This document shows positions 1 to 64,000 of a DNA stretch of 64,000 nucleotides, piece after piece. Under the pieces are notes generated by a model. The model saw nothing but the letters and a program-made list of their open reading frames with translations. It had not been told where the DNA came from and did no database searches. A program made the position numbers and the translations under genes. Position 1 is the stretch's first letter. Every line of letters starts with the position of its first letter. Origin of the DNA: Rhea pennata (lineage: Eukaryota > Chordata > Aves > Rheiformes > Rheidae); the NCBI RefSeq assembly GCF_028389875.1, contig NC_084678.1:16770899-16834898 (forward strand), written 5' to 3'.

Positions 1-122
1 AGCTGTCAGATGAGCCTGCTTTTGCGTTGCTGTGTACTGGGAGGAGGGCAGGCTGGCGGGGCTGGTTCCCAGGGCTCCTGCGGAGCTGCACCTTGACTGC
101 ATCTCTCTTGCTGTTCCCTCAG

Positions 123-199
123 GGAACTTCGGTGACCGGTACTTTGGGACGGATGCTCCTCCTGACTGGAGTGACGATGAAGATGCTCTTAGCACTTAG
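123..199 (+). CDS. UCKL1: Uridine-cytidine kinase-like 1, last coding exon (partial gene)
   Basis: Terminal exon of UCKL1, an enzyme of the uridine/cytidine kinase family that phosphorylates pyrimidine ribonucleosides in the salvage pathway. A pyrimidine-rich acceptor ending in ctcag at 122 is followed by a frame reading NFGDRYFGTDAPPDWSDDED and then ALST before the TAG at 197-199. The NFGDRYFGTDA block matches the conserved C-terminus of vertebrate UCKL1, and the acidic tail is also typical. Two bases (GG) before the first full codon complete a split codon from the previous exon. Bases 1-122 are the end of the preceding intron; all other exons lie before the window. The neighbouring DNAJC5 and TPD52L2 agree with the known order around UCKL1. 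Confidence 0.9.
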
Positions 200-500
200 C
201 TGGACATGGAGATGCCACTGGAGACAGGCAGCTTCAGCACCGCACCTTAACCCTTTCCTGTCCATTGCAGAGAGATTGCTCCTTCCTCCTCACCAAGCAT
301 AGATATTTTTTTCAAATCTTACATTGGAGACCTAGGGTGTATTTTTTCAAAGAAACACAAATCCTAGTTTGACCTTGTGGACAGCCACATGTCCCAGGGT
401 AGAGTGGAGTTAATTTATTTTAATTTAAATATTTGCCTATATAAGTTATTGGAGATATTTTATAAAGAAAAAAATAATAAACTTTTTCTCTGTTTTTCTT
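200..500 (+). other. UCKL1: UCKL1 3'UTR
   Basis: A short AT-rich 3' untranslated region follows the UCKL1 stop codon. It has no competing gene signal and leads to the AATAAA at 476-481, followed by a T-rich stretch suited to cleavage. The GC content rises abruptly beyond about 560, which marks the end of the transcript region. The end point is approximate. Confidence 0.7.
476..481 (+). terminator. UCKL1: UCKL1 polyadenylation signal AATAAA
   Basis: A canonical AATAAA hexamer lies 277 bases after the UCKL1 stop and is followed by ctttttctctgttttt, a U-rich downstream element. It is the only such hexamer in the short AT-rich tail of the gene. Confidence 0.75.
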
Positions 501-1368
501 GAATATAGCCATTGGTTAGCGACAGCAAGGCCCTGAGGAGCTGCTTGTCTTCCTGGGCCTGCCCAGGAGGAAGGGTACCTGCCGAGGTGCCGCGGCACAG
601 CGGGTTCGCTCTGACCTGCTCCGGCTGCAGGGGTGGGTGATGAAAGGCAGCGAGACCCTGCTGAAGAGCCCTGGTGCTGCTCTCACCGCTGCGGGTCCCG
701 GCCGGGCGGGTGCTCCGTGAGCAGCCCTCCCACAGCCGGGCCCGGGAGGGCAACTGCGGCACATAACCCCCCCTCAAACCGATCACAGGGCTGCGAGCAG
801 AGCCCGTCTCGCCGCTGCCGGCAGGAAGCCGCCAGCCGAGCAGCCCGGAGAGGGGCACTGAGTCAGAGCGGGCGGTGGCGGGGGAGCTTCTTTCCCGGCA
901 CGAGTCGAGGGGACGACGCGGCAGGGGCCGTAAACGGGCCGAGACGAGCAGCCCCGGCCCGGAGCCGGCTCCCGCCTGGAGCCCGGGGCTGCGGCGGGGG
1001 CAGAGGCTCTCGCAGGCCCCTTGCAGGCAGCCGCCGCCGCCGCGGCTCGTGCAGCAAACGCCCGGCTCACCCCTGGAGGCGGCAGGGGCCGAGCTCCCGC
1101 GAGCGGGCGGTGGGCGCCCGAGCCCTCCGCCGACCTGCCCTCAGAGCCGGCTAAAAATAGCCCCCGGCGTAGGCGGCGGGAAGCGCCGGCGCGGAGGGGT
1201 GGCGGCGGTTTGGCCAGCGACCCCGGGAGAGCCTCGAGGGCCGGGGCCCGGCCGCTGCCCTCGGCGAGCCCCGTTTTACCCCAGCAGCGCTGCGCTCCGT
1301 GCCAAAGCACCCTGTCCTCCTCCCTCCCGGCCTCCGGCCATCCTCGACGCCAACCTGGAGGCGGTGGC

Positions 1369-1452
1369 GCCATCTCGGGGGTGGGGGGAGGGGGGCAGCG
1401 GTGGTGCCATCTTGGCGGCGGCGCCATCTTGGAGGCAGCGGCGCCATCTTGG
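1369..1452 (-). promoter_or_regulatory. Cluster of YY1-type motifs (GCCATCTTGG)
   Basis: Three exact copies of GCCATCTTGG lie at 1406-1415, 1423-1432 and 1443-1452, with a one-base variant at 1369-1378. On the minus strand they read CCAAGATGGC, the YY1 core AAGATGGC. YY1 motifs in this sense orientation are usually found just downstream of transcription starts in CpG-island promoters. The array could therefore start a minus-strand transcript running towards the UCKL1 3' end. The motifs are seen directly; promoter activity is inferred. Confidence 0.45.
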
Positions 1453-1514
1453 CCTCGTCCCCCACCCTTCCTCTGGAGCGCGGCTTTGCCTTGTTTACAA
1501 CCAGCTGCCAGCGG

Positions 1515-1590
1515 AGGGGGGGGGGGGGGGGAAACAAAACAAAAACAACAACCAAAAAAAAAAAACCACAACAAAAAAAGACCCCCCCCC
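1515..1590. repeat. Poly-G tract joined to A-rich tract and C run
   Basis: A G run of more than fifteen bases begins near 1516 and passes directly into an A-rich, AAC-containing stretch and then a C run near 1582-1590. This is low-complexity DNA that forms spurious Gly-, Lys- and Pro-rich frames. Confidence 0.7.
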
Positions 1591-2063
1591 CGTGGTAGCC
1601 TGGCTCCCCCCGCGCAGCCCCGGGCCGGCGACCGCCGCCCAACCGGCCGCTTTCCGCCTCCCACCACCACCCCAAACGCGGCGCCGCCTTTCCCCTCGCG
1701 TTCGCTGGGGCCCGGGGCCTGCGCCGCCGCCAGCCACCAGCCGCCCACGGCCCGGGCAAGGCTGCGCCGGCCTCGAGGCTGCAGCCGCGCCGCCCGCTCC
1801 CGGCCACGGGGCTGGGAGGGCGGAGGGGGCCCCGCGCCGCCGCCCCCGCGCAGCCGCCCCCGCGCCGCAGCCCCTTCCTGGGCCCCTTCTGCCTTTCCAA
1901 CTCCCCCTTCGTTTGCTATTAATTCGCTGCAAAGGGGACGGCCCGGGCGGGCGGCCACCCCGCCGCTCACCTGGGCCCTCGGCAGCTCGGCGCCCCTCGC
2001 CGCCCCGGCTCCGGCTCCGAGCAGCCCCCGGCTCCGCAGCCTGCAGTCGTGGCCAGCTGCAAA

Positions 2064-2132
2064 ACAGGGGAAAAAAGAAAAGAAAAGGGAAAAAAAAAAA
2101 AAAAAACAAAAAAAAAAACAAAAAAAAAAACC
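2064..2132. repeat. A-rich low-complexity tract
   Basis: Runs of A are interrupted by single G or C bases (AAAAG, then AAAAAC-like units), directly after GC-rich DNA. There is no target-site duplication or element body that would make it a retroposon tail. Confidence 0.7.
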
Positions 2133-2488
2133 AGTTTCAGGTTAGTCTAAAGGGGAGCATTTGTTCCAAACAGCCCCTGATGGGATTTGCTCTCGAAAAA
2201 CGTCTCCTCTGCTAAAACAGGCAGTTTTTCAGAAGTCAGTAGCAAAACTGCAGTGGAAAAAAGGTAGGTATGTATGTATGCATGTATGCTGTACAAGGCA
2301 GCACTTTTTTAAACCCTGCAATGAGCCAATGCACTTGATGATGCGTTATTACAGGTTAATGTTTCTGCTTGGGCCAGCGCTGAGAATCACTGGCGGCTCT
2401 TTCATGGGCATTTTGCATTAAATTCACACTCTTGCTTGCTTGCTTACAGTGATCCTTGGTCAAGCCGCCTCGCCAGAGACACGCTTGC

Positions 2489-2837
2489 CTATAAAAATCA
2501 GCTATTTAAAAAAGAATTCATTCCACCCCACCAAACATACGTGCCGGGTTGTTTGACCCTATCAGCCCACACGCTGACTCAACCTGTTGCAAAGGGAAAG
2601 GTTTGGGCAAGAGCTCGGCAAAATAACGGGCCGCGTAGGCAGGGCGCAGGCGCTCGGCGCCGGGCGGCGCGGAGGCCTCGCTCTCGTCCGGCCGGGAACC
2701 CGCTCGCTCGCCGCCGTGGCCCGGCTGCCGCCGCCGCTCGGTGCCGCACGCCGCTGCGGGGCCGCTAACCGCGTTGGTTTAGCTGCGTGAAGGGTCTGCT
2801 CGCTGCCGCCTGGGAAGTGCGGAAATTCGGCTATGGT
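2489..2837 (+). promoter_or_regulatory. Candidate promoter and first exon of an unassigned transcript
   Basis: A TATA-like CTATAAAAAT lies at 2489-2498, an AP-1 type TGACTCA at 2575-2581, and a CpG-rich block at 2620-2770. The block ends at an ATG at 2833-2835 followed immediately by a good splice donor, GTGAGT, at 2836. An acceptor-like polypyrimidine tract ending in ag at 2924 follows. The arrangement suggests a spliced plus-strand transcript, possibly non-coding. No homology is recognised, and the order of elements could be chance in such GC-rich DNA. Confidence 0.25.
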
Positions 2838-4452
2838 GAGTAGAGGGGTTTGCATGCACACATTTGACAGAGCTTGTAGCAGCCAACCCGCGCTCATCTG
2901 GCTTTCTTTCCTACTGTTTTATAGTGCTCATCGTTAACCAAAGAAGTTACAACGCACCTGCAAACTCTGTACAACTTCCCCAGGAGGAGGTAGCAGGAGC
3001 TCCAGGACTTCCGCGGATGTTGCAGTTTCATTTTTCTGTACCCTGCCAATAGGTTTGCACAGTTGAGCAGTTTCATCCATCATCTTCCCCATTGCCTCAT
3101 TTTTTTTTTAATATTAATTAATATGAAATGATTCTTTCAAACTAATGATAATTTGCAGAGCAAATTGCAGGTGACAAGAACTGCAGCATGCTCCAATGCA
3201 ATAGCCAGGTAGCTAGATAGTCAAATTACTGTACAGAGCTTTTTTTTTCCAGCAGTACCGTGAGCTGGCTGAGCACAGGGCACCCAGCCGCGGGCGCTGC
3301 ACACCTGGGCGTCCCGGGGCGTCAGTGAGGCTGCTCGCGCCGAGCGCAGGGGCCTCTGCCTGTGCTGGGATCCGGCAGGAGCATCACACCAATGCGGCAG
3401 TCGGGATGCCTCCACGGTAGCCAGCTCTGAAAAAGCCTGGTTGGAAGAACAAAACAGTCAGTGCAGAGGAAGCAAGCTTGGATCTGAAATGCTCCTTCTC
3501 CACTTTCAATAAACAGAATGGGGAGAAAAAAGCAAACATGTGGCGGCCTCTGCCTTGCTTTCACTTGCAAAGAGTAGCGGCGGCATTTCCCGCGCTCGTC
3601 GCTGCCCACGCTGCAGCCGAGGGGGCCACCACGCGTGCGGCCAGTCCCCACCACGGGGACCCCAGGAGGGAGTCGCACCTGGGCGAGGAGCACGGCTCCC
3701 CGCTCGGCCCCGCGCCGCGGCAAACCGCTCCTCTCCTCCGGCGCCGGTGCGCCCGGATCCTTCGGGAGCATCGCTCTTTCCGCAGCCCGTTTCCCACCTT
3801 TCCTGGTGTTTTCCTCACACTGCTCCCAAAGTCTACGGCCAAAGTGGCTTTTCTGGGCCTGCCGAGGTTTCACAGAAAGATTAAAAAGTAGAATAAAGAT
3901 CGTTGCCCTGCAGTTCTGCCTCGCTCAGAGCCGCAAGCCGCCGGCGCTGCTCTGCGCCCCGGTTTGGGCATCCCCGGGGGGGGGCTGGCGGCCAGGTGGG
4001 AAGGGGCCGGAGACGCCCACGCTGCCCACAGCCCAAAACCTGCCTCGAGCCTGGGCTGCGCTCGGGGCTGAGGGCGTTCGGGGAATTTTGGGGGGGGCAA
4101 AGCGAGGGACCTTGGGGTGTGGGCTGAGGCCGGGGTGCTCGCACGGGGGACGGGGACGCGGCTCCCGCAGCAGCCGGGCGCGAGGGGATGCCGGGGTTCC
4201 CGCGGTTCCCGCGGTGGCGGGAATCCTCCCCAGCTCCCCGAAGCCGCGCGCTTCCTTGTTTTCTAGTAAGTTGAGAGACCTGCTAAACCCCCCCCCTTTT
4301 TTTTTTTCTTTTTCTTCTCTTCACCGCCCTGTCTGTCCAGCGTGTAATGGAAATTTTACCGCAGCCGCTCGCGCTGAACAAACAGGAAGCCAGCCGCAAG
4401 CGCGGCGCTTCGCGCGCAGCCCCGCTCAGCTGAGCCGAGCGGCAGCGCGGCC

Positions 4453-4546
4453 CATAAAAGCGGGAGCGGGGGCGGAGGAGCGCGCGGGGCCGGGGCCGGC
4501 GCGGGCGCCCGCTCGCCGCTCCCGGGGACGCCGCGGCGCTGCAGGT
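4453..4546 (+). promoter_or_regulatory. Candidate TATA promoter with non-coding first exon
   Basis: CATAAAAG at 4453-4460 sits in CpG-dense DNA and is followed about 90 bases later by a strong donor, CAG|GTAAGG, with GT at 4545-4546. A start about 30 bases after the TATA would give a first exon of roughly 55-60 bases. It could be a distal first exon for CRH2 or a separate non-coding RNA. Only the motifs are seen. Confidence 0.3.
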
Positions 4547-7077
4547 AAGGCGGGCGCTGCCCTGCGCCTTCTTCTTCTCCCTTCCGCACGAGCCGTTTCT
4601 AGCTGCTCTTGGGAGTCCTCGAGGGCTTCAGCTCGGCTCCTCCTCGCGAGCGGGGAGGCGTCCGCCGGCGCTCCGGCGCTCTGTTCCGCGCTTAAACTTG
4701 CTGCTAGGAGCTCGCTGCCGCTGGCTTTTCCTTTCTGTCTTTGCAAGCCCATTTGCAAATCTTAAAAACCCAAACAAACCAAACAAAACCCGTGCTCAGG
4801 TTAGCGACAGCGGTCTTCAACAAGGTAAACCTGGGTCGTGGCTCTGCAAATCTTTCAGCCTCAGTTCCCGGCGGAAAGGTTTGTTTTTCTTTCGTTTGCT
4901 CCCTGGCCGGGCTCCCGGCGGGTGCCCGCGGGGCGGAGGGGGCTCGGGCCGCGCTCGGGACCCGGAGAGCTTCCAGCGAAACGAGGAACCCAGAAAGGGC
5001 CAGCGGCAGCTCGATCACAGGGCCCTCTGAGCCTTTCCCAACACCTCTCTAGGCCCGCTCGGGTTTTGCACGGCCGCGATCGCCTGTGCAAAGTTCAGAA
5101 AGAAAAATCCTTCTTTTTTGTAGTTCATTCATTTTTCTCATTTATGGGGCGGGGGAGGGGGAAGCTCTGCCATCAGACTGCAAGGAAAAGGCCGAGAGAT
5201 CCCCTTCCCTGGAGGATGTTAAGGCCTCTGTAGAGTGCGGAAGCCGGTACGGGAATTTCCGCCTTACCTGGTCCACGCGGCCGCGGCCGCCGCGGGGTGC
5301 CGGCGGCAGAGCGGGGCCGGGGCGGCCGCCCAGGCGAGGGGCACCTCGAGGACTGTCCGACCTGAGAATGGTGAAACACGAGGGTCAATCTCAGGTTCGT
5401 CAGCCCACGAGACGCCTTCTCCAGAGCGGGAGAGGCCGCCCGGCGCCCCCGGACGCGCCGCGGCGGAGCGGGGGGGCGGGAACGGGCGCGGGAACGGGCG
5501 CGGGGCGGCCCGGGAGCCGCGGCTCCGAGGCAGGGAGCGCGGGAGCTGCTGCCGCCGGCTCCTTCGGAGCGTCCCGGCAAGCGGAGCCGGCTGACGGCTG
5601 CGGCGTGCCCGGAGCACTGCTGACGCTCGGCTCCCGGCGGCTGGGGCTACAGGAAGAGCAAGTGACAGCCTTAAAAGCGGCAGTAATTAATCCCCAGGCG
5701 GCGCGCGGGGGCTCCTCAGCGATGGCTGCGTCGTTCGTTGGTGATTGGGCCTTAAAAAAAAATGTAAAAAAATTTTTTTTTAAAATCCAAGTTGAGCTTC
5801 CTAAATAAACCGAACGAGCACAAGGCGTGCTTATCGGATTCGCTGCCTTTCCTATAATTCAATGACTAATCCTAAAGCAGAGGGACCTGCAGAAAAACGC
5901 AGCAAAGCGCTACCACCCCCGAGCCGGCCGGGGGGGACAGCGAAAGAGGAGACGGGCTCTGTAGCCGGGGGGCCCCCGAGGCCCAGCGAGGCGCTGCGTA
6001 GCCACGGCCGTAGCCTGGCAGAGCCCTGCCCTACGCGTGCGCCGCGCACACCCGCGCCGCGCGCCCCCGGGTCCCGCGAGTCCCGGCCGTGCAAAGCCCT
6101 GCCGTGCAAGCCGAGGTCCCGGAGCTCGCGTCGCCCTTGCAAAACCCCGGCCGAGAGCCGCGGGGACGGGGCCGCCGCGGTGGAAATGCGCCAGCCCTCG
6201 GCTTCCCGCACCGCAGTTTTCACGCGGCCATCGTGCACAGCAAGCGCAGACCCGGAGCCCGGGATCTCCGGGGAGCTGCCGCGGGCGCCCGGCAGGCAGC
6301 AGCTCCCAGCAGCGCCTCCAGGCTCATTAATTTCCCGGAGAAGCAAGAGCCGCCGGACGAGCTCCCTTCCGACCCTTCCTCGGCGCCCCGCAAGCCGCTT
6401 CGGCTTCGCCTCCGCGTGAGGAACCCAAACGTCCGAAGGAAACGGGCAGGCGGCCGACCCGCCGCTGGAACCTCCGAAGAGGTTCCAGCACGCCCCACGG
6501 AGAACAGTAAATCCTTTAATCGAGTAAACGTTTGCTTTTTGGCTCCTCTGTCAAAATTGTGCCTCTACCTAGAAGCTGGACCCAGGTTAACGCAAGTACG
6601 GAGGCTGCTCCGAGCACCGGGAAAGGACCCGGCGACTCCCTCGCCCGGGGGCTCTGCCGGTCCCGAGGAGACTGGAAAACGGGGGGGTTTTTTGCCCTGC
6701 GGATCGCGCCGTCACCCGTTACTCAGCCCCGGCGCTGCAGGGAGCAGGGGCGCGAGATGCGTGGGGGAGAAGCCAAGCGACGGCGGGCGCAACCCGGCGC
6801 CGGGGCTCCGAGCGCCCGGCCAGGGCGGGTTCCCCCCTCCTCGCAGCCCAGAGCCCTCCTTGCTCCTGCTGCGCGTTCCTCCCAGGGCGCGAGGGAGCGC
6901 GGCGGAGCCCCGGCTCGCCGGCCGGCCGAGCTCGGCTTGGCCCGCTTCAGGGACCCCCCAGAAAGCAGCGTCTCGGGGGTCCCCAGCCAGAGCGTGACTC
7001 TGCTGCGGTTGGCGGGGGGGGAGGCTCGTGCCCTTCACTCAAGTTCTGGTTAATGCGCTTTTCTTTTTCCCCTTTTC

Positions 7078-7103
7078 TTCCTCCTCCTCCTCCTCCTCCT
7101 CCT
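7078..7103. repeat. (TCC)n microsatellite
   Basis: A pure run of TCC trinucleotides of about 26 bases, polypyrimidine on the plus strand, lies in an AT-richer islet upstream of CRH2. Confidence 0.85.
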
Positions 7104-7859
7104 GAAACATTCAATCCTCAGGAGGGAATTTTAATTTTAGAGGCAGCACTTTTGCAAGTTGAAGTGATTGCTTAGCTCCAAGTGCTGAATGATGGAAGCT
7201 CCAGCAGGGAGGGAGGAAAAGGCGAACGAATCGCGTGTACGAGTCCCTCGGCCCCCAATCTGCATCCAGAGGTGCGTCCGCCCTGGGTGAGGAGGCCGAG
7301 AAAAGAACGTTTCCTTTGCGTTCAGCCAAAGGAGGCAAATTGCGCTCCAGAAGCACATTTAAGCTTCTGCAGTGAAGTTTTGATCTGCGTGATATCACGG
7401 AATGAATCACGCGGACGCGCCGGGGAGGACGCCGGGGCGCGCGCTCGCTCGGCAGCTTCTGGAGGAGAAAAGCTCCGCGAACCGACGGGCTGCGAAGCCG
7501 AGCGCGGCGCGGGCAGAGCCCACGCACACGCGTGTGCGCCCGGGCACGCCTGCCACTCGCCCAGCGCCCCGCACACGCCCGCACGGGCACGCGGGGCTTG
7601 GCTTTTCGAGGGGGCCTCGCTTCGGCTTCGGGGTTAAGCACCCGAAAAAGCCGTTTGCTCGCGCCGCGCCGCCCTCCGGGGCCGGGGCTGGGGCGGGTTT
7701 CGGGAGCCTCGGTAGGGGAGCCAGGAGGCCCCGCGGACGCAGACGCCCCTACGCGGGGCTGGAGCGGTTGGTGCCGGAGCAGCCCGGCCCCAGTGCCAGG
7801 GCGGGCGGCAGGTCCCGGGGGTCCATGGGGAGCGGGGGGAATGACTCACCCGCACGTGC

Positions 7860-8470
7860 CCCCGCCGTCCTTACACACAATCTCCCTTGCACACGCATGC
7901 ACACACGCACGTGCACAAGCTGCTCCAGGCGCTCCTCACCCCCTCGGTCGCACCCTGTCTCGCAGCTTGTCCCCCGCTCGGCTCCTTAACGTCCCCAAAC
8001 ACGCGCTGCCGCCCCCGCACGCGCCCCTCGCACCCGCTTCACACCCTCCGCACGCCCACCCTGCGCCGCCGCCTGCACACACCCCTCCACCGCCCTCACC
8101 CTCGTCTTGCACCCCCCAGCCTTGCACACCGTTTGCTCGCACACACCGTCACTCGCTTCTGCCCCTCAGGTCCCCATAAGCCCTCGCGCAGCCCGGTCAG
8201 GACCCCTGCGTTCCCACGTGCTGCACACACGCCCACGTGCACGCAACCCTGCACACACCTGCTGCACATGCACACACATCCCCTGCACACACACGCCCAC
8301 ACCCACATACACGCCCGCACACCCACGCGCACACATCCCTTGCACACGCATGTTGCTGCACACGCAGTTGCACCCCTGCGCACCCCGGCACACACACGCC
8401 TGCGTGCAGACACCCCGCCGCACACTTGCACGCGCGCACACTTGCACGCGCGCTTGCACGCCCGCGCGCG
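7860..8470. repeat. Degenerate CACACGC-rich tract upstream of CRH2
   Basis: About 600 bases are dominated on the plus strand by short units such as CACACGCC, TTGCACAC and CACGTGCACG. They are rich in alternating purine-pyrimidine steps and in C over G. The units are too irregular for one clean period. All six frames appear open only because stop codons are rare in this composition (Thr/His/Pro/Ala on one strand, Val/Cys/Gly on the other). This is a diverged simple-sequence region, not coding. Confidence 0.6.
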
Positions 8471-8499
8471 AGCGCAGCCGCCGCGGCCCCGCGCGGCCC

Positions 8500-8520
8500 T
8501 TCAGCACCGCGGACAGCGCC
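8500..8520 (+). promoter_or_regulatory. CRH2: RE1/NRSF (REST) binding site
   Basis: Both halves of the 21-base RE1 element are present with standard spacing: TTCAGCACC at 8500-8508, two linker bases, and GGACAGCGCC at 8511-8520. Only a linker base differs from the classical element. REST binding represses neuronal genes in non-neuronal cells. The site lies about 80-110 bases before the CRH2 TATA boxes, where it would restrict the hormone gene to neurons. The match is seen; occupancy is inferred. Confidence 0.85.
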
Positions 8521-8540
8521 CGCCCGCGGCCCCGCGCCGC

Positions 8541-8639
8541 GTCACGTGGGCCGCCCGGTATAGCGCGGTCACGTGTGTGTGGGGGGGGGAACCGCCGCCC
8601 CTATATAGCGCGGTCACGTGGGCCGCCGCCCCTATATAG
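8541..8639 (+). promoter_or_regulatory. CRH2: CRH2 core promoter: three E-box/TATA modules
   Basis: A unit reading GTCACGTG, then GC-rich spacer, then a TATA element is repeated three times. The CACGTG E-boxes lie at 8543-8548, 8570-8575 and 8615-8620. The TATA elements lie at 8559-8563 (degenerate TATAG), 8601-8608 (CTATATAG) and 8632-8639 (CTATATAG). The spacer GGCCGCC and the following GCGCGG are shared between copies, so this is a local duplication. CACGTG is bound by USF, TFE and CLOCK:BMAL1 factors. The last TATA predicts a start near 8,665. Confidence 0.75.
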
Positions 8640-8664
8640 CGCGGCGGCGGGCGCGCGGCGCCGT

Positions 8665-8702
8665 CTGCGGGCGAGGTGCCGCGGCGGAGCGGGCGGCGAG
8701 CG
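8665..8702 (+). other. CRH2: CRH2 non-coding exon 1 (5'UTR)
   Basis: The interval runs from the expected start about 26-30 bases after the last TATA to a splice donor GCG|GTGAGC, with GT at 8703-8704. The matching acceptor, gtcttgcag, ends at 9039. A short untranslated first exon, one intron, and all coding sequence in exon 2 is the known gene structure of the CRH family. The 5' end is approximate. Confidence 0.55.
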
Positions 8703-8769
8703 GTGAGCGGCGCCGGGGGGAGCCGGGACCCCCGCGAAGCAGCGCCTCCCTCGGGCTCCCCACGGGAGG

Positions 8770-8975
8770 GGGGCGGTCCCGTCCTGGGGGGGGGGGGATC
8801 CCCGTCCCTGGGGGGTCCCGTCGCAGGGACGGGGGGGGGGGGTATGAATGGTCCCCATCCCCGAGAGGGTCCCGTTGCGGGGGGGGGGGGGGGGTCCCAT
8901 TCCCAAGGGGGTCTAGTCACAGGGATGGGGGGGTCCCCATCCCCGGGGGTCCCGTCTTGGGGGGAGGGGGAGTTT
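8770..8975. repeat. G-rich minisatellite in CRH2 intron 1
   Basis: About seven degenerate units built from GGTCCCRT, a G run and TCCCCATCCC fill most of the 336-base intron. G runs reach 16 bases (8879-8894). The transcribed strand would be strongly G-rich, with many possible G-quadruplexes. Confidence 0.75.
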
Positions 8976-9063
8976 CCAGCCCCGCAGACAGCCCTGACCG
9001 CAGCGGGGGGCTCTGGGGGGGTGTGGGGGTGTCTTGCAGGCGCCCGGCCCCGGAGCGGCTGCG

Positions 9064-9465
9064 ATGCGGGTCAGGATGATTTCGGCTGCCTCGGTCCTCG
9101 TCCTGCTCTTCCTGCCCTCGGAGACCTGCTCGCCCCTGCAGTGGCCCCGGGGCCCGGCCCGCCGCCTCGCCCCGGCCCCCCAGCCCACCTGGGAGCCCTG
9201 GCCAGGAGCCACGCGGCCCCCGCTGCCCGACGCCAGCCCCCCGGCCCAGAGACTGCCCCAGCTCTGCCCGCCCCACGGGGCAGAGCCCTCGGCGGCCCCC
9301 CGGGCCCAGCGGGCGCTGCACGCCGGCAGGCGGCGGGACGGCAAACCCAACTCCCTGGACCTCACCTTCCACCTGCTCCGCGAGTTCCTGGAGATGTCCC
9401 GGGAGGAGAGACTGGCCCAGAAGGCGCTGAGCAATAAGCTGTTGCTGCAAAGTATAGGGAAGTGA
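9064..9465 (+). CDS. CRH2: Corticotropin-releasing hormone 2 precursor
   Basis: A secreted neuropeptide precursor of 133 residues that acts through class B CRH receptors. Residues 1 to about 22 form a signal peptide (hydrophobic core ISAASVLVLLFLP). Residues 23-91 are a Pro/Arg-rich propeptide with a dibasic site at 33-34. RRR at 89-91 is the convertase site. Residues 92-131 are a predicted 40-residue mature peptide beginning DGKPNSLDLTFHLLREFLEM. The final GK (132-133) provides C-terminal amidation. From SLDLTF onward, 24 of 35 positions equal human CRH (human sequence from memory), with a one-residue shorter N-terminus. This is the pattern of the CRH2 paralogue kept in birds and other vertebrates but lost in placental mammals, rather than CRH1 or the urocortins. 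The ATG is the first after the acceptor at 9039. The whole protein is in one exon, as in CRH. Confidence 0.93.
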   Translation: MRVRMISAASVLVLLFLPSETCSPLQWPRGPARRLAPAPQPTWEPWPGATRPPLPDASPPAQRLPQLCPPHGAEPSAAPRAQRALHAGRRRDGKPNSLDLTFHLLREFLEMSREERLAQKALSNKLLLQSIGK

Positions 9466-9605
9466 GGGGGGGGGGAGGTTCAACGGAGACGCGCCCCACA
9501 GCAAGCGGCGGGGGGCTGGCCGCGCTCCCCGGGGCGGGGGGCGGCGTCCCCTCCGGGGGGGCCCCGCGCACCCTGCTGTCCCGCGCATCCTCCTCCCTGT
9601 TCTGC

Positions 9606-9611
9606 ATTAAA
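9606..9611 (+). terminator. CRH2: CRH2 polyadenylation signal ATTAAA
   Basis: ATTAAA, the commonest variant signal, lies 141 bases after the CRH2 stop. This gives a short 3'UTR ending near 9,630. No AATAAA occurs nearer. Confidence 0.65.
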
Positions 9612-10577
9612 GTCGCCCTCGCACCTGCCCCGTGCCGTGCTCTGGCGCTCGCGCGGGGACACCGCTCCGCCGGGACGCACGGCTGCGCGGCGCCTCGAAG
9701 CGCCGGCTGCTCCCCGCGCGCCCCCGCCGACCCTCCCCGCGTCTCACCTGAAACGCCGGCGTGGAGCAAGCGCGTGGCCGGTTCTCCCTGCTTGCGCAGG
9801 GCTGAGATTTCTCCAGCTCCGCTCCGCTGCACGCGGCGCTCGGGGGTGTCGTGGCTGGCTCCCACGCTCCGGTCTGGATCTGGGGGGAAAAAAGAAAAAA
9901 GAAAAAAAAAAAAACAGAAAATGCACCACCCATCGGCAGCGGCCGCCCGAGCCGGGTCTCGGGTGCACCGCTGGGCTGCGAGGGCCCTGCCCCAGCTGCC
10001 CCTTTGGTTAAGGGGGGAAGTGAAGCCCTTTGCCCGGGGCACCCCACAGCACCGAGTGTCGGGCAGGCGGCAGGATCCTACCGGGCTTTTCTGCTCGACG
10101 GTTTACGATCCCCCCGTTTCTCCCTGGTGCCGTAAGCAACGCGAGGAGGCGGCGGGCGCAGGGGCGGGGGGGGGGGCGCGGAGGGGGCCGCGCCGCACCA
10201 AGCCCGTCCCGGCTCTCGGGGCGCCCCTCCTTCGGGGACCCAGGGCCCCGGGGAGCTGCCGGCGCACGTGGGGCTGATCCCCCCTGCGGGCTCCCGGGGC
10301 TTCCTTGCAGCCCTGTTAACCAGCCCAGAAGAGCGCCGGTGGCTCCCCGCGCCGAGCGGCAAGCGCAGCTAAAAATACACTCGCGCCGAGCCAGCGAGAG
10401 CGATTCTGGGTCTTGCACCTTGCGGGAACACAAAGTTTGATCTTCTTTGAAGTAGGCTGGTATTTACACGGGGCACGCTTGCCTCACACGGATAATGTGC
10501 TGTGATCATCCTGTGGGCTGGCTTTTAGGCTTTTATTCTTTTATTCTTTTTTTGGTGAAGGTATATTTTCTCCTATT

Positions 10578-10585
<8 letters not shown>

Positions 10586-10606
<21 letters not shown>
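10586..10606. repeat. (GAA)n microsatellite
   Basis: About seven GAA units sit inside a longer A-rich purine tract (10,577-10,611). Confidence 0.85.
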
Positions 10607-10608
<2 letters not shown>

Positions 10609-12030
10609 AAGTAAGGAATACATAAAAGCAGTAATTACCTCAAGGAAAGGGAGGAGCAGTCCGTTAAAAAGGAGGCAGTTACGCACTGCCCGAGCCAGCT
10701 CCGAAGCACTTTTAACCCTCTCGGGAGGGAGCTTTCGCCCTCGGTGGCTTTGGGGCCGGGCTTTGGGGAGGGGTGGGCAGGAAGGGGGAGAGCGCGTTAC
10801 CCGACCGCTCCCGGGGACCGACGGCCAGCGGCCTCGGCCGGGTCCCGGACGCTGCCGCGCCGTCCCGGTGGCGAGCGGCTCCGGGGACCGGGGTCTCCCG
10901 CGGGCGGGAAGGCGACCGCAGGCCGTCGCAGGGGCGGCGGCGGCTCCCCCGGCCCCTGCCGGGCTCCTGGCCGCGGCGCCGGCGAGCTGCGGCTCTCCGG
11001 CGCGCTCAGAAGAGCGGCGTCCGTGTAGGAGCTTTCCTGGCAGCACAGGGCAGCCCCAGGAGCTTTACAACCGCCCCACTGCTTAGCGGCGGGGGCTCCT
11101 GGCACGGTCCCTCCCCGTGCCACCGTCCCCGTCGCAGCCCGCGCGGCCTCACCCGTTCACCCGGCGAAGGCAGCTCTGTGCACGGAGCAGCCCGTCCCGC
11201 CGGGCCGAGGTCCCGCCGCGCCGCTGCTCGTCCTGCGCCGGGAAGCCTGAGCGGGGGCAGCTCGGCGCTGGGCGTCCAGGGCCCCTTCGCGACCCGATCT
11301 CCCTCCGGGATGGCGCAGGCGCAGTCAGACGTCCGCGCAGAGCCGGCCTCTGCGTCCGGCGCTTGTCCCGGTCCAAGGTCACGGCGCAACCGCCGGCTTC
11401 TGCCGACTGCAACGCGGGCAGCGGCAGAGGGGCAGAACGTCCTTCATCAGTCCTAGCACTGGGCCACTGCGCGCTTGTACTCAGCATTTCAAAGCGAAGG
11501 AAAATCCATGGTAGGTTGGTGGCAGTGGGGGGTAGTCAGGAAAGCAAACTGTACTGCTTTATAGCGCGCAGTGAACAGCAGAGCACTGTCCCACGGGAGG
11601 TCCAGTATTGAGGTACAAGGGCTTCACCCTGAATTGGGGTTGAAATTCATGCACGCAAATAATCCACGATACAAACCACAAAGTGGCTTGTAAGTAGCTT
11701 TAGTTCCGTTATAGAGAATAAACGACATTCTGCAAGAAAAAAAAAAAACGCCAGGTTTGTCTGAACCGCTCAAAGGCACCGAGCTCCGGCCCCGCGCAGC
11801 CCTTGAGCACCGCGGCCCGAAGACGCCCGCCGGCAGGACGCGACGCCGTTTCCCACGGGCCGGCCGGGGATCGAGGGGAGGATGCAGCGTGGATTTCGCG
11901 GCAGAGCCCTGCCGGAGGACTGCCAGCCCTCCGCGGGCTCCAGCCCTGCTCCTGCTCCCCTGCACTGCCGTGAGCAGAAGCTCCCACCGGAGCGGGACCC
12001 CCCAGGAGGTACCAGCCTTCTGCTGCGTGC

Positions 12031-12090
12031 CGACGTCCGTCGGGGGAGCGACCCTCCGAAGGTCCCCGACGTCCGTCGGGGGAGCGACCG
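12031..12090. repeat. Two-copy tandem repeat carrying a palindrome
   Basis: CGACGTCCGTCGGGGGAGCG followed by ACC occurs at 12,031 and again at 12,067, a period of 36 bases. Each copy contains the perfect dyad CCGACG-TC-CGTCGG around GACGTC. The copies are identical over the core, so the duplication is recent or constrained. Confidence 0.8.
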
Positions 12091-13304
12091 TGCCCTCCTC
12101 GTGCTGCCGGGTGGGCACCGTGCCCGTAGTGCGGCGGATGCTGGGGGTCTCTTCCACACGCTCCCCGCAGCTGGGAGGGGGTTTGGCCTTTAAATGAGGC
12201 CTGGAGCTAAATGAAGAGAGAAGAGCAAAGAAGGGAGGAGAGTGTGAACACTGGGATCGTCTTGGGGATTTTTGTTTTGGGTTTTTTTTCTTCCTGTTCC
12301 CGGCAAAGAGGGAGCACGCCTGCAGCCGAGCCGGAAAGGCACCTCCGGCTGCAAACCCTCCCGGGGCCCCGGGGGAAGCGCCTCCCGCAGCAGGGTCCCG
12401 GACCGCTTTCATCGGTCCGGGCTGGCTTTAGCCTGGAGGGACCCGGCTGCGGGTCGCTGGTGCCTGGCAAGGGCAGCCCCGGCCAGCTGAAGACACCGGT
12501 TGCTGTCGAGCACCCTCGGGCCATTAGCTGGAGCAGTTTGCTCCCACCTCTGCCTGCCCTGCCCGTGCTCCCTCTAGACGCTGTCCCCAGCCACACGCAT
12601 GCACAACCCTTACGGCAGCAGGGTCGAGCAACGCGGGAATCCTTTCTCGGTTCTCGGCACCGGTGCCAAAGCCACCCAAGTGCCCTGCAGCCAGGGCAGG
12701 GTTCACCCGTGGCACGAGGGGCCCGTGCAGCAGAGCAGAGCTGCACGGTCCCAAGGGGACCGAGTCCTGCAAAGCGAGAACAGGTCATCAGGGGCTGTGT
12801 GCAGAGCAAAGCAGGACTGAAATTCCTCCTGAGGGGACTCAGAGAGAACAGTCGCAGCACCCAAAAGCCAAGGAACAAACCTGTCTGAGCACAGGCCGAC
12901 TCCTGCTTGGAGATGCTGACGATGTTCTCGATCAGCAGGTTCCTCTGCAGACTGCAGGCTCCGAGTCTGTCCAGGCAGCGAAACCTCCCTGCCAGCCCTG
13001 CGGCGGTTCCTCCAGACTCAAGCGCAGATCTTCGTTGGCTACCTGTGGGCGTACATTACTCAGCTGGCTTGAAAATTCCCGTGAGACTATTTAAGGCAGT
13101 TCTAGAAGCCACAAATCCTACCAGGCACGGAGGCAAGCTGAGAGGAGGCCGTACTTTTAAAAGCAGTCAGGGCCTGGAGCGTGGGACAAAGTGCAGGCAC
13201 CAGACACTCTAAATAGCTCCAAGGCAGGGATGAAAAGGGTCAGAATAAGGACATACGTGACACACCAGCGACGCCGAGTCCATACCTGTGAACTGGGGAA
13301 AAGG

Positions 13305-13325
13305 CTTGCCGCTGAGAGCGGCAAG
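13305..13325. other. Perfect 9-bp hairpin
   Basis: CTTGCCGCT at 13305-13313 and AGCGGCAAG at 13317-13325 are exact reverse complements around a GAG loop. It is intergenic and has no evident role. Confidence 0.6.
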
Positions 13326-15139
13326 TGTGCTCTGAGTTGAAACGTTAGTATTTGGTACTTACCTTCTTCCAGCTAACTTCTGTCAAATGGGGAATTCACT
13401 CTTCAAAATTACTGGGGTTGCCAGGAAAGCCACATGGATCATAAAAGCTGCTAGTGCCAACAGCACAACCTTACAGTAACGGCAATGCTTCACCTGTCAC
13501 AGATCCAGGTTCAGGGGTTCAGGCAGAGCGCTCAGAGCACCGGACTTGCGTTGTTGCTGAATTCCCACCTTGGCTCTGAAACAAGTCCCGTAACAGCCTT
13601 CGGCACATCTTGCACTTGTCTTTGCTTCTGTGTCTCCACTTGTAGCAGTAAAGAGTAAAAGAGTCTCAGATGATGCAAGCATCTTAGTGAAGCGAAATTT
13701 TTGCTGTAAACAGACGAGCAGATCTTCAAGGTCTGCGTGCTGGGCCCCTTCCGTGGAGGCGCTAGGATCACTTCTCCTAACGCTCAGCAACAACAACTTC
13801 TATTTACATCCCAGATATCTGCCACGTTCCGGCTCCGATCCCTCTCGCTTTTCGGAGCTGTAATTTAGGGGCAGAACGTCACGCAGCGCTTCGAGAGGTC
13901 AGGATACCCGCGGCTTCCCCAGCGCAGCCCTGCCTGGGCTGGCAACGGCGGCGTCTCCCGGCCCGGGGGCTCCTCCGTGCGCAAGCCTCCCCGTCAGCGT
14001 CCCCCAACCGCATTTTAGCACGTTTTAGGAGAACGCCACTATAGCGGCTATTAATGGCAGAGGCCTCGGCTCCACCTGCAGAGCAGGTAGTTCTGCAACA
14101 CAGACAGCTTGAGAAACGCAGCACAGCCGACAGCAAAAGGGAACCCTAGCATTTCAGTCACTAGTTCAAAAGGAGAACGGTCTGCAATTGTAGGATACGC
14201 TTCACCCCCGCACAGTTATTCAAGGTTTTAACAGGAAAAGGCTAAAAAGCAAAAAAGTAAACTAGCAGCCCTAAGACAAGAGAGACACGGATTAGATTAT
14301 CTACCCTGGCAGGCAACCTCCAAGTCTGAAAAGCCGCTCAGCCTTTCTGTCTCACATCACCATCAGTGAAACTGGAATAACAGTCCTTTTCTCTCATATA
14401 CACCAAAGGAATATATTCATTAAAAGACAGAAATGCACTAAACTCTGCAACAGGGAGCAAACATCTAATACGGAAAGGATATCTCTCTCTACTAATACCT
14501 TCCTAAACAATCCTTTCTGCACATTACGGATAACAAACATCTGCAGGAAAAAATCATTGGATTGCAAAGATGCATGAGGTACAGCAATTGTATTCAAAGG
14601 ATATCCTACCATAGGATTAGTTATTTCTTTATCTGAGCACATGTACAGAATTCACTGAAAATACATTCTGCCAAATACATGTCAGCGCTGTGCTATACAT
14701 ACACCAATTCCTCTTTCAGAATTGCATTAATCTTAGTAAACTCCACGAATTTACACGATTCTCAGTTCATGTAATTTTTTGGTCATTTCTACAGGGTTTC
14801 ACTCCTCCCAAGTTTCCAGAAATTTTTGTGCCTATTTCATAAATTCAGGATCCCCACGATACCTACATTTGGCATGCAGTCAAACAGCCCATTACATGTT
14901 TCGGGTCTTTGGCCTTTAGCGCTCAGAGCCAGCGACTCCGAGACGCAGGTGGAAGGGAGAGGGGAAAGGGGCGCAGCTCCGCAGCCGCTGATGAAGACCA
15001 GCCGTCCGACCTCTTTGAGGTCGCCCACCTCAACACACTCTGCCTCACCAGGTCAGGTCCTTCGGGCAGCCAGCCACGCAGGTGCTCGTTTTCATGATGA
15101 GTCCAAGTGTACAAATAAGGAAAGAAAAAGCCCATGTAT

Positions 15140-18100
15140 ATTTCCGCTTTGAAAACATTTATTTTACAACAGTGGTTTCAGATAATTTAGCAATCTTTAT
15201 TTTAGTTTATATTCAGACATACAATACACAAATTGCCATGCTAAAACATAAAATAATTCCTTCTGCTGTAACTGCGTGTATGTACAGGAGCTCAGTAGTA
15301 TCGAGTGTTACAATCCACAAAGTTCAGACAGCCACATTTACTTACATACAATTCAAAGTGTGGTCCTTTAGTAACATAACAAAATATATATATGTCTATA
15401 TTATAATTGCTTTTCAGATGCATTTATACTTTGATTGTTTTTACAACAGCTAACTTTTTTTTTCTTTTTTCTTTTTTTTCCCCCCCTTTTTTTTTAATGT
15501 GGGCTTCTCTCCCCACCCCCTCCCACCCCGCTGGAGCTGAAGTACAGTGCAAATGCAAAATGCATTCTCTCATTATATTTTCAGCTCCCACAGGCTTCAT
15601 AAAGAGGCCAATATAACAAAACCCCATAATGAATTACTTATTTTAGGGCCTTGCTCACATGCAAAATTAATCTGAACTGCCTCGGATGTCTGTGATAACG
15701 CAAACCAAATAATCCACACCCAACCCCAAAAAGTGGGAGAAGGTGGGGATGTAGTGGAAGGAAGGAATGACAACAACCGGCTTAAGTGGCACACATCCAA
15801 ACAAGGAAACATCAAGTGTTTTGAACTTGGCAAACTTCAAAGTTCATCTATAGTGACAGACACAAATATAACTTCAAACATGTAAGTAATAAAAGGAATT
15901 CCCCATATATTTCCCCATTTCTGCTGATTGCCATGAAGCAGAAAACTCACGTGTGTTTTGTATGATAGGCAACAGCTTCTGGAACATAGGGCCCAACTAG
16001 GGCCAGCTGCATTCTCTACCCAATATGACTAGAAGTAATTTGGTGGTACATACACGTACGTTGGCCACAGTCTTTTTGCCTTTATGCAAATCACCAGCTA
16101 ACTTTAGTTTTATGACTTGCAGTATTTCCAAGTCTTATGAATCCAACCTGTAAGCACTATAAATTGAGTAACTGGACCAGACTGTGCAAATGCATCATAC
16201 GATTCAAGTTTAAATTCTCACTAGCAAGGAGGGAAGACTTTAGGAATCCACTTGAGTAGAAGATTGATTTTTCCCTTTTCTAACAGCACAGCTCTCTCAC
16301 TAGTACTACCTATTTATTTATACAACAGGATCCTTTCACCACTTCCTTCATCAGTCACTTAAACTGACAAATCTTATTTGTTTTTTCCTGCAGTTGAAAG
16401 GAGAAAGCACAATCCTGGGCACACAAAACTCACACCTTTGGCTTTTCTGTCTGAGAGTTCATAGAAGTACTTTGAGCCAAATTTCATGTTTTACCACCAA
16501 AGAAGAAACAGCAGCAAGTACTAGATGCACACCTGTTGTATAAATATATACATATGTGCATATATACATACATACACACACATGATGTTGCAATCCAAAA
16601 CCTACAGCACAGGTTTGGACCTTGCTTTGTGAAGTCACCGAGTCCCACTTTGTAGAGTACAAAGTAGTTAAAACCAGTATAGGAAAAAAAAAAAAAAACA
16701 TATCAATGTATTCTATTATACCTTTAGTGATTAGCATATTGACCATATTTAATATACCCCCACATACCAGCCCATGCAAGTCAAAGTTATTCCAGAGATT
16801 GCCCTTACCCTCCTTGCTATTGTTGGGTTTTCTTTCTTTCCTCTATGGGAGAGGTAAATCCCAGCTTCACCTTCACGGGACAGGGTCTAAGAGCAGTTGG
16901 CAGGAATCAGGTAGATCATCACATTTTTTTGGAAGCCATTGCTGTATACAGAATATGATAAGTGACCATTCACAAACTACAAGAATACACCCACGTTGCT
17001 GGCTGTGGGGGAAAGGGAGCAGAGAAGACAACAGCACTCAAGTATGGATGGCCATTTTGTGCAAGAGGTTCCTCTATACATATACATAGCTACCAATAAT
17101 TCCCAGCATCTCTCCTTCTAACAACCAAATTAACTGTACATGTAACTGGTATTTTATTTTCAAATGACAGAATAGCTTCCAGATTTATGGAGTTTGGCTT
17201 GTGCAAACAAAAACAACAGAAAGCTTCCCTTACACAGTTTTTTCTTGTAAAGAAAGCACCATCTTGGAATGAAATGGGAATTTCAGTCTTGCAGAGTCTT
17301 AGACAGCAGTTAAATCTCCAAATACAGTACGTAGAGCAGACCATAGTTCTAGCAGGACTTGAACCCTGACAAATTACCTGTCACCTATACTTCTTTCAAG
17401 ATATTTTAAGCAGTTGTTGGCATAATGATATACTACAAACTAGATGATTTCCACTATAATAAGAGAAGCGGCACCAAACGGTAAAGCAAGTTAAGTTAAT
17501 ACCAACCTTACACTATAAATATTTGTATGGTGGGGGGAGAGGTTATGTTTCAGTGCTCTGATTCTAAGATTAATGCAGATTGAAACAGCATCCAGAATTA
17601 TTAACACGAGGCAGGAGCTGCTGAGTGGCAAAAGCCTGCCTGACTACCTAGGAAGAATCTCCTGTTAAACATTAAGCCAATATTCAGTTCCATTGGGTAG
17701 GAAAAAAAAATGCAGCACAAAGGCATTTCCTAAGTTATTTGGAAATGTCAAGAATACTGAAGGGCACCAGATAAAGGGCACAAACTAGTTAAGAAAACAG
17801 GTACCTCTCAAGGACTGCATATGTTACAAATACTCAAAGATTAGTCCCTAAAAAGCATAGTCACATCCCACACTACATAACAATTTAAAAAATGGAACAG
17901 GAGTATATTTTCTGTCAGGTTCCTGCCCTGGTTATACCTGTAATGCTTATATGCTCCGACATCAAAGGTTTTTAACGCACCGCCCCCCAACCACAGCACT
18001 GTTGCCAAGACTCAGTATTTCTTAGTATCATGTTAAAGCCCTCTTCCTAAGCAGGTGTTTCTAATTATACTGTAGACTGTGTACACAAATTTCAAGAGCA

Positions 18101-21100
18101 TTACATTTTCAAGAACACTATGAGCACTAATATCTAAAGCAGTTTAAAAATACTACAAATGTAAAAATAAGACTAAAAAGATAGTGTCTCTAGAACATCA
18201 CAGCATGGAATTAACAGAAATCTACACAATATCAGACACCATTGATGTTTAAACAAATTTATATACAGATAAATATTTAAGAACTTTCTACATATATTAC
18301 TAACAAAATGAAACTGGCATTTAACAGGTGCGATGCCCCTTCATTCACTTCAAGTGAAATATTGAATTATTTGTTGTACTACATTGGGTTTGGGGAACTC
18401 CCTGTGCACAGGCAGGACAGGGCACAGCAAGCCCAGCACCAGCTACTTCCAAGACAGCTTTGCTGCTGTCAGAAAAGACGGTACCTAAACATTCCTTGAA
18501 ACGAGGCAGTAGCTTTCCTTATTTATCCTAAGTTACAAATACCATGGCTCTCCATACAACAAAACTTCCGGATAAAAATCGGTGGTCTTTGATATCAGCC
18601 CATGAAACTCTCCAAATCAGATTCTCCCATACACTCCTCCTAAATACAAGGAGCTACAACTGTTAAGAAAACAGATGCTGACTAGGTTTGATGAGCTAGA
18701 TGGAAGTGGCTGAACTACTCAAACAGAGATCTCACGTAACTCGTTAAAACGATGTGACGTGTCAAAACAAAACAAAACAAAAAAAAAAGGAAAGAAAGAA
18801 AAACAAACCTCAGTTTTTAATTCTGGCAACACACCAAATAGAAATCAACAGTGCTCAGGTTTAATTTTGGAAGGAAACATTCTGCATATAAGCCAGTAAA
18901 AAGTATTTTCACCCAGATTTTATTGCCTGTAAAGCTATGCTATTTCAGCTCTGGCAGGGACATTGCAGCTCCATAAACTTAAGCTCTGAAATGCAAGTTG
19001 ATCTTAAGTGCCAGATTTTTAACCACCATTTCCAATACAATCTTGCATTCACTGGGATTCAATTTGGCCATTTTGCAAAGACAGAACTGCGACTCATGCA
19101 ATCCCAGGACACATTTGTACCTTACTTAGGACATAAGGAAAAAAGTGGGCATTAACCTACCTATCTTCTGATTATACAATTTTTGTTTTAAAGAAACACT
19201 GTTTAAATAACTATTTCTTACACAGTTTGAGAAGTCAAGAAGACATTAATATATAGTAATCTTAAACTCAGAGATATAAAACTAACCTGGGCAAACTTAG
19301 CAGTTTTAAAAAATACTCATATTCATATTTCTCTCCTTCATTCCTTGTTGGGATCTCAGAGTAACTTCACTTGGAGCATCTAACATCATATGAGCATATA
19401 CAATATACAGGCAAAATTATGACTCCCGCAACCACAGAAAGAACTGAGAAGAAAGCAGTATCTCTTAAATTCATGACTTGCTAAACAAAAAACTAATTGC
19501 TGGTTGGAATGTTGGGTTTTGGAAAGGAGGGGAACTGTTTGTTTGTTTTTAAAACAGAAAATTTATCCTGAAAGTCATCTCTTTCAAGTAGTGCAAAACA
19601 TGGATAAAGGTATCATCTCCAACCTTCATCTGCTCTATATATTTCAGTTTTGACACTGGCTCACACAGAGAAATCTGTAGGGCTTCCTCACACTGCACTG
19701 CTTCTGGGGAACAGAGTAAGAGTGACTCTCACCATGGCCCGGCGGTACATTAGACAAGTGCCTGGAGTGCTCAGTTTCCATGCCACAATCTCCAGTCAAC
19801 TCTTCTAGTCCAATGTAAGTACCCCAGGGTGATTAAGAAATAGAACCTTATTTGGAATTAACACCAACAATCAACCCCGAGGTAACGAACATCAGTTGTT
19901 CCACAGCAAAGCAACAACCAGCCTTTTGTGTTACACATCTAGACCAACACACGGGAATGGAAGAGTATTATAGACAAGGAAACACAAGGAAACAGCATTT
20001 TTCTCATTCTACCAAGTCACTCTTAACAACTATGCTGATTTACAAAGCCAAAAAAGTTTTAATGCTTTATTTTTATCAAGAACATTGACTGATTTGCACA
20101 GATTATAACGGCAATTTTGAGCAGCGAGTTTTTAAGGGGATAAAGTCTGCACAGATATTCAAGCATATTCAAGGGTGGAATTCTACTTTAAGAACAGGTT
20201 TCAGACAAAATCTACACAAAAAGCCCATGAGACATTATATTCTCCACCTTAAAAATTACTTTTCATTACAAGGGGTCAAAGACTTTGATTAATAAAGACC
20301 TCAAGTCAAATCATATATGACTGTCCTCAAAGCCACACAAGACAGTTTTGCCTGATACAAAAAGTTAAATAAGTAAGCCACAAAGTTTCAGCTCTGAAGG
20401 ACTATCAACAAGGAAGAATTTACTTAACAACTGTGTTTCTTAAATCTCATCAGTTAATTAAAAGTTCATTTTGGATTTTTGAATCTCAGTGTGTTATGGA
20501 AAGCATACCTATCTGCAACAAGCTCACACACAGGCAATAAATGTGCTTGTACCAACTGCTACGGCAAAGTCCGAGTTTGCAACCATCTCACGCTTAGTAT
20601 TTAGACTGTGTCAAGAACCTTTTCTTTTACCTGATATGTTTAACAGGGTTTCACATCAGACTATCCGCTCTATCATTTTCAGCCCATGGAAAGACAGAAT
20701 GAAATATATTCAGACAGATTTTCACATTTCTCTTTTCCCCTTTTATCTGGGCAATATCCAGAAAAACTGTACTTTTTTACAAACCTAGAACAGCCAAGTG
20801 GCAGTATGCTTTGCCCTCCTCAGGCAGGAGAGTCCCCTTTATTTTCAGATAGTCTTCCTACAAACTGTCAGTGCTTTAACCCATTCAAAAGCAACACTTG
20901 GACCTTGTAAAAAAGTAGCATAAAAGATTGTCAAATAAAATACTGGATGGGTCAATGGGAGGATTTAGATCACTCCCCAGGAGAAATAGGTGAAAAATGA
21001 AAAGGGGAGCTAGGGGACGAAAAGGACAGTGGAGGCAACATGATATAAAACCATGAAGATGAAAATTAAAGAAGCTGTAAATAAATGCTAAAAGTGTCAA

Positions 21101-22539
21101 GTGCAGATTTACTGGTAGCTATTCTAGATCCTGACTCAATATTATCTAAAGCAAGATTATTAACAACAAAAAATATCAGCAATTTACCAGCTGACTAAGA
21201 TGTTGTCATAAATCTCAATAATCCACAGTTTCAAGAGTAGTATTCAAAAATGATTTGGTTTCAAAAGGGAAAACCTTTCAACAGTTTTCCCATAGTTTTT
21301 ATGAGGAGCAGAAAAACACTGATGTAAACAAGTCTAAATGCAAGACTGTGCAAATTATACAATATAAACAGAAAGAAAGGTGTTTTGTTCTTAAAAAGTT
21401 ATTTAAGTATTCCACAAAGATGTTCATGAGAAAATTAAAGGGCTTCTGTGTTATCAAAAGCTGTTTAAAAAAAAGGTAATACCCTATTTGTATATTTGAA
21501 TAATTTACATTCTAATAGATTTCAATTTCTAATTGATTCTAATAGATTTCTAATAGAAATCAAATTTTGTTTTTGTTTTTTTTTTTTTTTACATTTACAC
21601 TATTGCCTACTATCTGCATTTTATTTACTTGGCCAATTAAAACTGATGAACCAGTTTCACCTCAAGATTCTCATGTATTCAGAAAAGCTGCATTATTTGC
21701 TCTTCAGAATTTCAGGAAAAAACGTCAAACTGAAACAGAATTGTGCTTGAAGTTTAAAGTCTACCATGACCACCACCGAATAAACCTACTTACATTTGGT
21801 TTTGTGGCAAATTAATCTTCGCGGTTACACTGTCACTGAAGATCTCCTTAGGCAAAAACAGCTGTTCATCTATTTATTCTTCAAAGATTGGAAACTCTCC
21901 CTTTTAATTTTCAAGATAGATTTATTTAAGCTGAAAACCAGCTTTAAAGAAAAATCTGGTTCTGCAGTACTGGCATTTTTGGTTCTTGGCTTTGTAAACT
22001 TGCTTAGATAACAGTGCAGGAAAAGAAGGACAAATGAGAACTGACTCATTGCATTCACACGAAAAAACATGAACTTTTAAAGGTCTTCAGCAGCTCAGCT
22101 ATATGGAAGCATGGTGGCTTCTATGAAATGCTTTCTTTTTTAAAATCTCATTTTTAGGCCAATACCACTGCTTAAAATGCAGAATGTCTCCATCACACTT
22201 ATTTTGTGACAACTCAGTACATTACACCACATTTAACATAACTCCATACATGCTATTAAAAAAAAAAAAAGGAGAAGGAGGAGGAAAGGAAACAAATAAG
22301 ATCATAGATAAACTGCTTTAAATACTGCATGCTACAGCACTTCACGTATCATCAAGATACGACACAGAAGGTGACAAAAGGCTGAAGGGATTACAAAATA
22401 TTTTCAGCAGGTTGGAAAGCTGCCTTCTTACTGTGGCAGAATTTTTCCCCCTCCCCATCTCTACTTCTAATGTTCATGATCCTAGTGTTGAGTTGGCCAT
22501 GTATTTATTTATCCATTCTAATTACAGTATTTCCTTAAC
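15140..22539 (-). other. DNAJC5: Probable long 3'UTR of DNAJC5
   Basis: AT-rich DNA without a supported gene runs 7.4 kb downstream of the DNAJC5 stop. On the minus strand, AATAAA hexamers lie at 15,196-15,201 and 15,158-15,163, the latter just before GC content rises again. Vertebrate DNAJC5 transcripts are known for multi-kilobase 3'UTRs, so the distal site is plausible. An AATAAA about 30 bases after the stop (TTTATTTAT near 22,503 on the plus strand) and others within the stretch could give shorter forms. The extent is inferred. Confidence 0.4.
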
Positions 22540-27816
<5,277 letters not shown>

Positions 27817-30800
27817 CTGAATAGAGAATGGTCCCCAAACAAACAAATGATTAAGAAATGCTTTAACAAAACAGAACACAGACCTCATTCACCAAATCAC
27901 CCTTTAAACCAGAGTTTTCACATAAAAATTCCTTTGTTTTTTTTTCTTTTAAAACAAGGTTTAAATGGGCTTTGAAGAAACAACTATTATTTTCAGCACA
28001 ATTCCAGGCACTACAGAATCTCAATTCCATTCCTGTCAAAAACCTGAAATCAACAGTTGAGGTATAGCTACAGGTATGTACTATACATCCCTAAAGCCCC
28101 TTCATCTTCTTTCTTAGTCTTATTACTTAGATAATTTATCCTTGGCAATACCTATAAGAAAAACTTGACAACAGACAGGTGGTTATTACACTGAGGCTGT
28201 CTTTTTGCAATGCACCTCTATAGTGCTAAGCAAAAAGATCTAATTCAAGGACTAGAGATTTCGTAAGCTACCTAGAAATAAGTTACTCTGTTTCATTTTA
28301 AGCACTATGCAAAAGTACTGTACTGAAGAAACAAGTCCCTTGTCACTCACCATACAAGCTGGGCAATGCATGGTTTTCCAAACTTCCCAGCAACACATCT
28401 CTATGCCGATGTGAGTGACTTTATGCACTGTAGGTCTAACGATCTGCACTGGGACAGCCACCATGGCTCCATCCACAGTAGCTACATATCACAGAAAAGT
28501 CTACTTATACGAGCAAATAATCATGAGATACTGCCTTGCCTGGAGAAGGCCTATGTATCTCAGAGCAACCATCCAATAGCAACTGAAAGCCAAGAGTAGG
28601 CTAAATTGGATACGCTTTGTTATGTTAAAGAAACCTCCATCACCTCCTGAAAGCCCCAGCCTCTCCTCCCGTCAGTGTCACTGGGCCAAGCAGAATCCTT
28701 TAAACAAAACTGCATATGGCTAGGCCTGTGCATCCCAGTATGAAGAGGGGAACAGCTGTCCACTCAAAGAGGAGGCAATCTTCCCTCTTATAATTTATAG
28801 CAGTGGATCAATATTTAACATGTATTCTAGTTAAATGATAATACTTGAATGTGAATTAAGCTCCTAGTCTAAATTCAAATACAAAAGACCCTAGAGGTCT
28901 CCCGTGGGACATGTCACTGACAGACACGCTATGTCCTCTAACATCCTTAGGAGATTAGCATTTGCCATTCTTTAGCTGCAGAACTGCAGCAAGGATGAGC
29001 ATTGAAGAGAGGACTATTGGCTATTTTTGGATTATGTCATTACAGTTAGCCTACATCAGATTATGCAGTCTTTGAAAAAGATATTTAAAGCACCAGACTT
29101 TTCTAATTTAACCCTTTATCTTCTATAATAAAGTTAATAACTTTAGCTTTTAAAGGGCTACCTAAACCAAATGCTCTAAGAGGTTGCTTCTTTCACTACA
29201 GGTTTCTTAAGCACAAATTTACAGGAAGAACTGGATACATTTCCACTCCACAGAGAAAACAATCCTGTTTGCTATCACAGTGGAGAAAATTCCTCACTAC
29301 CCTTAGCATCTTATTCCTGAGTAATTTGTGTCAACTCCAGGTCATCATCTCACTGGGTTCAAATTTTCAGAGAAAACACAATTTAGATAAAAGAATGACA
29401 AAAAGTACAAGATTATGTAAAAACAAAGACGCAAGGATAATAATAATGCAGAAAAACACTGAGAACACTTTCGTTTTAGTGTTCAAGTCTACCTGTTCTG
29501 AAAGCATATCCAAGTGTACCAATCCGGATAGTGCATAACAAACAAGCAGCCAAGTAAGTCTAAAAATACAGTCCAAATACCATATTTTGAGCATTTTCTC
29601 TGTAATTGAAGTCAATTGTAGTGAGTTCTACATAGTTATTTACTGATGTACATTCATACAGACCACCAGTTTGCTCACATCACTTTCTCAATAGCTCTCC
29701 AAGATGCAGCTTGCCATACTTTCCTATGATTCATACAAAAGTTCCTTTGACAAACCTGATGAAATTCTACCCTGACACTCGATTTCTTTGTGAGTCAAAA
29801 ATAGTCAAATAAAATTCAAATGGCTAGGGAAAAGGGAAAAAAAAAGAAATTTAACAAATAGATCTTTTTAGAAAATACCTTCTTTGAAATTTTAAAGTCA
29901 AAAAAAAAACTTTGGCTGGTTTAAGTAAATGTCTGCTAATGTTCTGGCAAGCCTATCATTTGGAAGGTAGAGAAATGCTATCACACAACCACCATAGAAA
30001 TAACACACCTTTTTGCTGACCACGGGATTAGAAATGGAAGTCATTTCTGTTCTCTGGATCCTCTCACACCCCCCCATCCCCATCTAAACATTTCACCTAA
30101 AAACAATAAAACTTTCTATTAAAGAAAAGATTAATCTTCCAAAAATCGTTTAACATTTGAGAACACCTCTCCCGGACTAATAAAGATGCTCCACTCAGCA
30201 GTTCACCCAGCAATCCACACTGGCTGGGGTTGCTGTGATCTGAAAAACTGGTTGTATTAGGGTCAGATATATACCACTAGGCTTCACTATGAAATTGCCA
30301 TCAAAAGTCATATACGGTTCTATCAGTTACAGGTTATACAGATCACTCAAAAAGGCTAGTAATCGCAATAAAAAGGGCATTAGAAGCAATTATTCAGTCT
30401 CACCATTATCTCTCACTCATTATCTAAACATTTTCACCTTAGAATGACCATGTCTTTTTATTTCTAAATGCAAGGAAGCATGTATTTCAAAATTAAATCT
30501 GCTTAGACTGCAAGGACAAACTCAAATTTCTCCCTTCCTGAAAGCACAACAGTCAGACATTTTAAATATCAGCTAATGGTCTTGTTTCTTTTGGTGCTAG
30601 CAGGAACAAAACTAAAGAAAAGGCTCTCATGTTAGATACTAGAGGAAATGCTTCTCAGCAGCACATTACTGCCACTGCCATTAACAAGATTTGTAAATAT
30701 CCCCCAAAATCCTGAGAGTGTAAATACAGTGCAACCTGTTACAATGTGCTGCTAATCCTCGTGCATGAAATACAGTATTGCTGAATGAAAATTACATGGA

Positions 30801-33800
30801 TGAATCAATCATTTCACATCTATACAAGCAAATCAGTGACATTTTGCTGATCAGTCAGCATAATACAACTGCTGATACAATCTCATACTGTTGATATGCC
30901 TCACAGAAAACACATCAATTCTGTCCTTACCAGTACATGGGTGCTGCTACGCTTTTTAAGGTGTGAGCAGGTGGCAGGGATACGGATATAGACATTAAGA
31001 CTTTTCTTATTCACCTCAGAGTCTATGGTTAATACTTTTCTGCATTTGGCCTTCCCAAATTGATTCAACATTGGGAACCATGTCCAGTTTCTTTAAATTT
31101 CTATAGGTAGAAATAGCAGGTAATTTCTATACCTGCTAAACTAGCCATTTCACATCTAATTTCCCCCAAGAAGTCATCAGCATCTCTGCTAAGTTTAATT
31201 AAATTCTACCTATTGAGGAAGCTATATATTAATGAAAAGAAAGAAAAAGAAATAGCTCTAAGCCCTAATGCTTTGGTTAAGAATTTATGATATAAGAAAA
31301 ACACACCCCAAATCAAGAAGGTGAAGATGTCGGTAGGGAGAGAACCAAACTCTTCTCTTTTTTCTTTTTTTTTTTTTCCTCCTTTAAAGGATAGTATTAA
31401 GCTACTGAAAGGTTTCTGCACAAGAGGAAAGACATTGACAGCTCAGAGACACAATACAACTGATGCACTTATTTGGGCATTATCTGATCCAGTAAAAAGG
31501 AAAAAAAAAAAACACTTCAGGAAAGAAAGAGTTCTGCATAACACATCCAAGAACACACTAGGTAAACCTCCTCAAGACAGCTAGTAGTCTGCCTGGCGGC
31601 AGCCTCCCTGCCCCCCTCCCGAAGCAGTCCCAGGCTGAGGTCAGAGCCCCGTGATCCCGCTGTCTTGCAGGTAATCTAGCTAATCGCAGAGGCCCGCTCC
31701 AACTGGCTGCCCTGGCTCCCCTGCGCCGCTTCGCCCCCTCTCTTCAGCTAAGACCACCAGCTCTTCTCACAGTCTTCCTAGAAACTTCTCGCGTGCAATG
31801 ACCATCCTGCCAATCATCCATCAGCAGCATCCAGTCAAGAGAAGCTTGTCTCTCTGCCCACTATTTCAGTGCCTTCTTGACAGGCTGTTTCTCAGGGACC
31901 TGTGGGATTAATCTAAATTCAGGATTAAAAAAACAAAAACAAAAACAAAAAATCCTGTTTGAGATTTTACATGTTAGTTTAACTTTTCCAAAGAAGGTAT
32001 CGCCTCAAACTGGAAGCTTGAGGGCATTACGAACATTTGTGGCATTTAGGTTGTTAGAAGTCTCTCTGTTTAGGCATAACGAGCTTTCTTTAAAAGCAAT
32101 CCAAAATGCCCTCGGTGCACAGATGCTGCAGGTATACACTATGTTCTGTTTAATAAACTCTGCACTGTTAAACTAAGACTAACTTGTTTTTTTAAAAAAA
32201 GTGAAATTAGTTTGATGCAGGCTATGTCTATCTGTGTGTAGGCTGCTGTCAAAAGTAGAGAGACACACAGAAATAAAATTTCATACTGCTACAATCTTCA
32301 ATCATTTCAGACCCAAAAGTTCAGCTTATCTGGAGCTCAGAGTCTAGTCTAATGGGGTGCTTGTAGTTATTTTTCAAATCTGTTAAGATATGGACAAGTA
32401 GACCATAGCGGAGAATGAAGAAGGACAAGGGGGTAACAGGAATTCATCTGGGATGATTTGTTATTTAAAAGAATGGAACAGGTCAAGTCTTACTACTATG
32501 TATATAATCCTTGGCCCTTCAAATATGGGACAGAATAAGACAGACAAGGTAGAAGCTATTCAAGTTTAATATAGGATCAGGATATTATCTATCCTGCTAT
32601 TTTACAACTGGCTCTAATCTACAACATTGAAAGCTGCTCAGTACTTTTAAAAAGTGTTGTATCCAGTGGTAACAAGCCATCTGCTATATATCCTAACCAA
32701 GCAGGATTTCCTGAAGAGGTTTCTCTCAGACAGCTATGAAGAAAAGTAATCCCTTGGATTAAACAGCATCATTTTTAACCATCTGGGTACCACCACGTCC
32801 TGCATTAGTCAGCTTTAACAGAAAATGTAGCTGTAGCACAACAAAAAAAGTATAATTGCTACCATCTTGATTAAAAGACTTGGATTAAACCTAATCTATT
32901 ATATGGAAACCAGTCTTAACATTTTGAAGCACAGAAATGGTAAATTGGACCTTGGAAAGACTAGTTGTCTTTTTAGTTTCCCCAGAGCTGTATCTAATTT
33001 TGAACCTGTTGGCCTACTCCAATCAAACTTGGTAAGGAGGCAAAGGTCTCAGAAAGGTTTCATGAAATTGGTGACATCTTTGTTTGTGCCAGGTCTGCTG
33101 ATCTTCAAACCCTTTTGTAAGCCAAATTTTGCTCAATAAAACAGCAAACTATTATTCCAGTCAAGAATAATCGACAGTTCTCTCTCGTTCTAGGGAATTA
33201 AACATTCCCTAGACAGAGAACATTCCAATGAGTGACAGCACCAAAAAGGGTGGTGTTAGCAGATCAGATAGTGGTCAGAAGCAGGGAGGACTAAAACTTC
33301 TCTCTTTTGTCAAGAGCAAACCTCCAAACTGGATCAGCCACATTTGACAATTTAGCTTTAGATCAGCTGAGCTAACAGTTAACTGCCCGCAGAAAAGGCA
33401 GTCTTGCTTTCTCTCCCAATCCCAGCTGCCTATTTCCACTGCTTCCAGCGCAAAGGCACTTGCATTCATCTAACCCCACAGTTAGTGGGGTTATCTAACC
33501 CAAACCAGTGCAAAGAATGTAAGTGGAGAGAGTGGGGAAAAGAATCAACTTTCCCCCCAAAGCACACTTATTTCTGTGGTGGGGAGGCTTCTTACACTAT
33601 TCACACAGTCAACAGATGCTTTTAACAACACTGAACCGCAAGTCAGATCACTGCTAGCAAGAAACAGTCTTACAGCAATAAAGCTATGGAGGGCTAATTT
33701 AATGGAAAGTATCAACAATACTTCAGCGTCATTAGCATTTGAAAGCAGATTAACAATGGCAGCTTTTCATTTTGCTTCAAAGCTTCAGTATTAAGTATTT

Positions 33801-35883
33801 ATTCACTAACAAATGTTTGGAAACTTTAAAATACCAAGGTACCCAAAATATCAATTTCCACATTTCAGATTAATTTTGCGCTTTTTTTCCAAACAAGTAA
33901 TAAAGGCACTGCAGCTCCTTCCAATTTCCTGGATGCATGACTTCTTTTTTAAAAGAAGAGCTGAAAATGTTCAGCACCACTGATAAATCTGACCCTCCTT
34001 CAATAACAGGTAAGTTCCTGAACCTTAACAAGGCAAGCAACAGGCGGCACAGCATTTTTTGAACAGAAAGCCATTAACAGGAACTCCTTCTGGATCTCTT
34101 TTGCATCCTGCTTCATTTAAATATGGAACTAAAATTCTATTTTACAGGACATTCTCACTCTATGCTAAAACACCCTGCTAGGCGTGGAACACACCATTTC
34201 AGTGAAAATACTAAGCTTGCCAGACCCCATAGTGTCTCCTTCTTGAACACTGACACAGCTGTGGGGTCAGTTTTCTTTTTCTTTTTTCTTTTTTTGTTGT
34301 CGCTATTTTTGCTTTTGTTTTAAATCCGCATCTAAAAACATCTTGTTGCCCAAGACACGCCAAAATAACATGCATCACATACACTTCTAGAGCCTTATAT
34401 CCCATAATACCTAATTGCATAGCTATAGGAAAATAAATCTAGTTATTGTACTAAAGTATTCCACTCCAATATGTTTGCTCCTTCACATTAGACACTAAGG
34501 ATACTTGGAAGTTTACCTTAATAAAGAATCTGATGAAGGGAGGGGGAACTAACCCATATTAATTTAAAAATAGTCCTACAGTAGGACATTGCAGTAAAAC
34601 ATTAACCAGAATTTTTTTTCTTAGTATCTGTATATTCATAAGTTCAAGTTACTAGAAATCAAACCATGAATGCAAGTGCCAAAGTAAAGATTTCAGCAGA
34701 CCTTTAAATACATGCTGTCCAAAACAATTTTAGCAAGGATCTATCTTCAGTGCTGGGAATCTGGTTGCTACTGGTGGTTCTGAAAACTGGAACACTGCTG
34801 TAACAGACATGAAATCCACCATCTTGGGCTTGGTAGATGATACTTACCCACTAGATATAGGACAATGGAGAGTCATTAACCTTAATGGATACACTCTATC
34901 CAAATTGCAGGAATGCAAACGAGTTTGGTTGAAACCAGAAGAACCAATCCGTCTGAGTCTTTCTATAGGTAGCCAGTAACACAGAGAATAGAGAAATTCC
35001 CAAAAAGGGACAGATAAGAAACAACAGGAAAGAGAAAGAAAAGAAACCCAAAGCAATGTAGGAAGTGTTGGACTAGAAACGAGAATGCTGCTTTCCTAGC
35101 AGAGCCCAATATAACCGAGGTATCAACAGTATAACTGTCATTAATATATACTACATGTAATGTTAGTGACTGTAACATAAGGCCTAGTTGTCAAGCTTTT
35201 TGCAACCATAACAATTGCAACAGTGTATTAGCAAACACTAAAGAGCCTTGCTTGGAAATGGTTTATCAACTTTTACAAAAATTACATCAGTTGATGTTTT
35301 ATTATACAACAAGTTCACGAAGCAACAGAATATTTTGGGCAAGATGTGTATTCCACCAGGCATTTCTGCCAACTATCTTTTGCCTGATGAAAATAATGCC
35401 AATTAAATTTAAGATTACCAGTTTTTCAAAGTTTTCCAAGGCGGAAGATTAAATACAGGTGTTAATCTTAAAAATACTTTGTCTCAGTCACTATTACTAG
35501 TAAAAGTCTATACAAAAACCACAAAATCAGAAAACATATTAGTAAATATTGATTTATCCCAAAAATGAAACAACACCACTGGCCTCTGCATCCTGTCCAT
35601 CTGTCTTAGATTAATTACGGTAGTTCTCATAATCTGGTATTTTTCTAGGGAAAATTTGTTTTTTGAAGAGAAAAAGAGAGAAACACACATACAAGATTAT
35701 ACTATCAACACAAATACTTGAAAGGCATTTTAAACTTGGCTTAGTGAAGCAGTAGAAGAATTTCTATGTGAAATTCTGAACTTCACACCTTCAACATTAT
35801 CTTGCATTTAATCGAGGTGGGGTTTTTTTGGTTGGTTGTTTTTTTTTTTTAAAGCTACAGGAAGTCAAAAAAGTGTTACTTAC
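27817..35883 (-). other. DNAJC5: DNAJC5 intron upstream of the first coding exon
   Basis: Eight kilobases of AT-rich intron contain scattered T- and A-runs and one GC-richer patch at about 31,590-31,770 that stands out from its surroundings. A 9-bp perfect hairpin lies at 33,471-33,493 (TAACCCCAC / GTGGGGTTA). No gene or recognisable repeat family is seen. Confidence 0.5.
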
Positions 35884-35951
35884 CTGGGATCTATTTTCAC
35901 TGGTTTACGGTAAGTGGTAAAGGCTTCTACACAGCTCTAAAATTGGATCTC
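35884..35951 (-). other. DNAJC5: Candidate DNAJC5 5'UTR exon
   Basis: On the minus strand a 68-base segment is bounded by a good acceptor (ttatctttag before 35951) and a consensus donor (CAG|GTAAGT after 35884). It contains no ATG, as expected for an untranslated leader exon between the CpG-island first exon and the first coding exon. It could be an alternative leader, since human DNAJC5 is usually shown with one non-coding exon. No protein homology is possible here. Confidence 0.45.
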
Positions 35952-38900
35952 CTAAAGATAAAACAAAAGCAAATCAAAACTTGTTGTAGTAAAATAAGAT
36001 GGTGATAACTTTGTAACAACCCCTCCTTTGTGCTATGCTAACAATAACAGATGGAAGTGAAATAGCAAAAAACAAAACAAAACAAAAAAACCCTCTCTAA
36101 ACTTACAAAGAATTCACACTTAAAATAGATAAATATTGAAGCCATTGGGAATCTACACGTGTTCTGCAGTTTGAATAGGTTTAACAGCCACACACCTTCC
36201 TATAACATAGTCAGTAATCTAACAGTGAATAATTTTGAAGGCTGCATTTTGTTACTTCCCTTATCCTTTCATTCAAACAATGCCTTGCTGGGATTTTCTA
36301 TACTAAAACAAACCTGAGGTTTTTTTACTGTCCGAAATACTGTTTATTTTATTTCATACTGCAGTAATATGTTTAGAAATGATCAGCTGTCAATGAAAGT
36401 TACAAATATTTTAAAGTATATTTTCAAGAGCCCTACGCTTTTATCCATGGCTTCAGCATCTTCTCACAGACTTTTTACCGCATGATACACAAACTCATAC
36501 AAAACAGGGACACCACTCACACAGATTTGTCCTGGATCATGCAAGAACTATGCTATAGTTATCTGTTTAAGACTTTAGACTTTTTCATCCTAGGCACATA
36601 TATCTACTTAGAGAAGCGTGTTTCTGAAGTCTTGATAATCTGCAATGTTGTTAGAGACTGCTAAAGCAGCTTAAACTAATACAACGGACTGCGAACAGTG
36701 GCATACAAGAAGCAGGAACACATCCTATTCTGCCACACCTGTGAGGCAGCAGCAAGACCCAGGCAAAGCGTAGGGCTAAAGAACAGCAGCATGATATATA
36801 GCTAGAAATAAGAAAAACCAAATGAAACCAAAATAAATTCCAAATGAAACATTTTTTTTTTTTATAAAAAACAAAGCATATGAAAAACTCCAGACAGCTA
36901 TTTCGTATCATCTCTCCCTTTCCACGTACTCCTGTGCGCCCTCCCTGTCAACACAGCAGCCAGCTGCAGTACAGATTTCTGGGGTTTTTCTCAATTGGGT
37001 TTCTGTTGCAACTGGCAATTCTAATTCAGTGACTCAGGAATGTTTTGATCTACACACCCAATCTCATTATGCAGTAGGCTAGATCCACTGACCTAGAGCT
37101 CTACATAATACCCTGCCTGTAATTACTTGTAAATATCTTCTCATTATTAGGTGATATTCAAAATACAAGCAAACTGAGAGAAAATGAAACGACAGAAGCC
37201 AGTAAAAAAATGGAAAGAGTTTAAAACCACAATTAATCACGACTGTTTTCTGGTTTCGAGAAAACAAAGACCACAAAGAAAAGAATTCCAAGAAAGGAAA
37301 GGAAAAAAACAATCAAGAGCCACAGAATATTTATATAAGTATGAAAATCAAAAGGAAAGAGTAAAGAATGACCGCGATAAAATAACAATAGACAGCAAGG
37401 CTATGTTAAAAAATGGGCAACATTAAAATTATGGAAAGAAGTTTTACCACACAAGTGAAGAAATAAGTTTAAGAAGTTTACCTGTTCTTTCAACTGTATT
37501 GCTCATTCCAAAAAAAATTCTATTGATTCATTTGTTCTGCAAACCTGAATCTGATCTATCCAACATTTATTATGTTTTCTCTATGTATCGTGACCACAGC
37601 TCTTAGCACACTTTCTTCCTCTAGCCAATAAATCAATCCAAATTTTTCCTTTTGGAAATCTATCATGTTCTCTTGTCTATTCTTTGTGATAAAAAGCTTA
37701 TCTGTTTGTCCTAATCTCCTCTGACATACATAGAAGAACCATTTTTATTTAACAGTTCTATTAACAGAATTGTCATCATCCCAAATAGTATGTCGTTAAA
37801 AAGAAAAAGAGAGAAGTATCTGTAGAATACCTATCATAGTTGACAAGTATCTGAGGAATCAGTGCTGCAAAGACAAACAGAATAAAAAATACAAACTGAA
37901 CAAAATAAAAAACTCTTCAGTCTTTATTTTCCCATTTTTGCTTGCTTGCATGATTTACAAAATGAATCAGTACAAAAAAAAGACACAAAGAGGCTGAAGG
38001 TAAAGCACACTGCTTCGTAAGTGCAACTCAGGAGGCTGATCATGAAACGTGTTTTAAAACAATAATATTCTAGCTGTCTTAAAATAGTCATCTTTTACCT
38101 GTTTATTGAACTACTAGCACTTATTATTTCACTAAAGCATTCAAGAGTGAATCTTTTATATATAGGTGGATTATACTTTTAATAACAACACAAAACCTCA
38201 TGGCTAAATTTTACTGTAGTCCTTTGCTGAAGACCATGTAAGAAATCTCCTGTCTTGGAAGAGAATGTTTTTATATTCTGCAGTGTAAGAGCCATACACA
38301 GGACAGGTCTTACAAGCACTACAAATCAGAAGAATTATTTTACTTCATTGCAAATTACAAACAACCATCAGTATCTAAGGGTTGTATTTTAAGTCATGAG
38401 ATCTGTGCATTACTAAAGTTTGAATCAAAATTTTTGTTTTTTTAAAAAAAAGCATGATTACAGAAAGCTGCATAGAAATATTTGTGACTTGAATTATGCA
38501 TGGCATATACTCACTCCAATCAGTTTTTACAATTTAGCCCTAATGTAAATCCAACCTAGTATTCAGGAAATTAATCTCAAACACATACAGCTTTGTTGTC
38601 CTCTCCACCACAAAAATGGAGCTCTAGTAAGACCAAATTCATTTGCCTTTGAAACAGAAGATGCACCTTGATCAGTGAAAGATTATGACTTTAAAGTATC
38701 AGTTAAATTCTCTGAAGTATGAGGCATAAAAAAATAGAAACAGAGTTGTAAAATAAATGAAATCAGGACAATACAACTCTGCTAAATTCAAATCCAAATT
38801 GATTTAACAGCCATCATTAACAATTGAAATAAAGGTTACACTGAAACTTGTGACAAACTCAACTAGAGCAATGTTAAGTGTTGCTTCTCTAATAAGCTTA

Positions 38901-41151
38901 GCAGATTAAAATTTAGCTATTTAAGTCTGATTGACCAACTTGTTACAAAGACTTGAGACCTTGTGCACTATACAAAAGTAAGATTCAAACCTACTAAAGG
39001 AGGACCTTCAAACCAGGAAGAAAAAATTTTAAAGCATTAGATTCACATTTTCCATCCTCTTACCTCAACTAAAAGAATTACACTTTAAAAACATGTGTTT
39101 TTCAGTGGATTCCTTACTTAAGACTCCATTGCTCCTATTTAGTCCTGCAGCAAAAATTGTTTACATCATCAGTCATTTGTATGGTAGAGTACAAATGTCA
39201 CAAACTACATAAGCCATAAAAATATAACTCAATTTGCCCACCCGGCTATTTAAAAGTTTATTAAAAACAGTAAATTCTGTTTGCTTGCCTCTGTCTTACT
39301 CTTAACTATTTCTCCATATAAACTTTTACAGTGTTTGAATTCCTGTAACTACTCACAGCAAGTTCACTAGAACATACCAGAAAAAACACAATATTCACTC
39401 CTGTGAGTAGAGTGATACCGAAGTATCTTATTTCTCCTAAAGAAATACCCTACACTTTTCAGAAAGCATTTATACAGAGGTATAGTTATATTCATACAAG
39501 TCAAGCTGAATCACATAGCTAATAACTATACCAATATAGGCAAATCAGTAAATTTTAAACAAAGTCCTGAAAGACAAATGGATGGGTTTACTTGAATAAG
39601 AATAGGAATTATACTGCTACAAAACAGCTGTAGACAAGACAACCAGAGATTTCAAAGCGGTAATAAAAGCAAAATTTGAAAAAATGAACATGTCTATTCT
39701 TCCGTGTGAGAAAGGGTTCAGCAAATTGGATCACATTGTTAAAACACAGCCACTGACCTCTAGAAAGACTATTCAAACTGGCTTGCCAGTTTTGACAGGT
39801 TAGGATGAGCCTTCTATTACTTGACCGAATAACTGTACAATAAACATACAGAAAAGTGAGACAACTTTACTCGGGTTAAGGAGACACAGCTGATCTGATC
39901 AGCAGCTTCTTACAGCACAGGCAATTTTTGCCTAGTCAAGAATAAATCAGCACAAACAAAGTAGGATTGTACAGTACTAAAAGAGGTCTATAACCAGTGT
40001 AAGGAATAAGAAATGATGCCATGATATTGCTTAGATGCAAGCACATCTTTCAAACTACCGACTGCTCTGCAAAAGAAAATATAAGATTTATTAGAAATTA
40101 ATTTGAAAGCATAGAGCAGGGGAAGGTTACCCTCTGTAGCTATATCTACAGCAGCAAAAAACGGAGAGAAAAAGAATGTGAATAACTTCTTTTGCTATCA
40201 GTCATGGAGGTAAAACCTAAAACTTTTCCCCTCTCCAAAAAATTTCAGCTTATGTACATTTTGCAATTTGCAAAACCATACTTGTAAGTCTAAACTATTC
40301 CACAATTAATTTATCATTGGAATTGTTTCGTTTTTAAACAAATACATCAGTTTCAGTCTAACCAAGGCCAGCTTTTGTTAATGACTTCAAAGATCATAAT
40401 ACATTTTATTTTTGTATATTCTTTTACCAGTTAATGACCAAACAGTAGAAAATAATTCACATATGTTCAACCTGGCATAAAATTATCACACCTATTGCTT
40501 CCTTCTCAGAAATGTTACCTCTGTTTTCAATTTATTAATCTCTACCATTCAGTTCTGAATTAATTATCTCTTCCCCTACCAAACACACAAATCTCCCTTT
40601 TAAAAAAAGATATGAATAAGAAAGGAAAATACACAAAACTGAACAGCAGAATTTATAAAACCAAGTTTCCAGAAGCTATCGCTCACCAAGCCAAACTAGC
40701 TCAGGAAACAGAAAAGCTAAAATGCCTTCACAAAACCACTAGGAACTCAAAATAATTGTGTTTGCAAAGCTAGATCCTAATATTTTTTTTTTAAATCTAC
40801 AAAATTTTGCTCTTATTAAAAAAATAAGTTTTTAAAAATAGGCAGAAAAGGAGAATCCTTTTTTTTTTTTCCTTCGGATAATAGTTTTACCGCAGCCATA
40901 TCCAACCAGGTCTTCCTAGCCTAAGAAGAAACACAATGATTCTACCACTTTTATCCATTTAGTTAAGTTTTGAAGATCTTACTTCCAGTGTTTTATCTTG
41001 AAGAAAAACATTGCGAAGTTTGAATTATGCATATCTAAAAATTCTTTCTTATCCTAACTGCTCAGGGAAGGGGAGGAGACTTTACTGTTTCAATATTTCA
41101 CTTCCTCACATAAACTGCCAGAGGAAAGAACATTATAATTTCCTCCTGTCC

Positions 41152-41170
41152 AAAAAAAAAAAAAAAAAAA
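41152..41170. repeat. Poly-A run
   Basis: Nineteen consecutive A bases lie within a DNAJC5 intron, with no element body upstream that I recognise. Confidence 0.85.
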
Positions 41171-42191
41171 GGAAAGAAAATAAAGACTTCTAACTTTCAA
41201 AAACGTCTTTATTAGACCCTAAAGAAACAAAGACAAAGAAATACAACATATTTTCCCTCTTTCAAATAACACTAAATTCTTTTTAGAAACATAAAAATAC
41301 TTCCTTTACTAATTGCAAGATTACATCCAACATCACAAGCTTCAGCCAGCTAAGCTATGAAAGACACGAACAAATGTGCTAGTGATCAACACAGTCATGT
41401 TTTAATAACATAACCTGTTTTACTCAAGGGTTAGGGACTTAATACTACTACAAAGCACAGTATCAGCACAGCATCATCACTAGGAAGACGTTACCAACAG
41501 AAGAACATCATTATACTCTAGCAGTAAAATCATCTCAGAAGGGTATAAAACAAGAACAGGGTACAGTCAGCCTCTTATTATACATTTATGGATTATATAA
41601 CTTATGAACTAATAATACCCTTATGCAGACACAGTCCAGTTCACTAAGAGCTGTATAGCCACCTCCACACAGCACTCTGGGGCATGAACTCATCGAGCAG
41701 TATTGGCTCAGGGATCCCTACACTTGAGCTCTGCCAATGACCTTTCTTTTCTCTGTAAAACTTCAATTATTCATATCAATAATATAATGTGTTGTGTATT
41801 GCCAATTTGCTTCATTCATGTTACCCTATTCCTCTTTATCCTGCATTTGCAGGCTCTTTATCCTGCATACAGGCGTCTGCTGGCAGTATTAAATGTATCA
41901 GGCCAAACATATCTGCAAACCCCCAGTCAGATAAACACTGTCATAACTTTTTGGTGCAAATTTGGCAATTGAGCATTTTGCTGGTATAGCTTAACGTTAA
42001 GGCCCTCCAAGCAATGACAGCAGCTTAAGCATCTAGGTCAGCAGAGCTAAACCAACTTTAGATGAAGGTCTTTGGCATAAACACACCAATTATCACCAGT
42101 CCCTGTTACTCAAACATCACAGACAATGAGAAGTCACTCTTGCAGTCCTCCAACTACAAAAAACACGCTAGGACAGAGCAATCACTGTGTC

Positions 42192-42212
42192 TTTTTTTTT
42201 TTTTTTTTTTTT
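42192..42212. repeat. Poly-T run
   Basis: Twenty-one consecutive T bases on the plus strand lie within a DNAJC5 intron. Confidence 0.85.
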
Positions 42213-45200
42213 GAGAATAAAATTTCATATAACTTTTAAAAAAACAAAGCCTCCCCGCAAAAAAAACCTCAAACCTCCTGCTTCCCAGAAACTACAGATT
42301 AAAACAGCAACCCTCTAATATATATATTAATTTATAGTCATTTAAAGTTAGCTATATTGGCACGATCTGTAGCAATATTTTAGACCTCATTATGTCATTC
42401 AAGATATGGGTATAAACCACCTAAAAATTAAAGACATAAATGACATTTCCAGCCTCAACTGCATAGCATTAAACTGTGTCATTTAAACCGGTCTGTCCAC
42501 GCGAAAAACCTAACACTCTTCTGCCCTAGGATCACCAGATTCTTCACATGGAAGTAGAGTACTGCAAGCAAATAGCAATAATGACATTAGTGTTCCCTGC
42601 CACTGAACTGCACAATCTGATCGAGTTTCCCCCAAAAAATCACCAGGAATAAGTGGTTCTCTGGTTATAAATGGGGCATAGCATACAGGATAAAACCTCT
42701 CTAAATTCCAACACTATGCTATAGGGATTGTATTGTGCATTGCTACACAAGGCAGGCCATCTCTATGCCTCCAGAAAAACATCTGCTCAGAACTCAACTT
42801 GTTAACCGACATAAAAAACATGACTTGCTTTTTCTACATTTGATGTCATCTGAATTAAGAACAATATTCTCCCCAGCAACTGAAAGTCCTCAGCACGTAT
42901 CCCTCAATACTGCAAATCAGAAAAAATCAGTTTTAAAATCCAAGCACACAGAGTAGTAGAACAGGCCCGAGAAAACTGTAAGGAAAGGATTAATGGCAAG
43001 TCAGATTTTAAGGAAAATATAAATTCACTAAGCCAGGTAGGACATTAAAAAAATATAAAAATAAAAAGGTTTTGGACATGCAAGACACTTGAGTTATCTT
43101 CACATTTCACACTCCTTCTCCCTGAATAATGTCAAATTTTACTGAAAGTCATTTAAAGGACATGAGGAGATGAGTTTCATACCTGCCCCATTTAATTCGT
43201 TAGCCCGTGGACATCTGGAAACATAAAAGGAGTGAAGACGAGATTTCCACAATAAAAATCTGAATTGAGCAGCATAGCTCCTATCACTGATATTACTATT
43301 TGTTGTTTTGGCATGAAAATACAATACAAGGCTCTTTCTTTTGAGGCCTGGCATATGTTGGAGGGGTGTGCCTTCATTGAAAATATTTTTGTTTCACTTT
43401 AGGTTAACTAAAATCGAGTAGATGTCCAGAAATAAATGCATAGTGAAGACACAGCAATTAAGTTTCTTGGGATAGCAGAAACTCATTCATTCCCCAGAGA
43501 TCAAAACTGGTTTTCATAGCACGGAAGGTGCTCGCTATGAGTGCTTTGCTAATGTAACCATGCTCATATAGCATATCAAAAACATATAAACCAGTATACC
43601 ATTCATATGTTTAAGTTGGTCTGGACCGTGTGGAGCTCAGGACCTAAGATCTTATTTTGTATCTTTATTAGGCATATTTGGCTAGAAACATATTCAGATA
43701 AATCACAGAGATGGGTAAAAGTGGTTTCAATTTAAAAGGACATCTTCTTACAGGAGACAAACTTTGGGGTAATTTCTAAGTAGATAGTATGGTTTCACCA
43801 ACAAACCTTTATTTTATACTACTATCAATCCTACAGAAACTGCTGATAGTTAATTCCACTTTCTCTCATTCTGCATACATTTAATATGCAAACTGTGAGA
43901 CAAAATTTGTCCTCAGTTCCACCATACAATCTTGTAATAGTATTTCATGGCTTTTAAAACAAACAAAACAAAAAATCTTCCCACTCCCAATTTAGAAATA
44001 ATAATGTAACTGAGAACAGCATTTATCCTACTGATTTTCCCACTAACTCCCTAGTGACTAACACGAAAATACACAGCTTGAATTTCTGACTGTAGACTTA
44101 GTTTGCAAACCTAGTAGTTAAGAGAAAAAACATCCTATAGACTTTAACTGAGTTATTCTAACATAGTAATGGGAATAAGAAATAGAACATCTGAAAAAAA
44201 TGCGTATTTTACAAACCAAGTTTTCAGACTAGAATCACACTTCAGAGGGCTTACAATAAAAATGTCAGTATGTTACTGTGTATAGTTTAATCACTGTCCT
44301 TCCCAAAACACACTGCTTTTAGTTTTGGTGTAAGGTATAGAATTAATCACGTTCGGTCTTTTATTCACTTAAAGCAATGGCGAAGAACATGAAGCTTTTG
44401 TGACTGCAATGTTTTTGCCCTTCCCGCTGATCTTAATACCAGACTGTAAGAGATGCCTCTTAACTCAGACCGTATACATGTCACGATGCTGTCAGCACAG
44501 CTTTGAGCTAGCATCAATGTTACGGGTAATCCTCTAACCAAGAGTGCCTCTTCCTGAAGACCTTTACCAGGGAAACAGTTAGATGCAAAACACCACTTAT
44601 CTTCATTTAGAGTTTTAAGTTTTTTGGTTTGGGGGATTTTTTAATAATACTTCACTCATCTGCGCATTTTAAACGGCAAGGAAGGAAGAGTGAAAACCGT
44701 TACTGAAAGATAATTTTTTTAACAGAAGAGGAACTAACTTGTCTTTATACAGAAGACATCAACTAAACAAATCACCGGAACAAACAGTTTTAAGATAAGA
44801 TGCTGGAAACTGGGGTAAAAAGCTGCATATTAGAGAACAACTACGGGAGACATAGAATAGAGATGCTGGATTTTCATCAACTGAGATAAACCTTCCATTT
44901 CCGTATCAGTAACAGAAACAAAATAAATTTGTGTTGATTTTTGTCCTTGTTATTATCCAAACCACTCTGCAAAACAATAATGGATGCCTGTGAAATTATA
45001 AATACAACATCTTCCAAACAACTTGTGATTAGGCCAATTTGCCTGGTCTTCCTAAGTTAACAGTGAATAGCAAGTCTCATGTGGAAAAGCAATTTTTGTA
45101 AGTGCAACAGAAACTCAGTAAGCCAGCACGCAAATTGGAAACTTTGTGTGAAAAGAAAAAAAGAATGAGGGAAACAAGTGTTAAGGAAGATAAAAATCCT

Positions 45201-47532
45201 CACTGTTTATCTTCCAGGAAACTTGTCAAATATTTCTGTTTAAAATGCATTTATTTTGCTCAGTGTTAAAAAATGGGCAACTTAAAACAGGTATGTTACT
45301 TTCTGCTATTAACTTTAGGGCAGTCAAAAGAAGCACTGATTTATTGGTGATTTGTCGAACCAAAACTCGATAATAATAATAAAAGGAACTTTGCAAGAAA
45401 AGACACGGTTCATCACTTATTTTCTTTCACCACTCTGATTTACTGCGCAGAGCAACTTCTTGAGACACACACTAGACTCATACTACACACAGAGAAGTTC
45501 CCTGGGCAACAGATCTAGTTACTGCTATTTGGTTTTGAACAGTAACTGAATCAGATTTTTAACCAGTTTAGAGTATATAAGCACGTCTGGCTATACCTTC
45601 TGAGAAATGAGTCATCTCAATTTTTGATTGAGCTACCAAACAGTTTAGTGTTCCCTGCCTACCTCACTTCCCTCCTCAACCTATAAAGAACAGTTGGCCA
45701 GGAGAGGCAAAATGAGGGTGTACTGTGAAGAGTGGAGGATCTAGGAGCTGCAGAAGTTAAGCAATGTAGGGTGAAAGGGAAAAAAGAGACATTTGCTCCC
45801 ACCAAAGTTCCACTGACCACTCGGAATATTCTCACCCTCTTCCAGAGTTCCCACCAAGCAGCTAGGACCCCTATCTGAACCTTTAAGTGAAAAAAGTTAG
45901 TTAAGGCATATTGAATAAGTCATCAAACTGGTTCAGATCAAACTAATTATTAGCCTGATCTGGAAGCATATCAGGATAACTCCAATCCCTGCCGAATCTG
46001 AACTAGAACATAACTAAAAAAAGGACTGTTTCAATTCCCTAAGCAAGATACCAGATGATTTCACAAGGTCCGCATGTGTCCCTTGTAAAGCATGTGAATA
46101 CTCGTTAATTTTATTCCTCTTTCACCCGCTGTTACCACAACCATCACATGCCTCTCATACAGACACACTGCTGCACTCTACTCTAGTATCTAAACAAGAT
46201 CTTAACACATCCCATTTTATCTGCTGATCACACTTCTCTCATCTTTCTAAATAATCAGAAGCAGGAACTCTAGCTTCATGCTGACTTTACAGCTACAAAG
46301 AAATAAAGAAGGATTAAGACATTTCCTAACATACTTCCTAAAAACTGCGCTTTAACTGCACATCAAGTAATGATAGATGCAACACGAAATTATAAACATC
46401 TCGGTGCAAACAAGTCTTGGTAGAATGAATCTGTGCCTACTATATTCTAGATTATTTACAGACGTTGTCACTATTAACTCCAGACATTTTTGTGGGCTGT
46501 TAAGATTTCAAAGTCCCCCTCCTTTCTATAAGCATCTTTATAACTAAATTACATTATTACAGCAAGTATTCCTAAATCTTCATACCATTAAAAGCAGATT
46601 CATAAGAAAAACCCTTTAATGACTGGCCTAATCCAGACAAAGGCCCAAATATATTTTACATACTGTCCCTAAAACTGTGACTCAAAAATTACAAAATATT
46701 CCTGAGACATGAATAAAATTGCTAGGATACAACAATCACAGTAACAAAAAATCCTGTTAAGATATAAAATATGTAATGACAGACGGAAGAGAAAAGAATA
46801 TTTCATTTGAAATACAACCAAAAATTTAAAGGCATAAAAGGAGAAAAGAAACAAACAGAAAACCTATGCAAGTCTACTTTTTGTAAATTTGTGCGTGGCT
46901 ACCGTAATAGATTACTCTACTTTGCACTTTTCCCCACTTTCACTGCAAACTATTATCAACATATAGATCCTACATATTCCCTTCTTCTAGACTATCCTAT
47001 GACAGTTGCAATAAATACTCCAGAATATCCATAGCTACCGCATAACACGATTTTAACAAGAAATGAAACAAAGTAAAGTTCTGCAAATCTCATATTACAA
47101 TAGTGTGATAGTATACAATAGTATTCCTAGATCAAAGTTAAAATTTGATTCTTTATAGATATGTAAATATACTGTATATTACTCAGAATAAGGAAATGGT
47201 TAGAATGAAACTACTTATGTTGATAAATCATCCAGTACTGCTTTAATGCAATGAATAAACCAGGGTAGTGGCACCCTTCTCATTGTGAAAAGAGAAGAGG
47301 AGAATGTAAGCAGGAGGTTGCAGTTAGATTTTTTTGATTGTTTTTTTCCTAACAATTTCTCCTCCATGTTATTATATATTGCATGTCTTTATAATCAAGT
47401 CTAAAGAAATATTTACTTCTCTAATTCATCTGCCAGAACTCATCAGACCATTATTATCATAAAAACACAAGTTAATGGAAGCATACTCGTAACTGCTCCT
47501 TTTGTGCTGCTATTTTAAATTGTTAAGACAGA

Positions 47533-47570
47533 AATATATATGTGTGTGTATATATAACATATACACACAC

Positions 47571-47616
<46 letters not shown>

Positions 47617-47642
47617 ATTTATGTATGTATATATGTATATTT
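47533..47642. repeat. Compound (TA)n/(TG)n/(CA)n microsatellite
   Basis: Blocks of TA, TG, AC and TACA units run for about 110 bases. Open frames on both strands here are Tyr/Ile/Cys or His/Thr-rich artefacts. Confidence 0.9.
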
Positions 47643-48386
47643 ACCATGTCATCAAAAAATGAGCTGGCTAACACTGCTTTGGAAGGAGGTAACTGCATGC
47701 CACCAAGTTTTTCTATTTCTTCCCCCATTCCTCCATCAAAATTTAGATCACAGAGCTGAAGTATATTTTTAAAAAACAAAACCAGAAAACTTTAATCAAA
47801 AAACTCTATTCTCATTACAAAATACTTAAGGAGATCATGAATGAAAAAAGAGAGAAAAGCTGCTAATTTAAAGCAAGCTGGGTCTAAAGCACTTTTTTCT
47901 GTCTGTGTGGGAACTACTATACCACTGCCTACCACATGCCTTGAATTTTCTTCAACTGATGCACTCACAAGATCATTCAAAACTTACACCTCTAAGAAAA
48001 ACGTACTGTAATTTTACAATTGGCACTTCAACATGTTCGAATTGAAAGTGTTTCAGCGTTACTGAAGAAGGCAGAATAGGATTTTTAAAAGGTACATTTT
48101 AGTGCAATATAGAAACAAGGTAAGTACAATTAGGAGAAATTGCCAGGACATCTCTCTCACTCTAACCCAAGAAAAATCTACATATCAACAAAGTACTAAA
48201 AAATCTGCAGCTTAAAATCAACAGTTTTAACTCTTTCAATTATTCTGCAGCTAAAAAGTGCATTATGCTTTTTGATAGCTCTACCACTTCATTAAAAATC
48301 TTAAAATAATGTTTTGAGGAACTTTTCTTCTGAAATGCAATTCTTTTACAGTTTACACTGATAGGAAACAGTACCTCTGAAGCTTT

Positions 48387-48497
48387 TAAATATATATTTA
48401 TATATACATACATATACACACACATGCACATGTACATACATGTATACACATGTATTATATATATGTGTATACATATATATGTGTATAATACATGTAC
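48387..48497. repeat. Second TA/TG/CA microsatellite with inverted repeats
   Basis: A TA- and CA-rich tract about 750 bases from the first. It contains GTATACACAT at 48,442-48,451, matched in inverse at 48,463-48,472, and ACATGTATTATA near 48,449, matched in inverse at 48,484-48,495. The tract can therefore fold back on itself. Confidence 0.85.
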
Positions 48498-48614
48498 TTT
48501 ATAACTACTGTGCTGCTTTTATGGGTTAAAAATACAGTAATCGAATTTCTAACTAAATCTTAAAATATACTACTGTTCAAATTCCTATCTTTCAAGATTA
48601 AAAAATAGTCACTA

Positions 48615-48628
48615 GTTAACCGGTTAAC
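48615..48628. promoter_or_regulatory. Perfect palindrome GTTAACCGGTTAAC
   Basis: A 14-base perfect dyad whose centre, AACCGGTT, is the Grainyhead-like (GRHL/TFCP2) consensus. It is intronic in DNAJC5. The motif is exact; any function is inferred. Confidence 0.35.
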
Positions 48629-51600
48629 CAAAATCATCACATAGTGGTTGACACAGTAACAAAACCATCATAATAAAAAACACACTAAAACAATGGTGAA
48701 AATCAATGTATAGCTTCTGAGAGATTATAAATGTTGGCAATATGATGATACTATATGCTGACCAAGTGTACCAAGATCAGTCCCCTAATCCCTCTTCGCC
48801 CCCCCCCCCCAAGTTTTGTTTTGCAAGAGTCCAGAGAATCGCCAAATATTCCTGAATGTCTAAAAGAGCTTTATTGGCCAGTAACTAAAGAATTAAATAC
48901 ACAAAGTATTTATATAGATCAGTTCTATAAGATCAGTTCTACTGATTTTTATTATTGGAGCACAAATAAAGCAATTTTTTTTTTACAATGTTGAAAAAAA
49001 TCACTTTGATCATCAGTGTTAGGTAAGTTCCTCATACCTCCATCTATGTATTTTTGACACGATCCATCTGTCTTACAGCACAGGTGGTCATACAACTATT
49101 TCCTGAGACTGTAAACTGGTCCACTGCAGTCCTTTGTGCCATCTGTTTGCAAGTTTGGGGTCACATCATGAAAATTAAAGGACTTGCCAAACAGAACACA
49201 AACCTACTCTTTGAAAATTTATTTCCTCAGACTAGCGGTGGGAGACAGAAGGACCACACCTTCCTAAGAACAGACAATCCCTCTATGTGCCACTCCGTCA
49301 CCTACCCAGTGAGTCATGAAACAGGCAAGTAAACCTCAAGGAGGATGACCACTGCAGGAGCTGCGGAAGAAGCCAGTGTGCCCTCGGGCCTGCTGGACAG
49401 CTCCAGAGGAGCAAGCCCGACCAGCAAGCCTTTCCTCCCAGTTTTAGTCTCATCCACAACGACAGGATTCTTGATGTGAATGAAAAATTAAGTGGCAAAG
49501 CAAAACAGACAGGACTCATATGGCTCAAGATCAAACTGTGAATGAAAAGCAGTTAGCTTATTAAAATTATCTTAAAGTAACTCCAATGCCTGCATGTTTG
49601 ACAGGATGGAAAAGCAGTAAAAATGCTGGAGGATACTGTTTTGCATGCTTTGGGGAAGATACTAGAGCATTCAATTGTATACGTAATAGAAGCTTTGTAT
49701 GAAAGTTCTGTCAATCTGTTTCCTTTGCAAACGTATAGAAATAGTATTTAAATCTGGATATTAACATCAATAGTACTTTAAAAAGAAAACACTGGCAAAC
49801 CGAACAAAAGGGAGAAACATGGCTAATTATAACAGACAAATAATAATAATAATAAAAGTCTTTTTCATGGACAAAAAAAAATCTGCAGAACCATTTTCTG
49901 ATCTTATATTATGTCCACTTTCCTGTCAGCAAATTTTACTTTTAACCAAAACCATATTTTATTAAGTAATTCACTCAGGCTGCAATTAATATTCACTGTC
50001 AAAGTGCCTTAAACACAAAGAAAAATCTCTCTCAAAGTTTACTAAGAGAAGATACAAGATGATTAGCAGCATCATTGATGATGACTACTACCTCCTAATA
50101 GCGTAACTTGCAAATTAGACTTCATAACTGAAGTTAGGTTGATGACCATGCTCCATCAGTCACAAATCGCATGGGCTTACTACAACTGAGTTACCAAAAA
50201 AAAAAAAAAATCAAAAAAACTAACTCATCAAAAAACAGATTTCTTGGTATTTATAAACAACTGAAAGATTATTTATACTTTTTGGATATGATCAACACAG
50301 AGATAAGATCTATGTTAAAAGACAAAACATATTACAAAGCCATGACTTTTTTCAGATATTCACTGATAAGAGACAGTTAGATAAAGCACACAACCGCCCT
50401 GTGAAGCTAGGAAACCACTACGTTAGTCTTCCAGCACTTTGCATCTACAGCCTATTATTTATCAATACAAAGCATCAAAAAATTAGCAGGAAAAAAAGTC
50501 TCAGACTAAGCTGCAGCTTCTTCCCTTTCATTTAAAGGCAGTGAGCAGTAACTAAAATGAAATAAAGAAGGAAGGAAAGAAAAAATATTCATTCATGCTT
50601 ATAAAAACTTATTTGATTGAAAATCTCATCTCCAATTTCTAGGTCATCCACAATACAGGTTCCACAGGGCCAAAGCTAGCACCATGACAAGTTTCTCAGA
50701 AGTACATGGAGCACCACAGAGCACAACCTTAAACCACGAGTCTTAGAGCACAGGAAGGCAATCAAGAAAAATAAATATTTTTTCATTTTACAGTCCACAT
50801 ATTAAAGATAATTTCTCATCATCTCTAGCTTCTGTCTCCCCTCTTTCCTCACTCCTAAAGCATAATTTTATTTAGAGTTATTAGAGCTAAGTCACTAATG
50901 CCAATGAATTTGACATCTATTTCTTAGGATCTTCTAGTCAGATTAGGACTCTGCCATTTTATATGAAATACAAACAAAAACGTAAACAGTAATCCCAATC
51001 AGCCATAAATTAATGGATTCCTTAAAACCTAAAACCATTTCATCTGAAATTGAGTTTATAATAATAATTTTAACTTAAACATGGCTGATAATATCCAAGA
51101 ATTTAAACAAGTAAACATCTTGAAATATTTTAAAAGGAAAATTAAGAATCTTTTGTCTCCTTTCAGAGATGCATACTTTTGATAGCTTAACTTACCAATG
51201 AAATGGCTGAAACATCACCAGTCAGCCACTGGCGGCCCACAAGTTTTTGCCTCAACAGTAGCAAATTAATAAGGTATCTAAATACGTATTTAACATTTTC
51301 ATTTCCTTAAGAGATGCTAATATGAGACTATCAGACAGATATTAGCTGTAGGAATAATTTCTTTGTATTGATGCAAGATGATTTACCAAATTTATGCAAT
51401 TTTTTAAAGCTCTATGGCATAAGAGTGAATATTATGCATACAGAGCTCTACAGCAATGACTCTCAGCATACATTGCATGGAAAACAATGGATCAATAAAA
51501 ACAAACCTAAAGAAAATAAAAAGTGTTTAGCTTTCCTTTCTTTTTACAGCGACAGTCAGGCATGGACGGCTTTCACCTTGCTCTCCAAGGGAGAAACGGC

Positions 51601-52849
51601 TCTATCGGTGTAATATACTCCAATAATAAAGTCAACTGCATTGTGTCACTATGCATATAACAGCAAGATACTGATAAAGCATAAAAGCAAGAGCAAAGCG
51701 CTATCTGTAAATTCACTGCCTATGCTTCATCCAGTTACATTCAAAGAGAACATCATAAGAATTACCTGACTAGAATTCTTAATTCAAGAACCAGAAAATA
51801 CTGCACAAATAAATAAAATTGTGCTTCCTTTGCAAGTTTCTTGTTTTAAAGCCTGGATTTACTTTCCATTGTCAATACATCATTAAACACATAATAATCT
51901 GAGCAGTAACAAATTATTTTTTAAAAAATAAGTAGAACAATATAAGGAAGGGGAAGCAAAAAAAAAAAGGGGGGGAATCCCTCAAGCTAAGAACAGTCAT
52001 CATGAATCATAGATTGCACATAATATAAATAACTTTCATTTAGAATTCACCTTTGCAGGCCTCTTGATTTCTTTTTTGGAATTTTTCACAGCTCAGAGAC
52101 AGAGGATGCAAGCCCCTAAAACACCATGGTTCTCTCAACTAAGGAATGCGCATGTGGGTGGGAGGAGGAGAAAGACGGGATTTCCACCACCACCCAAAGC
52201 AGGAGGTCCCCAAGGAAGACACAATGCCTATAATTTTTCCAATGCTGTATCACAAACGGATGCTTTATGAAATCTGTAGCAAACTGAGAAGACTTGCTTT
52301 GTCCCACAAAGACAGAGCACCCCAAGAGCCAATTCCACACACACCCCAAATCCAGGTTCAAGAAACGCCTTAGTAATCGGCCACCTTTACGATCCAGACC
52401 CAGCAGACAGCAGGAAGAGGCAGGAATATCCCACCTTCCCCTGAGGCACTCCATTCTCTCTCCAGTGCCCTCTCCTCCAGCTCCCCTCACAGCAAAATCT
52501 CCCTCTTAATTTTTAATTCTCCCACCCTACTGCCCACCTCTACTAGCACCCCGCCCTTCCTGGCCACTGCACCTCCCCAGCTCCCCTTGCCCCCTTCATC
52601 CTCTGCCCTTCTCCTCTCTCTGTGAGCTCCATCATCCTCCTCACTCCGCATTGCCCCTTCCCCTACGCCTGGCAGCTCCTCCCAGCCCTTCTCCATACCC
52701 CTTCTCCTCCCCCCTTCCATGCCCTACCACTCCCCCCCAAACCCATCTTCCTTCCCCCTCAGCTCCTTCATCTCTCCAGAAACCCCATCCACTCTGCCTC
52801 ATCCCTCTGCCCCCCAGTGCAAAGCCCCTCAATGTCCCCCCACCCCCTT

Positions 52850-53300
52850 GCCTGGTCCCATCCCCCTCAGCCCCGCAACATCCCCCCCATGCCTCTCTCT
52901 TGCCTGGTCCATCCCCTCAGCCCCCCAGTATCCTCCACATCCTATTGCTAGGCCTGGCCCCATCCCCTCAGCCCCCCCATCCCACCCTCATGCCTGGCCT
53001 TCATCCTCCTCAGCCAGCTAATAACCCCCCCATCCCCTCAGCCCCCCAATGCCCCCCCCTCTTACCCTCCGGCTTTGCCCTGTCCCCTCAGCCCCCCAAT
53101 ATCCCCTCACCTCACCCCCCCGCCTGGCCCCGGCCCCATCCCCTCAGCCCCTAATATCTCCCCATCTCACCCCTAGGCTTGGTCCCATCCCCTCAGCCCC
53201 CCCAATATCCCCTCATCTCACCCCCATGGCTCCATCCCCTCAGCCCCCCAGTATCCCCCCGGCCTGGCCCCGTCCCCTCAGCGCCCCCCATCCCGCTTCC
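52850..53300. repeat. C-rich minisatellite in DNAJC5 intron 1
   Basis: About ten degenerate units are built around CCCATCCCCTCAGCCCCCC followed by AATATCCCC or similar, with spacing of roughly 36-58 bases. The G-rich complement is the sense strand of DNAJC5 and lies 130-580 bases inside intron 1. The Pro/Ser-rich open frames across it are artefacts. Looser C-rich sequence extends it to about 52,550. Confidence 0.8.
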
Positions 53301-53432
53301 CCGCCTGGCCGCCCCCGGCCGCCCGCGCCGCAGCGCCCCCCCCCCGGCACCGCCACCTCCATCTTGGCGTCCGGCCTGCGGGCCGGGCCCGGCGGGGCGA
53401 GCGAGGCCCCAGCCGCGCCGCGCCGCGCTCAC

Positions 53433-53700
53433 CTGCGCCCCGCGGGCGGGCGGGCGGGCGGGGGCCGGGCAGCCCCGCGCAGGAGGCCGCCTCGGCGGTG
53501 TCGCGTCGTTTCGCGGCGCGGTGCGGCGCGGCGGCTGCTCACAGCGACGAGGCGGCCGGGCCGGGCCGGGCCGGGTAGCGGCGGCGCCCCCCGCCCTCAG
53601 CAGCTGCCGCGCTCGCCGCCGCCGCCGCCGCGCGCCCTCCGCCAGACACCGAGCGGCACCCGGCGTCGCCGACCGCGGGCGGGGGAGGGGCGAGCGCCGC
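53433..53700 (-). other. DNAJC5: Probable DNAJC5 non-coding exon 1
   Basis: CpG-dense sequence ends on the minus strand in GCAG|GTGAGC, with the exon's last base at 53433. No ATG is seen on the minus strand within the core of the exon. The start is not defined by a TATA box. It is taken as downstream of the GC boxes at 53,721-53,743, so the 5' limit is approximate. Confidence 0.5.
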
Positions 53701-53860
53701 CGCACGGCGACTGCGCGCGCGCCCCCGCCCCGCCCCCGCCCCGCGCGGGCGCGAGCACGCAGCCCCCCTCAAACCCCCCCCCACCCGCGGCGAGGCGCGC
53801 GCGCGGGTGTGTGTGTGGGGGGGGGGGGGGGGGGGGGGGGCTGAGCTGCGCATGCGCGCA
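53701..53860 (-). promoter_or_regulatory. DNAJC5: DNAJC5 CpG-island promoter
   Basis: Tandem GC boxes (CCCCGCCCC units, Sp1 type) lie at 53,721-53,743 and a perfect NRF1 site, TGCGCATGCGC, at 53,847-53,857. There is no TATA. This is typical of a broad housekeeping-type promoter. The neighbouring (GT)n/poly-G tract lies inside it. Confidence 0.6.
53807..53840. repeat. (GT)n followed by 24-base poly-G
   Basis: A short GT repeat runs into 24 consecutive G bases (53,817-53,840), the longest G homopolymer in the window. Its length may be unstable or poorly sequenced. Confidence 0.85.
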
Positions 53861-54023
53861 GGGAGATTTGCGGGTGGAGGTATGCTGTGGGCTGCGTGGC
53901 AGCGTTACGCGCGTCGCGGAGCCGCGCGAGTCCGCGCGCGTTTGCGGGAGACACCGACACGCGCCAAAAAGCTCCCAGAAAAGCGTTCAGAACGATGGGA
54001 GGAAGGAGGAAAAAAAGAACTCT

Positions 54024-54095
54024 TTCCCTGACCGGGAATCGAACCCGGGCCGCGGCGGTGAGAGCGCCGAATCCTAACCACTAGACCACCAGGGA
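54024..54095 (-). tRNA. tRNA-Glu (anticodon CTC)
   Basis: A 72-base nuclear tRNA gene on the minus strand. Its 5' end begins TCCCTGGTGGTCTAGTGG, its 3' end is TCAGGGAA, and the 7-base acceptor strands pair. The anticodon loop is CTCTCAC on a five-pair stem, with the CTC anticodon at 54,060-54,062. The T arm holds GGTTCGATTCC, the Pol III B box, and TGGTCTAGTGG serves as the A box. It matches the vertebrate tRNA-Glu-CTC sequence I know. It has no intron, and CCA is not encoded. A run of T on the minus strand (complement of 54,011-54,016) is the Pol III terminator. It lies about 300 bases upstream of the DNAJC5 promoter in the same orientation. Confidence 0.97.
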
Positions 54096-54161
54096 GCTCT
54101 GAGTGAAACTTTCCGCTCGGCACTTGTCAGGAGTCCCGCCGGGCCGGTCGCTGCCGCGCGG

Positions 54162-54179
54162 CGGCGCCCCCTGGCGGCG
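54162..54179. promoter_or_regulatory. CTCF-type site
   Basis: GCGCCCCCTGGCGGC, within 54,162-54,179, matches the core of the CTCF consensus (on the other strand GCCGCCAGGGGGCGC). It is 67 bases from the tRNA-Glu gene. Together they make a plausible insulator or boundary between the TPD52L2 and DNAJC5 domains. Binding is inferred. Confidence 0.6.
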
Positions 54180-54199
54180 AGGGGCGGAGCTGCAGGCGG

Positions 54200-56865
54200 G
54201 GCGGAGCGGCCGGGGTGGGGGGGGGGGGTGCTGCAGCGCACGTACCTCGCAGCGGGCAGCAGCGGGTCGGGGGGGTGGTCGAGGTGGTGGTGGTGGGGGG
54301 GGGGGGGGACACCATGGCTTTCCCGCCCTCGCCCCGCACAGCTCGCGGCAGGCAGCTGCCGGCACAGGAGAGGCGGCCGCGTAGCGGAGGCCGGCAGGCC
54401 CCGGCGCTGCTGCTGGGCCCGGCCGCACGGCGCCTCGTCTGCGGTGCTCCGACAGCCTTTCCCGGCTGCCGCCTCTGACTCACGTTTCAAAGAAACGCAC
54501 GATGACGAAGGCTGTTTGCTGCTGGAGTCATCGCTGCTGATGGCATCACACGCGGCTGTGCGCGATCCCTGCTCCTGCTGCAGCTCCCGGTGGCCGCGGC
54601 AGCCCCCGGCCCTGCTCTCAGCGGTACCAGTGCTCCGGAGCGGATCCAGCTCCTTTCCCCTCGACACCAGCTATTTGCTGGACTCACCAGTGCGGATATT
54701 GGGTCTGGGGACCCCGGGGCACAAGCCTGCGATGGACAGGAGATGCTGGACTCACCCCAGCCCCCACGCAGGACCGGGCTGGCCCTAGGCAAAGACCTCA
54801 GCATGGCGCTGGAAAAGGGACAGGGGTTGTCGTCACACCCTAAGGACACGGCTGATTTCCCTGGAGGGAAGAGGGTTGTTCTGCCTCCAGCTGCCATCTC
54901 TGTCGCACTGCCCAGGGGGACCCACGTGCTCCCAGCCCCTGGAGCAGTTGTGCAACCCATTGCAAGCACAAATATCAAATCTTTCTTTTTTTAAGGAGGA
55001 ATCTTATACAGACAAGGAAAAAAAAAAACATTTCCTTTTATCTCTTTGCAATCAGTTGCTTTTTAATTTTGTCACTTAACTGCTTGTTCTTGCTCTGGGG
55101 GACGGAGCAACCTGGCTTCCTCTGACCCTTTAACCGCTTCGCGCGCCTCAGGCATGGGTGCTCACCGTCTCCTTTAGCATGAGGGAGGTCTCTCTGCAGT
55201 GTCACAGGTGGTTTTGGTGCCCTGCACAGGGCTATCTCATCTCTCCTTCCAAGCCAAGGTTGCAGGCTCGGGAGCCACCTTAGCAAGCAACAACAAACCA
55301 TGATGGTCATGGGGATGACCTTGTTACTCTATGTTTTGTACCGAGATGTTTCATCTAAGAGAAGCAACAGTGGGGGGGGGGGGTGGAGAAAGGGGAGCAG
55401 CTCTAAATACACACACATCTCCAAGACAAATCTCCAGACCAAAACAGGCTCTGAGAAAGCAGGAGAGTTGCCCTGGGACACCAGGAACCCAGAGGCCCTT
55501 CTAAATCCACCAAGACTACTGACAGAGTTGGATTATTGTTATCAAACCCCTTTCCCTTGGTTAAAGCAGAGCAGGTGTGTGTTCAAGAGGTTGCCAAGGT
55601 GGCTATGTACACTTCTGGCCTTGGGTTTTCATGGGGAAGGCAGGTGCATTTTCCCCAACCCAGCTTGTACCCACGCACAAGACACTGCAGTCAGGGCTCA
55701 GCCCAAATGGGAAACTGGGGCTTTCATATGCAAGAGCTGGCACCCAAGGAATGCACTTAGATACCAGGAACTGGCAAAGACGCTTTGAAGCCTATAACCA
55801 GGAAGGTTAAACAGTGCTTAATTAACCTTCCTTCAACACTTCAGTTCCCTTCATAGAAGAGATTAGAGAGAAAGAAAAGCACCTCTCTACCCCTTCGGGC
55901 TCTCCCCGGGGAGCTGCCAGACACAGCTCCCCACCTGGGGCTCTCCCTGCCTCACTACCTGCTCTAGGATCTCTCCTCCACAAAAGGCTCCAGGATGACC
56001 TATTATATTGAACCCCTTACTCTTAAACCACTTGCAGAGAGAGGCAGTTTTATTCATGGAAGTCAAATAGCAACTCCACCACCACCACACTGCCCCCCAA
56101 AACCAAAAAACACCTCAACAAATCCTGCACACACAAACAAGACAAAAAATCCTCACCACCAGGCAGATGCATCAGTTCAGCCAGACAACCTTCCTCTGAA
56201 GATACAATACAATGTGCAGTTTTGGCACCCTGTTGTCCTCTCTTATACCATTTACCTACTCTCCACAGCTCCTTTTAAATTTAAGGGAGCAGATCCCAGT
56301 TGAAGTCATAATTTATCACTTCCGCCTTTACGGTGCCATTTAAATCAGTAGCGACTGCTACGCAGCTTCCAAGAAGCTGATCCCTGGGGTAGCACACTGT
56401 AAATATGAGCCAGCATCACAGCTGCTCCTTTTCCACATTAGAAGTTCCTCACGCTTCAGCTCCAACTGCCAAGGTTACCGCTGCAGCCACAGCCCAACAC
56501 TATAAATCCAGAAAAACAGAGTAAGGAAGTTCAAGGCATGTCTGGCTAACCTGCAGCACCAATGCTTAGAAGTATAACATTGCTTAGAGGAAATATGTGG
56601 GGCTACAATGCCCCCCACTTTAGTTGAGCATAGCTATGTGTGTCAGAAGTGGCTGGTGTTTAGTAACTCAAATGGGAATTCCAGACTGGAAACATTATTT
56701 AAAATATCACTTAATGAAAATCTTCCAGAGATCCAACAGACCACCAAGTCAGAGAGGAGCACTTACCAGAAGTTACTGCAGGTAGCTGGAATTTGCCCAA
56801 TGCATTCACAACACTAAGAACAGAATTCAGTACTGTTAAATAGAATGAGACAAAAAACATCAACT
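54200..56865. other. Intergenic region between DNAJC5/tRNA and the TPD52L2 3' end
   Basis: GC-rich to about 54,950, with G runs near 54,217-54,227 and 54,296-54,309, then mixed composition. Open frames such as 54,228-54,788 and 55,300-55,788 show no domain or codon pattern I recognise. No RNA gene or transposon is seen. Confidence 0.5.
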
Positions 56866-58560
56866 CATTTTCTCCCAAAGGAATGCTTTATTGACACTTC
56901 TCCTCCGCATTTATCTGTAAAGAGAAACAGTTCAATACCCAAGCTCCAGCAGTACCCATTTCACTGACACTGTTCCTCACATTGAGGCTGGCTTTAGTCA
57001 CAAACAAGGAAATCCCATAAATGACACTCTACACTCCACCTACTGCCTAGTACATCTGCCTTCTAGGATTTCATAGCATGTCCCCAGACCTGAAGAGGGA
57101 GGGGAGCAGGAGGTGAGGGAAACTGAAATTAGTCAAAAGATAAAAGTGTCAAAACTTGCTTCTCTAGAGAAGAGGCAGAGAAAGTTCAGTCCCTCTAGGG
57201 TGATAACCACTAAAACTACTCAGATATGTACATAAACAAGTCTAAAGACCTGAGTAATCCCACTTCACCTCTAAGGCACAGAATTGCTCACTCTAGGTGT
57301 TTTTGATGTGCCTAGAATAAGATCAGGCCTCTATAGGAAAACTTAGTTGTACAGCTCCTGAGCAATGAAGTTGGACATCAGAATAGCAAAACATCCAGCC
57401 ACTTGGGAAACTGGTTGAGCTTCATGACTCGCCACCATTTTTTGTAAAGCAAGATCATAGCTGGGGCTCTCAGCTGAGAGAACATAGTCACAGTCAGATG
57501 TACCAGATGGAGTGTCCCACAGAGCAAAGACCCTCCAATACAGTGTCCATATTGCTAGAGACAGCTTTGTCCTTCCCTAATCTGGACTTCTTGCTAGCAG
57601 CCTTCAGAAATTCTTCCTCCAAGAATGAACGCATAAACTGAGAAGGGAGAAGCAAGTTTCATACACTCAAGCAACAGAGCGCACCACTGAAAATTAACAC
57701 AAGAACTGGCTTATAAGCATGCTGCTACTACTGTATGATGCAAAACTCCAGTGCTCAATATTCAGCTTTGTAACCCTCACAGTCCCCTCTATAGAGAAAA
57801 AATTATAAACAAGTAAAGCATAAAGTGATGTAAGGCTTGCATTTCAGAGTCCAGGGGAACATTTCCCTATATGATGCCAAAGCTGTTTTTTTTTTTTTAT
57901 TTTTTTCCCTCTCCTTAAAGTTCATTGCATTTAAAAATAAAGATTTTAGTTTTGTTAAAGCTAGAGCATTAGTGTAACAATGAGGCAGCTGCTAAGTGAA
58001 GTTTCCCTTTTGGGAGCCCAGAAAAAAGTTCACCCCATTTACCAGACTACCCCACTGAGAGCAGGAAAAAAACCATAATGGGAGAAGGCTGGGAGATCAC
58101 AAAGTAACTGCATGGTGTGCTCTGAACACAGAGCATCACCAGAAGCTGAGGCTAAGATCCTCATGCACTTGACTTCTCCTTTAACTGTTCTCCTCCTTTC
58201 CTGCTCACAGTTACTTTTTCCTGTCCAAAGTTATGAGAGCCAAGGAAAAGATTTTTCTCTCTCTAAACCAATGGCATTTCTGAGCTACCTTAAGGAAACT
58301 CCATTTTGAAGTGCTCTCCCAAAAGGACAGCACAGTGATACATTTCATTTACAAACTTTAGTGTAAAATATTTGTGTACAAAACTTTGCATTCTCTTTGA
58401 CTTGGATCCAGTAGCAGTGTCTATGAATGGATTATGGATCTCTCTAGACTGGCTCTCAGCCCCTTCTTGCACTCGCATGTTGTTGCTGTTGTGAAGATTT
58501 GGGAAGGAAGGGGGCTTGCTCTTGCAGTTGTGCACAGCCGTGCAAAGCCATATAGCAAGT
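56866..58560 (-). other. TPD52L2: TPD52L2 3'UTR
   Basis: About 1.7 kb of non-coding sequence follows the TPD52L2 stop on the minus strand and ends shortly after an AATAAA hexamer at 56,887-56,892 (TTTATT on the plus strand). A T-rich tract near 57,890 and AATAAA-like motifs near 57,936 could give a shorter form. Confidence 0.55.
56887..56892 (-). terminator. TPD52L2: TPD52L2 polyadenylation signal AATAAA
   Basis: A canonical hexamer on the minus strand about 1.67 kb beyond the stop codon, placing cleavage near 56,870. Confidence 0.5.
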
Positions 58561-58656
58561 CTAGAAAGGAGCATTGTCTTGTGGAGGCTTGTCTCCAGCT
58601 CCTGGCGGGGAGTGGAGGCCATCAGTGCTATTTTCCCTGCTGCCCACCACTCTGGA
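58561..58656 (-). CDS. TPD52L2: TPD52L2 terminal coding exon
   Basis: Acceptor ctcctttcag precedes 58656. Thirty-one codons are followed by TAG at 58561-58563. The residue block SRVVGSREN matches the family SKVVG block. The last residues NAPF keep the hydrophobic end of the family. Confidence 0.92.
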   Translation of the reverse strand, partial: SRVVGSRENSTDGLHSPPGAGDKPPQDNAPF

Positions 58657-61093
58657 CTGAAAGGAGAAAAGAGAGTTAGGATAATAAGAAACCAACACTG
58701 AGAATGACAAGTAAATTCTCCTTTGTCAAGGTCACCTCCCGTAGCAAAGACTTCATGCATCTGAGAGGCCTTTTGCCTGAATACTAGTCTACAAGAAAAA
58801 CATGGCAGAAATTAAAGTTTCTGCCTAAGATTTCACACTATGTTTATGAGACAGAGGAGACAGTTACCTTTATGGTTCCAACTCTATCTTCAAATGACTT
58901 GAAGGTTGCAGAATTCCTTGAAGAAAAGAAGGAAAAAATAAAAAAAGACAAGACGACAAGTTAGTTCTTAACTAAAATAGGCCACCCACTGTGACCAGGC
59001 TCTCTTGCCCTTCCCATGTAAGAGCAGTAGTACCCAAACACTTCTAGCTCCTCACTCAGCTGTCTTGTGGCATGAATCTCACACACAGGCAGAAGCACTA
59101 CATACAAACTCTAAAGACAGACATTTATACCACAGGGGTCTGTGCACTCCAATTTACCTGCCTAAGCAGAGAACTTAGTTGGAAGCCTTGTAAAACTAAG
59201 AATTAGTTTGTTTTCTGCTTATACGCTGACTCTCTAGTGATTTTTTTTTTTAACTAAAAGCATACTTTCTTAAATAATGGAGAGAAAAAGCTGAAAAAGA
59301 TTTAAAGGCTTCACTTTCCCATATTACATCCTGCTGGCAGAACAGGAAGAGCTATGTGCATGAACCTGCAAGATTTTTACTGACACAGAAGTGATCATTT
59401 ACATCAGGAAATACTCTTAGAACCTCAGCACAACAAATTAAGCAGAAAAATTCATATTTCTAACGAAGATAAGCCAGTCATTTGACAATCTGAACAGCTT
59501 TTCCACTTGTGAATGATTCCAAGGAGTGCTCTGTACTGAGCTTTCAGACCAGGCAATTATTCATACAGAGTTATTTTCCCTGCATAAGCACCAGGAGCTG
59601 GGAAGTGACTAGCCTCATCCTAGTTACTTTTACTCAGATTCATATTTGTGCCCATAAAATAGCCTCTGTCAATGTGAAACGAAGATGAATAGGGAGAGCT
59701 TCTGTAGGCCTGGTCCAGTTTTAGCAATCGTTTGTCCTACATGGAGATCTGATGCACCATGAAGGCATTTTGAGAAGAGCTCCTAGCTTCTAAGCTAGAG
59801 ACAGAAGATTCAAGTTAGGATTCACCTTAGTATTAGTAATGGCTGTGCTGCACATTGTAAGAGGAGAACTGTAATCCCCTTCAGGGACCTCTGAAAGCTA
59901 CACGTTTCAGGTAGACTTTGGTACAGCTGCAACAGCGCACTTAGTCTATTTTGATAGTTATTAGCACCTGTAGTGTTCTCGGACTAACAAAGCCTTGAAT
60001 TACTCAAGCTGCAGGACACAGCTACCCCATAATCAAAGTAGCATCAGTTGAAGTGAACCAATTGCACAAATTAGAACCCAAAATCCCCCACAGGGCACAG
60101 TCTGCTACATATCCCACCTACCCCACTCAGGAGAGACAGGGGTTTGCTACATTACCTCATCGTTGGCATACTTATCGAGTGGCGAATGGAGTAACTGCTA
60201 CTTGGAAGCATTCAGAGCAAGGAGGAAAGAGTTAGACAACAATTTTAAATAGACATTGTGTAAAAGCAGTTTACCCCCACTTCCAAGCACTTGCTGCCAC
60301 ACACAGGCTGCTGTGGACAACTGAAGCAATAAGAGCTAGCCCTCTCTTCCCTTATTTTCACAGCCTGCAGCTCAGAACTAGTTCTGTATCATAGGACTGT
60401 TAGCATGAGTACTTAACTGAGAAAGCGAACAAGCAGAAAATGAACATAGCGCATCATTTAAAAGCTCTTCTAAATTTGATGGACAGATCTGCTTATGTCA
60501 GTACACGGAAGCAAATCTCCCACAACACAATCCTTAGAAAAGAGGTTTTTAACTATGCTCAAGACAAGAGACACCTGGCCTATGATCAAAAATCTGATGG
60601 ATGCAGAGGTGAGGCATGGGCACCTCTAGGAGACAAAAAAATGTGCATGACCGGTTTTACTGTATCAAGTTACTCACATTATCAAGTTTTACTAGCAAAG
60701 ACTTCTTGCCCCAGGTTTTCTTTCCCAAAACTTGGGCTGACAGAAAGACGCAAAAGCATGCAGCAAGTGCTACCAAAAGGTACGCTGAACCATAAGCTTT
60801 CAAATTGGTAAGTTGTTGTAAACTGCTCATGGTCCCATTATATTATAATTAAGCTAGGGGTCTCATACTTGCAGTTGTGTTATATTCTTAACCTGCACTG
60901 CAAGTTGCAGCCATGATATAAAAATTATAGGAGATGATTTTAGCTAGATTTCTCATTCCATTTCAAAAGCATTGACAAGCTTTACATAATCAGCCTCCCC
61001 TTTAACATCTGCAAAGACTTGGCAAAGTAACATATGCTCATTTAGTAGCCTTGAAGAATATCTTACCTAAAGGAATGCGAGAAGGGATGAGCC
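58561..61093 (-). CDS. TPD52L2: Tumor protein D52-like 2 (D54), 3' coding exons (partial gene)
   Basis: A member of the TPD52 family of small coiled-coil proteins that form homo- and heteromers and act in vesicle trafficking. Four exons are in the window, in transcript order: 61067-61093, 60156-60197, 58868-58916 and 58561-58656. Joined in frame they give AHPFSHSFS, SYSIRHSISMPTMR, NSATFKSFEDRVGTIK and SRVVGSRENSTDGLHSPPGA followed by GDKPPQDNAPF and stop. These correspond to the end of human TPD52L2, which finishes DPAPF. The coiled-coil region and start codon are upstream, beyond 64,000. The minus orientation beside DNAJC5 agrees with vertebrate synteny. Confidence 0.93.
58868..58916 (-). 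CDS. TPD52L2: TPD52L2 exon NSATFKSFEDRVGTIK
   Basis: A 49-base exon with acceptor ttcttcaag before 58916 and donor AAG|GTAACT after 58868. It is the most conserved stretch of the family C-terminal half. The first base completes an Arg codon split with the preceding exon. Confidence 0.95.
60156..60197 (-). CDS. TPD52L2: TPD52L2 42-base cassette exon
   Basis: The acceptor reads ccaagtag and the donor ATGAG|GTAATG. It encodes 14 residues, SYSIRHSISMPTMR when joined. The length is divisible by three and both borders are in the same phase, so the exon can be included or skipped without changing the frame. Human TPD52L2 has the corresponding alternative segment. Confidence 0.9.
61067..61093 (-). 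CDS. TPD52L2: TPD52L2 27-base microexon
   Basis: The acceptor reads gtttcctcag and the donor TTTAG|GTAAGA. It encodes AHPFSHSFS with split codons at both ends. At 27 bases it is a microexon that leaves the frame intact when skipped, and it is known as an optional segment in the family. Confidence 0.9.
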   Translation of the reverse strand, partial: GSSLLAFL

Positions 61094-64000
61094 CTGAGGA
61101 AACCCACGACAGCAGAGGGGGAAAAAAGGGAAGCAGTAGTCAGACACTTGTGCAGATCTAAACACTAAATACAGGACAATTAAGCAAGGACATGGTCACA
61201 GGACAAAGTCAACTGCCCAGAAGGAAGCCTCTCAAGATAAATTAGAGAAGCAAACAAAAAGCAATTGCTTTTCATTAATTCAAATTACCTAAACTAAGAT
61301 GTTTCTTCAGAAGATGAGAGCAGAATCTACACTAAGTCAGAACAAGGGTGCTGAATTGAGGTGGAAAAGAACAGCGGGAAGATTTACTCATCCAGATCCA
61401 TTTTTTTCACTTGAAGTTTTAGAGCACTTTTTCCTAAACTGAGGTTTTATCTTTTACCAAATTAGCTAACTAAGGTACCTTGTCCACCTCCCTATGAGAT
61501 CTCATTTAAAAACAGCACTGCTCAGACTGCTGGTTGAGCACCTCTGCAATAGGAACCAAACAGATGCCTGCACATACGTTGCCAAGCCTGCAGATCTTAA
61601 AAGTTATACTTGGGGGGGGGGGTAGGGAAGGGGAGAAAGGGGAGGCAAAAAAAACCCAAACAGATCAACATAATAAAAAGATAAGAGCATATGGATAGAA
61701 GGTATGATGCTTAACCCACAACCCAAGTACTGATTGCCCATTTTTAGGTTCCAAGGCAAACTATCACATGGAAGCTACCAGCTTTCCATGCCGGATTTTG
61801 CACTACAGTAGCATTTCAGTAGTCTGAAATAATAAGCCAAGGTTTTCTACTTCTACTAAGACTGCCAAGATAGTCTGAAGAGGTTTCCCTACTGGAAATG
61901 CCAGTGTTCTATTCCACTTAAATATTGTTTTTATTCGCGCAGCAGGAAGCAGTCATGGCAAGCTGGATGTGACGTATTTGGCAAGGAGTACAAGGGCCCT
62001 TCCTTACAGCTATAGCAAAGATGCTAGGCTTCATGATTTCATTTCCCCATCTATTCCAATCAGCTCTTTGGCTGGATAGGCTCCTTGTAATGCTGTCTTT
62101 GCATGCAACATAGAAGTTAACTTGCTCTCACTTAAAGCAATGGAACACAGAATATGTATATCCATGCACCATGCTACTCTGTACGTAATTCTACAAGCAC
62201 CAGTAAATTTGCTCAGATTCTTGACCTGGGCTTAACTGTTATCCTTTTTTTCCTTTCATGAGGATTTAAATTTTATATAAATTCAAGAAACAGCCGCCAC
62301 CTCTGGGGCTCAGATTAACATTTTATAATAAATTTGCTTGTAGTATTATGTACAGTAGCAAACTCGATCAGACAACATGAAAGGTATTGAGGACAAAAAC
62401 CACAACGCAAGCTGTTATCACACAAAAGAAAACACTTCCAATTTGCAGTTTAATGAAGACAGTAAGATGTAATAACGTCTAACAGTTTATTTTTTAACTG
62501 CAAGTGGAGATAACAGAAAAGGCTGAAGTAGCCAAAACTTGAGAGAACCCACTTGTTAAAGATACACCCCCCTCCCCCAGCAATCTACTAGAACAATAGC
62601 TTTAATACATTTAGTACAGTAATCACATAAATGTCACAATTTCTCCTCAAAATCTGCAGCTATAGCATTTGAAAGTGTTTTGACCACTCTGTTAAAGCAC
62701 TGTAAAGATTGTAGCCAAGGACAACTTACTCTCATTTCATAGCATTTCTGTCCAGGCGGTTTTAATGGAATTATAACTACGCCCTCTGAATATCAGAGGT
62801 GTTTGTCCCACATTCATCATCCTTTCCTTGCATTTATCAACCGGTGAAAGCTGACTAAACAAGGAAATCCTTTCTGTTATCTCAACACTTCCAGTGTTGG
62901 AAGATAAACCTGCTTTAGAAGTGAATTTGTAGTGTAGGAGGAAAAAGTACAGTAACAACACTGATTATAGCGTAGGCCACAAGGCCTAGAACTGAGATTC
63001 TCCAGGAACAGATATCATCCTCATCCATTCAGAGAGGTGATCACAACAATAAAACAGACTTCACTCCTTGTAATCTCTGATCACATATCAGAATACCATT
63101 TACAGTTTCACTTGGCAGGCACAGAAAACAGAACAGTTCCTGTGCAAGTTTATGCTCAGAAGCTAAACTTCAGTCACAATCAGAAATATCAAGACTTCAG
63201 CACAACAGAGGAGACAAGTTTATAAATCCAAAGAAAAACTGAAAGCCTTATTAGAAGCCATTACTGCGTTCCCCCATAAGGCCATATATACAAAGCAAGT
63301 CCTACTGAAATAACTGTGGTAGAGACAATCCCAGATTATCAGTAAGACAGCAGCTACCTCTAATATCACATCACTCAAGGTATTAGCCATAAAAATGAAT
63401 ATGGGCGTTTAAGTTATGACTGTGCTGAGCAATACTATTGTTGCAGAGGTCTGATATGTATGTAGTCAGACCAGCTCTGTCACCAAGAGTGACAGTTCCA
63501 CTCCTCACTTGGCCACATATCCCCTCCCTCCATCATCTGCTCCTGGGATAGCATAAATATTTGCACAGCTGCACAGTGAACTGGATTCTACCAGCCAAAA
63601 TATGACAGGCAGGACCAAGGCTGTCAGAACAGCTTCTGGTGGCAAGATCAGTTGAGGAGTTCCCCGTTTGGTCCAAAAAGGTCAGTTCCTATGCCTTTGC
63701 AACAACAGCCTCACCAGTCTGCAGAAGGCAGTCAAATTTATTTTACCATTATCAACTTGGCAAAATATATTACCATTACATCTTGCCAGTGTCTATCTGC
63801 TGGCAGCTTAAGTGATTATATATCTAAATCTCTTCTTTCAGAAGATAAAATAATTTCTAGGGAAAAAAAAAGTAAAATTTGAGTACTAGAAAGGCCGGAA
63901 AGCCAGCTAGTCCTCTCCTAAATTCAGAACAAGCCACAAAAAACATTCACCAATAATTGCTCTCCAGGAACACAGTAAGTAACTCCATGAGGATAGATGT
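61094..64000 (-). other. TPD52L2: TPD52L2 intron (continues past window)
   Basis: AT-rich intronic DNA. I looked for the preceding TPD52L2 exon (family sequence around SQAGQKTSAALSTVGSAI) and did not find it, so it lies outside the window. A G run occurs near 61,613. No other gene is seen. Confidence 0.6.

Follow-up and report, generated by a model that had tools for sequence, protein, structure and literature searches.

Within the window, a 64,000-nucleotide stretch of Rhea pennata DNA, the gene order is UCKL1(+), CRH2(+), DNAJC5(-), TPD52L2(-). The genes around CRH2 were located by tblastn, with human reference proteins as queries. The left flank is the last coding exon of UCKL1 (positions 122-196, + strand; 72% over 25 amino acids [aa], E value of 1e-6), whose reading closes with a stop codon at 197-199. 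The right flank consists of DNAJC5 coding exons on the - strand, placed at 27802-27695, 25456-25238, ~23594-23424, and 22644-22543 from tblastn matches and splice contexts; three segments matched at 97 to 100%, and the one at 23636-23424 matched at 75%, with the match extending into intron. TPD52L2, the next gene past DNAJC5, was represented by 3′ coding segments at 58564-58909 (-; two tblastn matches with E values of 6e-7 and 3e-4). CRH2 lies somewhat nearer the UCKL1 stop (~8.5 kb) than the DNAJC5 coding end (~13 kb). A previous sequence-only reading had set CRH2 between UCKL1 and DNAJC5, and both flanks were matched by tblastn with the human queries. In excerpts of PMC9353778, uckl1 and dnajc5 are named around crh2 (the crh2 paralogon) in ray-finned fishes.

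A mir-1388 precursor (5332-5424, +) occupies the gap from UCKL1 to CRH2; it shares the CRH2 strand, sits 3.2 kb upstream of that gene, and aligned to Rfam RF01945 over its full length (90.8 bits versus a gathering score of 58; E value of 4e-19). ARAGORN and Rfam also identified a tRNA-Glu (CTC) at 54024-54095 (-), in a GC-rich part that separates TPD52L2 from the coding exons of DNAJC5. GC content is 59 to 74% at 8 to 14 kb and 33 to 41% at 14 to 52 kb, the AT-rich part within which the DNAJC5 coding exons fall, and the window is GC-rich again at 52 to 56 kb.

The coding sequence of CRH2 is an uninterrupted single-exon frame (9064-9465, +) that runs from ATG to the stop codon at 9463-9465 and encodes a 133-aa precursor (MRVRMISAASVLVLLFLPSE...AGRRRDGKPNSLDLTFHLLREFLEMSREERLAQKALSNKLLLQSIGK). 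Reading the translation alongside an alignment of relatives divided prepro-CRH2 into a leader, an RRR cleavage site (9328-9336, +) directly before a mature peptide of 40 aa (9337-9456, +), and a GK amidation signal (9457-9462, +) directly after it. CRF (PF00473) was the sole Pfam family above cutoff (4e-08; 33.6 bits versus a cutoff of 22.1), and the top match by sequence among solved structures was PDB corticoliberin 6p9x_P (5e-09). Across all six frames, the window holds a single instance of the core motif S[LI]DLTFH[LI]LRE. GC content of the coding sequence is 72.9% (70.9/57.5/90.3% at codon positions 1/2/3). A chance open reading frame (ORF) was rejected on the basis of the CRF domain, the corticoliberin structure match, and the relatives described below. 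The translation and the Pfam CRF match agree with the previous description of a complete second CRH with RRR, an SLDLTFHLLRE core, and GK, and the coding sequence is GC-rich, as that description had it.

We predicted two exons for the transcript. Exon 1 (8668-8702, +) would be 5′ untranslated; its 3′ end was taken from the GTGAGC donor, and its 5′ end was set by analogy with the 35-bp exon 1 of chicken. It would be followed by an intron of 337 bp (8703-9039, +; GT...AG), which has a GC content of 76.6% and holds G runs of up to 16, and by exon 2 (9040-9629, +), which would contain the entire coding sequence and the 3′ untranslated region, with an ATTAAA polyadenylation signal at 9606 and an approximate 3′ end. 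At the predicted 8702/9040 junction, the donor reads GCG/GTGAGC after 8702 and the acceptor reads TGTCTTGCAG/GC, ending at 9039; both sites match splice signals well. By eye, an eagle model reads ...AAS/G at this place, like the GCGGCGAGCG end in the window. Chicken CRH2, as described in PMC6727040, was cloned by RACE; its exon 1 measures 35 bp and its intron 416 bp, coding sequence is confined to exon 2, and ATTAAA is present. The layout predicted here, together with the TATA box and ATTAAA, fits that gene. The splice signals expected of a CRH-type two-exon structure, another claim of the sequence-only reading, are present at 8702/9040, as in chicken.

A presumed CRH2 promoter (8541-8651, +) is marked by direct repeats. 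It contains three copies of a TATAGCGCGG module (at 8559, 8604, and 8635), three copies of TCACGTG (at 8542, 8569, and 8614), and a TATA box, TATATAG, at 8602 and 8633. Where chicken, tit, and blackbird models run on through the promoter, their translations look similar by eye; the TATAGCGCGG module looks common to birds, and the window perhaps has one copy more, as judged by eye against the chicken read-through model. The repeated TATAGCGCGG/TCACGTG module may be a detail not yet described.

Relatives of the predicted precursor were collected in three protein searches. In the first, 102 of 225 candidates passed an E value of 10, and a CRF domain was present in each row. The top relative after the window itself was an ostrich "corticoliberin-like" protein (P0002; 88% over 100% of its length), followed by many birds and then by turtles, squamates, a salamander, and ray-finned fishes; a tinamou fragment showed 92% identity across 29% of the query. 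Both the ostrich and the tinamou match point to a palaeognath source. The alignment search returned 845 of 6293 candidates at an E value of 0.001, and sharks and two teleosts were also among the matches listed from the best 120 of these 845. Most CRH1 rows came from the search with human prepro-CRH (652 of 2125 candidates; best 120 of 652 considered). CRH1 entries were present for kiwi (P0227) and ostrich (P0234), and ostrich has entries for both CRH1 and CRH2 (P0002).

The best bird relatives bear the names "corticoliberin-like" or "CRF protein." Among the other CRH2 relatives, P0104 (Melospiza georgiana) was automatically named "E3 ubiquitin-protein ligase synoviolin-like," P0105 (duck) was automatically named "cleavage and polyadenylation specificity factor subunit 6-like," and P0068 (Pelodiscus, softshell turtle) was labelled "urocortin" by its source. 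The earlier suggestion that the gene is easily missed by annotation held up in part: some models are misnamed, but many birds, ostrich included, have CRH2 annotated.

To place the peptide among its family, we built a tree of 38 rows, comprising the mature cores of 34 of 240 proteins and four urocortin-type peptides, with no bird urocortin among them. Rows were labelled beforehand, and the shark and teleost rows were labelled CRH2. A branch supported at 99/97 set apart all 25 rows labelled CRH2, the window among them, in this tree of 39 columns. Of its 21 inner branches, 14 are open; the urocortin branches are flagged as long, and the CRH1 rows form no supported clade. The window core is identical at 39/39 residues to the CRH2 cores of ostrich, eagle, cuckoo, magpie goose, scaled quail, and chicken and differs from that of macaw at 3 of 39. 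Identity is 25/39 to seven tetrapod CRH1 rows (64% to bird CRH1) and 15/39 to human UCN1. The core identities point the same way as the tree.

CRH1, CRH2, and urocortins all fall in Pfam CRF, and bird CRH1 (kiwi P0227 and ostrich P0234) shares with the window gene the SLDLTFHLLRE core and the C-terminal GK. Even with the "urocortin" label of the softshell-turtle relative added, it is vanishingly improbable that the window gene is the usual CRH1 of this bird or one of its urocortins. Against it stand the 25 of 39 core residues shared with bird CRH1 versus 39 of 39 with several bird CRH2 proteins, the 99/97 branch that separates CRH2 rows from CRH1 rows, the separate CRH1 and CRH2 entries of ostrich, and the UCKL1/DNAJC5 flanks, which PMC9353778 names as members of the crh2 paralogon. 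The same paper assigns CRH1 to a different paralogon. A genome-doubling origin is given in PMC7406891 and PMC4602089. Bird CRH1 precursors also differ in length (175 to 178 aa versus 133 aa in the window). CRH1 and urocortin identities were rejected on core identity and the tree split, in line with the previous claim that the peptide belongs with CRH2, which the 39-column tree (99/97) upholds.

We consider it nearly certain that the window gene is an intact avian CRH2 (crh2), orthologous to that of other birds and still at the conserved UCKL1-DNAJC5 location; it presumably works as chicken CRH2 does. The ORF, motifs, orthology, gene order, and splice and polyadenylation signals were computed here. 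Compared with chicken CRH2 (KU887752; excerpts of PMC6727040), the mature peptide is 40 aa in both and identical at 39/40 residues (model P0072), and both genes have two exons (predicted here), coding sequence in exon 2, ATTAAA, and high GC. The two differ in the precursor (133 aa in the window versus 107 aa), the intron (337 bp, predicted, versus 416 bp), the first mature residue (D versus E), and the residues before the peptide (RRR versus KRR). The ostrich precursor P0002 is 88% identical throughout with an identical mature core; it has 135 aa, KRR in place of RRR, and propeptide changes.

The gene could also be an orthologue that is intact in appearance but has lost its expression, i.e., a fresh pseudogene; CRH2 has been lost many times among vertebrates, according to excerpts of PMC9353778. 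Here, however, the frame, mature peptide, cleavage and amidation signals, splice signals, TATA box, and polyadenylation signal show no damage, and distant birds have the same peptide core, which makes recent silencing highly improbable.

For a functional CRH2, transcription, processing, receptor preference, and physiology were carried over from chicken and from general peptide-hormone knowledge. According to PMC6727040, the potency of chicken CRH2 is ~15 times higher at CRHR2 than at CRHR1. The gene is expressed widely, brain and pituitary included, and the peptide stimulates expression of TSH-beta and, with lower potency, secretion of ACTH. By analogy, the TATA promoter would drive a two-exon transcript, the prepropeptide would enter the secretory route, and a prohormone convertase would cleave after RRR. 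The lysine would be removed, and the C-terminal glycine would then become an amide. The resulting 40-residue helical peptide would activate CRH receptors, CRHR2 more than CRHR1, presumably in brain and pituitary (TSH and ACTH).

In 11 relatives, the N-terminal extension of the protein was compared with the window sequence. The GC-rich window gives many low-complexity matches, some of them, among the matches listed, as strong as 1.6e-8; that of the blackbird extension at 53170-53391 (1.6e-8) is presumed to be low complexity. Five extension pieces were searched in the window and, as a control, in the reversed window. Only the eagle piece was clear (best E value of 1e-8 versus 0.35 in the control). 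The first 15 residues of eagle model P0004 (isoform X1) are identical (15/15) to window positions 7189-7233 (+), ~1.4 kb upstream of exon 1, and the match, over the stretch 7189-7251 (+), diverges beyond them; this stretch may be an upstream first exon or, alternatively, a conserved control element. The sparrow exon at mir-1388 gave a suggestive match (2e-5 versus 7e-4 in the control, with the next-best window place at 2e-4). The window frame matching sparrow model P0104 is 5391-5450, and an exon of this model seems to start within the mir-1388 hairpin, in its 3′ arm, and to connect to CRH2. Negative results were obtained for the sparrow first exon (0.05 in the window versus 0.5 in the reversed window), the finch first exon (0.13 versus 0.18), and the sea-turtle start (0.14 versus 0.03), and a + strand pattern search of the window for the MADSS first exon gave no match.

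These matches raise the question of whether bird CRH2 also has a longer transcript, with an upstream start, that runs through mir-1388. We regard this as unlikely; the idea comes from protein gene models and translated matches rather than reads. If it were true, a stress peptide and a microRNA would lie in one transcription unit, and the repeated TATAGCGCGG module would be a second start. The open-licence literature yielded no paper with both mir-1388 and crh2, nor with both mir-1388 and uckl1.

As stated in excerpts of PMC9353778, crh2 was kept in sauropsids, monotremes, and marsupials and lost in eutherians and anurans, in agreement with its previously claimed absence from placental mammals. 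The sequence-only reading also named the UCKL1-DNAJC5 interval as the exact place of that loss, a location that gene order suggests. Excerpts of PMC2761914 report mir-1388 in cow, horse, and platypus, without a human orthologue. If mir-1388 still lies in the cow and horse interval, the loss of CRH2 did not take the entire interval with it, and the presence of mir-1388 in cow and horse but not human leads us to conjecture that mammals may have lost parts of the interval one after another. The GC content of the chicken CRH2 cDNA (~72%) was offered in PMC6727040 as a reason the gene had been missed. No paper with both crh2 and ostrich was found in the open-licence literature.

The window gene is a known gene correctly recognised, the bird version of CRH2, whose eutherian loss is already in print; this second CRH gene is retained by birds, reptiles, and many fishes. 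Because CRH2, its distribution, and its loss have been published, current views are unchanged. CRH2 shows that two CRH genes once served the stress axis of vertebrates, of which eutherians dropped one. With a clean copy of CRH2 from a near relative of ostrich, this picture gains one lineage, and the intact interval described here could serve as a reference for comparing any mammalian remnant.
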